Under the pieces are notes generated by a model. That model was given only the letters and a program-made list of their open reading frames with translations. It did no database searches and was not told the DNA's origin. A stretch of DNA of 64,000 nucleotides from Candidatus Acidiferrum typicum (lineage in GTDB: Bacteria > Acidobacteriota > Terriglobia > Acidiferrales > UBA7541). The stretch is from positions 1 through 64,000 of the forward strand of contig JAOAPV010000005.1 of NCBI GenBank assembly GCA_025463055.1, in the 5' to 3' direction. Position numbers and translations under genes: made by a program. Numbering within the stretch: position 1 is the stretch's first letter; every line of letters begins with the position of its first letter. Positions 1-64,000 of the stretch are shown here, one piece after another.

Positions 1-630
1 CTGATGTCGCAGGCCATGCGCCGCCTCACCGCCGTCGTCAGCAAGACCCAGTGCGTCTGTATCTTCACCAATCAGATCCGCGAAAAGATCGGCGTGATGT
101 TCGGCAACCCGGAAACTACTACTGGCGGCCGCGCCCTGAAGTTCTACGCTTCGATTCGCTTAGATATCCGGCGCATTCAAGCCATCAAGGAAGGCGACCG
201 TGTCATTGGCTCGCGCACTCGCGGCAAAGTCGTAAAGAACAAAGTCGCCGCGCCCTTCCGCGAGGCGGAATTCGACATTCTCTATGGCGAAGGCATCTCT
301 CGCGAAGGCGATCTGATCGATCTAGGCGTCGAAAAGGGCTTGCTGGAGAAGAGCGGCACGTGGATCAGCTACGCTGGCGAGCGTATGGGCCAAGGCCGCG
401 AGAACGCCCGTGTTTTCCTGAAGGAAAACAAAGACATTCGCGACAAGCTCGAAACCGCTCTGCGCAAGAAGCTAGACATCGCGCTACCCGGCAGTTCGAG
501 CGCGGGATCTAGCGCCACATCAAGCGGCGTCAATGGCCACGCCGCAACACATTCGCAAAGCGACAAGGTTCCCCAGAAGGCTGCCGCAGCCGCGGCATCA
601 GCGGCGGACGTTAAGCGCCCGTCTCGTTAA
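1..630 (+). CDS. recA: RecA recombinase, C-terminal part (truncated by window start)
   Basis: The frame is open from base 1 and lacks the N-terminal ATPase part, so this is a partial gene. The visible residues carry RecA signatures: the loop around [20 protein letters not shown] (L2/DNA-binding region), the [10 protein letters not shown] strand and the C-terminal [13 protein letters not shown] segment. RecA polymerises on single-stranded DNA, drives strand exchange and stimulates LexA self-cleavage. lexA lies about 38 kb downstream in this window. The tail from about residue 160 is an Ala/Ser-rich, probably disordered extension, longer than the acidic tail of E. coli RecA. The stop is TAA at 628-630. 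The identification is very secure. Confidence 0.97.
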
Positions 631-762
631 TAAAGAGCACACGCGTTCGGGAACGAGGGCCAAAACCTCAATAGCTCGCAACGCTCCCGCTACAGCATCA
701 TTGTGGATGCTGCTACAAATCTTCTCGTATGGTCACTGAAGATGCCTCGTGGGAGTATCGCC

Positions 763-960
763 TTGCGGGTTACTAAGCTCCGCTAAATCGAGGTAGAAGG
801 GGGAAGCCGATACCCCCTCGAGAAAATCGAGGCGGTAGGGCTGGGACGGTTTTCCTCTTCCACTTCGCTTACCTTGTTCTCCACAGTCTAGTCTGCGTAA
901 AACCGCTCCGTCGTCCGCTCTGCCGCCCTCAAGGAGCTTAGTGACCGGCCTTATCCGCAA
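763..960. ncRNA. Candidate structured RNA in the recA downstream gap
   Basis: The 400-base gap after recA has no convincing gene but has strong pairing potential. Bases 768-781 pair with 933-946 over 14 positions with one G-U, and 763-767 pair with 956-960. Inside lie a 5-bp GC hairpin (799-803 with 813-817) and CGGTTTT (847-853) pairing with AAAACCG (899-905). A long closing stem around internal hairpins is the layout of a roughly 200-nt RNA. 6S RNA is one possibility by size and shape, but I do not see its diagnostic sequence, and the strand is undecided. A 76-codon minus-strand frame here looks non-coding. Confidence 0.35.
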
Positions 961-1032
961 CAAATTGTTCGCTGAATGCGGCGCTAACAGCCGCTAAGAA
1001 GTTCGCAAAATCTAGCCGTGTGCTTTCAGGTT

Positions 1033-1503
1033 TTAGGTCGCCCAACCCAATCGCAAGCTTATTCTGAAATTTACCCCCCGGTTGCCCAATTCTTCTTTGG
1101 CCTTGGACTTTCCGGCGTCCCCTCCGAAAAATGTTCCCCCGCCCAGCAGCGCTTCCAGCGCATCCAGCAAATCCCGCGCCGCATGTGATTTCAGCACAAA
1201 CCCGCGCGCTCCCGCTTCTTGCACTGTGGTGGCCAAGTTCTTCGATTCGTGCATGGTGAACACCAGCACCGCCGCCCGCAAGTTCAGTTTCGTAATCTCC
1301 CGAGTGGCCTCGATCCCGCTCATCTCCGGCATCGTAATGTCCATAATGATTACGTCTGGATCGAGAGCCGTCGCCTTCTCGATTGCGTCCTTCCCGTTTA
1401 CCGCTTCACCGCAAATTTCCCACTGTGGCCGCGCGCGCAAAATCGTTCGGATACCCTGGCGCACGACTTCATGGTCATCGACTATCAAAATCTTAGAACC
1501 CAT
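1033..1503 (-). CDS. Stand-alone response regulator receiver protein (no output domain)
   Basis: This 156-residue protein is a single receiver (REC) domain of the NarL/FixJ type. Seen: the acidic pair DD at residues 9-10, the phosphoacceptor D55 in IIMDITMP, the conserved T/S region FTMHES and the lysine in FVLKSH. The C-terminus ends about 30 residues after the domain, so the LuxR-type helix-turn-helix that usually follows is absent. Such CheY-like proteins act by protein contact or as phosphorelay intermediates. It resembles the receiver fused to the hybrid kinase at 28530-30209, including the GEAV and TFF motifs. No kinase is adjacent, so its partner is unknown. Confidence 0.85.
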   Translation of the reverse strand: MGSKILIVDDHEVVRQGIRTILRARPQWEICGEAVNGKDAIEKATALDPDVIIMDITMPEMSGIEATREITKLNLRAAVLVFTMHESKNLATTVQEAGARGFVLKSHAARDLLDALEALLGGGTFFGGDAGKSKAKEELGNRGVNFRISLRLGWAT

Positions 1504-1681
1504 TGATCAGCTCTCCTGAATCCGCCAGGGCGCAAACTCTCCCCGCTCCGCGCTGTTCCTGTTGCGCGGGAATCGCGGTCAGAGCCCTATGAGCCCGGGA
1601 AGATTCTTTGGCGCTCGGGGAAAACGCCAATTGCACCGCCCACATTTGAAACTTAACCGCCCGATTCACGCAAGGGAAATC

Positions 1682-1703
1682 GCATACAGTGTTCGCTGTA
1701 TGC
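1682..1703. promoter_or_regulatory. Perfect 8-bp palindrome upstream of the receiver gene
   Basis: GCATACAG at 1682-1689 is followed after six bases by its exact reverse complement CTGTATGC at 1696-1703. It lies about 180 bases upstream of the minus-strand receiver gene, in a 330-base gap (1504-1833) where I see no gene. It could be a regulator-binding palindrome or a small hairpin. No poly-T follows on either strand, so a terminator is unlikely. Confidence 0.35.
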
Positions 1704-1833
1704 ACTGAGGATAATGGATGTACTTCCCTTGCTTCTAACTCTGTATTACATGTGTACGATGAGACGACCCGGCCTTATCGTTGCTTTGTGCCTGCGTTCT
1801 CGGCATCGGCCGCCGGTCGCGTGAGGGCCGCTT

Positions 1834-2439
1834 CTACGACGTAACCGCCCAACCGACTATCGTCATCGTCAGCACGACTAACAGGAAGCCCATGCTGATG
1901 ACGCTCAGTACTTTCCCATGCCCCAGCAGGTAATCGCGGGACTCCGCATCCGCACACAGCAGCACAAGCACAACCAGCACAACCGCCCAGGCCAGCAGCA
2001 CTGGCAAGCCGGGGTATCTTCCAATCATTGATAAGAACTGCCCCGGAGGCGCCCCCGCCGGAATCCACCACGGCAAGATCGGCGCCACTCCCGCCGCCAA
2101 TGACAGAGTCAGCAGCTTCCGCGTGAACCATCCGCGAACCTTCGGCCGCGCTTCCTTCCACACCAAATAATCCCAGGCCAGCAGGCCGGCGGCGATCGGC
2201 ACCCAACCATAAAGTGCCGCCTTGTGGTCAAACCAGATCCAGCCCTGAAAAAATTGCGAATGCGCCCTGCCCATGAGCCGCGGCAACAAAAGGAATGCCA
2301 CCATGGCGTTACAGGATACTGCCAGCAGCAACGTCATCAAGCTCATCAACTGAAACCAGTGCCGCGTCGCCGCCGTATTGCAGCGGGTGCACACCGATTG
2401 CTTCGGCAGGAAGTTCAGGCCACATCGATCGCAGAACAA
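1834..2439 (-). CDS. Zinc-ribbon integral membrane protein, unknown function
   Basis: The 201-residue product begins with a compact zinc ribbon, CDRC at residues 3-6 and CTRC at 17-20, followed by about five hydrophobic segments (roughly 30-55, 70-90, 105-125, 140-160 and 175-198). The start is a TTG codon preceded by GGGAGAGG. No upstream ATG would keep the ribbon at the N-terminus, as is usual for such proteins. A cytoplasmic zinc ribbon on a multi-span membrane protein is a common layout for uncharacterised envelope proteins; no specific function can be given. Its neighbours offer no operon context. Confidence 0.7.
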   Translation of the reverse strand: MFCDRCGLNFLPKQSVCTRCNTAATRHWFQLMSLMTLLLAVSCNAMVAFLLLPRLMGRAHSQFFQGWIWFDHKAALYGWVPIAAGLLAWDYLVWKEARPKVRGWFTRKLLTLSLAAGVAPILPWWIPAGAPPGQFLSMIGRYPGLPVLLAWAVVLVVLVLLCADAESRDYLLGHGKVLSVISMGFLLVVLTMTIVGWAVTS

Positions 2440-2471
2440 TTTGCCTCTCCCACGGTGCTGGAAATGGGGTT

Positions 2472-2679
2472 CTGTCCCGTCCCATTCAGGCTACCCGCGG
2501 TGAGCCCCAAAAACTACTGGTCCAAAGTGCAGCGTAACCTCAGGACAGTAACGCAATAGCCACTTTTTCGCCTCCCAAAGGAATACATACTTTCTAGATC
2601 AACACGCTAAGTACATCTTTTTCTGCAGTTTGCGCCAGCCGACCCTCAGGGCACCACTTGCCCGCTGTCCCGTCCCATT
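2472..2679. repeat. Two 15-bp direct repeats (CTGTCCCGTCCCATT)
   Basis: The 15-base sequence occurs exactly at 2472-2486 and 2665-2679, both in the 306-base gap between the zinc-ribbon gene and the gene at 2746. The core CTGTCCC recurs as part of an inverted repeat at 7150-7218. These may be remnants of a REP-like or miniature element. No transposase gene is near. Confidence 0.4.
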
Positions 2680-2745
2680 TACTTTCGCTCTGGCCTCCGC
2701 TAACGTTCCTGATGCCTTCAGCCCTCAAGTCCCGAGGGGCCCATC

Positions 2746-3531
2746 ATGCCGTCCAAGCCGCACTCAAAAACGCCAAAGGTTGGTACGTCTGAGCTTTACC
2801 GCCCGATCCGTATCGTTCCCCTCCACCCAGGCAAAGCCAAAGCGGCAGCCCCCCAGGTCCCGCCGAAACTGACCTACCGCAATGGTCCCCTGCTCACCTC
2901 TGTGCAGGTCTTCACCATCTTCTGGGGCGCGACATGGAATGACGCTCCGCAAAACGCTCTTCTACCGAAGATAAATGAATTCTTCGACTTCATTCTCTCC
3001 AGCCAACTCCTCGACCAGCTCGCCGAATACAGCGTCCCCAACCAAGCGATCTCCCACGGCGTGCTTATTGGCACCATCACGCTTACTACGCCACCACCGG
3101 GGAAAACGGTCGATGACTCCGCAATCCAAAATCTGATACAGCAGGAAATTTCCGCCGGCACGTTGCCCGCCTCCACGCCCAACACTCTCTATTTCCTTTT
3201 CCTCCCTCCCGGAGTCACCGTCACCCAGGGCGGGAGCGCTTCCTGCCAAGTCTTCTGCGGCTATCACGACGCGATCAACAACAGCATCTTCTACGCTGTC
3301 ATGCCCTACCCAAGCTGCGCCGGTTGTCTTGGGGGCGTCGCCGACTTCGACGCTCTAACCTCCACCAGTTCTCACGAACTCTGCGAAGCCATCACCGACC
3401 CCATTCCCGGCCAAGGCTGGTACGACGACAACAACGGCGAAATCGGCGACATCTGCGCTTGGCAGACACGCACTCTCGGTGGCTACACCATCCAGCTTGA
3501 GTGGTCTAACAAGGTCAATCAGTGCGTCTGA
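2746..3531 (+). CDS. Predicted secreted metalloprotease-like protein (EXORDIUM/phi-1-like)
   Basis: The product has 261 residues. Its C-terminal half contains a TSSHELCEAITDP segment, an HExxE-type zinc-site motif, followed by GWYDDNNGEIGDICAW. This arrangement (HExxEaxTdP, then W and a GEIgD.C motif) is seen in EXORDIUM/phi-1-like and related bacterial proteins. Four cysteines lie between about residues 165 and 190 (CQVFCGYHD, CAGC), which suggests disulfides and an extracytoplasmic location. No clear signal peptide is present: the N-terminus is basic and Pro-rich. Function is by motif only; catalytic activity is unproven. Start ATG is preceded by a weak GAGG. Confidence 0.7.
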   Translation: MPSKPHSKTPKVGTSELYRPIRIVPLHPGKAKAAAPQVPPKLTYRNGPLLTSVQVFTIFWGATWNDAPQNALLPKINEFFDFILSSQLLDQLAEYSVPNQAISHGVLIGTITLTTPPPGKTVDDSAIQNLIQQEISAGTLPASTPNTLYFLFLPPGVTVTQGGSASCQVFCGYHDAINNSIFYAVMPYPSCAGCLGGVADFDALTSTSSHELCEAITDPIPGQGWYDDNNGEIGDICAWQTRTLGGYTIQLEWSNKVNQCV

Positions 3532-3701
3532 ACTGCAGAGTTTGTTTTCGGCGGCACGAAATGCAGCCCGTGAGTTTCTCTAAGATCACGCGGCTAGCGC
3601 GAAACTCAGTTGCGCCGGACGAACCTGAATGAAAGTTAATGTGACTTTAATTCTTCAACGGCGTAGTTTGCTCGATGCGAGCCCCTATGGAGGAATTCAG
3701 G

Positions 3702-4832
3702 ATGAAGGCATGCTTCTTCGTAAGTCTCTGGACTTTGTGCACGGTATTCGCCCCGCAGTCGCAGGCCCAGAGCACTGCGCCAACCGATACAAAGGCGCCC
3801 TTGCGGCTGGTGCAAGTGATTCCGCTGCCCAGCGTCGAGGGTTACTTTGATCACATGGCCGTGGATATGAAAGGCCAACGGCTGTTCGTTCCGGGGGAGC
3901 ACCAGAGAACTATCGAAGTCATAGACCTGCGCTCGGGTAAAGATATCCACACGATTTCTGGCTTCGGCGGCGATCCGCGGAAAACCATCTATTTGCCCCA
4001 GACCAATGAAATCTGGGTGGACGACGGGGACGCCACGGTCAAGGCGTTTAGCGGTGAAACCTACCAGTTGGTGCGTAATATCCCGCTGTCTGGCCACGAT
4101 TTGGACAAGGACTCGCGCAGGGTGCCGGACAACGGCGTTTACGATCCCACGACGGGACTTTTTTATCTGGGTGACCGCGCGGATGGCCTCAAGAAGGAAG
4201 GCATCAAAGGGTCCATCGAAATCGTAGATACGAAGAACGGCAAATACGTAGGCAGCATCGAGGTGGACGGCCTCAATCCCGCTGGCTTAGCGCTCGATCC
4301 AAAATCGTCGAAGTTATACGTAGTCACCGGCGACACCAGCAACGTCATTGTCATTGACCGCGATCAACGGAAGGTCATCGCAACGTGGCCCATCACAGGC
4401 GGTCCTGAGCCGCATGCCGTGGCCTTCGATGGCGCCCATCACCGCTTGTTGATTGGCAGCCGGGTGAAGCGCAGTCACATCTACAAACCTGGGAAGCTCG
4501 TGGTAATGGATTCAGACACTGGCAAGGTGATTGACGCCATCGACACCGAGGGCGGCGTGGATGAAGTGGAGTATGAACCGACAAGCGGCCGCGTGTATTA
4601 TACTGGCACCACCGGTTTCGTGGAAGTTTTCAAGCAGCTTGACGCGGACCACTACGAACGCCTGGGAAGAGTTCCTACTGGGCCGATTGCCAAAACCTCG
4701 TTGCTGGTGCCCGAAATGAATCGCTTCTATGCGGCGATTCCAAAGCACGTCATTCTCGTGCCGCCGATTCCTCAGTCGAAAGAAGCGACCATTGAAGATG
4801 CAAAGATCTTGGTATACGAAATAGTGCAGTAA
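3702..4832 (+). CDS. Secreted YVTN/NHL-type beta-propeller protein
   Basis: The product has 376 residues. An N-terminal signal peptide (MKACFFVSLWTLCTVFA, cleavage near AQSQAQ) is followed by repeated blades with patterns such as LFVPGEHQRTIEVIDLRSG, KLYVVTGDTSNVIVIDRD and GRVYYTGTTGFVEVF. These are typical of YncE/YVTN-like propellers. The start at 3702 is chosen because GGAGG lies 8 bases upstream and the signal peptide begins there; an in-frame ATG at 3675 would add nine non-hydrophobic residues. Such proteins are periplasmic or surface scaffolds of unknown ligand. It is probably monocistronic. Confidence 0.88.
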   Translation: MKACFFVSLWTLCTVFAPQSQAQSTAPTDTKAPLRLVQVIPLPSVEGYFDHMAVDMKGQRLFVPGEHQRTIEVIDLRSGKDIHTISGFGGDPRKTIYLPQTNEIWVDDGDATVKAFSGETYQLVRNIPLSGHDLDKDSRRVPDNGVYDPTTGLFYLGDRADGLKKEGIKGSIEIVDTKNGKYVGSIEVDGLNPAGLALDPKSSKLYVVTGDTSNVIVIDRDQRKVIATWPITGGPEPHAVAFDGAHHRLLIGSRVKRSHIYKPGKLVVMDSDTGKVIDAIDTEGGVDEVEYEPTSGRVYYTGTTGFVEVFKQLDADHYERLGRVPTGPIAKTSLLVPEMNRFYAAIPKHVILVPPIPQSKEATIEDAKILVYEIVQ

Positions 4833-4854
4833 TTTCTGACCGGGAACTCCGAAC

Positions 4855-4869
4855 CCCGGCAAAGCCGGG
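4855..4869 (+). terminator. GC hairpin after the beta-propeller gene
   Basis: CCCGGC (4855-4860) pairs with GCCGGG (4864-4869) around an AAA loop, 22 bases after the stop codon at 4832. No T-run follows, so this may be a weak or Rho-assisted 3' end rather than a classical intrinsic terminator. Confidence 0.4.
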
Positions 4870-5054
4870 AATATGCGAACAACCTGCGCCACTAGCACAA
4901 GTCGTGCTTGCGCTTGATATAGAAGGCTTTTCTACCAGACGTTCATGTTGGCAACTCACGGGCTAACTTGCTAGACCTTGGTAGCAGCGGTTGACTTTGC
5001 CGCTCCTACCGTCACAAATGGAGGGCTGGACATTCCTGTGAGTCAGCCCACCAA

Positions 5055-6968
5055 ATGAGCTTCCTCGACCTCCTCATCGGCAAGCCCCTCGCGAATACCG
5101 AAGAACGCGCCGAGCAAATCGGCCCCATACAGGGCATCCCCATCTTCGGCCTGGACGCGCTGAGTTCCGCCGCATACGGACCCGAGGCGGCGCTCACTCT
5201 GCTTATTCCTCTCGGCCTTCTCGGCTTGCACTACATCATTCCGATCAGCGCCGCGATCATCGCGCTGCTTTTGATCGTTTATTTTTCCTATCGCCAGACC
5301 ATTGCTGCGTATCCGGGCGGCGGCGGTTCGTACACGGTGGCTCGCTACAATCTGGGCGCGCGTCCAAGTCTTCTGGCAGCCGCGGCTTTAATAACGGATT
5401 ACATTCTTACCGCCGCCGTGGGCATCTCGGCGGGCGTCGGCGCACTGATCTCCGCCGTTCCCTCTTTGCAGCCGCATACGTTGTCGCTCTGCCTTGGCAT
5501 CCTCGTCGTCGTCACCATTGTGAATCTGCGTGGCGTGCGCGAAGCGGGCCTCGTCTTCATGCTACCGACCTATCTTTTCGTCGGCACGCTGCTCATCATC
5601 ATCGCCGGTGGGTTGATTCGCACTTTAATAAGCGGCGGACACCCCGCGCCCGTAACACCCCTGCCGCCTCCGCCGCCAGTGACCGAAGCCGTCACGTACT
5701 GGCTGCTCCTGAAAGTCTTTTCCAGCGGCTGCACCGCACTCACCGGTGTGGAAGCGGTTAGCAATGGAGTGAAAGCCTTTCGCGAGCCCGCCGTCAAGAA
5801 CGCGCAACGCACGCTCACCATCATCATCTTTTTGCTTGCCATGCTTCTTGCCGGGATTTCGTATCTCGTCAAGGCCTTCGGCATCGTCGCCACGGAACCC
5901 GGTAAACCCGGCTACCAAAGCATCCTATCGATGTTGACTTCCGCTGTCTTCGGAAAAGGTTTCTTTTACTACGTAACAATCGCTTCGATCCTGCTCGTGC
6001 TTTCGCTTTCGGCCAACACCGCCTTCGCGGACTTTCCACGCCTTTGTCGCGCCATCGCTCAGAACAACTATCTCCCTCACGCCTTCCGCTTTCGAGGACG
6101 ACGCCTCGTATATTCTTACGGGATCCTGACCCTCGCGATCCTGACCGCTCTGTTGTTGATTGCGTTTCGCGGCATCACGGACAGACTCATTCCGCTCTAC
6201 GCCGTCGGTGCCTTCCTCGCATTCACGCTCTCGCAGGCCGGCATGGTCGTTCACTGGTACAAGAAACGCGGCCCGCATTGGCGGAAAAGTGCTTTTGTGA
6301 ACGGCCTCGGCGCCTTTGTCACCGGCATCACCGTTTGCGTCGTGCTGGTTGCCAAATTCGTGGAAGGCGCCTGGATCACATTACTTTTCATCCCCATGCT
6401 GGTCATGTTTTTTGGCTTCGTTCGCCGCCACTATCACTACGTCCGAGTGCAGACTTTATGCAAAGAGCGCGTGCAGCCGGCAAATCCAGGGGCGCCTCCT
6501 CTCGCCGTGGTCCCCATCGACCGCTGGAGCCGCATCGCTAAACAGGCAATCGAATTTGCCACTCGACTCACACCGGAAATCATTGCGGTTCACGTCGATA
6601 CAGGCGAGCATTCCGAGCTCTTGCGGGCAACGTGGGAACGCTGGGTCGAAGCAGGCTTTACCGAATCGGGGCGGCCGACACCTGAACTATTGATGCTGCC
6701 TTCGCCGTACCGATTTATCATACTGCCCATTCTTCAGTACGTTTTGGACTTGTCCGAAAAGCACCCTCAGCGGCGCATCGTGGTCGTCATCCCCGAACTC
6801 GTAGAAGGCCGCTGGTATGAATATTTTCTGCACAACCAGCGCGGCCGCCTCTTGGAATGGTCCCTGCAGGTCCGTGGCAACGAGCGCATCTTCACAGTCA
6901 GCGCACCCTACTACCTCGGCGAACACCCCGGCTCTGGCCACGAACCAAAGCTGTCGAAGCGCGTTTAA
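5055..6968 (+). CDS. KimA-like APC/KUP-superfamily permease (potassium or amino acid uptake)
   Basis: The product has 637 residues with about 12 hydrophobic spans in the first 455 and a soluble C-terminal domain (about 460-637) resembling universal-stress-type sensor modules. Motifs match Bacillus subtilis KimA (YdaO): LIGKPL near residue 7, GLDALSSAAYGPEAAL, SYRQTIAAYPGGGGSY, DYILTAAVGISAG and SSGCTALTGVEAVSNG. KimA is a high-affinity proton-coupled K+ importer inhibited by c-di-AMP; related permeases carry amino acids, so the substrate is inferred. The 222-base leader shows no ydaO-type c-di-AMP riboswitch that I can recognise. The ribosome site is poor: GGAGGG is about 30 bases upstream. 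Confidence 0.88.
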   Translation: MSFLDLLIGKPLANTEERAEQIGPIQGIPIFGLDALSSAAYGPEAALTLLIPLGLLGLHYIIPISAAIIALLLIVYFSYRQTIAAYPGGGGSYTVARYNLGARPSLLAAAALITDYILTAAVGISAGVGALISAVPSLQPHTLSLCLGILVVVTIVNLRGVREAGLVFMLPTYLFVGTLLIIIAGGLIRTLISGGHPAPVTPLPPPPPVTEAVTYWLLLKVFSSGCTALTGVEAVSNGVKAFREPAVKNAQRTLTIIIFLLAMLLAGISYLVKAFGIVATEPGKPGYQSILSMLTSAVFGKGFFYYVTIASILLVLSLSANTAFADFPRLCRAIAQNNYLPHAFRFRGRRLVYSYGILTLAILTALLLIAFRGITDRLIPLYAVGAFLAFTLSQAGMVVHWYKKRGPHWRKSAFVNGLGAFVTGITVCVVLVAKFVEGAWITLLFIPMLVMFFGFVRRHYHYVRVQTLCKERVQPANPGAPPLAVVPIDRWSRIAKQAIEFATRLTPEIIAVHVDTGEHSELLRATWERWVEAGFTESGRPTPELLMLPSPYRFIILPILQYVLDLSEKHPQRRIVVVIPELVEGRWYEYFLHNQRGRLLEWSLQVRGNERIFTVSAPYYLGEHPGSGHEPKLSKRV

Positions 6969-7149
6969 GCGCCAAACACAATTCTGCTTGGAAAGTACCG
7001 CCAACCTTAAGGCGAAAGAATTCACTTGCCAGTTGCGGCCTATCGGACCGTCGAGGGTGTTCGGAGGTCGGCCTCCGTTTCCGCAGCAGCGGAAGTACGG
7101 CGGCAGTACTGACAGGAAACCCGCTTTGGCCGGGCAACGATTCTATAAA

Positions 7150-7218
7150 GGGGACAGATAACAGCTCGTAAATATTGTTAGCATCCGCTGCGGTTTAGGC
7201 TCCGCTTTAACTGTCCCC
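7150..7218. repeat. 8-bp inverted repeat GGGGACAG / CTGTCCCC
   Basis: GGGGACAG at 7150-7157 and CTGTCCCC at 7211-7218 are exact reverse complements 53 bases apart. They lie in the 290-base gap between the permease and the ice-binding-like gene. The arms share CTGTCCC with the direct repeats at 2472 and 2665. This could be a miniature inverted-repeat or REP-type element; nothing coding is inside. Confidence 0.35.
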
Positions 7219-7262
7219 TCCCGCACTGTCAGCGACGAATGACGGAGAAAACGAGCTGTGAA

Positions 7263-8399
7263 ATGAAAAAACTTATCTTGGTTATTTGCATGGTGTGCAT
7301 GGGCAGTCTCTTCAGCATGAGCAGCATGGCTTGGTTTGGCTCGCCGCCGCCGCTGGGTTCCGCGCAATGCTTTACAGTTCTGGGGGCGTCAACGGTGACG
7401 AATACGGGCCCGACGGTCGTCACCGGATCTGTGGGTGTGAGCCCCGGAACCGCGATTACCGGCTTTCCTCCGGGAAAAGTGGTCGGAGGAACGACCCACG
7501 CGAGTGATGCGACCGCCAACGCGGCGCAGGCCGATGCGCATGCGGCATACGCTAATTTAGCAGCGCAACCTTGCGCGACTAACTTGACCGGGAAAGTTCT
7601 GGGCACAACGGCCGGCGCGGTTACACTCTCGCCTGGCGTCTATTGTTTTAACTCTTCGGCGCAATTGACCGGAACACTTACGCTCAACGGCAGCGGTGTT
7701 TACATTTTCAAGACAGGCAGCACGCTTATCACGGCGAGCAATTCCTCTGTCGTCCTGACTAACGGAGCGACGGCAGCAAATGTGTTCTGGCAAATTGGCA
7801 GCTCTGCAACGCTGGGCACAAACACCGTTTTTGTAGGAAGCATTCTCGCCCTCATCAGCGACACGGTCACCACTGGCGCCAGTGTTAACGGTCGAGTGTT
7901 TGCGCTGACGGGCGCTGTGACGATGGACAGTAACGCTATCACGAATGCCGCGCCTTGCGCCGGTAGTGGTGGTGGCGGCAGTGGTGGCGGTGGTGGTGGT
8001 CAACAGTGTAAGGACTTTACGACCGGGCGTGGATCCTTCATTGGGCCATCCGGCAGCAAGGCGAAGTTCGAGCTTGAAGCTGGGTTCAAGAGCGGCGAAG
8101 ACAAAAACGGCTCGCCGCACGGCGACGTGACTTACAGTGACGACGGCTTTGAATGCCTACTTAGGATGAAGAGCACAAGCGTCACGGCTTATCTTGAGAA
8201 GGGACCGAATTCGCGGCGCATCCAAGGCACTGCCGAAATTAACGGGCACGAAGGCACATACCAACTGGATGTGAGCGACGATGAATCAGGGTCAGACAGC
8301 TTTGCTATACGCTTGTCAAACGGCTACAGCGCCTCGGGTCACCTGAAAAGCGGGCAGATCGAGATCGATAAGCGCTGCCAAAATAGCAATGACCATTAG
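7263..8399 (+). CDS. Ice-binding-like (DUF3494) secreted protein with C-terminal extra domain
   Basis: The product has 378 residues. A signal peptide (MKKLILVICMVCMGSLFSMSSMA) is followed by a DUF3494/ice-binding-like beta-helix, about residues 25-235: GASTVTNTGPTVVTGSVGVS, AHAAYANLAAQP, PGVYCFNSSAQLTGTLTLNG and VFVGSILA. A Gly-rich linker (about 235-250, mostly GGSGGGG) then leads to an all-beta domain resembling post-COAP-1 modules (TGRGSFIGPSGSKAKFELE to the end). Known members bind ice or act as adhesins; here a surface or secreted role is inferred and ice binding is not shown. An upstream in-frame ATG at 7239 is possible, but the signal peptide starts at 7263. Confidence 0.87.
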   Translation: MKKLILVICMVCMGSLFSMSSMAWFGSPPPLGSAQCFTVLGASTVTNTGPTVVTGSVGVSPGTAITGFPPGKVVGGTTHASDATANAAQADAHAAYANLAAQPCATNLTGKVLGTTAGAVTLSPGVYCFNSSAQLTGTLTLNGSGVYIFKTGSTLITASNSSVVLTNGATAANVFWQIGSSATLGTNTVFVGSILALISDTVTTGASVNGRVFALTGAVTMDSNAITNAAPCAGSGGGGSGGGGGGQQCKDFTTGRGSFIGPSGSKAKFELEAGFKSGEDKNGSPHGDVTYSDDGFECLLRMKSTSVTAYLEKGPNSRRIQGTAEINGHEGTYQLDVSDDESGSDSFAIRLSNGYSASGHLKSGQIEIDKRCQNSNDH

Positions 8400-8572
8400 C
8401 CGGGTCGAATAAGTCATCTGCGAGGCACGAAAAAGGGAGGGCGCATCGAGCGTTAGGCTTTTGCGCTCTCTCTAACTGACCCGCCCGAAGGTTTTATTCT
8501 TCGAGTTCAATCTGGTCTGAAAATAGTTCTTCTCGTTGTGAAAATCTGTGCGCGAGTGCGCAAGAATTGAAG

Positions 8573-8863
8573 CTACTCGCTGTTCGCCCTGTCGTGAATC
8601 GCTTCGTTACGCAACCGATCACATTCCCGGTTGGCACACTTCGCAAACCATGCGTCCGGATTTTCTTGATGCTCGTAGGAACGAGCTTGGATTGCCATTC
8701 GCTGCATAAGCTGGCCCTCTGCCTTGTCTGCGACAGGCCCTGCTCCAAAGTAACGCGTGACAGCAGCACGGATGAAGTCAGCGTTGTTGCTGTGAAGCGA
8801 CGTGATCGCCACAGTATCGCCTGTGTTGATGGAGAGTCGCAAAATGGCTTCTCGATTTGTCAT
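8573..8863 (-). CDS. Minimal sigma-70 region-2-like protein (96 aa)
   Basis: The start ATG overlaps the stop of the upstream gene (ATGA), which points to translational coupling. The product matches the pattern of sigma-70 region 2 only: an F(I/L)xAxxxRYFG helix, then DKAEGQLMQRMAIQAR, in the position of the ECF DLVQEVFLRLAR stretch. This is followed by ENPDAWFAKCANRECDRLRNEAI, the WLxxIAxNxxRDxLR equivalent. No region 4 DNA-binding helix-turn-helix follows. It may be a sigma-derived adaptor or anti-sigma-binding decoy rather than an active sigma factor. Longer in-frame extensions to 8986 exist but overlap the upstream gene heavily. Family assignment is by pattern. Confidence 0.55.
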   Translation of the reverse strand: MTNREAILRLSINTGDTVAITSLHSNNADFIRAAVTRYFGAGPVADKAEGQLMQRMAIQARSYEHQENPDAWFAKCANRECDRLRNEAIHDRANSE

Positions 8864-9120
8864 ATGACAGTGGGTAGCGCAAACCACTCTTGCAAGCTGG
8901 CGACGTTTCGGAATGTCTTCGACTCTATCTTCCCGAAAGCATTCATCCAATAAACCGTCAAAATATTTGATTGGCTGTCGATGCATATTCGCTGGTGCGT
9001 GTTGGTAGCCGCATCCGACGTCTTTTTCCTAAGCCACAGCACCGTGCCTTCGTCGCATTCTTCCACCTGGACAAAGCCGCCTTCTCGGGCCGCCGCTTGA
9101 AGTGCCTGAAGTTTTTCCAT
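8860..9120 (-). CDS. Conserved-looking 86-aa protein coupled to sigma-like gene
   Basis: The 86-residue product begins MEKLQALQAAAREGGFVQVEE and has a small alpha/beta look, with alternating hydrophobic strands (GTVLWLRKK, RICIDSQSNILTVYW). No known motif or signal peptide is seen. The start is supported by GGAGG five bases upstream. The stop TGA overlaps the ATG of the sigma-region-2-like gene, so the two are almost certainly one transcript with coupled translation. I do not recognise the family. Confidence 0.6.
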   Translation of the reverse strand: MEKLQALQAAAREGGFVQVEECDEGTVLWLRKKTSDAATNTHQRICIDSQSNILTVYWMNAFGKIESKTFRNVASLQEWFALPTVI

Positions 9121-9225
9121 CGCGCCTCCAGTATGGGCTCATTCGCACCTGAGCGCCGACTTGTGACGGACATTTATCATTAGAATGAGCCAATCGAGTA
9201 AGACATCCCGCTTGCTTCCAGAAAA

Positions 9226-9261
9226 ATTGTTATTTTTAAATATGTGCTGTACGAGACATAC
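9226..9261 (+). promoter_or_regulatory. Upstream element shared with the paralogue at 12030
   Basis: AT-rich sequence beginning ATTGTTATTTTTAA and containing TGTGCTGTA (9243-9251) closely resembles the sequence upstream of the paralogous gene on the other strand (12103-12138). The element begins 107 bases before the start here and 108 there. A second shared word, GTACATAGT (9277-9285), follows. It probably contains the promoter of the small secreted protein, duplicated together with the gene. Confidence 0.45.
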
Positions 9262-9332
9262 GCGGCAATGCGCGAAGTACATAGTAACGGGCACCGAGGT
9301 TTCAATACGTGTCTCGGGCGGGAGGGTTCTTC

Positions 9333-9614
9333 ATGCACCGTATAAATCGGTCCATCAGTTCACTGCTTTTGGCTGCGGCCGTTGCTGCGCCAACCGTTAT
9401 CATGGCCGGCCCCAGACCTCAAGAACGTGGCGTTCAGATGCGTGTTTACGACCGGGACCATCGTGATTACCACAACTGGGATGACCACGAGGACCGCGCC
9501 TACAGGCGTTATCTGGCGGAACAGCACAGGACGTATCGTGAGTACCATCGGCAGCACTACAGAGCGCAGAGGCACTACTGGAATTGGCGCCATAGTCATC
9601 CAGACCGCGACTAA
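9333..9614 (+). CDS. Small secreted His/Tyr/Trp-rich protein, copy 1
   Basis: The product has 93 residues. A signal peptide (MHRINRSISSLLLAAAVAA, ending near IMAGP) is followed by a highly charged mature chain with VYDRDHRDYHNWDDHEDRA, then RRYL, REYHRQHY and a terminal HYWNWRHSHPDRD. The start at 9333 follows GGGAGGG. The His/Asp/Tyr density suggests metal binding or a polyelectrolyte envelope role, but no function is known. A paralogue lies at 11716-12030 on the other strand, and the OmpA-type gene sits between the two copies. Confidence 0.82.
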   Translation: MHRINRSISSLLLAAAVAAPTVIMAGPRPQERGVQMRVYDRDHRDYHNWDDHEDRAYRRYLAEQHRTYREYHRQHYRAQRHYWNWRHSHPDRD

Positions 9615-9667
9615 CACTGGCTGACAGCGGAGCACTCGACCTGTTAGGCATCACCAGCCCATGAGCG

Positions 9668-9708
9668 AAAAAAGAGCCGGCCCCGGAGGGGAGCCGGCTC
9701 TTTTTTTT
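9668..9708. terminator. Strong bidirectional intrinsic terminator
   Basis: GAGCCGGC (9674-9681) pairs with GCCGGCTC (9693-9700). The stem is flanked by six A on the left and eight T on the right, so it works in both directions. It ends the copy-1 small secreted gene on the plus strand and the OmpA-like gene on the minus strand, whose stop is at 9718. Confidence 0.92.
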
Positions 9709-9717
9709 GCGGTTCGC

Positions 9718-11496
9718 TTACTGCGGTGTGACTGCGGCGACGGGTTGCAGGCTCATGGAAATGATCTTGGTACCGATCACTTCGCCTGAGACGACCAATT
9801 CGACGCGCCGGTTTTGCTGACGCCCTTCGGAAGTATCGTTTGACGCGATGGGCCGAGTCTTACCAAAGCCCGTTGCGGTGGTCGAAGATTCCGGAATGCC
9901 TTGCTGTGTCAGGTAGCTGCGGACGCCTTGGGCACGGTGCTCCGAGAGTTCCTGATTGAAAGCTTCGGTGCCGATGCTATCGGTGTTTCCTTCTACGGCC
10001 AGCTTGAGCGACGGATAAGCGAGCACGATGCCCGATATTTTCGCCAGCTTCTCGCGTGCCAGCGGACGAAGCGTGAATTTGCCGGAGTCAAACAGCACGT
10101 CCGACATATTGACCACCAAGCCGCGAGCGGTGTCGCGAGTTTCCAGAATCAAGCTGAATTGTTGAAGGAGACGCGCACGAAGCTCTTCGCGATCGCGAAC
10201 CGCATCCTTAAGCTTCATGTCGGATGACGCTGCTGCCGCGCGATTCCGTTCGGAATCCGCTTCGGCAACGTGTTGTTGCTGTTGAGCGTTGTTGCGGTCT
10301 CTCTCCGCGTCGGCCTGCGCGGCCTGCGCATTGACGTTATTGCGGTCCGCGTCATCGCGGTCGCGAACGGATTGTTGGAGCTGCGCATCGGATGATGCTG
10401 CATTGGCGCGATTCCGGTCGGAATCCGCTTCCGCGGCTTGCTGCTGACGTTGCGCCTTGTTGCGGTCCCTTTCGGCATCGGCCTGGGCGGCTTGAGCATT
10501 GACGTTATTGCGGTCCGCGTCATCGCGGCGGCGGTTGGCGTCGGCGGTAAGTGCTTCGGCATTGACTCGGCGATCGGATTCCATGCTGGCACGAGAGTTG
10601 GCGTTGGCTTCACGGCCTGCTCCCGCGGCGCGTGCGGACTCGGCGCGTTCTTCGTCGATATGCTTAACGGCGATTTCGCGAGCGTCTTCCGACGTCTGCA
10701 CGGTTTCGCGCGATAACGCAATCAGCGACTTCTTGTTTTGATGCTTCCGGGTGGCGACCGCATCGGCCTCGTCCATCTGGCGAACAGCGTTTCCGTAGCT
10801 TGTTGCGGCGTATCTTTCTGCGCCGGCAGATTGCGCGATGCGCAGAGCATTGCGAGCTTCAAAAAATTCCAGTGGCAGTTTGGCGTTCAGGACCACGGGG
10901 TCGAACTTATAGCCCGTGGGAATGTATCCGCCACGATCGATCAGTTCATACTTGGCGTCCACGGCTTCACTAGCGCCGACGGTATCCGCGCGCATCGCGT
11001 TCTCGAGCACGACGACGTTGCTGGGGCGGCGCACGGCATAATAAGGTTCCGCGGTTACGATCATCGCGAAAGCTTGTAGGTCCGTGGTTACGTCCAGCTT
11101 GCTGCGGTGGTTATCGCCCACCAATACTTCGCCGATGTTCACTGGCCGGCCTTCCGGCGAAATCGCCCACAGCACGTAGGTCAGATACTCGTTGCCGAGG
11201 CTCGTCGGCCTGTCCAGCCCCGAAAATTCGACTTCGATTTCAAGCGCCCCGCGTTTGCTCTCGACCTTGGCCTCGCCTGTTGCGCCTGGCATCAAATCGG
11301 TCCCTTGAAAATTAATCTTGGTCGCCCCACTGCGGTGTCTGTAGCTCACCGCTCGGGTTGTACGGCTCACCACATTAATCCGGTACGTCGGTGTTGGATT
11401 GCCGGAATCCGCCGGCACTTGCGTTTGGGCCCGCGCTTGCGCCGATGCGCCAAGCGCCACTATTAACGACAGCGCGATGCTTGAAATCTTAAACAT
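9718..11496 (-). CDS. OmpA-family outer-membrane/peptidoglycan-binding protein with coiled repeats
   Basis: The product has 592 residues. The start at 11496 is preceded by AAGGAG and opens a signal peptide (MFKISSIALSLIVALGASAQARA). An N-terminal beta-rich region (about 30-190) is followed by an alpha-helical DUF4398-like segment (FEARNALRIAQSAGAERYA) and long charged helices containing near-identical 56-residue repeats (DDADRNNVNAQAAQADAERD). The C-terminal OmpA domain (about 450-575) has FDSGKFTLRPLAREKL, EGNTDSIGTEAFN and QNRRVELVV, the peptidoglycan-binding signature. It probably tethers the outer membrane to the wall through a long helical stalk. An upstream in-frame ATG at 11691 is rejected because it precedes the signal peptide. 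Confidence 0.9.
   Translation of the reverse strand: MFKISSIALSLIVALGASAQARAQTQVPADSGNPTPTYRINVVSRTTRAVSYRHRSGATKINFQGTDLMPGATGEAKVESKRGALEIEVEFSGLDRPTSLGNEYLTYVLWAISPEGRPVNIGEVLVGDNHRSKLDVTTDLQAFAMIVTAEPYYAVRRPSNVVVLENAMRADTVGASEAVDAKYELIDRGGYIPTGYKFDPVVLNAKLPLEFFEARNALRIAQSAGAERYAATSYGNAVRQMDEADAVATRKHQNKKSLIALSRETVQTSEDAREIAVKHIDEERAESARAAGAGREANANSRASMESDRRVNAEALTADANRRRDDADRNNVNAQAAQADAERDRNKAQRQQQAAEADSDRNRANAASSDAQLQQSVRDRDDADRNNVNAQAAQADAERDRNNAQQQQHVAEADSERNRAAAASSDMKLKDAVRDREELRARLLQQFSLILETRDTARGLVVNMSDVLFDSGKFTLRPLAREKLAKISGIVLAYPSLKLAVEGNTDSIGTEAFNQELSEHRAQGVRSYLTQQGIPESSTTATGFGKTRPIASNDTSEGRQQNRRVELVVSGEVIGTKIISMSLQPVAAVTPQ
10195..10530 (-). repeat. 168-bp tandem repeat inside the OmpA-like gene
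   Basis: The sequence TTGACGTTATTGCGGTCCGC occurs at 10331 and again at 10499, exactly 168 bases apart, and the flanking sequence repeats as well. The unit encodes 56 residues of charged coiled helix, so copy-number change would lengthen or shorten the stalk without breaking the frame. Confidence 0.75.
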
Positions 11497-11715
11497 GAGT
11501 CTCCTTCTTTGAATCTTCGAGGCACCAGTATTAGGCTTTGCGAGCCTGAATACTGTGCGATAGTGCACGCTTCGCAAGAAATACCCACGAAAAGCGCTGA
11601 ATTTAACTCGGATATTCACTTGGCCTACAGCCTGTACCGAGCCACCTTCCAAAACCGGCGACCCGGTTGCCCGGCTATACATCTGTGGCATGACAACATC
11701 CTGACATCCGCTTCT

Positions 11716-12030
11716 TTATCTGTGTTCGTTATCTCGGTTTCTGCCTTCGTTATCGCGGTCCGGATGGCTGTGGCGCCAATTCCAATAGCGTTTCTGCTCT
11801 CTGTTGTTCTGCCTGTCGTACTCACGGTAATCCTTGTGCCGTTCTTGCAGATAACCCCTATAGGCGTGGTCTTCGTGGTCGTCCCAGTTATGGTAATCGC
11901 GATGGTTCCGATCGTAGACTCGGATCTGGACCCTGGCCTCTTGAGGTAGCGGGCCGGCCATGATTGCCGTTGGTGCAACAATGGCAGCAGCCAAAAGCAG
12001 TGAACTGATGCAGCGATCTAGACATTGCAT
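11716..12030 (-). CDS. Small secreted His/Tyr/Trp-rich protein, copy 2
   Basis: The product has 104 residues and is a clear paralogue of the gene at 9333. The signal peptide (MQCLDRCISSLLLAAAIVA, then TAIMAGP) is followed by VYDRNHRDYHNWDDHEDHA, RGYLQERHKDYREY and KRYWNWRHSHPDRD, ending in a short extra tail (NEGRNRDNEHR). GGAGG lies nine bases before the ATG, which supports this start over a longer frame reaching 12240. The upstream region also matches copy 1. The pair flanks the OmpA-like gene in opposite orientation. Function is unknown; an extracytoplasmic location is inferred. Confidence 0.82.
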   Translation of the reverse strand: MQCLDRCISSLLLAAAIVAPTAIMAGPLPQEARVQIRVYDRNHRDYHNWDDHEDHAYRGYLQERHKDYREYDRQNNREQKRYWNWRHSHPDRDNEGRNRDNEHR

Positions 12031-12102
12031 GAAACAGTCCTCCAAGCCGAGATGCCTAGATTCAGAACCCCGGGTAGTCCTGACTATGTACCCCTCTAGT
12101 TG

Positions 12103-12138
12103 TGATGTATTTCCATACAGCACACATAATAAAACAAT
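12103..12138 (-). promoter_or_regulatory. Upstream element of copy 2, matching 9226-9261
   Basis: Read on the minus strand, the element starts ATTGTTTTATTATG and contains TGTGCTGTA (12116-12124), followed by GTACATAGT (12083-12091), all at nearly the same distances from the start codon as in copy 1. The rest of the roughly 520-base gap up to 12550 shows no gene. Confidence 0.45.
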
Positions 12139-12549
12139 AATCTTGCCGACAAATGACGCGGCTTGCCCGGCTTCGCTTTTACCTCTGATCTTTCTTGTTG
12201 TCCGGCACCGCGTTTCAGCATGCGCAGGCGCCATGGGCACGGAGAGTGTTTACAGAAATTCTTCTTCTGCGGTGCCGAATGCATGTGGCCCTAAATTAAG
12301 AACGTTTCGGGTACTGGCTTGCCCATTTCCGACCTGTCCCTTGTTTCAGTCTTTTTTCCTCTTTTGACCAACCGGTTCTCTGTACTTTTTTTGACCCGGA
12401 GGTCAGTAGTCCCTGAGAAGGCACCCCACTAAGGTCACTTGCGCAAAAGCAGGAAACGAAATCCAGTCCTCGGTTTCGGCAGGAATAAGAATCGATGCGT
12501 GAACAACAACATCCGTGCGCGCGATCAAGCGTAGTGGTTGGGAGGCCCT

Positions 12550-13911
12550 ATGAACGTTGTCAAAATTTTCAAAGTCACACGCGAATGGACGTGCCTGGCT
12601 GCCCTGTTAACGGCAACATGTTGTTTTGCACAGTCCGATCCCGGTCCTCGTGGCGGCGCCGCTGGCGCGGGCGCAGCTATCGGCGGTCTCACACCTGGTG
12701 AGTTCGACTTTTTCAATAATCACGGGATACCGCAGTTCGCTCAGGTGGAGGCCGTCGCCGACGGGCTCGGTCCGCGTTTCAATCTGGATTCTTGCGGTGG
12801 TTGCCACATCCAGCCGGCCCTGGGAGGAACTAGCCCCGCTGTAAATCCGCAGCTCGCCCGTGCTTTGACCATGGCGCCTGGAAATACAGTGCCTTCGTTC
12901 ATCACCTCAAGTGGACCAGTCCGCGAAGCGCGCTTCATCAGGCACGCGGACGGCAGCCCGGACGGTGGAGTGCATGATCTTTTCACCATTGCTGGCCGCG
13001 CGGATAAACCCGCCGCCTGCACCATTCAGCAGCCGGACTTTGACGCGCAGCAAGCCAATCACAACGTGATCTTCCGGATTCCTACGCCCACTTTCGGCGC
13101 AGGCTTGATCGAAGCCATCACCGACAAAGCCATCCGAAGCAACCTGGCGAGCGATCCGGGCGGAGCGAAAGCTAGTCTCGGCATCAGAGGTCATGTCAAC
13201 ACCAACGGCAACGATGGCACCGTCACACGTTTCGGCTGGAAGGCGCAGAACAAGTCGCTGCTGATTTTCTCCGGTGAGGCCTATAACGTGGAGATGGGTG
13301 TCACCAATGAAAACTTCCAGAATGAGCGCGAAGAAAATCCGCAATGCGCCACGACTGCCACGCCGGAGAGCCACTCCGGGTTCAACGTGGGCAGTACGGA
13401 CGTCGCCGATATCGTCGCCTTTATGGGGTTCATGAAGTTTCTGGATCAGCCAACGCCAGTAAGCTCCTATGGCAACGTCAGCATGTCGTCCATCACCAAT
13501 GGACGCGGCCTATTCGTTTCGACCGGATGCGCCCTGTGTCACACGCCGACGTTGACGACGGGCTCTTCGTCAACGGTAGCTCTGAGCAACAAGCCTGCAA
13601 ATCTTTTCTCCGATCTGGCTTTGCATCACATGGGTTCGAACCTGGCCGACGGAGTCACGCAGGGCTCAGCCGGTAGTGATGAGTTCCGCACGGCGCCGCT
13701 CTGGGGCCTGGGACAGCGTCTGTTTTTCCTTCACGACGGGCGTACTTCTGACCTGTTGCACGCGATTAACGCGCACTCCACGGACTGCGGCCTCCTCGGC
13801 GGTCTGCTGGGCGGCTGTGTCCAGTCGGAGGCGCAACAGGTAATCCAAAGGTTTCATGCGCTGACTCCGTCGCAGAAACAAGACCTGCTGAACTTCCTTC
13901 GCTCGTTGTAA
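12550..13911 (+). CDS. Di-heme c-type cytochrome oxidoreductase (DHOR family)
   Basis: The product has 453 residues. A signal peptide (CLAALLTATCCFAQ, cleavage near residue 28) is followed by two CxxCH heme-attachment motifs, CGGCH at about 82-86 and CALCH at 327-331. Family-like segments LGGTSPAVN, PTFGAGLIEAI, GRFGWKAQ-like VTRFGWKAQ, FRTAPLWGLGQRLFFLHDGR and DLLNFLRSL match the di-heme oxidoreductase (DUF1111) family, which is distantly related to MauG and cytochrome c peroxidases. It is exported and haem is attached in the periplasm; the substrate is unknown. The start at 12550 follows GGGAGG. The gene appears monocistronic. Confidence 0.92.
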   Translation: MNVVKIFKVTREWTCLAALLTATCCFAQSDPGPRGGAAGAGAAIGGLTPGEFDFFNNHGIPQFAQVEAVADGLGPRFNLDSCGGCHIQPALGGTSPAVNPQLARALTMAPGNTVPSFITSSGPVREARFIRHADGSPDGGVHDLFTIAGRADKPAACTIQQPDFDAQQANHNVIFRIPTPTFGAGLIEAITDKAIRSNLASDPGGAKASLGIRGHVNTNGNDGTVTRFGWKAQNKSLLIFSGEAYNVEMGVTNENFQNEREENPQCATTATPESHSGFNVGSTDVADIVAFMGFMKFLDQPTPVSSYGNVSMSSITNGRGLFVSTGCALCHTPTLTTGSSSTVALSNKPANLFSDLALHHMGSNLADGVTQGSAGSDEFRTAPLWGLGQRLFFLHDGRTSDLLHAINAHSTDCGLLGGLLGGCVQSEAQQVIQRFHALTPSQKQDLLNFLRSL

Positions 13912-13930
13912 ACGCATGCCCGCCGGACCT

Positions 13931-13960
13931 CCCGCTTCCGCGTTATTCGCGAGGAGCGGG
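13931..13960 (+). terminator. Hairpin downstream of the di-heme oxidoreductase
   Basis: CCCGCT plus CGCG (13931-13942) pairs with CGCG plus AGCGGG (13948-13960), with small internal mismatches, 20 bases after the stop. There is no clean T-run, so termination efficiency is uncertain. Confidence 0.4.
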
Positions 13961-14017
13961 TTCCGGTTGAAGGTAAGGACTTTGTTACTGCGAGGGTTGC
14001 TCAACCGGCGCGATGAA

Positions 14018-14087
14018 GGAAGTAACGCGCGTTAGTAAATCGATCGGCAGATCACGCACGCAGTGACGGATAATTCTCGTTACTTCC
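14018..14087. repeat. 10-bp inverted repeat beside the AKR remnant
   Basis: GGAAGTAACG (14018-14027) and CGTTACTTCC (14078-14087) are exact reverse complements 50 bases apart, directly next to the degraded aldo/keto reductase fragment. This could be the scar of a small inserted element, or a palindromic regulatory site. Confidence 0.35.
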
Positions 14088-14105
14088 GGGTTGCCGGTCA
14101 TCCGT

Positions 14106-14281
14106 TCAGTGGGCCGCGCCCACGCCTGCGGCATATGCGCTGGCTTGGTTGAGTTTCTCCAGAGATTCGCGATCGAGCTTCAGCTCCGCGGCCCTCAGCA
14201 ATTCCTGGAGCTGATCGACATTCGTCGCGCTGGCAATCGGAGCGGTAACGCTCGGCTGCGCCCAGCTCAAGTGGCCCTCGC
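14106..14281 (-). pseudogene. Aldo/keto reductase, C-terminal remnant
   Basis: About 60 codons on the minus strand read WAQPSVTAPIASATNVDQLQ, then ELL, AAELKLDRESLEKLNQASA and a short tail to the stop at 14106. This is the typical C-terminal end of AKR-family oxidoreductases (AQPGVTAPIASATxxEQLxEL). The preceding roughly 270 residues with the Asp-Tyr-Lys-His active site are missing: upstream sequence to 14327 is open but unrelated in pattern. It is a decayed gene. Confidence 0.65.
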
Positions 14282-14591
14282 CTGGCCAGCAGGGAAAGGT
14301 GCGCGCGATTGGCGCATCAAACTTCACGGCAGATCGCGAAGAAAGCAGCCTATTGGAAGCCTTCCATACAGCCGCTATCGCAACCTGAAGATTTGGTTTT
14401 AAAAAATTGATAGCTCAACACCCAAAAGATGATTTGCAACGTCAAAGCATGTTAGATATCATTTCACTTGTGAATGGCTTCATTCCAACCACCGCTGCCT
14501 GTTGTCGTCAGCAAATGACGGCTAGGGCCGCTGTGTCTTGTAGGGGTGAAAGCTAGTTTTGTAAGAAGCCTTTACTGCAAGATTGTAGCTG

Positions 14592-14632
14592 ACCCACCGC
14601 CGGGAACTCTGGCAGGTGGGTTTTTTGTTTTT
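14592..14632 (+). terminator. Intrinsic terminator/attenuator in the cysD leader
   Basis: ACCCACC plus GCC (14592-14601) pairs with GGC plus GGTGGGT (14611-14621, one bulged A), followed by TTTTTT-G-TTTTT. It ends only 12 bases before the cysD start at 14645. Upstream are two more potential helices: CGTCA with TGACG (about 14506-14520), and AGCTA (14551-14555) with TAGCT (14586-14590). The position suggests leader attenuation of the sulfate operon; I do not recognise a known riboswitch. The rest of the 14282-14590 gap shows nothing coding. Confidence 0.65.
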
Positions 14633-14644
14633 AGACTGAGGTTT

Positions 14645-15622
14645 ATGGCGCACACATCGCAAATCTCGTTTTCCGAACTGACCGCACCTTCTTCCCATGG
14701 CGGGAGCCGGGTGACGGTTGTCCCTCGGCGATTGAATCATCTCAGGGCGCTAGAGGCTGAGAGCATCCACATTCTGCGTGAGGCGGCGGCTGAATTTGAG
14801 CGCCCAGTAATGCTGTATTCCATTGGCAAAGACTCCTCGGTAATGCTGCGTCTGGCGCAGAAGGCGTTTTTCCCGGGCAAGATTCCCTTCCCGCTGCTGC
14901 ATATCGACACCAGCTACAAATTTCCCGAGATGATCGAGTTTCGTGACACGTACGCGCGGCAAATTGGCGCGGAACTAATCGTTCACAAGAATCAGGCGGC
15001 CCTTGACGCCGGAGCCAATCCCTTCTCGCTCGGAACGCAGAAGTGCTGCGGGTTGCTCAAAACGAAGTCGCTTCTGGACGCGCTGGCAGAAGGGGGCTTC
15101 GACGCGGCATTTGGAGGGGCGCGCCGCGACGAAGAGAAGTCCCGAGCGAAAGAAAGAATTTACTCGTTCCGCGATTCGTTGGGGCAATGGGATCCGAAAA
15201 ATCAGCGGCCAGAGCTCTGGAATATTTTTAATTCCCGGATCGATAAAGGGGAAAGCATTCGCGTTTTCCCCCTGTCCAATTGGACCGAGCTCGACATATG
15301 GCTCTACATCCAAGCGGAAAATATTCCTATTGTCCCTCTCTATTTCGCGAAAGAACGTGAAGTGGTGCTGCGAAACAGATCGATTGTGTTGATCCACAAT
15401 GCAAAGGAACTCCTGCCCGGCGAAAAGACGCAAATGCTGAAGTGCCGCATGCGTTCGCTCGGATGCGTTCCCTGCACGGGAGCCATCCGTTCGGAAGCGG
15501 ACTCCGTGGCGAAGATTGTCGAAGAAATGATTTCGTTCCGGCGTTCCGAGCGAGAGAACCGCGCGATCGATCATGACGAAGAAGGATCGATGGAGCTCAA
15601 AAAGCGGGAAGGGTATTTCTAG
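14645..15622 (+). CDS. cysD: Sulfate adenylyltransferase subunit 2 (small subunit)
   Basis: The product has 325 residues. The PP-loop ATP-pyrophosphatase core is visible: [19 protein letters not shown] near residue 60, [46 protein letters not shown] and the C-terminal [12 protein letters not shown]. With the GTPase CysN it forms ATP sulfurylase, making adenosine 5'-phosphosulfate (APS) from ATP and sulfate in assimilation. The start at 14645 follows GAGG; upstream in-frame codons would run through the terminator. It is the first gene of cysD-cysN-cysH-permease, and the next start overlaps its stop by one base. Confidence 0.96.
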
Positions 15623-17370
15623 TGATCTCCACAACACAGGAGAGACCGCGCGGGAACTCTGGGGAGTTCCTCGAACAGAGTATGGAGATGGAGCTTCTTC
15701 GCTTCACGACCGCGGGAAGTGTCGATGACGGCAAATCGACACTTATCGGGCGGCTACTCCATGACTCCAAATCGGTTTACGAAGACCAGTTGGCCTCGGT
15801 GAAAAAGAGCCGCATCAACCGTTCCTCCGGCCCAATCGATTTTTCACTGCTGACGGATGGCCTGCGCGCGGAACGAGAGCAAGGCATCACGATCGACGTC
15901 GCCTACCGCTACTTCGCGACCCCGCGGCGGAAATTCATCATTGCAGACACGCCGGGACACGAACAGTACACGCGCAACATGGCCACCGGTGCGTCCACGG
16001 CGGACCTTGCCGTCATTCTACTGGATGCCACGAAGGGAATCCTTGCACAGACACGGCGCCACGCGTTCATCGCTTCGCTGCTGGGAATACGCAATGTTCT
16101 CGCGGCCGTGAATAAGATGGACCTCGTCGATTACAGGGAAGATGTGTTTTTGAACGTTGAGCGGGATTTTCTGCAGTTGGCAGAGGAGCTCGGCATAGCC
16201 AATGTGCAGTGCATTCCAATCAGCGCGCTTGAGGGAGATAACGTTGTCGAGCGAAGCGCGCGGACGTTTTGGTATGAGGGGCCGACGCTGCTCGAACATT
16301 TGGAGACTGTTCCTCTCAGCGCAAACGATACTCTCGAGAGCCTGCGGTTTCCGGTGCAAATGGTGATTCGTCCCGACGCTAACTTCCGCGGATTTGCCGG
16401 TCGCGTCGCGAGCGGACTGATTCGCCCCGGTGACGATGTGCTGGCCTTGCCGTCCGGACAGAGAACGCGGGTCCGCTCGATCGTAAGCTACGACGGCGAT
16501 CTCCCGGAGGCGTTTGCTCCGATGTCGGTGACCCTGCAACTGGAGGATGAAATCGACCTCAGTCGCGGAGACATGCTGGTGTCGCCCCACTATGGCCCAA
16601 AAGTATCGAAGAGATTTCGCGCCATGGTGGTCTGGCTGCACGAGACTCCGTTGGAGGTGGGCAGGACCTATCTCGTAAAACATACGGCCCGCCAAACAAA
16701 AATTCGCGCACTACAGATTCGCCATCGTGTGAACGTCAATACACTCGAACGGGAACAGGCAACGCAGTTGAGTAGGAACGACATTGCCTCGGTCGAATTT
16801 GAAGCTCACGTTCCGCTTTTCTTTGATCCTTATACCAGCAATCGGGCAACGGGCAGTTTCATTCTGATCGATGCGATCTCCAACGCCACCGTCGGCGCCG
16901 GAATGATCGAAGAAGCTGTGCCCGAGGGACGACGGTTGGAGGCGCCAGAAGTCGCGTCTCCAAGGACGCCGCAAGAACGTGTTAGTGCGCAAGAGCGCTA
17001 CGCGCGCCACGGGCACTACCCGGCCACCATCTTGTTGCAGGATAAGCCTTCCCTCGCTAACCGGTTGGAGCGCGCCCTCTTTGATCAAGGCTTCGAGGTT
17101 TTGCATCTAGACGATCGGGAAGAGTCTTCCTTCGTGCTCTTGGACGCTATCCGCGCAGCGCACAGGATCGGAGCTGTTTCTATTTACTCCGGACACGTCC
17201 TCGATACTGACACGAAACAGCGGCTCGCCTCTGAGATGATGCCCCGCTTGCTAGACCTTTCTGGGGAAAGCGAAGCCTTCGACGATGAAGAGGTCTTACG
17301 GCGCGCCCTAGCGCTGGCGGACTCCTTGCGACTCACGATGCCGGAAGAGAATCAAGAAAAGGTCAACTAA
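15622..17370 (+). CDS. cysN: Sulfate adenylyltransferase subunit 1 (GTPase), with degenerate C-terminal extension
   Basis: The product has 582 residues from a GTG start that shares a base with the cysD stop (GGAAGGG upstream). The translation-factor GTPase motifs are present: GSVDDGKST (32-40), DTPGHEQY and NKMD. Beta-barrel domains follow to about residue 440. The last roughly 125 residues start with HGHYPATILLQDKPSLANRL, then ERALFDQGFEVLHLDD, which resembles the opening of an APS kinase (CysC) domain. The Walker A sequence GxxGxGKS is replaced, so that part should not bind ATP in the normal way. CysN couples GTP hydrolysis to APS formation by CysD. Confidence 0.95.
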   Translation: MISTTQERPRGNSGEFLEQSMEMELLRFTTAGSVDDGKSTLIGRLLHDSKSVYEDQLASVKKSRINRSSGPIDFSLLTDGLRAEREQGITIDVAYRYFATPRRKFIIADTPGHEQYTRNMATGASTADLAVILLDATKGILAQTRRHAFIASLLGIRNVLAAVNKMDLVDYREDVFLNVERDFLQLAEELGIANVQCIPISALEGDNVVERSARTFWYEGPTLLEHLETVPLSANDTLESLRFPVQMVIRPDANFRGFAGRVASGLIRPGDDVLALPSGQRTRVRSIVSYDGDLPEAFAPMSVTLQLEDEIDLSRGDMLVSPHYGPKVSKRFRAMVVWLHETPLEVGRTYLVKHTARQTKIRALQIRHRVNVNTLEREQATQLSRNDIASVEFEAHVPLFFDPYTSNRATGSFILIDAISNATVGAGMIEEAVPEGRRLEAPEVASPRTPQERVSAQERYARHGHYPATILLQDKPSLANRLERALFDQGFEVLHLDDREESSFVLLDAIRAAHRIGAVSIYSGHVLDTDTKQRLASEMMPRLLDLSGESEAFDDEEVLRRALALADSLRLTMPEENQEKVN

Positions 17371-18072
17371 ATGGAAGTGGATCGCATCGCGCACGAACTG
17401 GAAAGTCTTGAACCCGGGCAAGCACTCGAAACAGTGCTCACGGCCAACCAGAGCCCGCAAGTGTGCCTGACAAGCAGCTTTCAAGCGGAAGACATGGTAG
17501 TGGCGCATCTCCTCAGGAAAAAAGTGCCGGACGTACCGGTGCTGTTCCTCGATACGGGATATCACTTTCCGCAGACCTACGAATATCGCGACCGAATGAC
17601 GCGGCAGTGGTCGCTCAATCTCATCAACGTGCTTCCAACGCAAACCGTCGAGGAGCAGGAGTCCGCATTCGGCATTTTGTACCGTAGCGAGCCAACGCGG
17701 TGCTGCCAATTGCGTAAAGTCGAACCACTGATGCGTGCGCTTGAACCGTTTGACGTCTGGTTCACCGGATTGCGCCGCGAGCAATCGCCCACACGAAAAA
17801 ATCTGAAGAAGCTCGAACTGCACCGCCTACCGACAGGAAAAACTTTGTGGAAAGTAAGCTTGCTCGCCGATTGGACGTGGGAGCAGGTATGGCAATACGT
17901 GAATACGAGCGGAATACCGTCCCTTCCGCAATACGAGGAAGGATATTTGAGTATCGGATGCCAGCCGTGCACGGCGCTACCCTCCGATCCGAATAATCCC
18001 AGGTCCGGCCGCTGGGGTGGAACGAAGCTGGAATGCGGAATTCACACTTTCTCCGCGCGAGAAGAAAGATGA
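17371..18072 (+). CDS. cysH: APS reductase (adenylyl-sulfate reductase, thioredoxin-dependent)
   Basis: The product has 233 residues and starts directly after the cysN stop. It carries LTSSFQAEDMVVAHLL, FLDTGYHFPQTYEYRD, the cysteine pairs TRCCQLRK and IGCQPCT, and the C-terminal ECGIH catalytic cysteine motif. The two CC/CxxC pairs bind a [4Fe-4S] cluster and mark the APS-specific type rather than the PAPS reductase of enterics. That fits an operon whose APS kinase domain looks dead. It reduces APS to sulfite with thioredoxin. Its stop overlaps the next start by four bases (ATGA). Confidence 0.95.
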   Translation: MEVDRIAHELESLEPGQALETVLTANQSPQVCLTSSFQAEDMVVAHLLRKKVPDVPVLFLDTGYHFPQTYEYRDRMTRQWSLNLINVLPTQTVEEQESAFGILYRSEPTRCCQLRKVEPLMRALEPFDVWFTGLRREQSPTRKNLKKLELHRLPTGKTLWKVSLLADWTWEQVWQYVNTSGIPSLPQYEEGYLSIGCQPCTALPSDPNNPRSGRWGGTKLECGIHTFSAREER

Positions 18073-18893
18073 ACTTCCTCATTGGATTCTTGATCGCGGC
18101 CGCCGTTGGGTTGACCGGAATCGGTGGAGGCAGCTTTACGGTTCCAGCTTTGATGCTTATCGTCGGCCTCACCGCGGGGGAAGCTGTTGGTACGGCTTTC
18201 CTGTTTGCCGGGGTACTGCGCTTGATCGCCGCTCCTTTTTATCTGTTCGGGAAGCAGATTCACTCGCGTTACCTTTGGCTGCTGCTGCAAGGAGCAGTTC
18301 CCGGCCTTCTGGTCGGCATTTGGGCGCTTCGTTTGTTGAATCGCGATGCGGGGAACCCGCTCGTAATTGTGCTGCTCGGTGTTCTTTTGGCGACCTCATC
18401 CAGCATCACTTTTATACGGCGTGTGCAGAACCCCAGCTTCGCCGGCAAAAACCATCGCTGGCTGCCATGGCTCGCTTTGCCGATTGGAGTGGAATCGGGA
18501 TTCTCGTCGGCAGGAGCCGGCGCGCTCGGGACGGTTCTCCTGCTGAACTATTCTGAAATGACGCCAGCGCAAGTCGTGGGAACGGATATTCTCTTCGGAT
18601 TGGTGCTGGCGGTCATCGGCAGCGCATTTCACTGGACCTTTGGCTCCATCAATAGCCCGGTGCTTGTCGAACTGCTCGTGGGAGGCATTCCCGGTGTCGT
18701 CGCCGGATGCCTCCTGGCACGCAGAGTTCCCGCGCACAAGCTGAAGACAGTGGTCGCCACTATCGCAATCTTTGCGGGATTGCAGTTGGTGTGGACCGGG
18801 AGCCGCGCACTCATTGCCGCGAGCCGCGCGACTCCCCCTGCGAAAGTCGCGGCGAAGATCACCGACCAGTCACGCATCGGACATCCGCGCTAG
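18069..18893 (+). CDS. TauE/SafE-family membrane permease (sulfur-linked)
   Basis: The product has 274 residues with about seven or eight hydrophobic spans and the family pattern GLTGIGGGSFTVPALM near the N-terminus, repeated as GFSSAGAGALGTVLLL near the middle. The ATG overlaps the cysH stop, so it is the last gene of the sulfate operon. TauE/SafE proteins move sulfite, sulfoacetate or related anions. In this position it may import sulfate/sulfite or export excess sulfite; which one cannot be told. The C-terminal tail is hydrophilic. A longer frame starting at 18033 lies inside cysH and is rejected. Confidence 0.88.
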   Translation: MNFLIGFLIAAAVGLTGIGGGSFTVPALMLIVGLTAGEAVGTAFLFAGVLRLIAAPFYLFGKQIHSRYLWLLLQGAVPGLLVGIWALRLLNRDAGNPLVIVLLGVLLATSSSITFIRRVQNPSFAGKNHRWLPWLALPIGVESGFSSAGAGALGTVLLLNYSEMTPAQVVGTDILFGLVLAVIGSAFHWTFGSINSPVLVELLVGGIPGVVAGCLLARRVPAHKLKTVVATIAIFAGLQLVWTGSRALIAASRATPPAKVAAKITDQSRIGHPR

Positions 18894-19637
18894 CTAACCT
18901 GTTTCGTCAAAGAATCCCTGCAGTGTGCAGTCAAACGAAGCGGCAGTACCGGTCGCTGCTTTGCGCTTTGCCCCCCGTGGTCATGGGCGGTTTTCGTCCG
19001 TCGTTACCCTCAATCGAGCTCCAACCATTCAACTCTCTACATCCCCATTCAGCCCGAGATTTCGACCGTTCAATGTATATTTCTTGCTTACGTCACGTTC
19101 GGGTGCTAGCGTTCTCCATGCTTCAGCGTGTCCCCGCACAGTTTCTCGATGTCGGTCCTTCTCCGTCAGCCAGTCTTTCTCTGCGGGTGCGCGCTACGCA
19201 CTTTATCGCTTCCTTTCTTTTCACAACCTTACGAATCGCTTTTCCCGCAAACCTTTTGGATTCATATTCATCCGAATCGCCCCGGGGTGTGCCCCTCCAA
19301 CATCCCTGTTCGACGTTTTTTTTCCCTGCGTCTCTACGTCGGCGCCTGCCCCGACCCGGTAGGGGTGGCAAACCGTATCTTTTCAGCAGCTTGCCGCCTC
19401 TTGTTCTCTCTTGCCTCTCTTTTTCGCGTTCGCTCCCTTTGTTTTCAATGGCTTGCAGCCTCTTTTGCCAAAATACGGGGGGTGGGCTGGGGTGTCTCTG
19501 CCAAAGCTCTGCGCTCTCTGCGTCTCCGCGTTATCTTTTTCCCTTTGTGTCGGCTTTTCCCGTCTCTCCGTCCGCGCAACGTAGACGCTTCCCGTACATC
19601 CAACTATCATCGCTTCAAGGTCAGCGGTCCCAGGTCC
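18894..19637. other. 744-base pyrimidine-rich gap without a convincing gene
   Basis: From about 19090 to 19637 the plus strand is strongly C/T-rich. Long frames across it encode low-complexity Ser/Arg/Phe-rich peptides unlike any family, so I read it as non-coding. It holds repeated words of the type CTCTGCG/CTGCGTCTC: CTCTGCGCTCTCTGCGTCTC begins at 19507, with a weaker copy at 19325-19340. They resemble short dispersed GCAGAGACGCAGAG-type intergenic repeats. It may act as a long leader for the phosphatase gene at 19638. Confidence 0.5.
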
Positions 19638-21011
19638 ATGGATGAATCCGCCAAACTCGCCCCATTTCCGCTCATAGGCGACGCCGACCCCGTTCCTGCG
19701 AGTCTGTTCACCTCCTACCCCGAGCAGGCCAACACTCTGGCTCTGCTGTACGAAGTTAGCCGCGAGATCACTTCCATTCTGGACCGCGAAGAACTCCTGC
19801 GCCGCGTAGCCCAGCGCGTCAAGAAACTCGTCAACTATCATGTTTTCAGCGTCATGCTCTGGAATGAAAAGACGCAGCATCTCGAAAGCGCCTTCGTCAT
19901 GCGCTATGGCGATTCCATCCCGGCGCGCACGCGCATTCCCCTCCATCAAGGGCTTACCGGCGCCGCGGCGGGGCAGCGCCGTGCCGTGCGCGTTGCAGAC
20001 ACGCTTACCGATCCCCGCTTCATCGGCTGCGAAGTGGACACGGGTGTGGCCGTACGCTCCGAACTCGTCGTTCCGCTGTTGATACAGGATCGCTTGATCG
20101 GCGTCCTAGACTTGGAAAGTGCGGAAACGCACGCGTTCACGGCAGAGCACGAGCGCATGCTCGCGACGCTCGCCTCATATGTTGCTATCGCGCTCGAAAA
20201 CGCCCGCCTCTACGAAGACGCCCGCGAGACGGAGCGCCGTCTGCAGGATGATCTTTCTACCGCGCGCGAAATTCAGCGCCAGCTACTTCCTAGCGGGGCT
20301 CGCGAAGTGCCCGGTCTGGATTTAGCTGCCGGCTACTGTTCCGCACGCGCGTTGGGCGGCGACTTCTACGATTTTCTTCCCTACGGTAAGGGCCGGCTCG
20401 CTGTCGCGCTCGGCGATGTTTCCGGCAAAGGCACCGCCGCCGCCTTGTTCGGTTCGCTCGCGATTGGCACAATGCGCGAGCACATCGTCGAGCATCCCTG
20501 CCCGCCACCGGAAATGCTCGCATTGCTGAATCGACGTCTGCACGGGGCGCGCCTTGACGCGCGATTTATCGCTATGGCTTTCGCCGTATACGACGCAGGC
20601 GAGCGCCGGCTCACGCTGGCGAATGCCGGCGCGCCTTATCCGATATTGCTGCGCGATGGCAACGTGCAGCAAATCTGCGCCTCTGGCATTCCGCTCGGGC
20701 TTTTCTCCGATACGCAGTACGACGAAGTTGTCGTCGATCTTCGCCCCGGCGACACCGTCCTGTTCGCGTCCGATGGGATCCTCGAAACGGAAGACGCCGA
20801 GGAGCGGGAATTCGGCTTAAAGGGGATCACCGCCGTTCTCAAAAGCGTTTCGCCAAAAGATTCTGCAAAAGAAATTTGCGACAGGATCCTTGATGCGACG
20901 GATGAATACGGAGGCGGCGGATTCGCTCCTGGCGATGACCGCACCTTGCTGGTACTGCGCGTAACCGATCACGCCTCGACCGACTTCTCAAAGCTTCCCA
21001 TCATCTACTGA
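19638..21011 (+). CDS. GAF-domain SpoIIE/RsbU-type serine phosphatase (PP2C)
   Basis: The product has 457 residues. An N-terminal GAF domain (about 36-190, ending in LASYVAIALENARLYEDA) is joined by a helical linker (ARETERRLQDDLSTAREIQR) to a SpoIIE-type PP2C domain (about 225-450). Metal-binding motifs are present: GGDFYD (240-245), GDVSGKG (259-265), an SDGILETED segment and DDRTLLVL near the end. Such proteins dephosphorylate anti-anti-sigma factors in response to a ligand bound by GAF. No RsbV/RsbW-like gene is adjacent. The start is the first ATG after the pyrimidine-rich stretch; the in-frame extension to 19128 looks non-coding. Confidence 0.92.
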   Translation: MDESAKLAPFPLIGDADPVPASLFTSYPEQANTLALLYEVSREITSILDREELLRRVAQRVKKLVNYHVFSVMLWNEKTQHLESAFVMRYGDSIPARTRIPLHQGLTGAAAGQRRAVRVADTLTDPRFIGCEVDTGVAVRSELVVPLLIQDRLIGVLDLESAETHAFTAEHERMLATLASYVAIALENARLYEDARETERRLQDDLSTAREIQRQLLPSGAREVPGLDLAAGYCSARALGGDFYDFLPYGKGRLAVALGDVSGKGTAAALFGSLAIGTMREHIVEHPCPPPEMLALLNRRLHGARLDARFIAMAFAVYDAGERRLTLANAGAPYPILLRDGNVQQICASGIPLGLFSDTQYDEVVVDLRPGDTVLFASDGILETEDAEEREFGLKGITAVLKSVSPKDSAKEICDRILDATDEYGGGGFAPGDDRTLLVLRVTDHASTDFSKLPIIY

Positions 21012-21152
21012 GTGAGAAATACGTCGAATGAGGAATCGTACGAATGAGTGGTCGTGCTCGGTGAAATGAGCTGGGAAGGCTGAGTGAAATGAGACAGCCG
21101 CGCCGAGTGGAATGATGCCGAGATTACCGAGCCGGCTGCCTTATGAGCGAGT

Positions 21153-22328
21153 TTATTTGCCGGTGGAGAGCAGCTTCAGTTCGGCGCGACGGGCTTGCGC
21201 CTGCGCCGCGAAATAGTTTTGTTCACGCAGCCGGCGATAAATGCGCCCGGCGACCAGCGCCGCGGTCGGGCCGATCACTTGGCGGGAGCTTCCGCGCAGC
21301 AACACAGCGAGGGCGATTTTCGGATGCGCTTCATCCGCGTACGTGACAAACCAGCCCACGCGTGAAGTGGGATCGTTGCAAGTTCCGGTCTTGCCCAGCG
21401 GCATTTCGTCGCCGCCGCTGTCGAAGCTGCGCTTACCCGTGCCATACAGAACCGCGGCAAGCATTCCTTCGCGAATTTCCGGCAGAACCGTCGCAATATT
21501 CAAATCGCGCTTTACGCGCGGCGCAAAATTCTGAATGTCATCGGCAGTGCGCGGATACTGCAAATAATAGAGAGTCCCGCCATTCGCAAAAGCCGCGGCA
21601 ACGGAAACCAACTGCAATGGGGTGATCTGAATTCCTTCGCCAAAACTGGACATGCGCGCAATACCGCCATGCGCGGGCGGCTGCATCGGGAACGAACCCG
21701 GATGCTCTTCCGGCAAATTGTAGCCGGCGAGTTCGCCCAGGCCGAGCAGGCGCGCGTAACGCGAAACGGTGTCAAAACCCATGCGACGGCCCAACTCTTC
21801 GAAAAAGACGTTATTGGAATGCGCCATCGCTTCCGTCAAATTCATGTACTTGCGGCGGCCCACTTTAAGCATGGTGTCGCGAGTGATGACATTTTCTTCG
21901 AGAGCAGCAAGCGCTACGGTGGGCTTAATGGTGGAGCACGGAATATAGCCGGAGCCGAAAGCAATTTTCTGATTGACGATAGTGAGAATGCGGCCGGTGT
22001 TGGGATCGACGGCTACGACAGCGCCGTTGTAGCGTCCAAGGCCTTCCACGGCGGCGGCGCGGACGATAGGATCGTCAAAGGTGCCGATATCGGCGAGCGT
22101 GGAGTCAGCAAAGGTCGGGACGCCTCGAAAACGCGAGACACGATGCAGCGAAGCTCTGCGCGCAGCAGGCGCGGCTGGCATGGGCGCTGCGATCGTTACA
22201 GCAAGGAGTGCGGCTAGGAAAACACGTCCCAATTGCTTCACATTGGCTCCGGAAACTTTATTGCCCGACTCAGCTTCGGTTTGTGAAGGCTGTTTGTATC
22301 CCAGGATGTTAGCCTGGTCAACCTTCAT
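21153..22328 (-). CDS. Penicillin-binding protein transpeptidase-domain protein
   Basis: The product has about 391 residues. It carries the three penicilloyl-transferase motifs in order: STIK (about 132-135), SNN (171-173) and KTG in MPLGKTGTC near residue 310. Other typical segments are AVVAVDPNTGRILTIVNQKI and FGEGIQITPLQL. A hydrophobic N-terminal segment (VFLAALLAVTIAAP) anchors or exports it. There is no glycosyltransferase or PBP dimer domain, so it is a short class B-like D,D-transpeptidase, possibly involved in division or wall maturation. The start is uncertain: ATG at 22328 or TTG at 22352; neither has a good ribosome site. Confidence 0.88.
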   Translation of the reverse strand: MKVDQANILGYKQPSQTEAESGNKVSGANVKQLGRVFLAALLAVTIAAPMPAAPAARRASLHRVSRFRGVPTFADSTLADIGTFDDPIVRAAAVEGLGRYNGAVVAVDPNTGRILTIVNQKIAFGSGYIPCSTIKPTVALAALEENVITRDTMLKVGRRKYMNLTEAMAHSNNVFFEELGRRMGFDTVSRYARLLGLGELAGYNLPEEHPGSFPMQPPAHGGIARMSSFGEGIQITPLQLVSVAAAFANGGTLYYLQYPRTADDIQNFAPRVKRDLNIATVLPEIREGMLAAVLYGTGKRSFDSGGDEMPLGKTGTCNDPTSRVGWFVTYADEAHPKIALAVLLRGSSRQVIGPTAALVAGRIYRRLREQNYFAAQAQARRAELKLLSTGK

Positions 22329-22593
22329 TACCGCAAACCGTTCTCTCTGCAAAACAGCATCGAGAAAACTAAGTCGAACTGCTCAGCTTCGTTGCACCCC
22401 GTCGGCCAAAAGGAGGACCGCACATTTGACGCTACTTAGCTGGTAAAAGATTCTATTGCACTGTACCTGAAAGGAACACATCCTCTCAGGCTGAGACAGA
22501 TTCTAAAGACTCGGGCCAGCGCGGGCAATAGCCAAATCGGTCCAGTACGGGGTATGTGCTTTATTCTGAATGGCTGACCGGGGGACCAGCGGG

Positions 22594-22623
22594 CGGACAG
22601 GGTGAGGAGGGCGGACCTGTCCG
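22594..22623. repeat. 8-bp hairpin CGGACAGG / CCTGTCCG
   Basis: CGGACAGG (22594-22601) pairs with CCTGTCCG (22616-22623) across 14 bases inside the 415-base gap between the divergent transpeptidase and ArsR genes. The GGACAG core again recalls the repeats at 2472 and 7150. No gene is visible in this gap. Confidence 0.4.
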
Positions 22624-22743
22624 GGAGGGTGGCTTTAGTGCCGGTCGCAAATTGACACAGATGCTGTGCCGCGGAAAGCAGCCAGACCCACCGCTGACAA
22701 TTCTGGAGCTCCGCTAATAGCTCCTCATTTTTCCTCTTGACCA

Positions 22744-23145
22744 ATGGCATCAGTAAGCTATAGCTTACCGTTCGTGCAGACTTACGTACAGGCAGGGCTG
22801 GAGGCGCTAGGCGATCCCACGCGCTTTGCGATTTTCCAAAGCCTGGTGCGGCGGCCGCTGGCAGTCGGTGAGTTGGCGGAAACTCTGCCGGTCAGCCGGC
22901 CGGCGGTTTCGCAGCATTTGCGCGTGCTGAAGAATGCACGGCTGGTGAGCGACCGCAAGGCGGGCACGAAGCGCATTTATGAGGTGAATCCCGAAGGGAT
23001 TGCCCTGCTTCGCGAGCACTTTGACAAATTGTGGGAGCAAGCTTTGGCCGCGTTTCAGATGATCGCGGAAAACAAACAGGAGGCACAGCATGGCCGAACC
23101 CATGGCAGCAAAGGCAAACAGCGTCCGAAAAACACTAAACGTTAG
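22744..23145 (+). CDS. ArsR-family transcriptional regulator
   Basis: The product has 133 residues with a winged helix-turn-helix: ALGDPTRFAIFQSLVRRPLA (about 20-40), VGELAETLPVSRPAVSQHLR (recognition helix) and the wing LVSDRKAGTKRIYEVNPEG. No metal-binding cysteines of the classical ArsR/SmtB sensors are seen, so it belongs to the SdpR-like, non-metal group often paired with SRPBCC genes. It overlaps the following AHSA1 gene by 56 bases and probably controls this small operon. The C-terminal 20 residues are a basic tail encoded within the overlap. Confidence 0.9.
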   Translation: MASVSYSLPFVQTYVQAGLEALGDPTRFAIFQSLVRRPLAVGELAETLPVSRPAVSQHLRVLKNARLVSDRKAGTKRIYEVNPEGIALLREHFDKLWEQALAAFQMIAENKQEAQHGRTHGSKGKQRPKNTKR

Positions 23146-23572
23146 CGTTCCAATCGAGCGTGCGTTTACGGCGTTTACAGAAGAGATGGGCGCGTGGTGG
23201 CCGGCGACGCACCACATCGGCAAAGAACCGTTTGCGGAGGTAGTGGTTGAGCCGCGGACGGGAGGCCGATGGTTCGAACGCGCGGCGGACGGAAGCGAGT
23301 GCGAGTGGGGACGGGTGCTAGCTTGGGAGCCGCCAAATCGCATGGCGTTTTCCTGGCATTTGCAAGCGGACTGGAAGTTTGACCCGAATCCCGAGAGAGC
23401 CAGCGAAGTGGAGATCCGATTTATTGCCGACGGCGCGGGAAAAACGCGCGTGGAACTCGAGCACCGCGGATTGGAGCGCCATGGCGCAGGTTGGGAGCAA
23501 TTGCGCACGGGAGTGGATTCGCCTGGCGGATGGACGTTTATTCTCGAGAATTTTGCGAAAGCTTTGAATTAG
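23090..23572 (+). CDS. SRPBCC (AHSA1/START-like) domain protein
   Basis: The product has 160 residues, beginning after an AGGAGG six bases upstream. The fold signature is clear: VRKTLNVSVPIERAFTAFT, WWPATHHIG, VVVEPRTGGRWFERAADGSE, GRVLAWEPPNRMAFSW and the C-terminal helix GWTFILENFAKAL. SRPBCC proteins of this group bind hydrophobic ligands and are commonly encoded directly after an ArsR repressor, as here. Ligand and pathway are unknown. Confidence 0.9.
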   Translation: MAEPMAAKANSVRKTLNVSVPIERAFTAFTEEMGAWWPATHHIGKEPFAEVVVEPRTGGRWFERAADGSECEWGRVLAWEPPNRMAFSWHLQADWKFDPNPERASEVEIRFIADGAGKTRVELEHRGLERHGAGWEQLRTGVDSPGGWTFILENFAKALN

Positions 23573-23585
23573 GAGAAAAAGACCA

Positions 23586-24029
23586 ATGGCCATTACTGGA
23601 AAGTCGATCAGGACTGCATTGTTCACTCTTGTTCTGCTGCTGGCTGGAGCGGCAATCGCGCAGACGCCGGGAGAGTTTCCGCAGGGCGCGAATATTCCGA
23701 AAAATCTGAAGCCATATTTTCTTTGTGTCTTGGAAAAAGGAGAGAAGTGGATACCGGTGCAGTTTGCGGACCCGGCGATGCAGGAGCATCTTGCATACAT
23801 TCGGGAGCAAGTGGAAGCGGGAAAGTTTGTGGTGGTGGGACCGGCGCTCGACGAAGGAAGGATTCGCGGTATGGCGATCATCAACGCGGCGTCAATCGAA
23901 GAGGCGAAGAAGATCGTGAATGGAGACAAAATGGTGCAAAGTGGGCACCTGGTGGCACAGATTCATCCGGTGATGCTGGCGGACCTTTCGGCGCTGCACA
24001 CGGAGTATCCGGCTAAAACTGCAAAGTAA
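23586..24029 (+). CDS. Exported YCII-domain protein
   Basis: The product has 147 residues. A signal peptide (ALFTLVLLLAGAAIA, cleavage near QTPGE) is followed by a YCII-type dimeric alpha/beta barrel: YFLCVLEKGEKWIP, HLAYIREQVEAGKFVVVGPA and the A-S-I-E-E-A-K-K-I segment. Most YCII proteins are cytoplasmic, so export is notable. It lies 13 bases after the SRPBCC gene with GGAG upstream and is the third gene of the ArsR operon. Catalytic function is unknown. Confidence 0.85.
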   Translation: MAITGKSIRTALFTLVLLLAGAAIAQTPGEFPQGANIPKNLKPYFLCVLEKGEKWIPVQFADPAMQEHLAYIREQVEAGKFVVVGPALDEGRIRGMAIINAASIEEAKKIVNGDKMVQSGHLVAQIHPVMLADLSALHTEYPAKTAK

Positions 24030-24048
24030 TACCTTTGCGCTCGCGTGC

Positions 24049-24800
24049 TCAGACCAGACGAATATTGTGTTCGATAGTCTTGATGACCGAGTCCATGCGG
24101 CCTGACAGCACCTGCTTGGCGAGACTCAGGGTGTAGCTCTCTGCGGTGTGAAAGGGCACGTGCGATGGCAGTGAAAGCGCAAATGGATCAACGACGGCAT
24201 CAACAACAACGGGCCCATTCTTGTGCGCCAGCGCCGCAGCGAGCGAATCCTTCACATCTCCGGGCTCCTCGAGCCGAATGCCTTTCGCGCCCATCGCCTC
24301 CCCCACTTTCGCAAAATTAGGATTCTTGAAATCGACGCCAAACGGCACCAACCCGCCTCTCGCTGCTCGATGTTGACGAAGTCGAGCGATTCATTGTTTA
24401 GAATGATTTGAACGACGGGCACCTAGAGGCAGGCGGTATCGAAAAATTTGTACGGGTTGAGCTCTTCGAGCGCAGCCGTGTCGATCAGCTTTGTTTCCAC
24501 GTCCCCCGCGATCGCAATGATTGGCGCGCCTTCCTTCCTCGCGTCCATCAGCCCGTTGAATAGGTGTGTGACTCCCGGGCCCGCAGTGCCGCACACGACG
24601 ACCGGTCTGCCCGTGAAATACGCCTCGGCAACTGCCGCGAAGACGCCGTATTCTTCATGGCGCGCATGGACGAATTCGATCTTTTCATTGCGGTGAAGCG
24701 CATCAATTACGGGATTCAGCGCGTCTCCAATCCCATAGCACCGTTCCACGCCGGCCTTCTCTAGCATTTCCCACATCACATCGGCAACGTTTCGCGCCAT
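24049..24800 (-). pseudogene. Pyruvate-oxidase-type TPP enzyme, large internal deletion plus frameshift
   Basis: The 5' part (24800 down to 24423) encodes a normal N-terminus of the PoxB/acetolactate-synthase family: YGIGDALNPVIDALHRNE, FVHARHEEYGVFAAVAEA and GTAGPGVTHLFNGLMDA, ending at a stop after YKFFDTACL. Immediately after, the DNA reads VPVVQIILNNESLDFVNIEQ, which belongs close to the C-terminus of the same family. Then a one-base frameshift leads into VPFGVDFKNPNFAKVGEAM and the C-terminal end at 24049. Some 280 central residues are missing. A ribosome site (GGAGGTG) remains before the ATG. The enzyme cannot be active. Confidence 0.85.
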
Positions 24801-25049
24801 GTGACACCTCCAATTTTAGCAAAGGCGTTTTGCCTCTTGATCTCGAAATTCCGTCCGACTCCAAACCGCCGTAGGAGGATGGATTAGGAGCACTGATGCC
24901 GCATGCCTTTGATGACGCCAAAACCTGAGAAAGTTCTATGTGGATCTAACCCAACTTCCGCGTAGCTGGCTTGGCACACATAGTGACTACTTCGCCGTGC
25001 TGCTATGAGAGCTCACGTTCTAGCTTGAACTTAAAAGGATTGAGCAGGG

Positions 25050-25093
25050 AAAAATAAAGAAAAAACCCTCGGCTCCGAGGAGAGCCGAGGGTT
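25050..25093 (-). terminator. Intrinsic terminator of the outer-membrane barrel gene
   Basis: On the minus strand AACCCTCGGCT (25083-25093) pairs with AGCCGAGGGTT (25064-25074), followed by a T-rich tract (TTTTTTCTTTATTTTT, 25050-25065). It lies about 45 bases after the stop of the gene at 25139. The remainder of the 24801-25138 gap shows nothing coding. Confidence 0.9.
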
Positions 25094-25138
25094 GAACTCA
25101 CGTCAAAGGAGTTAACGCTGAGCGTTACGCTTCGCACT

Positions 25139-25726
25139 TTAGAAACGGATGTATGGGCCGAGTGAGATTCGCAAGTTGTTGTGGGTCCCGTGAGCGAAAT
25201 AGATCTCGTCCGCGATATCAAAGCGCACACCGATAGGTCCGAGATGCCCCTCAAGGCCGCCACCAGGGTAAAAGACGCCCGAGATGTTATCAGTGCGAAG
25301 GTTGCTGACAGCAGTAACGAAGTTGCCGACTGTCGCGGCGCGATTGCTAAAGTTGAAGTTTATGAAACCTCCCTTAAGTTGCACAAACGGGTGGACATGC
25401 CAGTGTTCGCCGAGATTGACCTTGGGCCCGAACTCGCCGTGCAAGATGCGGATGCCCGTACGGTGAATGGCGACGGAGCCGGTTGCGGTGTTGGTGAAAC
25501 CATCCGTCACGGCCTGATCGAAATCGTAATTGAGCTCAGCCTCCAGCTTGATATTGCGAAAAGCCAAGAAACCGAGACGAGCGCCGACGCCGGCAAAGTT
25601 CGTGTCGGTCTGGGACAGGCGCAAATAATCAGCGTTGACGCCGAACTGAAAATGTTCGGTCTCTTGAGCTGATGCGAGAGGCACAAGCCAGCCCGCTAAA
25701 AGGAAAAGATATGCGAAACGCTTCAT
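25139..25726 (-). CDS. Outer-membrane beta-barrel protein
   Basis: The product has 195 residues. The start ATG at 25726 has GGAG ten bases upstream and opens a signal peptide (MKRFAYLFLLAGWLVPLASA). The mature chain alternates amphipathic strands (FQFGVNADYLRLSQ, GVGARLGFLAFRNIKLEAEL, VHPFVQLKGGFINFNF) and ends in LRISLGPYIRF, with a terminal phenylalanine typical of Bam-inserted barrels. It is probably an eight-stranded OmpX/OmpW-like barrel; no specific function can be named. The upstream in-frame ATG at 25765 precedes the signal peptide and is not used. Confidence 0.88.
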   Translation of the reverse strand: MKRFAYLFLLAGWLVPLASAQETEHFQFGVNADYLRLSQTDTNFAGVGARLGFLAFRNIKLEAELNYDFDQAVTDGFTNTATGSVAIHRTGIRILHGEFGPKVNLGEHWHVHPFVQLKGGFINFNFSNRAATVGNFVTAVSNLRTDNISGVFYPGGGLEGHLGPIGVRFDIADEIYFAHGTHNNLRISLGPYIRF

Positions 25727-25967
25727 GGTTCGCGTACTCCTTGGGAAATAGGATTTGAGAATCAAGGAACAGAGGGCTGGAGGGTCTGTGCTTCGTCAAC
25801 TTGGATGTCCTAGGGGAAGAGGCAAGTTGCGAAAAAAGGGGCAGATTGAGGGAACGTGCAGAGCGAGAGTTTAACGCGTACATGGGTACAGGGCGCGTCC
25901 ATACAGGGTTTACTGTAGAGATTACGCAGAATTCGCAAGAAAAATGCGGTTTTTCGGCGAACTGGCA

Positions 25968-25995
25968 TTGTCCGAGACGACGGGATGCGGATAAT
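25968..25995 (+). promoter_or_regulatory. Candidate promoter of the kai operon
   Basis: TTGTCC (25968-25973) and GATAAT (25990-25995) are spaced by 16 bases. They would start transcription near 26002 and leave a leader of about 115 bases before kaiC. The rest of the 25727-26115 gap shows nothing else clear. Confidence 0.45.
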
Positions 25996-26115
25996 ATGAC
26001 AACTTCGGGGTGAACGCTCAAAGCTCGGCTTCTTCGAAGTCACGAACGCTCTTTCACACTGTAACCCCTTGATATCAGCAATGCCAAGAATCGAAACGGA
26101 AAGGCTTTCCTTAGG

Positions 26116-27843
26116 ATGAAGCGGCTGGATAAATCGCCCACGGGTATCGTGGGCTTCGACGAAGTGACAAATGGTGGAGTGCCCAAGGGGCGTCCCACTA
26201 TCGTGTGCGGCGGTCCCGGTTGCGGGAAAACGATGTTTGCGCTGGAATTTCTGGTGCGCGGAGCGACGGACTTTAATGAACCTGGCGTGCTGATGACCTT
26301 CGAGGAGACTTCGGAGGAGATGAGCAAGAACGTGGCGTCGCTGGGATTCGATTTACAGAAACTGGCGGCCAAAAAGAAATTAGTGCTTGAGTATGTACGC
26401 ATCGAGCCCTCGGAAATACAAGAGACGGGTGAATATGATTTGGAGGGATTGTTCATCCGGATGCAGCACGCGGTGAAGTCCGTTGGCGCGAAACGCGTGG
26501 TGCTGGATACGTTGGAGGCCATTTTTTCCGGCTTCTCGAACACGGGGATGCTGCGCGCGGAGATTCGACGGCTGTTTCGGTGGCTGAAGGATCACGGGTT
26601 GACAACGGTGGTGACGGCGGAGAAGGGCGAAGGGACGCTGACGCGGTATGGCTTGGAAGAATACGTCTCCGATTGCGTGATTTTTCTCGACCACCGGGTA
26701 ACAGATCAGATTTCGACGCGGCGGATGCGGGTGGTGAAATACCGGGGGTCTTCTCACGTTGCGGACGAGGTCCCGTTCCTAATCGATGAGCGCGGTTTCT
26801 CCGTGCTGCCTAGCTCTTCCATGAAATTGAATCACGAGGTTTCGAGCGAGCGGATTTCGTCGGGCGTCAAAGATTTGGACGAAATGCTGGAGGGGAAGGG
26901 ATTCTACCGGGGATCTTCGATCCTGATTTCGGGGACGGCGGGCACAGGAAAGTCCAGCATGGCAGCCCATTTTGCGCAGGAGACCTGCCGGAATGGCGAA
27001 CGATGTTTGTACATTGCGCTGGAAGAGTCTCCGGCGCAAGCGATGCGCAACATGCGGTCTATCGGCGTCGATCTGGAAAAGCACGTGAGAAAGGGTTTAA
27101 TGCGGTTTGAAGCGTGGAGGCCAACGCAAAGCGGTTTGGAAATGCACTTGCTCCAAATTCATAAACTGGTGGAGCAGCACAAGCCATCGACGGTGATAAT
27201 CGATCCACTGACGAGTTTAATGACGGGCGGCAGGGATCAACTGCACTCCATGCTGATGCGGCTAATCGATTACCTGAAGATGCAGCAGATCACGGGCTTT
27301 TTTACGGCGCTGACGACCGGGCGAAACAAGGAAATCGAGGAGACCGACGTGGGCATCTCTTCGCTGATCGACACATGGATTTTCGCGCGGGATGTGGAGC
27401 TAAACGGCGAGAGGAATCGATGCCTGCATGTGCTGAAGTCACGTGGAATGGCGAATTCGAATCAGATACGCGAGTTTGTAATGTCCAAGGAAGGGATACA
27501 TCTGCTCCCAGTATACGTGGGTAACGGTACGATGCTGACCGGCTCGGCGAGGATCTCGCAGGAGGCACGCGAGAGGGCGGAGAACCTGCAACGTCAGCAA
27601 ACGGCGGAGGAGCAGCAGCGCGTCTTGAGTGGCAAACGGAAGGCACTCGAGGCGCAGATCGCGGCGTTGCGATTGGAATATGCACAGGAAGAAACGCGAG
27701 CGACGCTGGTGAAACAGCAGGACGCGCGGAGGGAACGCGAGCTGTCTGAAGACATGCTGCAAATGGAGAGTTTTCGAAGCGGAGCGCGCCGGGGAAAAAT
27801 AGGAGGCAGAAACGGGAAAGTGGAGGTTGAGCATGGGAGCTAG
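26116..27843 (+). CDS. kaiC: KaiC-like double-domain RecA-type ATPase/kinase
   Basis: The product has 575 residues with two KaiC domains in tandem. CI: P-loop GGPGCGKT (32-39), Walker-B-adjacent acidic pair E63-E64 in [24 protein letters not shown]-loop GTAGTGKS (273-280), E303-E304 in YIALEESP. The segment GISSLIDTW (413-421) aligns with the Synechococcus autophosphorylation segment HISTITDT, so S415-S416 stand where Ser431-Thr432 do. The C-terminus (about 490-545) is a predicted coiled coil rich in E/Q/R, not the short KaiA-binding tail of cyanobacterial KaiC. It heads a kaiC-kaiB-kaiB-kinase operon; no kaiA is seen. Confidence 0.93.
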
Positions 27844-28171
27844 GACGGGCGTAAAGTCGAAAAAGCCGAGTGCAAATGGCAATGGGCGGTTCTTAGAGCT
27901 GCGACTCTACGTGGCGGGGCAGTCGCCAAAATCACTTGTGGCTCTGGCGAACCTGAAGAAGTTTTGCGCAGAGCACTTGGACGGGCAATACGAGTTGCAA
28001 GTAATCGACCTGGTGAAGACACCGCAATTGGCGCAGAACGACCAAATCCTGGCGATTCCGACTCTTGTGCGGAAATTGCCCGTGCCAATTCGGAAGATTA
28101 TCGGCGATCTGTCGGACACCACCCGCGTGCTGGTAGGACTGGATCTAAGGGACAAAGCGGGTGCAGAGTGA
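27833..28171 (+). CDS. kaiB: KaiB-family protein, copy 1
   Basis: The product has 112 residues. After a basic 18-residue N-terminus it has the KaiB thioredoxin-like core: [57 protein letters not shown] and RVLVGLDL. This is close to cyanobacterial KaiB across its length. KaiB binds the KaiC CI ring after fold switching and recruits output kinases. The ATG at 27833 follows GGAGG and overlaps the kaiC stop by 11 bases. It is followed by a second, divergent kaiB. Confidence 0.93.
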
Positions 28172-28518
28172 AGCGGACCAAAGACGCAGCGGGCAATAGC
28201 GGCAAGGAATCCGCGAAGAACCATAATGGCAAAGAATCCGGAAGGAAGAAGTATCTTCTGCGACTGTATGTGACGGGCCAGACTCCCCGCTCCGTAAAGT
28301 CCGTAGAAAATCTCAAACGCTTTTGCGAACAACACCTCAAGGGCCAATACGATATGGAAGTAATTGACATTTATCAGCAGCCGGCCTTGGCTTCTGAAAA
28401 TCAAATCATCGCGGCGCCGACGCTGATCAAGAGCTTGCCATTGCCGCTGCGGCGGCTGGTGGGGGACTTTTCGAATGCAGATCGGGTGTTGGTAGGCCTG
28501 GATCTGAAAATTGCTTAG
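28168..28518 (+). CDS. kaiB: KaiB-family protein, copy 2
   Basis: The product has 116 residues from a GTG start that overlaps the first kaiB stop by four bases (GTGA). A Lys/Asn/Gly-rich N-terminus of about 28 residues precedes the KaiB core: [57 protein letters not shown] and RVLVGLDL. It is clearly a duplicate of the preceding gene but has diverged (for example [11 protein letters not shown] against [11 protein letters not shown]), so the two may have different partners. An in-frame extension to 27964 lies within the first kaiB and is not used. Confidence 0.92.
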
Positions 28519-28529
28519 GGGTGGGAGCA

Positions 28530-30209
28530 GTGAATAAGCTAAAGAGAACTAGTTCTTCAACTGCGAACGAGGAGTTGAGGGCGCGAGTGCAGGAGCTCGA
28601 GGAAACGCTGCGTGCCATCCGCATGGGCGAGGTGGATGCGGTGCTAGTGTCTGGCGCGCAAGGGGATCAGGTGTTTACCTTGCAGGGCGCGGAACATCCG
28701 TACCGGCTGCTGGTGGAGACTATTGATGAAGGCGCGGCCACGCTTTCCGATGATGGCACGGTGCTGTATTCGAACAAGAGCTTCGCGGCGTTTTTCGGAG
28801 TGCCGCTCGAGAAATTCATCGGAGCGCCGCTGCACAATTTCGTTACCGGGAATGACGCCGAATTTTTGAAAACGCTGATTCTGGGAGCCAGGCTGGCCAG
28901 CACGCGCGGCGAAATCCGGCTACAGAGAAAGCACGGGAAACCCCGGACCATCCGCTTAACGCTGAGCCCCAACCACGAACTGGGCCTGGAAGCGATTTGC
29001 GCGGTGGCTACGGAGCTTACGGAGATTGTGGACGCCAACGAGGCACTGCGGGTAACGGAGACGTCGCTGCGGCAATTATCCGCGCGGCTGTTGCAGCTGC
29101 AGGACGAAGAGCGCCGGCGGATCGCGCGCGACCTACACGACGTGACAGGACAGAAGATAGCGGTGCTATCCATGTCGCTGGACCGTTTGGCGAGGCTGAC
29201 GGAGCAGCGCAAACCGGAAGCCAAGGAGTCCGTCAAGGAGAGCCGGGAAATTGTCGGCCAAATTGGCGAGGAAATCCGGACGCTGTCTTACCTTTTACAT
29301 CCACCGTTGCTGGATGAGTGCGGGTTGGCGTCGGCCGTGCATTGGTACGCGGAGGGTTTCGAGAAGCGCAGCGGCATCAAGCTCGAAGTAAGCATCGGGG
29401 ACGACATCCCCCGCCTTCCCATCGATGCGGAAACGACGCTGTTTCGCGTGGTGCAGGAAAGCTTGACGAACGTGCATCGGTACTCCGGTAGTTCGTCGGC
29501 AAAGATCAAGATCTCGAAGGACGCGAAAGAAGTGCGGCTCGAAATTATTGATTACGGCCGCGGGAACAAATCCGGAACGGCGAGGGCAGGGCTGGACGGC
29601 CCGGCGCCGCTTGGAGTGGGCATTCCCGGAATGCGCGAGCGCCTGCACCAATTGGGCGGCGAACTGACCGTTGATTTTGCGACCACCGGGACGCGTGTAA
29701 CGGCGACGCTGCCGGTCAAGAAGGCGGCACAAGAGGATTCTGAAGAAAACATCGACCAAACATCGCTGACTTTTGCGATTCGTTCCGCCGAGGATGCGCG
29801 CCGACGGATTCTGATTGCGGACGATCACGAATTGATGCGGCGCGGGCTGCGGGGACTGCTGGAAAGTCATGATGAATGGGCGGTGTGCGGCGAGGCAGTC
29901 GAAGGAACGGAAGCGGTGCGAAAGAGCACGGACCTTAAACCAGATTTGGTGATAATGGACGTGAATCTGCCGGGGCTTAGCGGGATTGAAGCGGCGCTGC
30001 AAATTCGGCGGGAACGCGAAGCGGCGAAGGTATTGTTCTTCACCGTGCATGATTCCGACGAAGTGATACGCGAGATTGTGGAAGCTGGGGCGTCGGGGTA
30101 TGTGGCGAAGTCGCGAGCGAGTCAGGACTTGGTCGATGCAGTGCGCCTTGTGTTGAGCGGCAAGACGTTTTTCCCGAATCTGGTGGCAGCAGCGGCCGGG
30201 CGGAGATAG
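28530..30209 (+). CDS. Hybrid sensor histidine kinase (PAS-HisKA_3-HATPase-receiver)
   Basis: The product has 559 residues from GTG 28530 (AGGGG upstream; GTG 28521 is an alternative). Domains: a short helix (15-32), a PAS domain (about 55-165, DEGAATLSDDGTVLYSNKSF), the NarX-type dimerisation helix with EERRRIARDLHDVTGQ (phospho-acceptor H203), a HATPase with N-box ESLTNVHRYS and G-box GVGIPGMRERL, and a C-terminal receiver (about 426-550) with DDH, D477 in VIMDVNLPG and VAKSRAS. There is no transmembrane segment, so it is cytoplasmic. Following kaiC-kaiB-kaiB by 11 bases, it is the likely output kinase, analogous to SasA, but with its own receiver and no DNA-binding domain. Confidence 0.93.
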   Translation: MNKLKRTSSSTANEELRARVQELEETLRAIRMGEVDAVLVSGAQGDQVFTLQGAEHPYRLLVETIDEGAATLSDDGTVLYSNKSFAAFFGVPLEKFIGAPLHNFVTGNDAEFLKTLILGARLASTRGEIRLQRKHGKPRTIRLTLSPNHELGLEAICAVATELTEIVDANEALRVTETSLRQLSARLLQLQDEERRRIARDLHDVTGQKIAVLSMSLDRLARLTEQRKPEAKESVKESREIVGQIGEEIRTLSYLLHPPLLDECGLASAVHWYAEGFEKRSGIKLEVSIGDDIPRLPIDAETTLFRVVQESLTNVHRYSGSSSAKIKISKDAKEVRLEIIDYGRGNKSGTARAGLDGPAPLGVGIPGMRERLHQLGGELTVDFATTGTRVTATLPVKKAAQEDSEENIDQTSLTFAIRSAEDARRRILIADDHELMRRGLRGLLESHDEWAVCGEAVEGTEAVRKSTDLKPDLVIMDVNLPGLSGIEAALQIRREREAAKVLFFTVHDSDEVIREIVEAGASGYVAKSRASQDLVDAVRLVLSGKTFFPNLVAAAAGRR

Positions 30210-30300
30210 GGTCAGTTTTTCCGTCCGGAGTGGTTTAAACCTCGCTGCGAACCCGGCGCGCTTGTCTCCCGGCGCGTTCTTCAACGTAAGATTCAAAAAT

Positions 30301-32589
30301 TCAGCGAGAGAGAGTTTCGCTCGACTCGATCCGGTCGGGTGTGTCAATGCGGATATCGGTAAGGTCGGATAACAGGTTGGCAGCCCAACGATAGACGTTG
30401 TGTTCGCGAACAGAGCTACGCATGTGTTGCATGCGGGAAGCTTGCTCGTCGGACGGCATGTTGAGCGCACGATGGATAGAGCCGGCCAGCTGCTGGACGT
30501 CATAGGGGTTGACGAGCAGAGCGTCGGTCAGCTCCAGAGCCGCACCTGCGAACGTGCTGAGGATCAGGACGCCGAGATTGTCTTCACGAGAGGATACGAA
30601 CTCCTTGGCGACGAGATTCATTCCGTCGTGCAGTGAAGTAACCATACATAGCGACGCGGCGTGATAGAAACGCGCGATTTCCTCGTGCGAATGATGCCGT
30701 TGTAGAAAGAGGATGGGCTTCCAGTGGCCGGCCTGGAAGCGGGCGTTGATGCGCTCGGCGTCGGCCGCCACGTCTGCGAGCAGATTCTGATAGCGCTCGA
30801 TATTGGTGCGGCTGGGGGCGCCAATCTGGATAAAAGTGAAGCGGCGTTGATAGGACGGATAGAGTTCGAAAAAGAGTTCGATGGCGCGGAAGCGCTCGAG
30901 AATGCCTTTGGTGTAATCGACGCGATCGACGCCGACCCCGATAAGTGTCGCGCTGATGCCTAGCTCATTACAAAGCGCGGCGCCCTCTTCCTTCGTGCTG
31001 CGAAGCGGCTTGATCGAATGGCCGTTTTCCTGAAGAGCAACGCTTATGGGGTAAGGGCGTACGCGAGTGACGTGGCCCTGGCGGTTCACGGAGAAGCGGT
31101 CCCATTCCGTGAGGGCTTCGACGGCGCGATCGACCGTGGAAAGAAAATTGTTGCAATGCGACTGAATATGAAAGCCGATGAGATCGGCGCCGAGCAGTCC
31201 GTCGATCAGTTCGCGCTGCCAGGGGCAGATGCCGAAGACTTCGGGATTGGGCCAGGGAATGTGCCAGAAGATCGCGACGCGAGCGTCCGGGCGCGCTTCC
31301 TTGATCATGCGGGGAAGTAATGCGAAATGATAATCCTGGACCAGAACTATGGGTGACTCGGTCCCTTCCATCTCCGCAATCGCTGCATCAGCGAAGCGGC
31401 GATTTACTTCCTGGTAGGCGATCCAGTCCTCAGGACGGAAGATCGGGCGCGTGTGCGCGATGTGGCAGAGCGGCCAAATGCCTTCATTGGCGAAACCTTC
31501 GTAGTAGCCCTTCTCTTCTTCGGCGCTGAGCCATACGCGGCGCAGCGTGTAACTGGGATGGTCGGGAGGAACGCGGAGATGATCCTTGGCGTCGACGACT
31601 TCGCGGTCGGCGTTGCCGGAACCGTGCGCGATCCACGTGCCGTCAGTGGCGAGGAGCACGGGCTCGAGAGCGGTGACTAAGCCGCTGGCGGGAACGATCA
31701 CTTGGACGTTGCCATTGCTGCCGTTGCTGTGGACGTGCATGTACGGCTCGCGGTTGGCGATTACGAAAAGAGGCTTGTTTTGCAATTTGTTGCTGAGGCT
31801 GACGCGCAGGCGTTCGGCGGTCCATAATGAGACGTTAGAATCGCGGAGACGGGCCTCTTCCTCGGCCGTGGCGCGAGCTGCGTTGAGATCGCGCGCAAGA
31901 TGCGTAACTTCGTGGTGGAGCTGATCGAAGAGCTCGCCCTCGGGAAGCGAAGGCGGAGCATGCGATTGGCCGGTGCGCAAAGTGCGCAGCCACTTGGCGG
32001 TGCGGGTGAGCGGACCGGTAAGAGTCCAGCGCACGAGTACCAGCGCGAGACCGGCGATGAACAAGGTTTGCACCAGCGCGTTGACAAGTGAATCGCGCAA
32101 AGTGTGGGCAACCTGGCGGTCGATATAAGTCACGTCGTGGACGAGCGCAAGTGTGCCAACCATTTGGCCGTTGCGGTGAAGCGGCAAAGCGTAAACGTGA
32201 ATAGGCGTGTCGTTGACGCGCAGGAACTCGCCGTAACCAATGTTGCGATCGGCAGCATAAGCGGCAGCGGCGGGCCGAAGTTGGAAGAGCGAAGCGAGGC
32301 CGGAGGTCATTGCAAGGGCGATGCCGTTGGCGTTGTAGATGGCGACGCCTTTCAGGTGCTCGCGCTGGCCGAATCGATCGACGAGGCGTTGCAGGCTTTT
32401 GTCCGGGAGCTGCTTATCAAATTGCGGCTCGACAGTTTCTTGCAGGCTTTCCGCGAGAATTTCCGCGCGGCGAGAGATGTCATTGCGCAAAATGCGGCGT
32501 TCGGTACGGACCTGATAAGCGGCGAAAAGCAGAGACACTACAACCACGCTAATAATGAGAGGCAAAATGAGTTTCAGGGTCGTGCGCAT
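30301..32589 (-). CDS. otsA: Membrane-anchored sensor fused to trehalose-6-phosphate synthase
   Basis: The product has 762 residues. The N-terminus is built like a sensor: TM1 (LILPLIISVVVVSLLFAAY, about 6-26), a periplasmic domain of about 140 residues, TM2 (ALVQTLFIAGLALVLV, about 175-190) and a HAMP-like helical region (190-255). A full GT20 domain follows (about 275-750): LVQDYHFALLPRMI, FWHIPWPNPEVFGICPW, VGVDRVDYTKGILERF and SLHDGMNLVAKEFVSSRED, with the sugar-nucleotide-binding residues of OtsA. It should make trehalose-6-phosphate from UDP-glucose and glucose-6-phosphate at the inner membrane. No otsB phosphatase is adjacent. GGGGAAG precedes the chosen ATG. Confidence 0.9.
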   Translation of the reverse strand: MRTTLKLILPLIISVVVVSLLFAAYQVRTERRILRNDISRRAEILAESLQETVEPQFDKQLPDKSLQRLVDRFGQREHLKGVAIYNANGIALAMTSGLASLFQLRPAAAAYAADRNIGYGEFLRVNDTPIHVYALPLHRNGQMVGTLALVHDVTYIDRQVAHTLRDSLVNALVQTLFIAGLALVLVRWTLTGPLTRTAKWLRTLRTGQSHAPPSLPEGELFDQLHHEVTHLARDLNAARATAEEEARLRDSNVSLWTAERLRVSLSNKLQNKPLFVIANREPYMHVHSNGSNGNVQVIVPASGLVTALEPVLLATDGTWIAHGSGNADREVVDAKDHLRVPPDHPSYTLRRVWLSAEEEKGYYEGFANEGIWPLCHIAHTRPIFRPEDWIAYQEVNRRFADAAIAEMEGTESPIVLVQDYHFALLPRMIKEARPDARVAIFWHIPWPNPEVFGICPWQRELIDGLLGADLIGFHIQSHCNNFLSTVDRAVEALTEWDRFSVNRQGHVTRVRPYPISVALQENGHSIKPLRSTKEEGAALCNELGISATLIGVGVDRVDYTKGILERFRAIELFFELYPSYQRRFTFIQIGAPSRTNIERYQNLLADVAADAERINARFQAGHWKPILFLQRHHSHEEIARFYHAASLCMVTSLHDGMNLVAKEFVSSREDNLGVLILSTFAGAALELTDALLVNPYDVQQLAGSIHRALNMPSDEQASRMQHMRSSVREHNVYRWAANLLSDLTDIRIDTPDRIESSETLSR

Positions 32590-32669
32590 TGCAAACTTCC
32601 CCTTGGGCAAGAGCGAAGATTTGTTTCGGATTCGTGAGGGTGCCGAATCCGCTGGGCGAATGGCGCCCG

Positions 32670-33035
32670 TTATAGTATTGAATTCGTCGGCTGCACGACT
32701 ACGTGGAGAGCAATATTGTTTCCGTCGTCAGTTCGATAATCCACTGTGGCCGTGGAACCAACTTCCAGTCGTCCCTCGACTTTGGTCGTGTCGTCGATCA
32801 GGAATTGGAGCGTGACCAAGCCCTGACTTTTCTTTACGTCGACGGAAAAGGAAGCGTCTCCGATGGCTGAGATTTTTCCGGAAACTGAACCGTGCTCGGA
32901 AGCTTCCTTCGACTTGAACAAATTGCTATGCGGCTGAGAGGCTAGCGCGTCGGACGAAATCGCGACACATAAGCATGCCACAAATATGGTAAGAATGAAC
33001 AGAGTAACTAGAGTCAGGATAGCGCGGAAGCGCAT
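32670..33035 (-). CDS. Exported DUF5666-like small beta protein
   Basis: The product has 121 residues. The ATG at 33035 has a strong GGAGGGAAG upstream. A hydrophobic signal (AILTLVTLFILTIFVACLCV) is followed by an OB/beta-type domain: GSVSGKISAIGDASFSVDVK, LVTLQFLIDDTTKVEGRLE, VGSTATVDYRTDDGNNIALH. This matches the pattern of DUF5666-like proteins of unknown function. A much longer open frame upstream to 33524 overlaps the next gene antisense-like and is not used. Confidence 0.78.
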   Translation of the reverse strand: MRFRAILTLVTLFILTIFVACLCVAISSDALASQPHSNLFKSKEASEHGSVSGKISAIGDASFSVDVKKSQGLVTLQFLIDDTTKVEGRLEVGSTATVDYRTDDGNNIALHVVVQPTNSIL

Positions 33036-33208
33036 TGTTACTTCCCTCCAGATCACTTCCGGCTGGTGACAATATGGATGGCACGAGGACTTCCAAAGTC
33101 GCCTGACTACAAATGTTTGTGTAAGCGAAATAAAACACGAGATATACAAGGAGAGGTGTCCCGGTATTTGGTCAGGGCACGTACTAGGACTATGAAAATT
33201 TTCCCCGA

Positions 33209-33991
33209 CTAGCGCTGGGCGACAAGGAATAGGCGGCGGAACGGAAATAGCGTCTGGCCATTGTGCTGAGCAGGGTAAGCGGCGGCCATACGGTCGGCGA
33301 AAGCGTCGATAAATTTTGTGGCTTCGGGTTCGGGAAGAGCAGAGAGAAAAGGGCGCAGGGCCGTGCCGCGCATGAAGTTGACCACGGGGTCTTTGCCGTC
33401 CAGCACCTGCAAGTAGATGGTCTCCCAGATATCGAGATTGCGAGCATGGGGTGAGAGCCAGCGCCAATACGTCTCGGGTGCGGGAATAGGCGCGAGAAGG
33501 AGCGGTTCCAGCTTGGCGCGCCATTCACTTTGCAAGACCAACTCTTTCAGGCCCAGGTGTGAAGGCGACTCAAAGTGCCGCGGGACTTGCATTGCCAGGA
33601 CGCCGCCGGGCCGCACCTTATTCAGTAGTGAAGGCAGCAAGCTCTCGTGCTCAGGAACCCACTGCAGGGCGGCGTTGCTGTAAATGAGATCGGGAGGAGC
33701 GGGAGGGCTCCACGAGGTAATCTCGGCGTGCCGCCATTCAAGCGCGGGGAACTCGCGGCGAGCCTCACCGAGCATTTCGGGGGAGGAATCGATGCCGACG
33801 ACTTTGGAATTGGCAAAGGTATCGGCGAGGGTGCGGGTCAGGTGGCCGGTGCCGCTGCCGAGATCATAGATTGTCGAGTATTCAAGCTTGGGGATGCGCG
33901 CGATGAGATCGAGGCCGGCGCGAAAGCGGATATCGGCGTAGCGAAGGTAAGTTTGCGGCTCCCAAATAGTCACAGCGGTCACGCAAATCAT
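33209..33991 (-). CDS. tam: Trans-aconitate 2-methyltransferase-like SAM enzyme
   Basis: The product is 260 residues. The family signature is nearly complete: TIWEPQTYLRYADIRFRAGL at the N-terminus, the SAM motif IYDLGSGTGHLTRTL, VVGIDSSPEML, DLIYSNAALQWVPEH and AMQVPRHFESPSH. Tam methylates trans-aconitate, an inhibitor of aconitase. The start may be ATG 33991 or GTG 33973; the latter would begin at VTIWEP, closer to known proteins. The substrate is by family only. Confidence 0.88.
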   Translation of the reverse strand: MICVTAVTIWEPQTYLRYADIRFRAGLDLIARIPKLEYSTIYDLGSGTGHLTRTLADTFANSKVVGIDSSPEMLGEARREFPALEWRHAEITSWSPPAPPDLIYSNAALQWVPEHESLLPSLLNKVRPGGVLAMQVPRHFESPSHLGLKELVLQSEWRAKLEPLLLAPIPAPETYWRWLSPHARNLDIWETIYLQVLDGKDPVVNFMRGTALRPFLSALPEPEATKFIDAFADRMAAAYPAQHNGQTLFPFRRLFLVAQR

Positions 33992-34025
33992 ACCACCGCA
34001 GGTCGGTCCGCCCCTCGAGGCAGGT

Positions 34026-34790
34026 TCAGACGAGAAACCCCTGCGTGCGATAGAGCTGCACCATTTCCAGGCGATCTTCGGCGCCGATTTTGTGCTTCAT
34101 GCGATAGAGGTGGTTTTTGACTGTCTGTTCGGAAAGCGAGAAATGATTCGCGATTTCCTTGTTAGTCAGTCCTTGCGCGATCAAAGGAATAAGCTGTAGT
34201 TCGCGACGGCTGAGACCCATGCGGCGCTTGCTGCTCGTGCAGGGAAGGCCGGTCGCTTCTGATTCAAAATAGCGGAACAAAGCAGCGCAAAGAGCCCCGG
34301 GACAGACAGCCTCTCCGGCGGACACGGCTTGCACGCCTTGCAGAACCTCACTCGCGGAAGCGTCGCGTAGCAAATAACCACTGATGCCCGCGCGAACGCA
34401 CTTAAGGAATTCGCGCTCGTCCTTAGCCATGCCAATGAGCAGTATGCGGACGGCAGGAGCTGCGGTTCGGATCTCCTGAATGGCCGATAAATCTTCCTCG
34501 AGACTTCCGCGAGAGTTAAGAAGAAGTACGTTTGGGCGGGCATCGAGCACCGCATCAGTATGAAAAAACGCAGCCGAGTCCGTAGCAATTACGTCGATGC
34601 CGATACCCTTGGTCAGAACGCGAGCCAAAGCTTCGCGTAACAGACGATTCTCCGCGGCGATGAAGACGCGAATTTTCTCTCCGGTTGTCTTGCGAGTGTC
34701 GGGGCGCGCGGGTTTGGAGGCTCTTCGCCGGGAATCCGGCGCCGAACCTTTTGGGCGGGCGGTTTCCTTAACTGCTGGGATGTCCGTCAT
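34026..34790 (-). CDS. LuxR/NarL-type regulator with degenerate receiver domain
   Basis: The product has 254 residues. A basic, probably disordered N-terminus (1-38) precedes a receiver-like domain (about 40-160). The acidic pair is AEN (46-48) instead of DD, and the phosphoacceptor is N92 in VLLLNSRGS instead of Asp, so normal phosphorylation is not expected. The C-terminus is a GerE/LuxR helix-turn-helix: LSRRELQLIPLIAQGLTNKE, IANHFSLSEQTVKNHLYRMK. It would be a phosphorylation-independent or ligand-driven DNA-binding regulator. Its position near the kai/otsA region makes it a candidate for that circuit, but this is inference. Confidence 0.9.
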   Translation of the reverse strand: MTDIPAVKETARPKGSAPDSRRRASKPARPDTRKTTGEKIRVFIAAENRLLREALARVLTKGIGIDVIATDSAAFFHTDAVLDARPNVLLLNSRGSLEEDLSAIQEIRTAAPAVRILLIGMAKDEREFLKCVRAGISGYLLRDASASEVLQGVQAVSAGEAVCPGALCAALFRYFESEATGLPCTSSKRRMGLSRRELQLIPLIAQGLTNKEIANHFSLSEQTVKNHLYRMKHKIGAEDRLEMVQLYRTQGFLV

Positions 34791-34951
34791 TGAAACGCCG
34801 CATCTCCTTGCGCGGTCCGGTGGCCCGTGAGGGGATGCAAAGGCGTAGCTAATCTATAACGTTACAAGGCAATTGCCAAGCCTTTCCAATTCAGGCTGTG
34901 ATGGTGGATGTTTACGGCGCTTGGGACGCTCGGGAACTCAGACCACGTTGT

Positions 34952-35983
34952 TCAGCGTACTTCCCAGGTGTCGCCGGCATGCAAGATCTTGTTCAGGTCG
35001 CCTGGGCCACGCTTCGCGATCACGTCGTTGATTTGTTGATTCATTACATCCTCGTAGCGCGGTAGATCGTCCCAGGCGCGAAAAACGCCGATGGGTGTCG
35101 GAAAGCCGGGACGATGCTCCATGTGAGAAAGCAAGAATGCATATGACGGTCGCGGATGATGCGCGTCGTGGACGATGAGATCTGATTCGGTGACGCCGCT
35201 GCCGAGCGGAACGACCTCGATGTCGCCATCGGGTTTGCGGCGAATGCCTTTGTCGCGATTTTTGCCGAAAACCAGGGGCTTTCCGTGCTCAAGTTGTATT
35301 ACGTGTTCGCTGCGCGCATCGCGGTCAGTGAGTGAGAACCACGCACCGTCGTTGAAAATATTGCAGTTCTGCAAGATTTCGACGAACGCGGAGCCCTTAT
35401 GCACCGCCGCGTGCTTCAGCGTGTCTTTCAGATGACCCTGAAAAACGTCAACGGAACGCGCGACAAAGGTCGCTTCCGCACCGATGGCCAGAGACACCGG
35501 GTTGAATGGACGGTCCACCGAACCAAAGGGCGTCGATTTCGTCTTCTTATTGACTTCCGACGTCGGCGAATATTGGCCCTTGGTAAGGCCATAAATGCGA
35601 TTGTTGAAGAGCAAAACTTTGATTCCCACGTTGCGCCGCAGCATGTGAATGGTGTGATTGCCGCCGATAGAAAGCGCATCGCCGTCGCCCGTGGCCACCC
35701 AGACTTCTAAATCGGGCCGGATTGCCTTGATTCCCGTGGCGACCGCCGGCGCGCGGCCATGAATCGTGTGGAAGCCAAACGTGTTCATGTAATACGGAAA
35801 GCGGCTGGAGCATCCGATTCCGGAAACCACCACAAAATTTTCGCGCTTGATCCCCAGCTCTGGGAACACGGACTGCACTGCGGAGAGAATAGCGTAATCG
35901 CCGCAACCCGGACACCAGCGGACCTCTTGGTCGGTCTGAAAATCCTTTTTCGTTAGCGGCGGCGGCAGTGTTGCGGTACTCAT
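34952..35983 (-). CDS. korB: 2-oxoacid:ferredoxin oxidoreductase beta subunit
   Basis: The product has 343 residues. It has the beta-subunit thiamine-diphosphate motif set: RWCPGCGDYAILSAVQSVFP near the N-terminus, VVSGIGCSSRFPYYM, HGRAPAVATGIKA and the TPP-binding WVATGDGDALSIGGNH plus NNRIYGLTKGQYSPTS. Together with KorA it oxidatively decarboxylates 2-oxoglutarate (or another 2-oxoacid) to acyl-CoA and reduced ferredoxin. The ATG at 35983 follows GGGGAGA; korA lies 68 bases upstream on the same strand. Confidence 0.94.
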   Translation of the reverse strand: MSTATLPPPLTKKDFQTDQEVRWCPGCGDYAILSAVQSVFPELGIKRENFVVVSGIGCSSRFPYYMNTFGFHTIHGRAPAVATGIKAIRPDLEVWVATGDGDALSIGGNHTIHMLRRNVGIKVLLFNNRIYGLTKGQYSPTSEVNKKTKSTPFGSVDRPFNPVSLAIGAEATFVARSVDVFQGHLKDTLKHAAVHKGSAFVEILQNCNIFNDGAWFSLTDRDARSEHVIQLEHGKPLVFGKNRDKGIRRKPDGDIEVVPLGSGVTESDLIVHDAHHPRPSYAFLLSHMEHRPGFPTPIGVFRAWDDLPRYEDVMNQQINDVIAKRGPGDLNKILHAGDTWEVR

Positions 35984-36051
35984 TGCGATTTCTCCCCGGT
36001 TCGGCACAGCCTCAAGCCCGCAGGCCTGGGCTACAGCAGCTACGTGCTACG

Positions 36052-37923
36052 CTACGCGTCCACCATTTCCTCAATTTTTTGCTCGAGCTCAACTTGTTTG
36101 AAAGGACGACCCTGGATTTTATTCAGGCCCACGGCGTCCACCAGATATTTCGCCCGCAATACCCAAAGCAATTGGCCCATGTTCAGTTCTGGCACCAAAA
36201 CTTTTTTGTAGCGCTTGATGACCTCGCCCAAGTTCGAGGGCAGCGGGTTTAAGTGGCGCAGATGTACATGCCCCACCTTACGCCCCTCCGCCCGCTGCGC
36301 TTTCACCGCGGCGGTAATAGCGCCGTGCGTGGAGCCCCAGGCAATAATCAGCAAATCGCCTTCCGCGTCGCCGGTCGGCTCGATATCGGGAATGTCTTGC
36401 GCGATGGCCGCGACTTTTGCTGCGCGGATGCGCACCATTTTCTCGTGATTCAGCGGCTCATAGTTGATGTTGCCGCTGACGTCTTGCTTCTCAAGGCCGC
36501 CGATGCGGTGCTCCAGCCCCGGCGTTCCAGGAACTGCCCACGGACGCGCCAGAGTCTGCGGATCGCGCTTGTACGGCAGGTACCCACCGGTCGGCGAGTT
36601 TGGCTCGGTCGCAAAATGCACCGGAAACGCCGGGATGTCTGCTGCGTCGGGAATGCGCCAAGGTTCCGCGCCGTTGGCGAGGTAGCCGTCCGAAAGAAGA
36701 ATGACGGGCACCATGTATTTAATGGCCAGCCTGCTTGCCTCGAGGGCGGCCCAGAAGCAATCACTAGGTGTAGCGGCCGCCACAATCGGAATGGGCGCCT
36801 CCGAATTGCGCCCGAAAAGCGCTTGCAGCAAGTCGGCTTGCTCCGTCTTGGTAGGAAGTCCGGTCGACGGGCCGCCGCGCTGAATGTCGCAGACTACCAG
36901 CGGGATTTCCACAGCCACTGCCAAGCCCATCGCTTCTGTCTTCAGCGCCATGCCGGGTCCAGAGGTCGTGGTGATGGCCAGAGCGCCAGCGTAAGCCGCG
37001 CCGATGGCGGAAGTTATCGCGGCGATTTCGTCTTCCGCTTGGAACGTCATCACGCCAAAGTCTTTATATTGTGAAAGCTCGTGCAGGATGTCCGAAGCCG
37101 GCGTAATCGGGTAGCTTCCTTGAAAGAGCCGCAAGCCCGATTTTTGCGAAGCGGTGATAAAGCCCAGCGCCAGCGCTTGGTTTCCGCTTAGATTCCGGTA
37201 CACGCCGGGGGCGAGTTGCGCTGGGGGAATCTCGTAGCTGATCTGAAAGGCTTCCGTAGCCTCGCAGTAGGAGTAACCGGCCTTCATCGCAAGCTTATTG
37301 GCTTCGACCAAGAGCGGCTTGTTCTTGAACTTGTCTTCAATCCACCGCACCGTGGAATCCATCGAGCGGTTGTAAAGCCAGTAGCACATCCCCAGCGCGA
37401 AGAAGTTCTTGCAACGATCCATGGACTTGGCGTCCAGGCCCAGGTGCTCGAGAGCCACGCGCGTCAGGCGTTCCAACTCGACGGAAAAGAGCCGGAACTT
37501 GTCCAAGGAGTGGTCTTCCAGCGGGTTGGACGTCATCTGCGCCTTGCGCAGATCCGTTTCCTTGAAGCTGTCGGAGTTGACGATCAGGATGCCGTTTGCC
37601 TTCAAGTCGGCGACGTTTACCTTCAGTGCCGCCGGGTTCATGGCGATGAGAACGTCGACCGCGTCCCCGGGCGTGTACACGTCGTTAGAGGAAAAATGGA
37701 GCTGATAACCGCTCACCCCCGGCAAAGTGCCGGCGGGGGCGCGAATCTCGGCCGGAAAGTCTGGAAACGTGGCGATATCATTGCCATACAGCGCAACTGT
37801 GTTGGTGAACTGGCTACCAGTGATCTGCATGCCGTCGCCGGAGTCCCCGGCGAAGCGGATCACTGCCTGGTCGATCTTTTCTCGCCGGCTTTTGGTCAGC
37901 GGAGAATCAATAAGTGTGGACAT
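36052..37923 (-). CDS. korA: 2-oxoacid:ferredoxin oxidoreductase alpha subunit (gamma-alpha fusion)
   Basis: The product has 623 residues. The N-terminal gamma domain (about 18-200: IRFAGDSGDGMQITGSQF, FPDFPAEIRAPAGTLPGVSG) is fused to the alpha domain with GSYPITPASDILHELSQY, FQAEDEIAAITSAIGAAYAG, TTSGPGMALKTEAMGLAV and QRGGPSTGLPTKTEQ. The C-terminal part VPELNMGQLLWVLRAKY closes the domain. This is the two-subunit KorAB type of aerobic reverse-TCA or oxygen-tolerant 2-oxoglutarate oxidation. It is first in the korA-korB operon. No ferredoxin gene is adjacent. Confidence 0.94.
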   Translation of the reverse strand: MSTLIDSPLTKSRREKIDQAVIRFAGDSGDGMQITGSQFTNTVALYGNDIATFPDFPAEIRAPAGTLPGVSGYQLHFSSNDVYTPGDAVDVLIAMNPAALKVNVADLKANGILIVNSDSFKETDLRKAQMTSNPLEDHSLDKFRLFSVELERLTRVALEHLGLDAKSMDRCKNFFALGMCYWLYNRSMDSTVRWIEDKFKNKPLLVEANKLAMKAGYSYCEATEAFQISYEIPPAQLAPGVYRNLSGNQALALGFITASQKSGLRLFQGSYPITPASDILHELSQYKDFGVMTFQAEDEIAAITSAIGAAYAGALAITTTSGPGMALKTEAMGLAVAVEIPLVVCDIQRGGPSTGLPTKTEQADLLQALFGRNSEAPIPIVAAATPSDCFWAALEASRLAIKYMVPVILLSDGYLANGAEPWRIPDAADIPAFPVHFATEPNSPTGGYLPYKRDPQTLARPWAVPGTPGLEHRIGGLEKQDVSGNINYEPLNHEKMVRIRAAKVAAIAQDIPDIEPTGDAEGDLLIIAWGSTHGAITAAVKAQRAEGRKVGHVHLRHLNPLPSNLGEVIKRYKKVLVPELNMGQLLWVLRAKYLVDAVGLNKIQGRPFKQVELEQKIEEMVDA

Positions 37924-38236
37924 AAACTGCCTGACCCCAATTTAGAGAAATCCTCGACGATTCCCCCCGAGGAGCGCGGCTCAGTCAATAGGATGACGCG
38001 GTGCAAAGAACAGGATGGATGTTGCTTGCGCCCGCCGCGAGCCGGCACGGTAAGGATACCATACCGGCTCGCCCGAGGCGGGGAGAGAGTCCGCCGCGCG
38101 GGCAATGTGCTCTAGTGAAACAGACGTGTGCGGAGGCTTTGAGGTTGCATGAAATCTTTTTTTCGGCACGCCGCTCGTTCTCTGTTGGCGATGCCCGCGG
38201 AGCTTTGCACTTCCGGCATTAGCGCCAAGGAATTGC

Positions 38237-38266
38237 TTGACAGTTCGCTTTCTATTCGCCTAAGGT
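38237..38266 (+). promoter_or_regulatory. lexA promoter with an embedded LexA-box-like site
   Basis: TTGACA (38237-38242) and TAAGGT (38261-38266), 18 bases apart, form a good promoter 49 bases before the lexA start. Between them GTTC (38243-38246) and ATTC (38254-38257) are separated by seven bases, one mismatch from the GTTC-N7-GTTC LexA box known in Alphaproteobacteria. A repressor here would block RNA polymerase, which suggests autoregulation. The remainder of the 37924-38314 gap shows nothing else. Confidence 0.5.
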
Positions 38267-38314
38267 GGATCAATGGCCGCGGATTTTGCGGCAATGAAAT
38301 TGGAGGTTGCACCC

Positions 38315-38938
38315 ATGGCCCTGACCAAACGACAGAAAGAAGTGCTGGATTATTTGGTGGCGTTCGAGACCAAGCACGGATACGCGCCGAGCTTCGAGGA
38401 AATCGGCAAGGGCATGAAGCTAACCTCGCTGGCCACGGTGCACAAGCACATCACCACGCTGGAGAAAAAGGGATTTATTCGCCGCGGCTACAACCAGAGC
38501 CGCTCGATTGAAATTTTACAATTGCCAAAATCCGTAAAAGATCAGGTCATCGAGCGCAAGGTGCAGGAATTGCCGCTGGTCGGGCGCATCGCGGCCGGAC
38601 GCCCGCTGGAAGCGGTGGAAGAGCGCGAGACGCTTTCGCTCGGAGACTTCGCACGTGGTGGAAATTCCTTTGCGCTGAAAGTGAAGGGCACCTCGATGAT
38701 CGAAGACCACATCATGGACGGCGACTTCGTAGTGTGCGAGCAAACGCAGGTGGCTAATTCAGGAGAAATCGTCGTTGCTTTGATCAATGGAGAAGAGGCG
38801 ACGCTAAAAAGATTTTACCGCGAAGGCCCGGGGAAGATTCGTCTTCAGCCGGCGAATTCGGAAATGGCGCCGATCATCGTTCCCGCGAACGAAGTAAAGA
38901 TACAAGGCCGCGTGATCAGCGTCCTACGCAAGTACTGA
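38315..38938 (+). CDS. lexA: LexA repressor
   Basis: The product has 207 residues. The N-terminal winged helix (LTKRQKEVLDYLVAFETKHG, SFEEIGKGMKLTSLATVHKH) is followed by the S24 self-cleavage domain. The scissile Ala-Gly is A94-G95 in GRIAAGRP, the nucleophile is S127 in KGTSMIEDHIMDGD, and the base is K165 in EATLKRFYRE. LexA represses SOS genes and cleaves itself when RecA filaments form. The start at 38315 follows GGAGG by eight bases; the in-frame ATG at 38273 would add 14 residues before the usual MALTxRQ start. Confidence 0.97.
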   Translation: MALTKRQKEVLDYLVAFETKHGYAPSFEEIGKGMKLTSLATVHKHITTLEKKGFIRRGYNQSRSIEILQLPKSVKDQVIERKVQELPLVGRIAAGRPLEAVEERETLSLGDFARGGNSFALKVKGTSMIEDHIMDGDFVVCEQTQVANSGEIVVALINGEEATLKRFYREGPGKIRLQPANSEMAPIIVPANEVKIQGRVISVLRKY

Positions 38939-39148
38939 GCCAAGGCGAGATTCTGCGACTGGACGGCAAGCAGGACATTTTCTGTCACGGCGCCTGCTTC
39001 TACGTGCGTCCCTTTACGCGACCCGACACATCAAACTAGCAATGATTCCTCGGACGTGCGGTCGCGTTCCTGTGCAGTTCCAGTTCTAAATGCAGTTGCT
39101 CAACGCGAACTGACGCTTGACTTGCGAGGAATCACCGGAGGGGCGTAC

Positions 39149-40438
39149 TTGTTCTCAAAATTTTCTGCGCTGCTGGCCATTCTTGCGTGCATGGTGTTTT
39201 GGCCCGCGAGCACAGAGGCGTACTCGGTGCTCTCCCATGAAGCCATCATCGATTCGGCGTGGGACGCCAACATCAAGCCAATATTGCTGAGGCGCTTTCC
39301 GGACGCTACTCCGGAAGAACTGCGTGAGGCGCATGGCTACGCTTACGGCGGCGCCATTATTCAAGACATGGGCTACTACCCGCATGGCAGTAAATTCTTG
39401 AGCGACTTGGCACATTACGTCCGCAGCGGCGACTTCATCATCGCTTTGCTGCGCGATTCCAAAGATTTAAACGAATACGCCTTCGCTCTCGGTGCGATGG
39501 CCCACTATGCCGCGGATACGGACGGCCATAGGCTCGGAACAAACCGGGCGGTGCCCATTCTCTACCCTAAGCTGAGAAAAAAGCACGGCGACTTTGTCAC
39601 TTACGAAGATGATCCCTTGGCCCATGTGAAAACGGAATTTGGTTTTGACGTTCTCGAGGTTGCAAAAGAGCGCTACGCCCCGGAAAGCTATCACGACTTT
39701 ATCGGCTTTCAAGTTGCCGCTCCGCTGCTTGAGCAGGCTTTTCGCGAAACCTACGGGCTGGCTTTGACGGACGTGGTTAGCAATGAAGCGAAAGTGATTG
39801 GCTCCTACCGGCGCGACGTCAGCAAGCTTATCCCCAGGGCCACACGCGTCGCTTGGTCTCTTAAGGAAAAAGAGATCGAAAAGGATGTGCCCGGGATCAC
39901 CCGCAAGAAGTTTCTCTACAATCTGTCCCGCTCCAGCTACGAGCGCGAATGGGGCAAGGATTATCAGCCGCCCGGCGCCTGGGACAGGTTCCTCGCCTTT
40001 CTGTATCGGCTGCTGCCAAAAGTCGGGCCATTGCGCGTGCTCCAGCTCAAGACACCGACGCCGGAAACCGAGCGCATGTTCCAGGCCAGCTTCAATGCCA
40101 CGATGGACCGCTATCGCAAACTGCTGAAAGATGAGGGCGAGGGGCGCGTGAAGCTGCCGAACAATAACTTCGATGTCGGCGAGCCCACCCCTCCGGGCAA
40201 ATACCGGATGAACGATGATACCCACGCCAAGCTGCTCGATAAGCTGGCCGGGCAAGATTTCGCCGGTATGACGCCGGAGTTGCGTGCGGAGCTGTTGACC
40301 TTCTTCGGCGATCCCAATGCTCCCTACGCTACGAAGCGCAACCCAAAAGAGTGGAGCAGGGTCGAGGCCGAGTTGCAGCAGTTGAAATTGGCCACGCCGC
40401 AGCCCGTAACCGCCGAGGCTGTCCCGGGGTCCTTCTAG
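39149..40438 (+). CDS. Secreted zinc-dependent phospholipase C-like protein
   Basis: The product has about 429 residues from a TTG start that follows GGAGGGG by six bases. It opens a signal peptide (FSKFSALLAILACMVFWPA, cleavage near TEAYS). The mature chain begins YSVLSHEAIIDSAW, and contains PHGSKFLSDLAHYVRSGDF, YAFALGAMAHYAADTDGHRLG and HVKTEFGFDVLEV. The spaced His/Asp pattern is that of the zinc-dependent phospholipase C/S1-P1 nuclease fold. Substrate is unknown. An in-frame ATG at 39056 would add 31 residues before the signal and is less likely. Confidence 0.82.
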   Translation: MFSKFSALLAILACMVFWPASTEAYSVLSHEAIIDSAWDANIKPILLRRFPDATPEELREAHGYAYGGAIIQDMGYYPHGSKFLSDLAHYVRSGDFIIALLRDSKDLNEYAFALGAMAHYAADTDGHRLGTNRAVPILYPKLRKKHGDFVTYEDDPLAHVKTEFGFDVLEVAKERYAPESYHDFIGFQVAAPLLEQAFRETYGLALTDVVSNEAKVIGSYRRDVSKLIPRATRVAWSLKEKEIEKDVPGITRKKFLYNLSRSSYEREWGKDYQPPGAWDRFLAFLYRLLPKVGPLRVLQLKTPTPETERMFQASFNATMDRYRKLLKDEGEGRVKLPNNNFDVGEPTPPGKYRMNDDTHAKLLDKLAGQDFAGMTPELRAELLTFFGDPNAPYATKRNPKEWSRVEAELQQLKLATPQPVTAEAVPGSF

Positions 40439-40566
40439 GCGAATTCGCCGCTTAATAACTTTTATTTGCCTTCCGCATTGAAAAAACTCCTGCGGCATCG
40501 CGCCCCGCTCGTGCGAAAATGTAAAATTTCGCGCGGGCCTTGATTCGCTCCCGTGATGACCGCTTG

Positions 40567-43500
40567 ATGACAAAGACGAAAAACATCCAGAAACTGCTGG
40601 CTGCCAACCGCAGCGAAATCGCTATTCGCATTTTTCGCGCCGCCACTGAGCTCGGACTGCGTACGGTCGGCATCTACTCGCAGGAAGATCGCTTGGGCCT
40701 GCACCGCTTCAAGGCCGACGAAGCCTATCAAGTCGGCGCCGGCAAAGGTCCCGTGGAAGCCTATCTGGACATCACGGGAATCGTGGCCCTGGCAAAAGAG
40801 AAAAGCGTCGACGCGATTCATCCGGGATACGGATTTTTGTCGGAGAATCCCGCATTCGCGCGCGCGTGCGAAAAGGCTGGCATAATTTTTGTCGGTCCGA
40901 CGCCCGCGCTTCTCGAGTTGTTGGGAGATAAAACGGCTGCGCGAAGACTAGCCGCATCTGCGGGGGTGCCAGTCCTGCCGGGCACGGAAGAACCAGTGCA
41001 ATCGCCCGCCGAAGCGCAAAAAATCGCGCGCGAAATTGGTTACCCCGTGATCGTGAAAGCCGCTATGGGGGGCGGTGGGCGTGGTATGCGTGTGGTGCAG
41101 GATGCCGCGCAGCTTGATGCGAGGCTGGAAGAAGCACAGGGCGAGGCGCGCTCGGCTTTCGGCAATGCCTCCGTCTTCCTGGAAAAATACCTTCCGCGCG
41201 CGCGCCATATCGAAGTCCAGATCCTTGCCGATCATCACGGCAATTTGCTGCACCTTTGGGAACGCGATTGCTCTGTGCAGCGCCGCCACCAAAAAGTAGT
41301 GGAGGTCGCGCCAGCGGCAAGTCTCCCCACAAACATACGCGCAGAGCTGTGCGAAGCAGCGCTGCGAATCGCGCGTAAAGCCAATTATCGTAACGCCGGC
41401 ACCGTCGAGTTTCTCTACGACGTCGACGCCGGCAAGTGGTACTTCATCGAAGTGAACCCGCGCATTCAGGTTGAGCACACGGTTACGGAGATGGTCACCG
41501 GAATCGACTTGGTGCAGGCGCAAATTCGCGTCGCGCAGGACTGCAATCTGCATGACCCGCCACTGTCACTTCCAAAGCAGGAAAAGGTGCCGCTCTACGG
41601 CTCAGCGCTGCAATGCCGGGTCACCACCGAGGACCCCGAAAAGAATTTCGCGCCCGATTACGGAAAAATTTCCACGTACCGCTCTCCCGCGGGATTTGGT
41701 ATTCGCCTCGACGGCGGCACAGCGTACGCCGGCGCTCTGCTTGCCGCTTATTACGATTCGTTGCTGGTGAAAGTGACCGCTTGGGGCCTTAATCTTCCCG
41801 AAGCTTGCCAGCGCATGGATCGTGCCCTGCGCGAATTTCGCATCCGCGGCGTTAAGACCAACATTCCGTTTCTGGAAAATGTCGTAAACCATCCCCGGTT
41901 CCGTGCTGGCGAAGTCACCACTTCTTTTCTCGACGAGTCGCCAGAACTCTTTCGGATCACAAGCCGAGGCGATCGCGCTACCAAGCTGCTTTCTTATTTG
42001 GGCGACGTAATTCTCAACGGGAACCCCGAGGTCAAAGGAAAGAAAATTCCTGAAGCCTTCGAGCCAGCGGTCCTGCCAAGCGTGCCGGGAATCGAACCGC
42101 CCGCCGGCTCGCGGCAGTTACTGCAGAAGCTTGGACCGAAAAAGTTCGCGGCCTGGGCGCGCAAGGAAAAGCGTCTACTCATTACGGACACAACATTTCG
42201 CGACGCGCATCAGTCTTTGATGGCTACGCGCGTGCGCACTCACGATCTTCTGGACACAGCGAGTGCCGTAGCGCAACGCATTCCGAATCTTTTCAGCGTC
42301 GAAATGTGGGGCGGCGCTACCTTTGACACTGCCCTGCGTTTTTTACATGAAGACCCGTGGCAGCGCCTACGCGAGCTGCGCAAGCGCATCCCCAACATTT
42401 GCTTCCAAATGCTGCTCAGAGGCGCAAATGCCGTCGGTTATGCGTCCTATCCCGACAACGTCATCCAAGAATTCGTGCGTGAAGCCTACGCGCAGGGCAT
42501 CGATATCTTCCGCATTTTCGATTCGCTCAACTCCATCGAAAATATGCGTGTGGCAATTGATGCCGTGCTCGAGACCGGCGGCGTCTGCGAACCGGCCATT
42601 TGCTACACCGGAGACATTCTCGATGCGAGCCGCCCAAAATATTCGCTCAAGTATTACGTCGGCATGGCCAAGCAACTCGAGAAACTCGGCGCGCACTTTC
42701 TCGCCATCAAAGACATGGCCGGACTGTGCAAGCCGTACGCTGCCTTCCAGCTCGTGCGCGCCCTTCGCGAAGAACTCGCCATCCCAATTCACTTTCACAC
42801 CCACGACACCAGCGGCCTGAACGCAGCCTCTGTGCTAAAGGCGGCGGACGCAGGCGTTGATGTCGCCGATGGCGCGGTCGCCTCGATGAGCGGCGGCACG
42901 AGCCAGCCCAATCTCAACTCCATCGTCGAATCTCTGCGCCACACTCCTCGCGACACGCAGCTCGACATCGACGCGCTCAACGAGTGCTCTGACTATTGGG
43001 AAACAGTGCGAACCTACTATTTGCCTTTCGATTCCGCTCCCAAATCAGGTTCCGCGCGCCTCTATCAACATGAAATTCCAGGCGGGCAGTACACGAATTT
43101 GCGCGAACAAGCTGCCGCCATGGGCCTCGGTCACCGCTGGCGTGAAGTCGAAAAAATGTACGCCAACGTGAACCAGCTTTTCGGTGACATCGTCAAAGTT
43201 ACGCCCTCGAGCAAAGTTGTCGGAGACATGACGCTTTTTCTGATGGCGAAAGAAATGACCACCGAGGACTTGCTCAAACTGGACGAGCACCACGATCTCT
43301 CGCTTCCGAATTCCGTAGTCGAGATGTTCTCGGGCGTATTGGGTGTGCCTCCGGGCGGCTGGCCCAAGAAGCTGCAAAAAATCATCCTGCGCGGCGCATC
43401 CCCCCTCCGCGGCCTTCCAAGCGACAACCTGCCCGCGGCGAAATTGGATCACGAGCAGGAAGCTCTCGAGAAAAAAGTCGGCCACGCAATTCAGCGCGAC

Positions 43501-44025
43501 GACCTTCTCAGCTATCTGTTGTACCCGGATGTCTTTTTTAAATACGACAAATTCCGCCAAACATACTCGGACGTCAGCGTCCTCCCCACTCCTGCATTTT
43601 TTTACGGGCTGAAGTCCGGCGAGGAAATCACTATCGAGATCGAGCAAGGCAAAACGTTAATCGTAAAATTCCTCACCATTAGCGATCCGCACCCCGATGG
43701 CACGCGTACCCTTTTCTTCGAACTAAACGGCCAGCCACGCGAAGTCAACGTCCGCGACCGCGCCTTGCGCGTTGTCGAGCGCGCTCATCCCAAAGCCGAT
43801 CCCGCCGACGCCGGCCAAGTGCCCGCGCCAACGGCAGGCATAATCTCTGGGGTCGCCGTGCAGGCCAACCACGCGGTGGAACGCGGGGCAAAGTTGCTCA
43901 CGCTCGAAGCCATGAAAATGCAGTCCAATATCTACGCGCCGATTTCCGGTCGCGTCACGAAGCTTCTCGTCGCGCCCGGCCAGCACGTCGAAGCCAAAGA
44001 TCTATTGGTGATGATCGTTCCGTGA
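40567..44025 (+). CDS. pyc: Pyruvate carboxylase
   Basis: The product has 1152 residues, the normal length of single-chain pyruvate carboxylase. Order: biotin carboxylase (about 1-450: IQKLLAANRSEIAIRIFRAA, MGGGGRGMRVV, FIEVNPRIQVEHTVTEM), carboxyltransferase (about 530-1000: TDTTFRDAHQSLMATRVRTH, FSVEMWGGATFD, HTHDTSGLN) and the C-terminal biotin carrier with EAMKMQS near the end. It makes oxaloacetate from pyruvate and bicarbonate. The esterase that follows overlaps its stop by four bases. The ribosome site is weak. Confidence 0.97.
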   Translation: MTKTKNIQKLLAANRSEIAIRIFRAATELGLRTVGIYSQEDRLGLHRFKADEAYQVGAGKGPVEAYLDITGIVALAKEKSVDAIHPGYGFLSENPAFARACEKAGIIFVGPTPALLELLGDKTAARRLAASAGVPVLPGTEEPVQSPAEAQKIAREIGYPVIVKAAMGGGGRGMRVVQDAAQLDARLEEAQGEARSAFGNASVFLEKYLPRARHIEVQILADHHGNLLHLWERDCSVQRRHQKVVEVAPAASLPTNIRAELCEAALRIARKANYRNAGTVEFLYDVDAGKWYFIEVNPRIQVEHTVTEMVTGIDLVQAQIRVAQDCNLHDPPLSLPKQEKVPLYGSALQCRVTTEDPEKNFAPDYGKISTYRSPAGFGIRLDGGTAYAGALLAAYYDSLLVKVTAWGLNLPEACQRMDRALREFRIRGVKTNIPFLENVVNHPRFRAGEVTTSFLDESPELFRITSRGDRATKLLSYLGDVILNGNPEVKGKKIPEAFEPAVLPSVPGIEPPAGSRQLLQKLGPKKFAAWARKEKRLLITDTTFRDAHQSLMATRVRTHDLLDTASAVAQRIPNLFSVEMWGGATFDTALRFLHEDPWQRLRELRKRIPNICFQMLLRGANAVGYASYPDNVIQEFVREAYAQGIDIFRIFDSLNSIENMRVAIDAVLETGGVCEPAICYTGDILDASRPKYSLKYYVGMAKQLEKLGAHFLAIKDMAGLCKPYAAFQLVRALREELAIPIHFHTHDTSGLNAASVLKAADAGVDVADGAVASMSGGTSQPNLNSIVESLRHTPRDTQLDIDALNECSDYWETVRTYYLPFDSAPKSGSARLYQHEIPGGQYTNLREQAAAMGLGHRWREVEKMYANVNQLFGDIVKVTPSSKVVGDMTLFLMAKEMTTEDLLKLDEHHDLSLPNSVVEMFSGVLGVPPGGWPKKLQKIILRGASPLRGLPSDNLPAAKLDHEQEALEKKVGHAIQRDDLLSYLLYPDVFFKYDKFRQTYSDVSVLPTPAFFYGLKSGEEITIEIEQGKTLIVKFLTISDPHPDGTRTLFFELNGQPREVNVRDRALRVVERAHPKADPADAGQVPAPTAGIISGVAVQANHAVERGAKLLTLEAMKMQSNIYAPISGRVTKLLVAPGQHVEAKDLLVMIVP

Positions 44026-44807
44026 GCGCACCGGAGCTGCACAAACACGAACAATTTCACTCGCGCTTCCTTCGCAATCAGCGCGACTTCATTGTTTATC
44101 TTCCGCCCGGCTATCATGATCAGCCGCACCGCCGCTTCCCGGTTCTCTATATGCACGATGGCCAAAACCTGTTTGACGGCGCGACGTCCTTCGTTCCCGG
44201 CATGGACTGGCATGTGGGCCACACGGCCGACGATTTTATTCTCACTGGCGCCGTGCAGCCGATCATCATCGTCGGAATCTACAACGTCGGCAAAGTGCGC
44301 ATCCTTGAGTACACGCCCACCAAAGCGCCGCGCCTTGGGGGCGGCCGCGCTGATCGCTACGCAAAATTCCTCATGCAAGAAGTCATGCCGTTCGTTGAAC
44401 GGGAATACCGCGCACTTTCTGATCCCCGCGTCACAGGGATGGGTGGCTCGTCATTAGGCGGACTATTGTCGCTGTATCTCGGCCTCAAACATCCGCAAGC
44501 CTTTGGCCGTCTAGCCGCTCTGTCGCCCTCTCTATGGTGGAATCAGCGTGTCATTCATCGCTTCACCGCAGCCGCTCCTGTGGAGCCACGACCGCGCATT
44601 TGGCTCGACATCGGAACCAATGAAGGCCCGCGGATTGTTCAGGAGGTCGAGCAATTTCGCGATATCCTCCTGCAAAAAGGTTGGCAGCTCGGCAAAGATC
44701 TGTACTATCAGCGCGTCGAAGGCGCCGAGCACAACGAAGCCGCCTGGGCCCAGCGCGTCGGCCCATTTCTGCAATTCTTGTATCCCGCAGCAGAGTCCAC
44801 AGTATAA
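44022..44807 (+). CDS. Alpha/beta-hydrolase esterase (enterochelin-esterase-like)
   Basis: The product has 261 residues from a GTG start overlapping the pyc stop (GTGA). It shows the esterase D/Fes fold: RNQRDFIVYLPPGYHD, FPVLYMHDGQNLFDGATSF, the nucleophile elbow GMGGSSLGGLLSLYLGL, and the closing histidine in EGAEHNEAAW. Such enzymes cleave siderophore, feruloyl or phosphoglycolipid-type esters; there is no signal peptide, so it acts in the cytoplasm. Coupling to pyruvate carboxylase suggests shared expression, not shared function. Confidence 0.87.
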   Translation: MSAPELHKHEQFHSRFLRNQRDFIVYLPPGYHDQPHRRFPVLYMHDGQNLFDGATSFVPGMDWHVGHTADDFILTGAVQPIIIVGIYNVGKVRILEYTPTKAPRLGGGRADRYAKFLMQEVMPFVEREYRALSDPRVTGMGGSSLGGLLSLYLGLKHPQAFGRLAALSPSLWWNQRVIHRFTAAAPVEPRPRIWLDIGTNEGPRIVQEVEQFRDILLQKGWQLGKDLYYQRVEGAEHNEAAWAQRVGPFLQFLYPAAESTV

Positions 44808-44839
44808 TCCGCGATATTTTCGCGCTCGAGACATCCGGC

Positions 44840-46045
44840 ATGAACGATAATCGCCCTCTCACCATTCTCTGCGTAAGCTCCTACGAAAAGGGGCAGGAAT
44901 TCCTGCGCACCTGCAAGGCCCTGGGCTGCCGCGTGCTCCTCCTCACCGTTGAAAAATTACGTGACGCCGACTGGCCGCGCGAAGCGCTCGACGACGTCTT
45001 CCTGATGCCAGAGGATATTGCCCAGCACCACCTGATCTACACAGTCAGCTACATGGCCCGCTCGCAACCAATCGATCGCATCGTCGCTCTCGACGAATTC
45101 GATATGGAAAATGTCTCCGCGCTGCGCGAGCACTTGCGCATCCCCGGCATGGGCCTCACCACCATCCGCTACTTCCGAGACAAGCTCTCTATGCGCGCCC
45201 GCGCCAAAGAAGCGGGCATCCTCGTCCCCGAATTCGTCCACGTCCTCAATTACGAGGCGATTCGCGACTTCATGCAGCGCGTCCCTGCTCCTTGGCTGCT
45301 GAAGCCGCGCTCGCAAGCCTCCGGCATCGGCATGAAAAAGATTCACAAGCCCGATGATCTCTGGCCCTGGCTCGATCAGCTCGGCGATCAACAATCCTTC
45401 TACCTCCTGGAGCAGTTCGTTCCCGGCGTTGTCTATCACGTGGACAGCATCGTTTCCGAGCGCGAGGTCCTCTTCGCGGAGCCCCACGCCTACGGCGCTC
45501 CACCTTTAGACGTCTCACATCAAGGTGGCGTATTCACCACGCGCACTTTGCCCCGCGACGCCGCCGAAACCAGGAAACTCCTCGAAGTAAATCGCGATGT
45601 GATTGAAGGTCTCGGCTATCTCCGCGGCGTCACCCACGCTGAGTTCCTGAAATCGCACGCGGACGGAAAATTCTATTTCATTGAAATCGCCGCCCGCGTC
45701 GGTGGCGCCTACATCTCTGATGTCATCGAAGCAGCCACCAACATCAACCTCTGGCGGGAATGGGCGCGTATTGAAGTCGGTGCCGGAAAGCAGCCCTACC
45801 AACTTCCGGCCGCACGCCGCGACTATGCAGGCGTGATTCTCTCGCTGGCTCGACAGCAGCATCCGGACACGTCTGCGTACAACGATCCCGAAATCGTCTA
45901 TCGCATTTCGAAATATCATCACGCCGGCTTCGTCCTCAAATCTCCGAACGCCGAACGCGTTCAACAACTCCTCGATTCCTACTCCACGCGCTTCGCCGAA
46001 GATTTCCTCGCCACACAACCGGTTCCCGATAGGCCGACTACATAG
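44840..46045 (+). CDS. ATP-grasp domain protein (carboxylate-amine ligase-like)
   Basis: The product has 401 residues. The N-terminal domain begins LTILCVSSYEKGQEFLRTCK; the ATP-grasp part contains LRIPGMGLTTIRYFRDKLSM, PWLLKPRSQASGIGMKKIH, YLLEQFVPGVVYHVDSIV and FYFIEIAARVGGAYISDVIE, the Mg/ATP-binding signature with the catalytic Glu/Asn/Arg region. Members ligate an amine to a carboxylate; the substrate is unknown. The start at 44840 lacks a good ribosome site; it is 33 bases after the esterase stop and probably in the same transcript. Confidence 0.87.
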   Translation: MNDNRPLTILCVSSYEKGQEFLRTCKALGCRVLLLTVEKLRDADWPREALDDVFLMPEDIAQHHLIYTVSYMARSQPIDRIVALDEFDMENVSALREHLRIPGMGLTTIRYFRDKLSMRARAKEAGILVPEFVHVLNYEAIRDFMQRVPAPWLLKPRSQASGIGMKKIHKPDDLWPWLDQLGDQQSFYLLEQFVPGVVYHVDSIVSEREVLFAEPHAYGAPPLDVSHQGGVFTTRTLPRDAAETRKLLEVNRDVIEGLGYLRGVTHAEFLKSHADGKFYFIEIAARVGGAYISDVIEAATNINLWREWARIEVGAGKQPYQLPAARRDYAGVILSLARQQHPDTSAYNDPEIVYRISKYHHAGFVLKSPNAERVQQLLDSYSTRFAEDFLATQPVPDRPTT

Positions 46046-46223
46046 CGCGCAAAATCACTCTTATGGTTACAAGTACAGGGTGTATGCTGTCCGCCCTGGC
46101 CTAGTAACTCTCTGGAACAGTCCTGGCACACTTTGTTTGCCGCGTACATTCCGCAGGTCTAGAGTTTCCTCTACCCCGGCCGGAAATCTGCGTGGGGTGC
46201 TGCTGTCCCTTTGGGGAGGTCCG

Positions 46224-46793
46224 ATGTGGGGGAATAAGAAACCGGAAACGCCGCAAGCCGCTCCAAGGCCGCAGGCCGCGCAACCGGAGCAAAAAAATTC
46301 ACCAGTGAATCAGTCGCCGAAGCCCGCTCCGTCGACTTTGGAGGAAAAAACCGTGAGTACAGATGCTTTGCGTCCATTGGGTGCGACTGCGGACCGCGCG
46401 ACCGCGCGGCTCGGGTCCAGCCTGCACGTGAAAGGCGAAATTACGGGCAACGAAGATCTGCAAATCGACGGCTCGGTCGAAGGACTGATCCAGCTCGACG
46501 AGCGGAAGCTGACCATCGGCGCCACTTCGAAAGTGACCGCCGACGTAATTGCCCGCGAAGTTGTGGTCTACGGCAACGTGAAGGGAAATCTTCGCGCCAA
46601 GGATCGCATCGAAATCAAGAAAGATGGCTCGGTCGTCGGCGACCTGACCACCTCGCGCATCATGATCGAAGACGGCGCCTACTTCAAAGGTTCTATCGAG
46701 ATCGACAAGACTGCCGAGAAGGAATCCCGCAGCAGCGCGTTCGCGAAGCCCGCGACCGCGAACGCCGGAGCACCGGCGGCAAAAACTATTTAA
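46224..46793 (+). CDS. Bactofilin
   Basis: The product has 189 residues. The start at 46224 has GGGGAGG three bases upstream. A Pro/Gln-rich disordered N-terminus (1-55) precedes the bactofilin beta-helix (about 65-165): LGSSLHVKGEITGNEDLQID, SVEGLIQLDERKLTIGATSK, VTADVIAREVVVYGNVKGN and GSVVGDLTTSRIMIEDGAYF. A short Ala-rich tail ends it. Bactofilins form apolar filaments that scaffold wall enzymes and cell shape. The in-frame upstream ATG at 46080 is not used. Confidence 0.95.
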   Translation: MWGNKKPETPQAAPRPQAAQPEQKNSPVNQSPKPAPSTLEEKTVSTDALRPLGATADRATARLGSSLHVKGEITGNEDLQIDGSVEGLIQLDERKLTIGATSKVTADVIAREVVVYGNVKGNLRAKDRIEIKKDGSVVGDLTTSRIMIEDGAYFKGSIEIDKTAEKESRSSAFAKPATANAGAPAAKTI

Positions 46794-46821
46794 CTTTCCC
46801 AACTCCGAGTACCTCCCCAAG

Positions 46822-46852
46822 ACGGCGCGGGCTTCGGTCCGCGCCGTTTTGC
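46822..46852 (+). terminator. Intrinsic terminator after the bactofilin gene
   Basis: ACGGCGCGG (46822-46830) pairs with CCGCGCCGT (46839-46847) across a CTTCGGT-type tetraloop region, followed by TTTTGCTTT. It lies 29 bases after the stop and ends the transcript. Confidence 0.88.
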
Positions 46853-46962
46853 TTTGCCATCCCTCCTTGTAGGGGTACAGCACTGCTGCACCCCAGCTTG
46901 GCGTGATCGATCATTTTACGATTTCCTTCCTCAGGCTATCTTTTGTACCGGATATTAATCAC

Positions 46963-46990
46963 TTGACAATATCTAACGCAGGTTTACTCT
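46963..46990 (+). promoter_or_regulatory. Candidate promoter of the large lipoprotein gene
   Basis: TTGACA (46963-46968) and TACTCT (46985-46990) are 16 bases apart, about 40 bases before the start at 47030. The -35 is perfect; the -10 is weak. Confidence 0.45.
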
Positions 46991-47029
46991 GCAAGAATTA
47001 CCAATGGGCTGTTGGAGTCAGCTCGCGCT

Positions 47030-50000
47030 ATGCAGCACTTAAGAAACCGCGCGTCTGGCAGCATCTTCCTTCCTTTGCTGCTCGTCTGCGCTGGATGTGG
47101 AGGCGGCGGTGGCTCGTCCGCAAGCGTCCAGCCGCCTCCAACGCCTTCGCCCGACTTCGCAATCACACTCTCTTCCAATTCGCTCTCCGTCGCGCAAGGC
47201 GCAACCAGCGCCCCCATCACTGTTTCCGTATCCGGCCAAAACGGCTTTACGGGAATAGCCCACGTAACACTAGCCGGTGTTCCCGGCGGCGTGGTTTCGA
47301 ATCCCTCCAGTCCGTTCAACGTCGCATCCGGCACGAACACCGCCGTCGTTTTCGGTGCGACGTCCACCGCTGCAACAGGCAATTTCACGATTACCGCGCA
47401 AGGCAGTAGCGGCTCCGTGTCTCACTACGCCACGCTCGCCCTTGTAGTTCAAGTCGGCACCGTCGTTTTACTCCCGCGCACCGCCTACGCACGCACAGAC
47501 GCGATAGCCACACTCGACGATCCGCCAGGAGAACCGCGCCATCGCCACATTGCCTACGACGCCGCAAACAAGCACGTTTTCGTAGCTAATCGCGCAATGA
47601 ACCGCGTCGAAATATTCTCAACCTTCGACCAAACGCGCGTAGCGCAAATCGCCGTCCCCGGCGCCACCAGCGCCGACATTTCCGCGGACGGCGCCACCCT
47701 CTGGGTCGGCACCACAACCGAACAAGCGATCGCGGTCGACACTACCACCCTGAAAGTGAAATCGCGTTATCCCATCCAGTCGCTCTCGCCAATCCCAAAC
47801 AGCGTCTTCGATCGCTCCGAAGAGTTGCTGCCCATGTCCACCGGCAAAATAATGGTGCGCCTCCGCCAATCCACCATTGCGCAATCGCTGCTCGCGATTT
47901 GGGATCCCAGGCCAAACTCACTCACAAATCTCACTTCCGTCGAGCCCGCCCTTTTCCAGAACGGCCTCGGCGCAATGGCGCGCACCGGAGATCACACAAA
48001 AATCATCGTCGCGGCAAGTGACGCAAGCGGTGAACTGGCAATTTTCGACGCCAACGGCGCCGCAATCGCGGGCCCGCACGGCCTCGGCACGGGTACAATC
48101 CCGCTCGTCGCCGCGAATCCCGATGGCAGCCGTTTCGCCGTCGAGTTCGTCTCCGCTGGCGCAGCGCAACTTTTTCTTCTCGACTCCGCACTCAACCAAA
48201 TCGCCGCGCCAGTCTCCTTCAGCGCCCAAGGCCTCGCATTTTCGCGCGACGGAAATTTACTCTACGCCAGTGAGAGCGCCGCCGGCCCTCCGCTCGTCGT
48301 CGTCTTCGATGGCCGGACAATGCAGCCCATCGGCCAGGTCCCCGACGCCTCCATCCAGGGCGTGCACTCGGCAATAGAAGAAGCCGATGAAACCAAGCTC
48401 CTTTTCGCCATCAGCAATCGCGGCATCACCTTCATCGACGCCGCAAAGCCGACTACGCTTCCCTTCTCAACTCCGTCGTTTGCATCGGCGCCCACCGCGC
48501 AGCCATCGCAAGGATCCATCACTGGCGGCACCGCTACCATCCTCACCGGCCAAAGTTTCGAATCTACCGCCCAAATCACATTCGGCCAGCAGCTCGCAAC
48601 ACCCGCAACGGTCAGCGCCACACAGATTCAAGTCACCGCTCCGCCAAGCGTCACAAACGGGGCTGTCACCCTCGCCGCTCATTTCCCAAGCGGCTGGCTC
48701 GCCATCGCGCCCGATGCCTTCAGCTACGGCCCGCAAATTATCGAAGTTCTCCCCAACGCGGGTTCGAAAGCCGGCGGCGACGCAATCCAAATCTACGGCT
48801 ACGGTTTCGGCAGCGACGCGACCCAGATCACCTCAAAAATTGCCGGCGCAACCGCGACTGTGCAAAAAGTGGAAGACGTCACGTCTCTTGCTAATTCGCT
48901 CGCCCTCGATTCCACATATCCGTTCCCGCTGCAACGCATCACGTTGCTGACTCCGCCCGGAACTCCCGGCCAATCCGACGTGAGCGTTAGTTCGTCGGCA
49001 GGCGTCACAGTCTCGGCCCGAGCATTTCAGTACACGCAGTCTGCGCAAATCTTCGCCAAGCCCGGCCTGTACAAATTTATTCTCTACGACCAAAAGCGCC
49101 AGTCGCTTTATCTAACGACCACCGACCATGTTGACGTTTTCGACTTAGCCGCCGCGCAATTCCACGCCACAGCTATCACTCCGCCCGGCGGCCCTCCTCC
49201 AAACGCCGCGTTCCGCGGCCTCTCGCTGACGCCCGACGCGTCGCAGTTAGTCGTCGCCGATTTCGGCGCACAAAGTATTTATCTCTTCAATCCCGATGCC
49301 GGCACAGGCACGACCGTCCCGGTCGGCGGCGTGGCTGGCTTCCTGAATTCCGGTCCCGCCCGCGTCGCCGCCACGAGCGCTCAAACCGTTTTCGTCGCCA
49401 TGAGCGGCGAAGGCGGCTCGTCCGCCGCGTGCAGTTCCTGCCTCTCGCAACTAAATCTCTCCGCCAGTCCGCCCACCGTGCAGCCCGCCCCGCAGCCAGA
49501 GGTCACCACGCTGACCGGCGTGCCGCTCATCCAAGCAGACGCCGCGGGCGAGAGCGTGTTTCTCGCCTACGACGCAGTTCCCGCCGGCCCCGCCGGAACA
49601 TGGTCCGCGACGGCCCCCAATAAATTCACCACCTCGCTCGCCAAAGAATCCGCCATCGATATCGCCGCAGCTTCCGACGGCACCATTTTCGCTTCCCGCA
49701 CGAGCAGCGGCACAGAAATGCGCACCTCCAACCTTACGCTCACCGCCCTCGCCGCCAGTCCTGAGCTGGAGCAAATTCCCACTCAAGTTTTGGTCCCCGG
49801 TATGACCCTGCACCCAACCGGTGCCCTGCTCTATCAACCATTTCTCACCGGCCCCCCGCCGGCCGCGCCTCACGCCACCGGCATCCAAGGCGGCGTCGAC
49901 ATTCTCGACACCCACTCAGGCCGCCTGCGCCTCCGCATCTTCTTGCCCGAACCGCTCGCCGCGCTATCCACCGATCTCGATGCGCTCCGCGGCAGCTTCC

Positions 50001-50329
50001 TGGCGGTCGACGAAAACGGCCAAAGAATTTTCGCCCTGACCACCTCCGGCCTGACGGTCGTGCGACTCGCTAACGTGCCGCTAGCGATCGGCACAATTTC
50101 CCCGGCAGCCGCACCAGCCTCAGGAGGCGCCACGCTGACAATCCGCGGCAGCGGCTTCCAATCAGGCGTCACCGTAGCCATTAACGGAAAATCCGTCGCG
50201 ACAACCTTCAAGGACATCAACACGCTAACAGTAACAACTCCGCCTCTAACCGCCGGCCCGCAGCAAATCGTGATCACCAATCCAGACGGCAACTCCTACA
50301 CCCTAGACGCCGCCTTCACCGTCAACTAA
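47030..50329 (+). CDS. Large beta-propeller/TIG-domain lipoprotein
   Basis: The product has 1099 residues. A lipoprotein-type signal (IFLPLLLVCAGC) is followed by a Gly/Ser/Pro spacer and an Ig-like domain (about 50-140). Next comes a beta-propeller region with HRHIAYDAANKHVFVANRAM and FDRTMQP-like blades, a TIG/IPT domain (SQGSITGGTATILTGQSFES), a second TIG domain (IIEVLPNAGSKAGGDAIQIY), a second propeller (about 690-1000) and a final TIG domain (GTISPAAAPASGGATLTIRG). It is a surface protein of unknown ligand. The start at 47030 is preferred over TTG 47012; the ribosome site is weak. Confidence 0.9.
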   Translation: MQHLRNRASGSIFLPLLLVCAGCGGGGGSSASVQPPPTPSPDFAITLSSNSLSVAQGATSAPITVSVSGQNGFTGIAHVTLAGVPGGVVSNPSSPFNVASGTNTAVVFGATSTAATGNFTITAQGSSGSVSHYATLALVVQVGTVVLLPRTAYARTDAIATLDDPPGEPRHRHIAYDAANKHVFVANRAMNRVEIFSTFDQTRVAQIAVPGATSADISADGATLWVGTTTEQAIAVDTTTLKVKSRYPIQSLSPIPNSVFDRSEELLPMSTGKIMVRLRQSTIAQSLLAIWDPRPNSLTNLTSVEPALFQNGLGAMARTGDHTKIIVAASDASGELAIFDANGAAIAGPHGLGTGTIPLVAANPDGSRFAVEFVSAGAAQLFLLDSALNQIAAPVSFSAQGLAFSRDGNLLYASESAAGPPLVVVFDGRTMQPIGQVPDASIQGVHSAIEEADETKLLFAISNRGITFIDAAKPTTLPFSTPSFASAPTAQPSQGSITGGTATILTGQSFESTAQITFGQQLATPATVSATQIQVTAPPSVTNGAVTLAAHFPSGWLAIAPDAFSYGPQIIEVLPNAGSKAGGDAIQIYGYGFGSDATQITSKIAGATATVQKVEDVTSLANSLALDSTYPFPLQRITLLTPPGTPGQSDVSVSSSAGVTVSARAFQYTQSAQIFAKPGLYKFILYDQKRQSLYLTTTDHVDVFDLAAAQFHATAITPPGGPPPNAAFRGLSLTPDASQLVVADFGAQSIYLFNPDAGTGTTVPVGGVAGFLNSGPARVAATSAQTVFVAMSGEGGSSAACSSCLSQLNLSASPPTVQPAPQPEVTTLTGVPLIQADAAGESVFLAYDAVPAGPAGTWSATAPNKFTTSLAKESAIDIAAASDGTIFASRTSSGTEMRTSNLTLTALAASPELEQIPTQVLVPGMTLHPTGALLYQPFLTGPPPAAPHATGIQGGVDILDTHSGRLRLRIFLPEPLAALSTDLDALRGSFLAVDENGQRIFALTTSGLTVVRLANVPLAIGTISPAAAPASGGATLTIRGSGFQSGVTVAINGKSVATTFKDINTLTVTTPPLTAGPQQIVITNPDGNSYTLDAAFTVN

Positions 50330-50470
50330 TCTCCGAGCTGTTAATCGCCGTGTAGCGCAGGGCGGAGTCCCCCGACCTGGTCCGCGCAGCAGCCGGACAG
50401 CCCTGCGGCTTTCGCTTCATTTGCTAACGCCCCGCGCGTCCACCACATATTTCGCTGCTAAAATGAACTC

Positions 50471-50614
50471 ATGCAGCGCAAAATCTTTTGGATAACCTTC
50501 ACGATCATCGGTCTCATCGCCGATTTCGCATTGCCGTTTTGGTGGGCCCTAATCGCAACAATCCCGATTGGCCTGGCAAGTTGGTGGATCGCCTACCGCA
50601 GCGATTGGTTCTAA
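50471..50614 (+). CDS. 47-aa membrane protein
   Basis: This short frame starts MQRKIFWITFTIIGLIADFA and ends in ASWWIAYRSDWF at a TAA at 50612-50614. It has two predicted hydrophobic segments (ITFTIIGLIADFALPFWW and ALIATIPIGLASWWIA) and a basic N-terminus. Clear spans and sensible composition make it a probable small membrane protein. There is no strong ribosome site. Function unknown. Confidence 0.55.
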   Translation: MQRKIFWITFTIIGLIADFALPFWWALIATIPIGLASWWIAYRSDWF

Positions 50615-50726
50615 CCTGCCCACCCAGGTCGCGTCGCTTGCAACAACCGTTCCGGCGTAACATTAGCCAACTTGAGTTATATTGCCCTTCGCACCCAAGG
50701 TGTCCCGCTACAGGAGGAATCATCCC

Positions 50727-51257
50727 GTGCGCTACCACATTCGCGGATTCGTATCCGCCACCACCTTACTCGCCGCCGCAAGCACCGTTCTGCTCAGTTC
50801 TCTCGCCGCACAACAAGTCCCGAAGGAACTCCAGCCGCCCCCCAACGAACAACTTCTTCTGCAGGTCCACGCGAAGGGCGACCAAGTCTACGCCTGCAAA
50901 AGCGACACCGCGCAATTTACTTGGACTCTAAAAGCTCCCGACGCCCAGCTCTTCGACAAGGACGGCAAGCCCTTCGGCAAACATTTCGCTGGACCTTCAT
51001 GGGAAGCGACTGACGGCAGCCGCGTGACCGGCAAAGCCGTTTCCAATGCGCCCTCGCCCGACGCCAATTCCATTCCCTGGCTTCTAGTCAACGTCGTCAG
51101 CCACGACGGCACGGGCGTTCTCACCCGCGCCACTACAATCCAGCGCCTCAACACCAAAGGTGGCAAAGCGCCAGCCTCAGGCTGCGATGCCTCCCACGTA
51201 GGCCAGGAACTTCGCGTACCCTACTCCGCCGATTACCTCTTCTACGCCCCGAAATGA
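50727..51257 (+). CDS. Exported DUF3455-domain protein
   Basis: The product has 176 residues from a GTG start with AGGAGG nine bases upstream. The signal peptide (ATTLLAAASTVLLSSLAAQQ) is followed by the DUF3455 pattern: LLQVHAKGDQVYACKSD, FTWTLKAPDAQLFDKDGKPF, GKHFAGPSWEATDGS, PWLLVNVVSHDGTGVLT and the C-terminal CDASHVGQELRVPYSADYLF with a conserved cysteine. Function unknown; it is widespread in secreted proteins of bacteria and fungi. Not coupled to its neighbours. Confidence 0.88.
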   Translation: MRYHIRGFVSATTLLAAASTVLLSSLAAQQVPKELQPPPNEQLLLQVHAKGDQVYACKSDTAQFTWTLKAPDAQLFDKDGKPFGKHFAGPSWEATDGSRVTGKAVSNAPSPDANSIPWLLVNVVSHDGTGVLTRATTIQRLNTKGGKAPASGCDASHVGQELRVPYSADYLFYAPK

Positions 51258-51299
51258 CGTCATCTCTCTGACTCGTCTCTCGCTTAGCGCGCCTTCGCA

Positions 51300-52127
51300 A
51301 TGACTCGCCCCAACCACAAGCCTAAAATCATCGAGCACTATGACGTCGTGAGTCCCTTTTATCGCTCACTTTGGGGCGAGCACCTTCATCACGGATATTG
51401 GATTCGTGGTGACGAATCAAAGGAAAAAGCGCAACTTCAGCTGACCGAGCATCTCGCCCAGCTCGCAAACGTAAAACCCGGCTCCGACATTCTTGACGTT
51501 GGCTGCGGCTTCGGCGCCAGCAGCCTTTATTTGGCCAAGCACTATGCCACCACGGTCACAGGCATAACCATTTCCCCAGTACAGGTCGAAATGGCAACTC
51601 AGTCCGCCGCAGCGAAAGGACTCGATGCGAAATTTCTCTTAATGGACGCCGAAGCGATGACGTTTCAGAAGCAGTTCGATATTCTCTGGTCCGTGGAATC
51701 TATATCCCACCTGCAGGACCTCCCGGCCTTCTTTTCTTCTGCCTCCGAACTCCTCAAGCCGGCAGGCTCCCTCGCAATCACCGACTGGTTCAAAAAAAAG
51801 AACCTGACGCCCGCGGAGACGCGAAAGTTTATCGATCCCATCGAGAAAGGCATGTTCGTCGAACTCCAAACAATGGAGGACTATGAACAACTCCTAATCT
51901 CCAACGGCCTGCAAATCATGCACCGCGAAGTTCTAAATCGGAATTGCGAGCAAACCTGGGACCTCGGTCTCGAGATCATCAAATACAAACATTTCTGGGC
52001 CCTCGCAGCGAAACTCGGCGCCCACTTCGTCTCCTATCTGAAGGCATTCCAGGCCATGCGCGCCGGCTTCGCTTCCGGCAACTTCGTCTACGGCCTCTTC
52101 GTCGCCTCCAAAATTCCAAGCGTCTAA
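51300..52127 (+). CDS. SAM-dependent methyltransferase (gamma-tocopherol-methyltransferase-like)
   Basis: The product has 275 residues. SAM-binding motif I is ILDVGCGFGASSLYLAK (about 65-80), followed by GITISPVQVEMA, a D/E-A-E post-II segment LLMDAEAMTF and WSVESISHLQD. This is the class I fold with the spacing of small-molecule C-methyltransferases of the tocopherol/sterol group. The C-terminal half (about 190-275) has a longer lid. Substrate unknown. Confidence 0.88.
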   Translation: MTRPNHKPKIIEHYDVVSPFYRSLWGEHLHHGYWIRGDESKEKAQLQLTEHLAQLANVKPGSDILDVGCGFGASSLYLAKHYATTVTGITISPVQVEMATQSAAAKGLDAKFLLMDAEAMTFQKQFDILWSVESISHLQDLPAFFSSASELLKPAGSLAITDWFKKKNLTPAETRKFIDPIEKGMFVELQTMEDYEQLLISNGLQIMHREVLNRNCEQTWDLGLEIIKYKHFWALAAKLGAHFVSYLKAFQAMRAGFASGNFVYGLFVASKIPSV

Positions 52128-52225
52128 GAAACGTGGGGCGAGCGATTTTGCAGTATGCTGTCCGGCGAAACAACGGCCCTGGTTGGAGGCCGCATGAGTG
52201 ATTCAGCGATAACGGAGAGCCGAGC

Positions 52226-53743
52226 GTGACAACACGTCGAGAAGTTTTGAAATATGCGGGCCTGGGAGTGGGTGCCGCGGCAGCTTCAGCATTGGGAATG
52301 CCGGTAAACGCCAAAGTCGCAGCGAACCAGGCGCAGTCTCCGACGAAGCCCGCGCAGACAGAAATCACCGATAAGAGCGGCAAGCGTCTGGCCGTCGGGC
52401 CGGAAACCACCTGGACGAAGCCCACGAAAAAGACTGCGCCAGCCGACGTCACGGTTGACCCAACGAAAGCGGCGCAGACGATCTTGGGATTTGGCGCGGC
52501 ATTTACCGACGCGTCCTGCTTCACGCTCTCGCGCCTGAGTGATAGCGATCGCGCGAACCTCCTGCACACGATGTTCGGCCAGGATCAACATGCCCTCAGC
52601 ATAGGGCGCATTCCCATCGGCGCGAGCGATTACAGCACCTCGGTATACAGCTACGACGACGGCCCAGCCGATCCGGATCTCAAGCGCTTCAGCATCGACC
52701 ACGATCGCGACTACATTTTGCCGACCTTACGAGCCGCGCTCACCGCCAATCCGGATCTGTTTCTGTTCAGCTCGCCGTGGAGTCCTCCGGGATGGATGAA
52801 GTACAGCAACTCCATGCTGGGCGGAAACATTCGTCCAGAAAATATTCAGACCTACGCGCGATACTTTCAGAAATTCGTGAACGAGTACGCTGCGGCAGGC
52901 GTGAAAGTGCATGCGGTCACGACCCAGAATGAGATCGACGCCGACCAGGGCGGCCGAATGCCCGCATGTCCCTGGCCGGAAGAGGACGAGGAGCGCCTCG
53001 TGGCAGCGCTCGGCCCGCTGCTCGAACCAAGCGGCACGAAAATCTGGACGCTCGACCACAATTACAATTTGTTCGGCCGCGCCCTGGATCAACTCTCGCG
53101 CCCCCGCATCAAGAAGTACGTGAACACCGTCGCCTGGCACGGCTACGTGGGTAGCCCGGAAATGATGGTCAACGTGAAGCAGAAATTTCCAGACGTCGAA
53201 ATGCATTGGACCGAAGGCGGCGACGATTACAAGTTCCCCGATTATTTGACGAACTGGAGCAAGTGGGGCGCAACCTTCGCCGGCATTCTGGCCAACGGCC
53301 CGCAAAGTATCACGATGTGGAATCTGGCTCTCGATGAGCGCGGCCGGCCCAACATCGGCCCCTTCGATTGCGGCGGCCTGGTGCAGATTCATTCGCAAAC
53401 CAAAGAAATCACGCGCACCGGATTGTATTGGGCGTTGGTGCACCACGCCCGCGCGTTTCGCCGCGGCGCTGTGATCGTCGCTTCGCACGACGCGAACGGC
53501 GACCTTCCCTCTGTGAACGCCGCCCTGATCGGCCAGCCCGCGTCTTCGTCAACGGTGACAGCCACCCCGAATAGCGCCGCGACTTCGCGCGTCTATCACG
53601 CAGCCGCAAAAAATCCCGACGGCTCAATCGTGCTAGTGCTAACGAATCCGGGCAACGCGAAAGACGTCACAGTTGCGTGCGCCGGCCAGATTGCGAAAAT
53701 CGCCCTCACCGCGGATTCCATCACCACGCTGCGCTGGAGCTGA
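52226..53743 (+). CDS. Glycoside hydrolase family 30-like enzyme
   Basis: The product has 505 residues from a GTG start (GGAG eight bases upstream). A Tat-like signal (TTRREVLKYAGLGVGAAAAS) is followed by a beta-jelly-roll segment and a (beta/alpha)8 barrel: QTILGFGAAFTDASCFTLSR, FLFSSPWSPPGWMKYSNSML, the acid/base Glu in TTQNEIDAD and the nucleophile Glu in MHWTEGGDD. This is the GH30 glucosylceramidase/xylosidase pattern. Export, possibly by Tat, implies polysaccharide or glycolipid degradation outside the cytoplasm. The precise substrate is unknown. Confidence 0.92.
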   Translation: MTTRREVLKYAGLGVGAAAASALGMPVNAKVAANQAQSPTKPAQTEITDKSGKRLAVGPETTWTKPTKKTAPADVTVDPTKAAQTILGFGAAFTDASCFTLSRLSDSDRANLLHTMFGQDQHALSIGRIPIGASDYSTSVYSYDDGPADPDLKRFSIDHDRDYILPTLRAALTANPDLFLFSSPWSPPGWMKYSNSMLGGNIRPENIQTYARYFQKFVNEYAAAGVKVHAVTTQNEIDADQGGRMPACPWPEEDEERLVAALGPLLEPSGTKIWTLDHNYNLFGRALDQLSRPRIKKYVNTVAWHGYVGSPEMMVNVKQKFPDVEMHWTEGGDDYKFPDYLTNWSKWGATFAGILANGPQSITMWNLALDERGRPNIGPFDCGGLVQIHSQTKEITRTGLYWALVHHARAFRRGAVIVASHDANGDLPSVNAALIGQPASSSTVTATPNSAATSRVYHAAAKNPDGSIVLVLTNPGNAKDVTVACAGQIAKIALTADSITTLRWS

Positions 53744-53778
53744 ATTCAAACTTTGCGGTGCCCGCTGAGATCGCTCAC

Positions 53779-55002
53779 TTAGCGAGCGGCTGCGGCAGCG
53801 GCAAGAGGCGTAATTTTCCCGGTTACGTTGTGCGGATCGACGACGTATTTTTTGGGCGAGCCTTGATCAAAAAACTTATAGGCGTCGAGCGCGTTCTCCA
53901 GTGAAACCACCTGAGCGTTCATAACGTCGACCAGGTGATCCAGGCGGCCCCACAGGATTGCTTCCATCAGGTCGCGGCTATATCTGAGCACCGGGCACTG
54001 TCCGCCGGTGGCGCTTGGCGATTTGATCCACGCCTTTCCGAAGTCGAGCGGATATCTCCCTTGTTTCTCCATTTCATTCCTGGCCTGGGAATCTCCTGCC
54101 GTGTAAATTCCCGGTATACCGGTTCCACCGCCAAAGCGAACGACCTCGAACAAACCGTTGATGACGGCGGACGGATCTTCTCCGGCGCCAGGGCCGTAGC
54201 CGTGCGCTTCAAATCCGACACAGTCCACACCGCAATCGACTTCGCGAACGCCCAGGATCGCTTCGATTTGGTCGGCGAGGGGAGTTGGTTTTGAAACATC
54301 GACGATTTCGTAGCCCGCTTTTTTTACGACCGCGAGGCGCTCTTTGTTCAGGTCGCCAACGATAATTGCGGATGCGCCTAACAAGCGAGCGCTGGCAGCC
54401 GCCGCACGCCCCACAGGTCCCGCTCCGGCGATATACACAGTGGACCCGGTTCTTACGCCAGCGATAACGCATCCATGATACCCAGTGGGAAGGATGTCCG
54501 AGAGGTAGGCAAGTTTCAGAATGTTTTCCATCGCCTGATCTTTATCCGGGAACTTCAAGAGCGCGAAGTCAGCCCAAGGAACCATCATGTATTCGGCCTG
54601 GCCGCCTTGCCAGCCGCCCAGGTTAAAACCGTAAGCCGCGCAAGGAAAATCCGGATTGGCATTCATGCAGATTTCGGTGTGCCGCTCGCGGCAGTTACGG
54701 CATTTTCCGCACGATACATTGAAGGGAACCGAAACAAGGTCGCCCTTCTTGATAAATTCGACGTCGCGGCCGACCTCGACCACCTCACCCGTGTTCTCGT
54801 GCCCAAGTATCATTCCCGACGGAGCCGGGAAGCGGCCTCTGTAAATGTGTTGATCGCTGCCACAAATGTTGGTGACCACCAGCTTGAGAATTACGCCGTG
54901 CTCACATTTCTTTCCCCGCGGGTCCACCAGTTTTGGATAATCAAGATTTTGGATCTCGAGCTTGCGAGGTCCTACATATGCAACTGCACGATTTCCGGCC
55001 AT
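53779..55002 (-). CDS. Zinc alcohol dehydrogenase, glutathione-independent formaldehyde-dehydrogenase type
   Basis: The product has 407 residues. The start at 55002 has AAGGAG seven bases upstream. Catalytic zinc ligands occur in NICGSDQHIYRGRF and GHENTGEVV; the structural zinc cysteines are CGKCRNC with ERHTEIC. The NAD-binding glycine motif is GAGPVGRAAAASARLLGA. Length and the NADPDFP/GFNLGGWQGGQAEY segment fit the FdhA group (glutathione-independent formaldehyde dehydrogenase/dismutase) rather than classical ADH. Convergent with the GH30 gene. Confidence 0.92.
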   Translation of the reverse strand: MAGNRAVAYVGPRKLEIQNLDYPKLVDPRGKKCEHGVILKLVVTNICGSDQHIYRGRFPAPSGMILGHENTGEVVEVGRDVEFIKKGDLVSVPFNVSCGKCRNCRERHTEICMNANPDFPCAAYGFNLGGWQGGQAEYMMVPWADFALLKFPDKDQAMENILKLAYLSDILPTGYHGCVIAGVRTGSTVYIAGAGPVGRAAAASARLLGASAIIVGDLNKERLAVVKKAGYEIVDVSKPTPLADQIEAILGVREVDCGVDCVGFEAHGYGPGAGEDPSAVINGLFEVVRFGGGTGIPGIYTAGDSQARNEMEKQGRYPLDFGKAWIKSPSATGGQCPVLRYSRDLMEAILWGRLDHLVDVMNAQVVSLENALDAYKFFDQGSPKKYVVDPHNVTGKITPLAAAAAAR

Positions 55003-55230
55003 GTCTGTCTCCTTACAGTTCCGGCCGGACGTCGACGCCGGACCGGGTTCTTTACGCTTGAAAACTCTTTCAACCGAAGTACGGATAGACAGACCTCGTC
55101 TATCGCACTCCCCACAGGAGCGCGCACTTATTGCTCCAAAGCTAGAGAGATCTGAGGGAGGCCCTAAAGTCCACTTTCTGCGAAGGTTAGCCGAGAGAGC
55201 CGTGGTGAGCACATCAAGAAAAGTTGAATA

Positions 55231-55261
55231 CTGTCAGTTTGCCGACAGGCGACTGTCAGTT
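55231..55261 (+). promoter_or_regulatory. Repeated CTGTCAGTT boxes upstream of the HNOB gene
   Basis: CTGTCAGTT occurs at 55231-55239 and 55253-55261, with the starts 22 bases apart (two helical turns), and GACAG between them can pair with the first box. They lie about 70 bases before the HNOB start. This looks like a double operator or activator site. No other feature is seen in the 55003-55328 gap. Confidence 0.4.
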
Positions 55262-55328
55262 ACGCAGTAGAATGGCGACCTGCTAATCTCGGTAGTGCAA
55301 CGATGTTCACGCACTTGGAGGCGTTGGC

Positions 55329-55861
55329 ATGCATGGCGTCGTGCTCGCAGAACTTGAGAAGTATTTCTCCACAGAATATGGCCAACGGGCGTGGACTCAA
55401 GTGACGGAGCATGCTGGTGTCGGCGGCAAAATCTACATGGCTTTCAATGAGTATCCCGACGCGGAGATCAATGGGATCGTTATGGCCGTCGCTTCCATGT
55501 CGGGTCGCACCGTTCCCGAGGTCCTTGAAGGCTTTGGTGAATTCATAGCGCCGACGCTGCTCAAAATGTCTGCTCACCTCCTTGCGCCAAGTTGGAAATC
55601 GCTCGACGTTATTGAAAATACAGAGTTAACGGTTCATACCGTGGTCCGCTCGAATAATCCCGGAGCCCACCCACCACAGCTCAGGACGAAGCGCTCTTCT
55701 CCGAACGAGGTTGTTTTGATTTACAGCAGATGTGCTCTCTAGCAATCGGGGTCGGACGGGGACTCGGGCGGCATTACGAAGAAAATCTCGCCATTCGCCA
55801 GACGCGGTGCATGCACAGGGGTGATCCGCATTGTGAAATTGTTTATAAGAAACTTGATTAG
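55329..55861 (+). pseudogene. Heme-NO-binding (HNOB) domain protein broken by a single-base frameshift
   Basis: The first 137 codons carry the HNOB fold: MHGVVLAELEKYFSTEYGQR, AWTQVTEHAGVGGKIYM, NEYPDAEINGIVMAVASMSG and LLKMSAHLLAP. They read to PNEVVLIYSR, then a stop at 55740-55742. In the next frame the sequence continues directly with MCSLAIGVGRGLGRHYEENL and CMHRGDPHCEIVYKKLD to a stop at 55859-55861, exactly the expected C-terminal end (SxRKMCALxxGxxxG...CMHRGDPxCEI). One missing base near 55728-55730 would restore a full protein of about 177 residues. A good ribosome site (GGAGG) remains. It is either a recent pseudogene or a sequencing error. Confidence 0.85.
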
Positions 55862-56008
55862 GAACCGGAAATATACGGTCCCTGAAAAACCGCTTTCGCT
55901 CGCTGCTGTATCGCATCTCGCGACTTACCAGGACTTAGCTACGTTGTCCGACGATAATGCCCGAGTAGCCGACCGCCCGGAAGTATTATTGGTCAAGGAG
56001 TAGGAGCC

Positions 56009-56569
56009 GTGACCACGCGTCAACACAAGGTTCACACTCAACTCGGCCGAGCCGCAGTCCAGATCTTTGCCGCCAATGATCGAATGAACCAAACTCTCAT
56101 CGAACATCTTGACGCTACCGCCTGGACAGCTAAACCGCCCGGCAAGGCCCGCACCATTGCCGCGATCTTCACGCACATGCACAACGTCCGCGGGAAGTGG
56201 GTCAGGCTTACAGCTCCGCACCTGAAGGTTCCGCCACAGCTCAACCGCGCGCACTGCACGCCGCAGCAGGCCCGCGCGGGATTGGCTCAGAGCGCCGCTC
56301 GCTGCGCCGAGATGCTCGCTGAAGCGCTCGGCGATGGTGGGGGCCGCATCGAGAAGTTTCGCAGAGACGGCTGGGCTCAGCCTTGGCCGGTTGGCGTGGA
56401 AATGCTGTGCTACATGCTTTCCCACGAAGCGCACCATCGCGGGCAGGTCTGTATGCTCGCGCATCAGCTCGGATTCCCGTTGCCGATCGAGGTGGCCTCC
56501 GGCCTCTGGAATTGGGAAAGGCTGTGGAGAGACTGCGGGTCACCTGCCGGCCCCGGCTACGATTCTTAA
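56009..56569 (+). CDS. DinB-like metal-binding protein
   Basis: The product has 186 residues from a GTG start (AGGAG seven bases upstream). It has the DinB four-helix bundle: AAVQIFAANDRMNQTLIEHL, THMHNVRGKWVRL (first His) and the C-terminal LSHEAHHRGQVCMLAHQLG, which provides the metal-binding histidines. DinB/YfiT-family proteins are probable thiol-S-transferases or damage-response enzymes. No bacillithiol or mycothiol genes are adjacent. Confidence 0.9.
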   Translation: MTTRQHKVHTQLGRAAVQIFAANDRMNQTLIEHLDATAWTAKPPGKARTIAAIFTHMHNVRGKWVRLTAPHLKVPPQLNRAHCTPQQARAGLAQSAARCAEMLAEALGDGGGRIEKFRRDGWAQPWPVGVEMLCYMLSHEAHHRGQVCMLAHQLGFPLPIEVASGLWNWERLWRDCGSPAGPGYDS

Positions 56570-56622
56570 AGAACCGCGCGACGCGCTAATCGGAAAAGTG
56601 AACTACGCTGTGCCCCGCTAGC

Positions 56623-56720
56623 TCACTCCTCGCGCAACAGGATCATAGGATCGATCGGTTGCTGGCGGGTTTTCAGCCGTCGTTCGTTACTGAGCGCTGG
56701 TGCTAGCGCTAAGCACAGCT
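56623..56720 (-). pseudogene. C-terminal remnant of an ADOP/MacB-type permease
   Basis: On the minus strand about 30 codons end in ERRLKTRQQPIDPMILLREE at a stop (56623-56625). This resembles the conserved end of ADOP-family ABC permeases (RAxRVDPMxALRxE). No upstream permease body is present, since the TPR gene stops just before. Only the tail survives. An intact relative starts at 63037. Confidence 0.4.
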
Positions 56721-56725
56721 CTACA

Positions 56726-56742
56726 GAGGCAATCGTTGCCTC
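56726..56742 (-). terminator. Hairpin at the 3' end of the TPR gene
   Basis: GAGGCAA (56726-56732) and TTGCCTC (56736-56742) form a perfect 7-bp stem with a 3-base loop, touching the TPR stop codon. No T-run follows. Confidence 0.4.
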
Positions 56743-57980
56743 TAATCGGGTTTTCCGCTGGTTGACGCCGAGCCGTTCAGCTTCTCCAATTTTACCAAGT
56801 GTTTCCGTACTTGATCCGAGTCTTTCGCATCTGGAGCTAACTCCAGATAAGATTCCAGCTCCGAGATCGCCATGCCGTAGTTATTTTTTCGCGTAAAGAT
56901 TTCCGCTAGCAAAAGATGCAGCTGCGGAAAATTACTGCGCAAATCGACGTGTTCCGCCTTTAGACCGCTCTTTTCTGCATCGTCCATCTTATTGAGCTTG
57001 TAATTCGCCATCGCGTTATAGAAATACGCGTCGCCGTAATTCAACGGATCGAGATCCAGAATGTAAGTAGTGCCCGCGGCGTGATTCAGCGGATCAAGAT
57101 CCAGAATGTGATCGGTAAGATTAAGGACTTCGCTCCAATTTCCTGTCTCGTAGGCCATGGACGCGAGCGACAAATATGGCGCCAGGAACCTGGCGTCGAT
57201 AGCCGTAGCTTGCGTATAGGCCTTGCGAGCCTCTTCCTTCTGGTTTTGTTTCTGTAAAACGGTGCCCAACTGAAACCAGGCTTTCGCGGAACTGGGGTAG
57301 ATCTCCACTGCTGTTTCAAACTGTTTGTATGCGTCGGCAAGTTTGCCCTTCTTCTCTGCCTGGACGCCTTTCTCGTAAGCTCTTATGGCATTCTTCGGTG
57401 TTTTGTCGGGGATGGCGCTAACCGTCATGCCTTCCACCTTTGTAACTCTGTGCACCACAATGACGCCCGCATCAATGCTGCCGCCAACCACATCGGGGTT
57501 CAGAAGGGCAATGAGGCCGGGGCGAAAACCAGCGGCCGAGGCACGTAGCTCACAATTCATCAACTCGCGTCGTGGAATTCCCATGGACGAATCTTTGCTA
57601 CTCACGGTATTTGGTGAAGTCGGGTCGCTGCTAGCATCAGGAAAAGAATTGGCCCTCGATCCCAATTGCATGCTGAAATCGCCGCCCGGAGATGCATACA
57701 CCGCTTGACGCACCTTGTTATTGCAGATCCGCTCTACCGACACATCGTGTGGAACAGCGGTGCCGTCGTGGGTTACAACGCGTCCCCGTACAAACATCAC
57801 AAGATCGCCTCTCGGCTGACTTGGCTCCCAGCTTGGCGATGACGGCGCCACAGGACGCCCCGGCGGTGTGGAAGGCGGACTCGAAGGCGGTGGGGCCGGC
57901 GGCTTCTGCGCCAGCGTAACTGGCACTAGAAGTGCCATTGCGATTGCCAGCACGACGAACTTGCGCATGATGTGGCTCAT
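56742..57980 (-). CDS. Secreted TPR protein with carboxypeptidase-regulatory-like domain
   Basis: The product has about 412 residues. The signal peptide (MRKFVVLAIAMALLVPVTLA) is followed by a Pro/Ser-rich stretch, a beta-domain (about 55-180, RGRVVTHDGTAVPHDVSV) of the carboxypeptidase-regulatory-like type, and TPR repeats (about 200-390: AIRAYEKGVQAEKKGKLADA, AWFQLGTVLQKQNQKEEARK, PYLSLASMAYETGNWSEVLN, AYFYNAMANYKLNKMDDAEK). A 15-residue in-frame duplication interrupts one TPR. The start may be 57980 or 57968. It is a periplasmic or surface assembly protein of unknown partner. Confidence 0.85.
   Translation of the reverse strand: MSHIMRKFVVLAIAMALLVPVTLAQKPPAPPPSSPPSTPPGRPVAPSSPSWEPSQPRGDLVMFVRGRVVTHDGTAVPHDVSVERICNNKVRQAVYASPGGDFSMQLGSRANSFPDASSDPTSPNTVSSKDSSMGIPRRELMNCELRASAAGFRPGLIALLNPDVVGGSIDAGVIVVHRVTKVEGMTVSAIPDKTPKNAIRAYEKGVQAEKKGKLADAYKQFETAVEIYPSSAKAWFQLGTVLQKQNQKEEARKAYTQATAIDARFLAPYLSLASMAYETGNWSEVLNLTDHILDLDPLNHAAGTTYILDLDPLNYGDAYFYNAMANYKLNKMDDAEKSGLKAEHVDLRSNFPQLHLLLAEIFTRKNNYGMAISELESYLELAPDAKDSDQVRKHLVKLEKLNGSASTSGKPD
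57039..57109 (-). repeat. 45-bp in-frame duplication in the TPR gene
   Basis: A 26-base sequence at 57039-57064 recurs at 57084-57109 with two mismatches, so the unit is 45 bases (15 codons). It duplicates ILDLDPLN within a TPR and inserts HAAGTTY between copies. The insertion breaks the normal 34-residue TPR spacing. Confidence 0.75.
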
Positions 57981-58256
57981 AGATCGATGCCTGGGCGGGA
58001 AACCTGAGAGGCCTGCTGAAATCCTAGGGCCCACGTCAGTTCAAGTCAAGGCTCCCAACTCGAATAACGCGAGAAACTTTTATCTTGCGGTGCTTTACCG
58101 CAATCGGTGACGCAAAACCCGCCGGATATATACGAAGGTTGGATAAATCATATCCTCGAGGAGTACCCCCTCCCTACCAACGCATAATTGAAGCGCCCCA
58201 TCCTCGATGCTACTTTGACGATGCGATGCGTAGTTGCGTCGTTAAAGGAGTAGGCC

Positions 58257-58424
58257 ATGAAAACTCAACAAGCGTTTACAGGTCGACCCATGTGGCAGGT
58301 CAGTCTCATGGCCTCGGTCCAGTGTTCACAGAAGAGAATAAAGCAGAGTTGGGTGCGCGTGTTTATGGCAGTGCGCCCCGCGCTGACCACAAGTGCTTTC
58401 ACCAGTCGGCCAGACGCCGCCTGA
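58257..58424 (+). CDS. Possible 55-aa small ORF before opgC
   Basis: A 55-codon frame starts MKTQQAFTGRPMWQVSLMAS after GGAG five to six bases upstream and ends 17 bases before the opgC start. It has no recognised motif and no membrane segment. The good ribosome site is its only support. Otherwise the 57981-58440 gap shows nothing. Confidence 0.25.
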   Translation: MKTQQAFTGRPMWQVSLMASVQCSQKRIKQSWVRVFMAVRPALTTSAFTSRPDAA

Positions 58425-58440
58425 TCATGGACAGTGCGAG

Positions 58441-59640
58441 ATGTCGCAAGCATTAGTGGCTTCGGTTTTGACAGAGCAGGTTCGCGGCGCGCTGCCAAAT
58501 ACGCCGCAGTTGAAAGCTCCACGTTCGCAGCGCCAGCCAGAGTTGGACGCGCTCCGTGGGCTCATGTTGCTGTTGATGACGCTGGCGCATCTGCCCACTC
58601 ATTTCCAAGTTGTCACGAACCAGCAGCTCGGATTCGTCTCCGAGGCCGAAGGCTTCGTCTTCCTGTCCGCATTTTTGACCGGTCGTATTTTTGGGCGCAT
58701 AGCGAATGAATCCGGCTTTCCCACCGTTATCAGGCGCCTTTGGACGCGTGCGCTTCGACTCTACGGTTATCACCTCGTTCTTCTTGCGATTGCATTCACA
58801 GTGGTCGCCGCAGCGGCAATACACACCCAGCGCCCTAGCTTACAAGGCCTCCTCGACTTCTACCTGGCGCATCCCCACCATGCCGTCAAGAGCGCGCTCC
58901 TGCTCGTTTACTGCCCGCCCCTGCTCGACATTCTGCCGATGTACATCATCTTTTTAGTGGCCACACCCGTTGCGTTGTATGTGGCCAGCCGCTGGAGCTG
59001 GAAGCTGGTCCTCATTCCCAGCGGCCTGATTTGGGTTCTCGCACAGTTTGGTCTAAGAGCTGCGATTCACGCGCATTTGGTCCAGTCAGCAGGGCTCCAG
59101 ATACCGTTAAACGAGATGGGTGCATTTGATTTGCTGGCGTGGCAATTCTTGTGGGCCGTTGGCCTGTGGATCGGAGCTGGCTCGCCCGCGAATGTCTTCC
59201 AAGTGCTGACATCGAAGAGGAGTGTGTTTGTAGCGTTATCTGTAGCCGCGGGGGTGTTCCTCGTCCGCCACCCACTTTTGCACCTACAGTTCAATGGGGC
59301 ACTCTGGTCGGGACTGATCGACAAATGGCATCTCGGCGGTTTGCGGCTGCTGGACTTTTCGTCTCTCGCCATTCTCTTTGCCGTCAGCAGGTCCTGGCTC
59401 GCGCGGTGGCTCACGATCTCGCCCCTTGTCTCCCTGGGCAAAGCATCCCTGGAAGTGTTCTGTGCGCATCTGCTGTTCTGCTTCGCTGCGATTTCTCTTG
59501 TAGGCCGCGGAACACATTTGCCCGCGTGGCTACAGTTGGCTTTAATCGCTGCGAGTTTGATTGGTCTCTATGCGGTGGCTAGATTATCCGTGCGCACCCC
59601 CGCTCTGCCTGGCGGTCCCACCCGATTACCAGCCCGATAA
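58441..59640 (+). CDS. opgC: OpgC-family membrane acyltransferase-like protein
   Basis: The product has 399 residues with about ten hydrophobic spans. It begins with a hydrophilic stretch, then RQPELDALRGLMLLLMTLAH, followed by GFVSEAEGFVFLSAFLTGRI, LVLIPSGLIWVLAQFGLR and the C-terminal GKASLEVFCAHLLFCFAAISL. This is the OpgC pattern (relatives of OpgC succinylate osmoregulated periplasmic glucans). No opgG/opgH genes are adjacent, so the acceptor here is unclear. The start ATG is in ...GCGAGATGTCGC. Confidence 0.85.
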   Translation: MSQALVASVLTEQVRGALPNTPQLKAPRSQRQPELDALRGLMLLLMTLAHLPTHFQVVTNQQLGFVSEAEGFVFLSAFLTGRIFGRIANESGFPTVIRRLWTRALRLYGYHLVLLAIAFTVVAAAAIHTQRPSLQGLLDFYLAHPHHAVKSALLLVYCPPLLDILPMYIIFLVATPVALYVASRWSWKLVLIPSGLIWVLAQFGLRAAIHAHLVQSAGLQIPLNEMGAFDLLAWQFLWAVGLWIGAGSPANVFQVLTSKRSVFVALSVAAGVFLVRHPLLHLQFNGALWSGLIDKWHLGGLRLLDFSSLAILFAVSRSWLARWLTISPLVSLGKASLEVFCAHLLFCFAAISLVGRGTHLPAWLQLALIAASLIGLYAVARLSVRTPALPGGPTRLPAR

Positions 59641-59874
59641 ATCGTGCAACCGAAAGAAATGAAGATGTTGTTGTTCTCAACGAACCATCCACGTCGCCGC
59701 ACAAACTCAGGAGCGTTGCTTTGACTCAAACGACTCCGCTCCGTGCCTCTAATCAAGTCCTGATTAACATCTCCTTTTACAGAACGCGCTTATCGAACAT
59801 GACTTAACCACGGGCTGGGGCAAATCAAGTTTTATTATTGCTGCCGGCTTGCCGACGACTCCCCCAGAATCGCG

Positions 59875-60366
59875 CTAATCCGAGGCTTTGCGGCGCTGCC
59901 TCTGTTTTTTCGAGATAGATCGAATGATCAGCTTGCCTCTGCCGCTCCCAGGCAACGGGCTCTTAGCCTGCGCGATGGCAGCGGCGATGAGTTCCTCAAC
60001 CTCTGGACGCGTCAGCGTCGCCACCGACTCGATCCTGATAAATCGGTTTTGGCTGCCGCTGCCGAGGAGCAACTTACGCGGATCGGGAAGCGTGGCGCCG
60101 TAATAGAACGACAGCCCAACTCCGTTCGCGCCTGCGGCAATGGAGAGGATGCAATCAGATGGTCGCTCCGTCGAGCAGTATCCGATTACGAAAAAGTTGT
60201 AGTTGTCGTAAACCAGTTCATTGGCAGTGGGCAGACGCTTGCGCAATACTTTGCGCACTGAACCGATCAAAGCTGCGTTTTTCGAGTCGAATTTCTTGAT
60301 AAAGCCCGCAAGTTGCTGCTCGCCTGAAGCGGCGGCTTGCGAAGTAATTCGCTTAGCGGTCTTCAT
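59875..60366 (-). CDS. DUF1801-domain protein
   Basis: The product has 163 residues with an N-terminal basic stretch (MKTAKRITSQAAASGEQQLA), the DUF1801 core (IKKFDSKNAALIGSVRKVLR, LVYDNYNFFVIGYCSTERPS, SFYYGATLPDPRKLLLGSGS) and a basic C-terminal tail (KKQRQRRKASD). Members are small proteins of unknown function. Start choice 60366 or 60375 is uncertain. Confidence 0.8.
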   Translation of the reverse strand: MKTAKRITSQAAASGEQQLAGFIKKFDSKNAALIGSVRKVLRKRLPTANELVYDNYNFFVIGYCSTERPSDCILSIAAGANGVGLSFYYGATLPDPRKLLLGSGSQNRFIRIESVATLTRPEVEELIAAAIAQAKSPLPGSGRGKLIIRSISKKQRQRRKASD

Positions 60367-60682
60367 GGATGGCATCCGCCTTCTTATGCCAAATGGGCGC
60401 TTAGTATAGCGCGAACGCGTTGCGTTGTTTTTCGTTCCGCGAAACTCAACTTGCCTCCAAGGGCTCTTAAGGGAGCTTGGAAAAATCAGTAAGTGGCAAT
60501 TAACTCGGGAACTTAGCGGTTTTTCTTCGGTTTTCTTCAAGAGTCGAGAGATAATCCCATCGGCTCCATTCACTCCTCAGTATATTTAACTGTGTTCGCA
60601 ATTATCTGCATTACCCGAATGCGCGGCGGGTGCACTCTCGACCATCAGGTCGCGCAACATTTTTGCATCCTTCTGTGGAGTC

Positions 60683-60690
60683 GACCAGTC
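60683..60690. promoter_or_regulatory. Palindrome GACCAGTC upstream of the TetR gene
   Basis: GAC-CA-GTC is palindromic and lies 12 bases before the TetR start. The same core with longer arms occurs as AGAC-TG-GTCT at 61333-61342 before the isochorismatase. Such matched palindromes suggest a common repressor. The 60367-60682 gap is otherwise AT-rich and empty. Confidence 0.45.
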
Positions 60691-60701
60691 TAATATGAGG
60701 T

Positions 60702-61286
60702 ATGGCGAACCATGGAACAAGAGAAGAACTCATCGAAGTTGGCCTCAAGCAGATACACTCTGCTGGCTACACGGCGACGGGGATCAACCAGATCCTGGAT
60801 CTTGCCGACGTTCCGAAGGGCTCGTTCTATCATCACTTCCCGAGCAAGGATGCCTTCGCCAAGGAGATCCTGGACCACTATAACTTTGCCGAGCAGCAAC
60901 GTTGGGAATCGTTTCTCGGAGATACTAAGGTTTCTCCACTCAAAAGGCTGAGGAAATACTTCAAGGAAATGATCGCGATCTATGGAAGGCGTGGTCGAAG
61001 CGCAGGCTGTCTCCTTGGGAACATGACCCTTGAGATCGCGGAGCATAATCCGGAACTCCGCGGTGTGCTGCGTAAGTCGTTTGACCGCTGGCAGAATGCG
61101 ATTGCGAAGACAATCCGGGAAGCGATCGAACAGCACGAATTGCCGAAGACGGCCAACGCTGACGAACTCGCCGCCGTGTTGGTAAATGCCTGGGAAGGCG
61201 CGCAGGTACGGACGAAAGTGGAGCAAAGCGACAAGCCGCTGGAGCTTTTCCTTGATGTGACCTTCAACGTCCTTTTGAAGGGCTAA
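60702..61286 (+). CDS. TetR-family transcriptional regulator
   Basis: The product has 194 residues. The N-terminal helix-turn-helix is typical: ELIEVGLKQIHSAGYTATGI, NQILDLADVPKGSFYHHFPS and KDAFAKEILDHY. The C-terminal ligand domain has GRRGRSAGCLLGNMTLEIAE (a cysteine in the spot used by NemR-like electrophile sensors) and AWEGAQVRTKVEQSDKPLEL. It is followed by an isochorismatase-like gene with a matching palindrome in its leader. Control of that gene and itself is likely. Confidence 0.92.
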   Translation: MANHGTREELIEVGLKQIHSAGYTATGINQILDLADVPKGSFYHHFPSKDAFAKEILDHYNFAEQQRWESFLGDTKVSPLKRLRKYFKEMIAIYGRRGRSAGCLLGNMTLEIAEHNPELRGVLRKSFDRWQNAIAKTIREAIEQHELPKTANADELAAVLVNAWEGAQVRTKVEQSDKPLELFLDVTFNVLLKG

Positions 61287-61332
61287 ATTCAATTCAGGTG
61301 GGCCACACGTCATTTTCTTTGTAACTATGAAC

Positions 61333-61342
61333 AGACTGGTCT
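61333..61342. promoter_or_regulatory. Palindrome AGACTGGTCT before the isochorismatase gene
   Basis: AGAC-TG-GTCT is a 10-bp palindrome with C and A flanks, about 70 bases before the isochorismatase start, and shares its core with GACCAGTC at 60683. It is a candidate operator of the TetR protein encoded between. Confidence 0.5.
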
Positions 61343-61401
61343 ACTCTAACTCGATAGGCCCTCATTTTGGCGGGCGAATTCAGAACCTAGGAGAAACTCT
61401 C

Positions 61402-62025
61402 ATGACGACATCGACTTACGATCCAAAGATAACCGCTGTATTGCTGGTAGACCCGTACAATGACTTCCTCAGCGAGGGCGGAAAGCTGTGGCCCCGCGCC
61501 AAGCCCATTGCCGAAGAGATCGGCTTACTTGACAACCTACGCGCAATCATGCGTGGCGCTCGAGAAGCTGGCCTAGGAATCTTCTTTGTACCGCACCGCA
61601 GATGGGAGCCACTCCAGTACAAAGGTTGGAAATACCCGACCCCCTATCAACAGGCCGGGTACGACGGCCAAATCTTCGCGAAAGATACGTGGGGAGGCAC
61701 CTTTCACGATGATTTCCAGCTCCAACCGGGCGATATCCTCGTCAAGGAGCATTGGGGTTCAAGTGGTTTCCCAAATACGGATTTGGACCATCTGCTAAGG
61801 CGGCATGGTTACGAGAAAATTATCGTTATCGGCATGCTGGCTAATACCTGCATCGAGGCCACGGGGCGCATCGGTATGGAACTGGGATTCCATGTGACGC
61901 TGGTTCGCGATGCAACATCCGCCTACACGCACGAGGCGATGCATGCCGCAATGAACATCGATGGCCCCACCTATGCGCATGCGATCCTGACGACTACCGA
62001 ATTGCTCGCTGCGCTCAGGCTATAA
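61402..62025 (+). CDS. Isochorismatase-family cysteine hydrolase
   Basis: The product has 207 residues. AGGAGA lies eight bases before the ATG. The family core is present: AVLLVDPYNDFLSEGGK (catalytic Asp), the Lys in ILVKEHWGSSGF and the nucleophile Cys in IVIGMLANTCIEATGRIGME. Members hydrolyse isochorismate, nicotinamide or N-carbamoyl compounds; the substrate here is unknown. A longer in-frame start at 61327 would absorb the palindrome and is not used. TetR-regulated by inference. Confidence 0.9.
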   Translation: MTTSTYDPKITAVLLVDPYNDFLSEGGKLWPRAKPIAEEIGLLDNLRAIMRGAREAGLGIFFVPHRRWEPLQYKGWKYPTPYQQAGYDGQIFAKDTWGGTFHDDFQLQPGDILVKEHWGSSGFPNTDLDHLLRRHGYEKIIVIGMLANTCIEATGRIGMELGFHVTLVRDATSAYTHEAMHAAMNIDGPTYAHAILTTTELLAALRL

Positions 62026-62294
62026 CCAGTATCTAATGAACTTCGAAACACTCGACCTGATAATGGACGCCAGACGGCCTGATTGGATGACGTTGTCGGC
62101 TCCGACCCGGGTGCCCCATCCTTGCGTGTTTGGTTCATGCAAAGGTGGGTCTTGGGTTAACTTCGAAGGTTCAAATTCTGGAGCGGTCGCTTAACATCGA
62201 ATCCACGTCCGAATCTTTCGTGGGCTCCAAGGCACCGCTTAGGCTGGCTTCTTCTTCGCGTAAAGACTGCGATATACTCAGCCTCCAAAAAATA

Positions 62295-62744
62295 ATGTGG
62301 CGCGCCATACTTTTCCTAATGCTCGGGATAAATTGCACAGCCCCATTCGTTGACGCCATTTCCGTTTACGTTTTTCACGACGTGGATCAAGACAAAGTCG
62401 GGCACTGGAATGAAGCATTTGCGGATTTGTCTATCGAAATGGTGGTATTTAGTCTAGTAATCAGCGGCCCAGTATGGCTTCTGGCCTTGTTGGGGCGGCA
62501 TCTTTTCAATCTGCGCGGCTATTCCCCTCGCGCAAGAATTGGTCTTTTTCTCGGAATTGCAGCAATAGTTTTCCAATACCCCTTCGAATTCGTCGGAAGG
62601 AAGCTCGTTCCAAACCACGCGGATTCATTTCTTTCTTTTTATTTGGTCGCCGCCATCTTCCTCTGTACCGCTGTTCTCCTCCGCGATACCTTCAAGCAAC
62701 TGAAACTCCGAAAAGCACTCGAACCGCCGTCGACCCAGCTTTGA
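62295..62744 (+). CDS. Four-span membrane protein, unknown function
   Basis: The product has 149 residues with about four hydrophobic spans: MWRAILFLMLGINCTAPFVD, VVFSLVISGPVWLLALLG, IGLFLGIAAIVFQYPFEFVG and FYLVAAIFLCTAVLL. A conserved-looking segment FHDVDQDKVGHWNEAFADLS lies between the first two. I do not recognise the family. An upstream ATG at 62130 would add a non-hydrophobic stretch and is less likely. Confidence 0.6.
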   Translation: MWRAILFLMLGINCTAPFVDAISVYVFHDVDQDKVGHWNEAFADLSIEMVVFSLVISGPVWLLALLGRHLFNLRGYSPRARIGLFLGIAAIVFQYPFEFVGRKLVPNHADSFLSFYLVAAIFLCTAVLLRDTFKQLKLRKALEPPSTQL

Positions 62745-63036
62745 TTGTGACACTCCGGTTCCCCATCCTTGCGGGCCCTATTATTCGCTCACTTGAATCC
62801 CACTTGTCCGACAATCCGACTACACGTCCATTGAGTTCTTCGCAAGTGTCCTGGGCCACCCCCATGAACAAAAAACTGCAGCTAGTGCGTATTCTCCTTT
62901 AGGTTGCGTCTCAAGATCGGTTCTCACCAAGCGGTGTGTTGCCGCCGCGTCCTTAGGACGCAAATAAGAGTTTCGCGCGAACGGCCCGGGCGTGTAAATT
63001 TATGCGGAGCGCCCTCCGTATCGCCAGGAGTTAGCC

Positions 63037-64000
63037 ATGTCAACTGTGCTGCAAGACCTTCGGTTTTCCCTCCGGCAATTAATCAAAAGTCCAGAAGTTA
63101 CGTTGACGGCTTTGATTTCGCTCGCGCTTGGCATCGGCGCGAGCACGGCCATCTTCAGCGTGTTGTACGCGGGTCTTCTGAATCCATACCCCTACCGGAA
63201 CGCAGACCGCATCGTGCCCCTGACAATTTACAGCAAGGAGGGTGGAAGGAGTGGCGTGAATCCGAATGGGGCGCAAATCAGGGTCCTACAACAGCTACCG
63301 ATAGTGGAAAGCGTGCTAACAACCGGATCCCAATCCATGAATTTAACCGGGCACGAATTTCCAGAGAATGTCTCGGTAGCAGACCTATTCGGCGATACCT
63401 TCAGCGATTTGGGAGTTCCACCCCTTTTGGGCCGCGGAATCTTACCGTCGGACACGAATAAAGACCCGCAATCTGTGGTCGTTCTTTCTTACACATTTTG
63501 GCAGAGGCATTTCTTAGGCGATGTGGACGTACTCGGACGCACTCTGCAGCTAGATCACAAGAATTATCAGATTGTGGGTGTAGCGGCCCCGCGGTTCACC
63601 TGGTCAAGTGCGGATGTCTATGTGCCGATGAAACTGACGCAGGATCCGGATACAACTTTCATTGTTTATTTGCGATTGAGGCCAGGCGTGACGTATGGAG
63701 CCGCGAATGCTGCCCTGCAGCCCGTCGTCGAGCAGTTCGCCAGCGAGATGCCGAAGCACTTTCCAGATCACTTTAAGGTGAAAGTGGAAGCCCTGAATGC
63801 ATGGGCATTCCGGCGCGTCGGGGTCACGGTGTACGCCATGTTCGCCGCAGTCATGCTTCTCTTGGTGATTGGTTGTGGAAACGTATCCATCTTGCTGCTT
63901 GCGCAGGGCACTGCACGGCAACATGAACTGGCGGTGCGAGCTGCGATCGGCGCAGCTCGCGGACGTATCATGCGACAACTGCTGAGTGAGTCGTTACTGC
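63037..64000 (+). CDS. ADOP-family (MacB-type) ABC permease, N-terminal part (runs off window)
   Basis: The frame starts at ATG 63037 (AGGAG six bases upstream) and remains open to the window end for 321 codons. N-terminal features: LQDLRFSLRQLIKSPEVTLT, LALGIGASTAIFSVLYAGLL (TM1), the extracytoplasmic MacB-type domain (PYRNADRIVPL, VSVADLFGDTFSDLGVPPLL, VVVLSYTFWQRHFLGD) and TM2 (YAMFAAVMLLLVIGCGNVSI), then RQHELAVRAAIGAARGRIMR. This is the ADOP (acidobacterial duplicated orphan permease) architecture. No ATPase is visible in the window. The 62745-63036 gap shows nothing else. Confidence 0.93.
   Translation, partial: MSTVLQDLRFSLRQLIKSPEVTLTALISLALGIGASTAIFSVLYAGLLNPYPYRNADRIVPLTIYSKEGGRSGVNPNGAQIRVLQQLPIVESVLTTGSQSMNLTGHEFPENVSVADLFGDTFSDLGVPPLLGRGILPSDTNKDPQSVVVLSYTFWQRHFLGDVDVLGRTLQLDHKNYQIVGVAAPRFTWSSADVYVPMKLTQDPDTTFIVYLRLRPGVTYGAANAALQPVVEQFASEMPKHFPDHFKVKVEALNAWAFRRVGVTVYAMFAAVMLLLVIGCGNVSILLLAQGTARQHELAVRAAIGAARGRIMRQLLSESLL

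Follow-up and report, generated by a model that had tools for sequence, protein, structure and literature searches.

How KaiA-less KaiBC timers are connected to cell signalling is a question for which we found no explanation in the literature available to us. The question is raised by a locus in the 64,000-nucleotide stretch of Candidatus Acidiferrum typicum DNA analyzed here (the window), where kaiC, two kaiB genes and a hybrid histidine kinase gene lie in a row (Table 1). Open reading frame positions and Pfam matches confirmed the four plus-strand genes that a sequence-only reading had reported. kaiC overlaps kaiB1 (ATG at 27833) by 11 bases, kaiB1 and kaiB2 overlap in the sequence GTGA (28168-28171), and a gap of 11 bases separates kaiB2 from the GTG of the kinase gene at 28530; a second in-frame GTG for the kinase is present at 28521. 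Since the genes flanking the four on both sides are on the minus strand, the four genes form a separate unit, and the overlaps suggest that they are cotranscribed. A promoter and terminator scan of the locus gave matches no more numerous than in shuffles. No kaiA was found with Pfam among the scanned neighbour genes, so that its reported absence is true for the neighbourhood.

Table 1. Coordinates of the kai genes and associated features in the window
Feature	Position	Strand	Description
kaiC	26116..27843	+	575 aa, two ATPase domains, R. sphaeroides type; Pfam KaiC 3.2e-105 in two stretches
Ser415-Ser416 codons, phosphosite pair of KaiC	27358..27363	+	Alignment position
KaiC C-terminal tail	27451..27840	+	130 aa after RGM motif; phmmer alignment to R. 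sphaeroides KaiC
kaiB1	27833..28171	+	112 aa, KaiB1 subfamily; Pfam KaiB 3.3e-26, 91.3 bits; predicted ground-state fold
kaiB2	28168..28518	+	116 aa, KaiB2 subfamily; Pfam KaiB 5.3e-25, 87.4 bits; predicted fold-switched thioredoxin-like fold
Hybrid histidine kinase	28530..30209	+	559 aa: segment, PAS, HisKA_3, HATPase_c, receiver (Pfam)
kai-linked N-terminal segment	28548..28721	+	As matched, to PAS start; relatives' alignment
Kinase receiver domain	29808..30146	+	Pfam Response_reg 4.3e-26, residues 427-539

The residues ascribed to KaiC by the sequence-only reading were all found: both P-loop lysines, the acidic pairs (Glu-Glu 63-64 and 303-304) and a Ser-Ser phosphosite pair, which aligns with Ser413-Ser414 of R. 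sphaeroides KaiC. The phosphosites and catalytic Glu pairs were conserved in an alignment of relatives, with Ser-Ser in 34 of the 34 aligned rows having letters at the phosphosite. The closest solved relative of the window KaiC in a phmmer search was R. sphaeroides KaiC (8dba, 648.9 bits, versus 399.8 bits for the next different KaiC among PDB chains). Because R. sphaeroides KaiBC is a published hourglass (PMC10076222), this closeness strengthens the idea, already raised from the sequence, that the system may be an hourglass.

Both KaiBs scored far above the Pfam PF07689 cut-off of 27 bits. They had been described as diverged, and they did separate in a tree, KaiB1 on the side of R. sphaeroides KaiB and KaiB2 on the other side; the tree indicates that they are old paralogues. 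AlphaFold2, which was used for one model per KaiB and measures no fold equilibrium, predicted the ground-state fold for KaiB1 with low confidence (mean pLDDT, 58.1) and the fold-switched, thioredoxin-like fold for KaiB2 with high confidence (mean pLDDT, 83.8), and Foldseek agreed in both cases. The KaiB2 model matched the SasA N-domain (6x61) and, at 33-38% identity, Legionella KaiB (4kun) and KaiB-TV4 (8ubh); the latter two are described as KaiBs found in the fold-switched state (PMC10808063), whereas the state of KaiB2 is predicted only. The residues that flip the fold of R. sphaeroides KaiB (PMC10808063) were considered and rejected for KaiB2, which lacks them and has Leu, Val and Gly at the three places.

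The sequence-only reading implied that this arrangement is rare, a view that did not survive a genome search. Two KaiB genes followed kaiC in 30 of 38 named KaiC relatives, and the hosts belong to about 11 phyla, many being non-phototrophic by name. In addition, a paper of 2011 (PMC3164672) described, outside cyanobacteria, kaiC-kaiB clusters with a gene for a histidine kinase or a GGDEF/EAL protein behind them. Thus, the arrangement is not rare. The order KaiB1 then KaiB2 was invariable in 63 loci, with the subfamily marks retained in both proteins.

The most telling feature of the locus, which the sequence-only reading missed, is the N-terminal segment of the kinase. That reading had stressed that the kinase carries its own receiver and is not SasA-like; Pfam bore out both points, detecting Response_reg and no KaiB match within the kinase. 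The receiver is a detail, since it was present in five of ten scanned relatives and absent from the other five. By contrast, these kinases have in common a stretch of about 45 residues (LRxRLxEAEETLRAIRxGEVDALVV..FTL), the segment, which was kept in the ten relatives while the output domains behind it varied among HisKA, HisKA_3, HWE and GGDEF-EAL, a GGDEF-EAL protein occupying the place of the kinase at one locus (L015). The AIxxGxVDA core was the most conserved part of the segment. Searching the window's own genome with it returned a single match, the kinase itself (E 2.7e-27). Among 26 members scanned at the curated cut-offs of Pfam and NCBIfam, no match to either library was found, nor was there a PDB match; the best weak matches (E 0.0021 in Pfam and E 0.025 in NCBIfam) were scattered, and assignments as LysR_substrate or coiled coil were rejected on this ground. 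The RtaNt domain, according to PMC3164672, belongs to kaiC loci without kaiB. A literature search, outside which most subscription journals lay, found the string GEVDALVV in no paper and, among titles and abstract openings, none describing the segment or paired KaiBs; PMC10359499 was considered and found to be unrelated. The segment is new here and so far unnamed.

Across many bacterial phyla, the segment occurs almost only beside KaiBC timer genes. In three genome samples, strong matches were detected in 21 of 25 KaiB genomes (7/8, 8/11 and 6/6) versus none of 434 others (0/53, 0/189 and 0/192); when the five genomes contributing alignment rows were set aside, the former count was 16 of 20. 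Weak matches (E 1e-6 to 1e-3) were excluded from these counts, and in the Ferruginibacter order four KaiB matches that fell short of the Pfam cut-off were treated as absence of KaiB. A search of 72,556 plasmid records gave 13 segment matches, exactly the 13 records with an R. sphaeroides-type kaiC. R. sphaeroides was among them, and in strain 2.4.1 the order is kaiC-kaiB-HWE kinase, the kinase carrying the segment at 51.8 bits. Acidobacteriota contained 22 strong copies in 20 genomes; for one of these copies no kai gene was found in 14 kb. Seven further matches there were weak: three belonged to kai loci, a fourth was next to a partial match to KaiB, and around the other three no kai gene was found over about 1.5 kb in either direction. 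Weak matches in the Ramlibacter order lay within a kai locus (G238) or outside one (G096), and one in the Ferruginibacter order (G502) had no KaiB in 1.8 kb. One KaiB genome of the Ramlibacter order had only a weak match, and two others had none at E 0.001. Locus L132 encodes a KaiC of the R. sphaeroides type and a KaiB1-like KaiB, yet lacks the segment; judged by eye, the gene after its kai genes seems to encode a PAS/HD-GYP protein. Seven segment loci, including that of R. sphaeroides, have a KaiB1-type KaiB only, which rules out KaiB2 as an obligate partner of the segment and indicates that KaiB2 is not essential.

As a whole, we lean towards the view that the locus encodes a KaiBC system without KaiA, of the type of the R. 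sphaeroides hourglass, which acts as a timer or as a sensor of energy state and is connected to a signalling protein of its own; we read the segment as a putative docking tag between the two. From the observed genes, residues, paralogy, predicted folds and tight genomic link between segment and kai genes, we infer the binding, signalling and timing steps as follows. KaiC would phosphorylate itself on Ser415/Ser416 according to the ATP supply, and KaiB1, as a fold-switching KaiB, would bind phosphorylated KaiC and favour its dephosphorylation. Remaining in the thioredoxin-like fold, KaiB2 could serve as another ligand of KaiC, one for which no slow change of fold is required. Docked on the Kai complex by the N-terminal segment, the kinase would take its activity from the state of KaiC, and the signal would pass onward through the kinase's receiver or a partner regulator. 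More tentatively, the segment may be a portable one that joins the KaiBC timers of many phyla to varied effectors (three histidine-kinase classes and GGDEF-EAL), the KaiB role being divided in most operons between KaiB1, which switches fold and provides delay, and KaiB2, which is locked in the active fold and reads KaiC immediately; we regard this wider scheme as possible but doubtful.

The same genes might instead respond immediately to energy charge or stress, with no timekeeping and with KaiB2 as a redundant or decaying copy. We consider this rather unlikely. The many phyla and often non-phototrophic names of the hosts fit such a system, but the hourglass behavior of R. sphaeroides KaiBC speaks for timekeeping. 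Also in its favour are the absence of KaiB2 at two loci (L040 and L048), the survival of KaiB1 as remnants only in G034 and G035, and the lower mean column identity of KaiB2 (47%, versus 57% for KaiB1); against it stand the fixed order and retained subfamily marks of the 63 paired loci.

Two other explanations concern the kinase. It would act as an input device if its PAS domain sensed redox, oxygen or a ligand and reset KaiC via the segment, the output of KaiC lying elsewhere. PAS adjoins the segment in the window kinase and in the ten scanned relatives, and for a kinase adjoining kaiBC in R. sphaeroides, transfer of a redox signal to KaiBC has been proposed (PMC5520375, PMC10931921); the exchange of C-terminal domains and the GGDEF-EAL protein fit output better, although not decisively, and we think input unlikely. 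That the segment is a dimerisation helix only, in a kinase lineage that binds no Kai protein and travels with the kai genes as a mobile block, is in our judgement distinctly improbable. Its first half, LRxRLxEAEETL, resembles an amphipathic helix, its weak library matches are to coiled coils, and the operon is patchy (KaiB in 8 of 61 relatives), as expected of a mobile block. Against this reading, the segment is kept while kinase classes and a GGDEF-EAL protein are exchanged behind it, its core is conserved more than the helix, and it has no strong copy in the KaiB-less genomes of three large samples.

With the R. sphaeroides hourglass (KaiC 8dba/8fwi, KaiB 8fwj) the locus shares the KaiC type, Ser-Ser, a long C-terminal tail, a KaiB1-type KaiB, the kaiC-kaiB-kinase order and the kinase segment; it differs in its additional KaiB and in its kinase, which is of the HisKA_3 class and has a receiver, where R. 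sphaeroides has an HWE kinase. It shares its general arrangement with the "orange group" kaiC-kaiB clusters (PMC3164672), whose sites are ST or SS; the available text on that group mentions neither paired KaiBs nor the kinase segment. The cyanobacterial KaiABC-SasA-RpaA clock has the KaiC and KaiB families in common with the window and, through the KaiB2 model, a match to SasA, whereas the window has Ser-Ser in place of Ser-Thr and no kaiA in the neighbourhood, and its kinase is of the HisKA_3 class without the N-terminal KaiB-like domain of SasA. Considering that the segment marks a partner protein also in the R. sphaeroides operon, for which KaiC and KaiB structures are solved, the question of signalling is directly testable with known proteins. 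The segment also offers a sequence-based way to find the proteins with which such timers signal, c-di-GMP enzymes included, and a natural pair of KaiBs whose predicted folds differ, encoded in a single operon, would allow a clean study of the contribution of fold switching to timing.

Other candidates were considered and set aside. No KaiB-kinase fusion, which would be direct proof, occurred among a first set of kai loci. The KaiC tail aligned by phmmer with the R. sphaeroides coil region as far as window residue 546 and was not significant in a simple heptad test (p 0.43); it is unlikely to be the docking site, because KaiCs with 25-27 aa after RGM (L037 and L039) still have the segment downstream. 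The neighbour genes were rejected as members of the system: leaving out copies of the window's own locus, a search at E 1e-15 found none of seven flanking genes next to other kai loci, the sole exception being a LuxR-type regulator that occurred once (L025). The window genome contains one two-domain KaiC and four KaiB matches, two of which stand alone on other contigs (C134 and C17).

Gene calls and Pfam matches bore out the coordinates and identities that the sequence-only reading had assigned to a four-gene kai operon, which is flanked on either side by genes in the opposite orientation. The window lies within contig C144 of a 5.33-Mb draft genome (98.9% complete) containing four KaiB matches and one two-domain KaiC. 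The closest solved relative of the window KaiC is R. sphaeroides KaiC (8dba; 648.9 bits, against 399.8 bits for the next different solved KaiC), and the alignment extends to residue 546, into the tail. Ser415 and Ser416 are the counterparts of the R. sphaeroides sites Ser413 and Ser414 (PMC10076222, seen in part). When the window KaiC was compared with 35 relatives scoring above 400 bits, drawn from 38 loci, the Ser-Ser pair was conserved in all 34 rows having letters there, both Glu-Glu pairs in 36/36, the CI lysine in 35/35 and the CII lysine in 36/36. The tail past RGM measured 25 to 130 aa in the 34 rows extending beyond that motif; since a simple heptad test of the window tail was not significant (p 0.43), it is a putative coiled coil by homology alone. 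The KaiC of an Acidobacteriaceae assembly (L032) shared 77% identity with the window KaiC over residues 1-342.

Features of the window and of other fetched loci
Feature	Sequence	Coordinates	Strand	Assignment
kaiC	window	26116-27843	+	Pfam KaiC
kaiB1	window	27833-28171	+	Pfam KaiB
kaiB2	window	28168-28518	+	Pfam KaiB
Hybrid kinase	window	28530-30209	+	Pfam PAS, HisKA_3, HATPase_c, receiver
156-aa protein	window	1033-1503	-	Receiver-like, without DNA-binding part
Two short frames	window	24049-24351, 24423-24800	-	By eye, resemble the opposite ends of a single pyruvate oxidase-type thiamine-pyrophosphate enzyme gene, middle absent
Trehalose-6-phosphate synthase-type protein	window	30301-32610	-	Glyco_transf_20
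LuxR-type regulator	window	34026-34790	-	Degenerate receiver; Pfam Response_reg 24.2 bits (cut-off 30.2)
Lone KaiB	L003, contig C134	1498-1746	-	Divergent type (motif HTLRS)
Lone KaiB	L004, contig C17	1486-1740	+	Divergent type (motif HTLRS)
PAS-GGDEF-EAL protein	L015, Phormidium	6090-8402		Bears kinase segment, in kinase's position

The four-gene set is a two-KaiB form of the R. sphaeroides-type KaiBC system, a kind already known. A 2011 paper (PMC3164672) described kaiC-kaiB clusters in which a kinase or GGDEF/EAL gene comes next, and other papers have drawn attention to kinases that adjoin kaiBC in purple bacteria (PMC5520375, PMC10931921), according to the parts of these papers that we consulted. 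Among 38 named kai loci, which were chosen by similarity to the window KaiC and hence give no frequency for KaiCs at large, five break off within kaiC. Two KaiBs follow kaiC in 30 of the remaining 33, representing about 11 phyla going by labels, and a single KaiB follows in three (L022, cut by a contig end, L038 and L040). The operon is patchily distributed, as KaiB was present in only 8 of 61 relatives of the window's genome. What is new and testable is a kai-linked segment of the kinase; KaiB probably also divides into two types by fold, which is likewise new and testable. Searches of open-licence literature, most of it seen in less than full text, yielded no description of either.

The segment comprises about 45 N-terminal residues common to the kinases after these KaiBs (LRxRLxEAEETLRAIRxGEVDALVV, then FTL ahead of PAS). 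Scanned member by member, it matched no Pfam or NCBIfam family consistently, and no PDB chain fell below E 0.08. Whole genomes were searched with a 26-row alignment. In the 61 relatives it was found in seven genomes, as a single copy each; these and G040, whose KaiB clusters with cyanobacterial KaiBs, are the eight with KaiB. In the Ramlibacter order (200 genomes) there were eight strong and two weak matches, and KaiB occurred in 11 genomes, including all eight strong and one of the weak; in the Ferruginibacter order (198 genomes), KaiB was above the cut-off in six genomes, precisely those with the six strong matches, and one further match was weak. Pooled, strong matches occurred in 21/25 KaiB genomes and 0/434 others (Fisher p per sample 1.8e-8, 3.0e-12 and 1.3e-11, shared ancestry not being allowed for), or in 16/20 KaiB genomes after the alignment donors G000, G011, G035, G070 and G073 were left out. 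The segment was present in 34/34 searched genomes of the 38 named loci, as one copy in 33; the match in G080 is weak and cut by a contig end. In the Argonema order (148 genomes), searched for the segment with KaiB read from segment loci only, 15 genomes held 16 copies; each follows a KaiB that is of KaiB2 type or close to it, in one case at a distance of 1 kb. Across 396 Acidobacteriota genomes, 20 carried 22 strong copies, of which 20 lay behind kaiB, one adjoined a divergent kaiC and one had no kai gene within 14 kb. For many genomes of the large samples, scoring covered just a portion of the first-look candidates, so misses are possible.

Plasmids served as an independent set. KaiC was detected in 16 of 72,556 records (tblastn, E 1e-60): 13 were 52-58% identical and of R. 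sphaeroides type, the other three 37-39% identical. Kinase residues 1-65 matched, at E 0.01, exactly the 13 records with R. sphaeroides-type KaiC. Nine of these are Cereibacter sphaeroides, each only at E 2e-3, so that the set amounts to about five independent cases. In R. sphaeroides 2.4.1, kaiC, kaiB and an HWE kinase are consecutive, the KaiB accession (WP_002725098.1) is that given in PMC10076222, as far as seen, and the kinase scored 51.8 bits against the segment model. Pararhizobium has kaiC, kaiB, kaiB and a segment-bearing kinase-type gene annotated 'response regulator', and the order in Rhizobium BG4 is kaiC, kaiB, HWE kinase.

Among the counterexamples, a second kai locus of G184 (L132), with an R. 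sphaeroides-type KaiC and a KaiB1-like KaiB, lacks the segment; the gene after its kai genes encodes, by eye, a PAS/HD-GYP-like protein. Genomes G223 and G281 have KaiB and no segment match at E 0.001. An orphan copy lies in a 1776-codon open frame of G696 (contig C220; L207/L213), where 14 kb of sequence yielded neither KaiB nor KaiC, and a second copy in that genome sits in a kai locus. In two loci (L050 of G035 and L051 of G034) kaiB1 is reduced to remnants and kaiB2 and the segment are retained, with a stop codon within the G034 segment match.

Distinct strong segments numbered 90, in 89 fetched loci (L054 and L076 being one and the same). With same-strand KaiBs typed at a margin of 8 bits, 63 loci have KaiB1 then KaiB2, three KaiB1 then an ambiguous KaiB, ten KaiB2 only, seven KaiB1 only, three one ambiguous KaiB and three none. 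The last are L046, near a divergent kaiC, the orphan L207, and L099, near the end of a different contig of the genome that holds L016, whose own contig stops after kaiB2. Because KaiC is the partner common to nearly all segments, docking on KaiC or a KaiB-KaiC complex would be more likely than on KaiB2 by itself. Ten scanned segment proteins carried HisKA (L009, L010, L019, L031), HisKA_3 (L012, L014, L020, L040, L043) or GGDEF-EAL (L015), with a receiver in five; the R. sphaeroides kinase is annotated HWE. A constant front end with exchanged back ends fits a docking tag on an output protein, as which the segment may serve; an input role is a possible alternative. The Phormidium protein suggests that, in a cyanobacterium, a second Kai system may have c-di-GMP as an output.

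In a KaiB tree (82 rows, 85 columns, 20 open forks), 33/33 first-position and 33/33 second-position KaiBs fell on opposite sides of one branch (support 96/95), with R. sphaeroides KaiB falling on the side of KaiB1 and the four cyanobacterial KaiBs on that of KaiB2. Single KaiBs are scattered through both sides, and each position label therefore takes four changes, against about 26 in shuffles. The duplication would either predate the operons of these phyla, or the pair would have moved as a block. One AlphaFold2 model per protein was built from subfamily alignments of 33 (KaiB1) and 32 (KaiB2) sequences. The KaiB1 model (E-H-E-h-h-H-E, mean pLDDT 58.1) had as its top 17 Foldseek matches free KaiB crystal chains (4kso, 2qke, 1r5p, 1wwj, 1vgl), which we take to be ground-state structures. 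The KaiB2 model (E-H-E-H-E-E-H, mean pLDDT 83.8, 86/116 residues at least 90) best matched KaiC-bound R. sphaeroides KaiB, Legionella KaiB and fold-switched T. elongatus KaiB, followed by KaiB-TV4 and the SasA N-domain. One model apiece is weak evidence for a predicted fold equilibrium. Others have used AlphaFold2 with close-relative alignments to assign KaiBs to one state or the other, testing one variant and a single designed flip by NMR (PMC10808063, consulted in part); the flip residues given there are absent from the window KaiB2.

The fetched DNA around the two lone KaiBs of the window's genome contained neither KaiC nor the segment; upstream of the KaiB in L003, and on its strand, is a gene for a single-domain receiver. 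The 156-aa window protein is similar to the Kai kinase receiver (phmmer 2.6e-36), and the LuxR-type regulator has, by eye, Asn at the phospho-acceptor position. The trehalose-6-phosphate synthase-type gene is not conserved alongside other kai loci; its product has about 280 membrane-sensor-like residues N-terminal to the enzyme domain.

Follow-up and report, generated by a model that had tools for sequence, protein, structure and literature searches.

A T6P synthase fused to a predicted transmembrane Cache/PDC-HAMP receptor module in Candidatus Acidiferrum typicum and other Acidobacteriota

The only GT20 gene of Candidatus Acidiferrum typicum (5.33 Mb assembly, 98.9% complete) encodes a trehalose-6-phosphate (T6P) synthase joined in one open frame to a receptor module of the histidine kinase type. 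The protein is probably a one-piece transmembrane receptor with T6P synthesis as its output, ancestrally in the service of stress-regulated trehalose production. Its domain order from the N- to the C-terminus is TM1, a periplasmic Cache/PDC domain, TM2, a diverged HAMP, a helix with a conserved W256-T257 pair and a complete GT20 synthase. The gene lies in a 64,000-nucleotide stretch of DNA, hereafter the window, in which the following features were delimited:

30301..32589 (-), sensor-fused T6P synthase gene, open frame of 762 aa
32509..32571 (-), TM1, residues 7-27 (hydropathy peak 2.69; positive N-terminus; model helix 2-58)
32086..32508 (-), periplasmic Cache/PDC-type sensor, residues 28-168, ~140 residues (fold match to WalK; Pfam matches of relatives)
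32026..32085 (-), TM2, residues 169-188 (hydropathy peak 2.33)
31840..32022 (-), diverged HAMP, residues 190-250 (profile-profile match, helix-connector-helix model, dN/dS)
31783..31824 (-), linker helix, residues 256-269 (alignment; model helix 258-268)
30358..31767 (-), GT20 T6P synthase catalytic domain, residues 275-744 (PF00982)
32670..33035 (-), small secreted DUF5666-like protein with a hydrophobic N-terminus, directly upstream, possible operon partner

The 762-residue protein begins with MRTTLKLILP, and the ribosome-binding sequence AAGGGGAAG upstream of the ATG was rated good. The number of promoter and terminator sites found in a scan of positions 30000-33300 was not above that in shuffled sequences.

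The catalytic half was matched by PF00982 with 390 bits over residues 275-744, which covers profile positions 4-472 of 473. The OtsA model TIGR02400 scored 423 bits, short of its cut-off of 565, and the protein is thus a member of the GT20 family that falls outside the narrow OtsA equivalog; the GgpS model TIGR02398 scored 314 bits, ~110 below the OtsA model. The donor- and acceptor-binding residues of M. thermoresistibile OtsA (R18, Y90, D144, R286, K291, R324, D385, and E393; PMC6879718) have as their counterparts R280, Y363, D419, R556, K561, R594, D655, and E663, as judged from an alignment with 5jij and, for the C-terminal lobe, from exact spacing, and these are invariant in 29 sequences. 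The full-length domain and the intact substrate residues agree with the activity predicted in the initial annotation, and the product is most likely T6P.

The same annotation had proposed two transmembrane spans around a periplasmic domain of roughly 140 residues, and hydropathy indeed delimits spans at about residues 7-27 and 168-188. Two K/R and no D/E are found at the N-terminus, and four K/R and no D/E after TM2; these positive charges place the enzyme in the cytoplasm and not outside it. Structure prediction of the periplasmic domain (AlphaFold on residues 1-275, monomer models from an alignment of six sequences, pLDDT about 78) gave a PAS-like sheet with a long N-terminal helix, as expected of the Cache/PDC fold. 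Its best PDB match was the extracellular domain of WalK (4ywz; Z 15.0, rmsd 2.5, 137 aligned residues), followed by the sensor domains of DctB, CitA (8biy, Z 13.3), and DcuS (3by8, Z 11.8), and the integrative model of full-length WalK could be superposed on residues 1-256 (Z 16.4, rmsd 3.4, 249 aligned). NCBIfam WalK matched partially over residues 5-251. No Pfam Cache family matched the window protein, and sCache_3_2 matched four out of 29 relatives. The sequence of the sensor domain is variable, with no recognizable ligand-binding motif.

Pfam HAMP (PF00672) gave no match in any of the 29 members at E 0.01, and HAMP membership is therefore argued from profile-profile homology. A search of the phylum with the whole protein returned some frames matching at only about residues 1-280; Pfam identified HAMP, HisKA, and HATPase_c in the three of these that were scanned, all of them histidine kinases. 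When the N-termini of the 29 synthases were aligned profile to profile with four such proteins, the match was unbroken over residues 1-248 (E 1.2e-28), the TM2 and HAMP stretch gave E 2e-10, and residues 190-250 alone aligned with the kinase HAMP by hhalign at E 1.7e-6 (reversed, 0.55), while reversed and column-shuffled controls of these alignments scored 0.05 or worse. In the AlphaFold model TM2 runs into the first HAMP helix (154-206), followed by a connector and a second helix (222-250), and this helix-connector-helix arrangement was modeled, as a monomer, at pLDDT 65-75. Pfam finds neither HisKA nor HATPase_c in the window protein; GT20 stands in their place. The end-to-end kinase alignment, the controls, and the structural match to WalK identify the sensor half as a receptor module of the kinase type whose HAMP has diverged, and this bears out both the HAMP-like region after TM2 and the histidine kinase-like N-terminus of the initial annotation. 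All 29 sensor forms share W256, T257, and L261 of the linker helix. A similar W or WT occurs at this position in several soluble relatives without a sensor (seen in L029, L070, L075, L076, and L078), and the helix is thus probably part of the catalytic unit; it is also the likely coupling point between HAMP and enzyme.

According to the receptor model, the periplasmic Cache/PDC domain would sense an envelope or solute signal, the conformational change would cross the inner membrane through TM2 and a HAMP presumably working as a dimer, and the W256-T257 helix would couple HAMP movement to the cytoplasmic GT20 enzyme, which would convert NDP-glucose and glucose-6-phosphate to T6P in a signal-dependent manner. 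In the ancestral state a neighboring OtsB would turn T6P into trehalose, leaving stress-regulated trehalose synthesis under the receptor's control. Most carriers in the genus have lost OtsB, and here T6P may be dephosphorylated by another HAD enzyme or be itself active.

The synthase gene converges, as had been noted, with the histidine kinase-receiver gene at 28521-30209, the end of which is separated from the synthase stop by 91 bases. This kinase is the last gene of a Kai-type row at 26116-30209 (+), composed of kaiC, two kaiB, and then the PAS-histidine kinase (HisKA_3) with a C-terminal receiver; no kaiA was seen alongside. A meaningful linkage to kai was rejected: out of 41 neighborhoods only this window has kaiC near the synthase (0/40 related loci), and the arrangement is therefore local. 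On the other side, homologs of the DUF5666-like protein lie immediately upstream of the sensor-synthase in 12 out of 17 loci of the genus. This protein, whose Pfam DUF5666 score of 22.5 bits is under the cut-off of 27, could serve the sensor as a periplasmic partner.

The initial annotation had pointed to the lack of an adjacent otsB, and the genome-wide search extends this, as PF02358 matches neither next to the gene nor anywhere else in this genome. In other families OtsB adjoins the sensor-synthase in about 13 out of 20 loci, while several loci have GH15 trehalases and some have DUF5752-TreT at this place. At the genome level, 28 out of 32 carriers outside the family possess OtsB, versus four out of 32 carriers of the same genus (Fisher p 1.4e-9, a value that ignores shared ancestry). 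Because OtsB neighbors the gene in most relatives, regulated trehalose synthesis appears to have been its ancestral function. In the same genus the synthase is followed by DUF5752-TreT in 14 out of 17 loci (L100:7960-12233 and 13 others encode sensor-synthase, DUF5752, and a TreT-like trehalose synthase as an operon), and this operon stands where other families have the synthase-OtsB pair. OtsB and TreT are both missing from this genome and from G005, G025, G032, and G034, some of these assemblies being incomplete. DUF5752 and TreT were considered as the missing partner here and discarded, both being absent, and the Zn-peptidase downstream of the gene in G025 (L101) proved unrelated. TreS, maltokinase, TreY, and TreZ sit together on contig C24 of this genome, and a GH15 trehalase-like gene is found on contig C104; since the TreYZ and TreS routes are separately encoded, trehalose here need not depend on the synthase.

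From the absence of PF02358 one might conclude that T6P processing is impossible here. This was overturned by the HAD-IIB phosphatases which adjoin the sensor-synthase in G453 and G199, both without PF02358 in the genome search, and by a homolog in this genome:

contig C115, L150:7586-9301 (-), HAD-IIB phosphatase fused to a HerA/DUF87-type ATPase, 572 residues

The HAD part of this protein is 56% identical to the G453 phosphatase beside the synthase, and nearly its whole length is 48% identical to an Aminobacter HAD protein from a synthase-containing plasmid cluster. The neighbors of the C115 gene are not trehalose genes. By homology the protein may be a replacement T6P phosphatase, through which T6P may still be dephosphorylated. 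In other bacteria, otsB mutants suffer from the toxicity of accumulated T6P (PMC5148154, PMC12125463), which argues for a T6P sink.

Three other explanations have to be weighed against the receptor model. It is unlikely that a retired kinase sensor serves as a membrane anchor only, holding the synthase at the membrane (e.g., near sugar uptake or the envelope) without any switching. The periplasmic domain is the most variable part of the protein (61-82% identity to close relatives), the HAMP has diverged from the Pfam model, and the Na+/H+ exchanger-synthase fusions described below show that the enzyme has recurrently been tethered to membranes. Against an idle anchor speak the retention of fold and HAMP register across families and the pattern of selection. 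In comparison with the closest copy (G034, 87% identity) dN/dS is 0.075 for the whole gene, 0.06 for TM1, 0.114 for the periplasmic domain, 0.049 for TM2 and HAMP, and 0.07 for the enzyme, so that TM2 and HAMP are the most constrained segment and the periplasmic domain is constrained too. These values, which exclude a decaying pseudogene, indicate strong purifying selection on every domain. That the enzyme produces another glucoside phosphate, e.g., glucosylglycerol phosphate, is very improbable: such a product would fit the sub-threshold TIGR02400 score and the GgpS match, but the lead of the OtsA model, the invariant glucose-6-phosphate-binding residues, and the relatives' neighbors (OtsB, TreT, or trehalase) all point to T6P.

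The third alternative is a sub-case of the receptor model and concerns the fate of the product: T6P would be the signal here, directed at targets that may be hexokinase-like, regulatory, or of other kinds, and its use as a trehalose precursor would be secondary. We consider this unlikely. That OtsB was lost and a constrained synthase retained is a suggestive hint at a signal role, as is a 98.9% complete genome that lacks OtsB, TreT, and DUF5752 and can draw its trehalose from TreYZ and TreS; moreover, T6P regulates in plants and fungi and induces TreR of E. coli (PMC12125463). These points are offset by the OtsB of most carriers outside the family, the C115 phosphatase with its homologs adjoining the synthase in G453 and G199, and the toxicity of T6P build-up in otsB mutants, and no T6P receptor has been identified. 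The full version of this idea is quite unlikely: T6P would be a dedicated second messenger of an Acidobacteriota lineage, made by the Cache-HAMP receptor on an external cue in genomes that have lost OtsB, with bulk trehalose coming from TreYZ and TreS.

The distribution of the fusion was addressed by searching further genomes. The full-length form is present in 32 out of 36 genomes of the genus, with fragments or contig-edge copies in three more, and many further acidobacterial families carry full-length sensor-synthases at 42-60% identity. A plasmid collection yielded matches to the catalytic domain only and no full-length sensor form. Spread outside the Acidobacteriota is here represented by one locus, L025:1742-3988 (+), a full-length sensor-synthase of 46% identity on a contig labeled Candidatus Paceibacterota, which may reflect transfer or a misbinned contig. 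In a maximum-likelihood tree of the GT20 domain 26 out of 29 sensor forms cluster, with a branch support of only 85/61, and the remaining three are intermixed with soluble relatives; this suggests that sensor and soluble forms were interchanged a few times. The existence of soluble, sensor-less relatives (L073-L078) means that the catalytic unit does not in general need a sensor.

The phylum also contains other synthase fusions. In nine acidobacterial genomes (L063-L069, L071, and L072; e.g., L071:3792-6551, +) a T6P synthase lies behind ten or so membrane spans, and the three that were scanned are Na+/H+ exchangers (PF00999) in one frame with the synthase. The exchanger fusions form a clade apart from the sensor forms in the GT20 tree, and no paper on a Na+/H+ exchanger-T6P synthase fusion was found in the open-access literature searched. 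L070:5078-7366 (+) encodes a T6P synthase, likewise of 762 aa, whose 280-residue N-terminal part has no membrane span or Pfam match; it groups inside the exchanger-fusion clade.

Cache-HAMP receptors and GT20 synthases are each known, and what is new is their combination. Proteobacterial database entries combining HAMP and GT20 exist. Public databases probably contain such fusion proteins without comment; in the open-access literature searched no description of a HAMP-linked T6P synthase was found. In class III adenylate cyclases and diguanylate cyclases an extracytoplasmic sensor and a HAMP drive the catalytic domain directly; the present protein differs from them in that its output is a sugar phosphate of primary metabolism. 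WalK-type and other sCache/PDC-HAMP kinases share the N-terminal 250 residues (TM1, Cache/PDC fold, TM2, HAMP), and the homologous acidobacterial kinases (L059-L062) have a HisKA-HATPase output where this protein has a glycosyltransferase. The OtsA proteins of M. thermoresistibile (5JIJ) and E. coli (1UQT) resemble it in the whole catalytic domain, the substrate residues, and PF00982, but known OtsA proteins are soluble and sensor-less; the regulators of mycobacterial OtsA are cytoplasmic 2-oxoglutarate and 2-phosphoglycerate, without a membrane receptor (PMC6879718). By analogy, the nearest functional counterpart for coupling T6P synthesis to the membrane would be the TPSP-GT-MSC operon of Thermoproteus tenax, in which a synthase-phosphatase fusion is activated by a GT4 partner and a mechanosensitive channel is co-encoded (PMC3634074). 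As in the acidobacterial system, a T6P synthase is there encoded with a GT4 protein and linked to membrane stress, the same-genus synthase-DUF5752-TreT operon including a GT4-like TreT; in T. tenax, however, the membrane sensor is a separate channel, and the enzyme is bifunctional and depends on its partner for activation. The available part of the report on Ramlibacter tataouinensis describes an otsB-GH15 trehalase-TPS cluster (Rta_36480-36500; PMC3164672), the same gene set as in acidobacterial sensor-synthase operons, and that part mentions no sensor domain on the synthase.

Judging by this phylum-wide design, an external signal may be able to switch sugar-phosphate synthesis directly. Soil Acidobacteriota, for which few genetic tools exist, carry the fusion widely. 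Bacterial receptors usually have kinases, cyclases, or chemotaxis proteins as outputs, and here the receptor chassis bears an enzyme through which glucose-6-phosphate and NDP-glucose are committed to T6P. In this way a stress metabolite could be controlled by osmotic or envelope sensing without transcription, and with OtsB lost stepwise while the synthase was kept, the role of T6P itself in bacteria would be directly testable.
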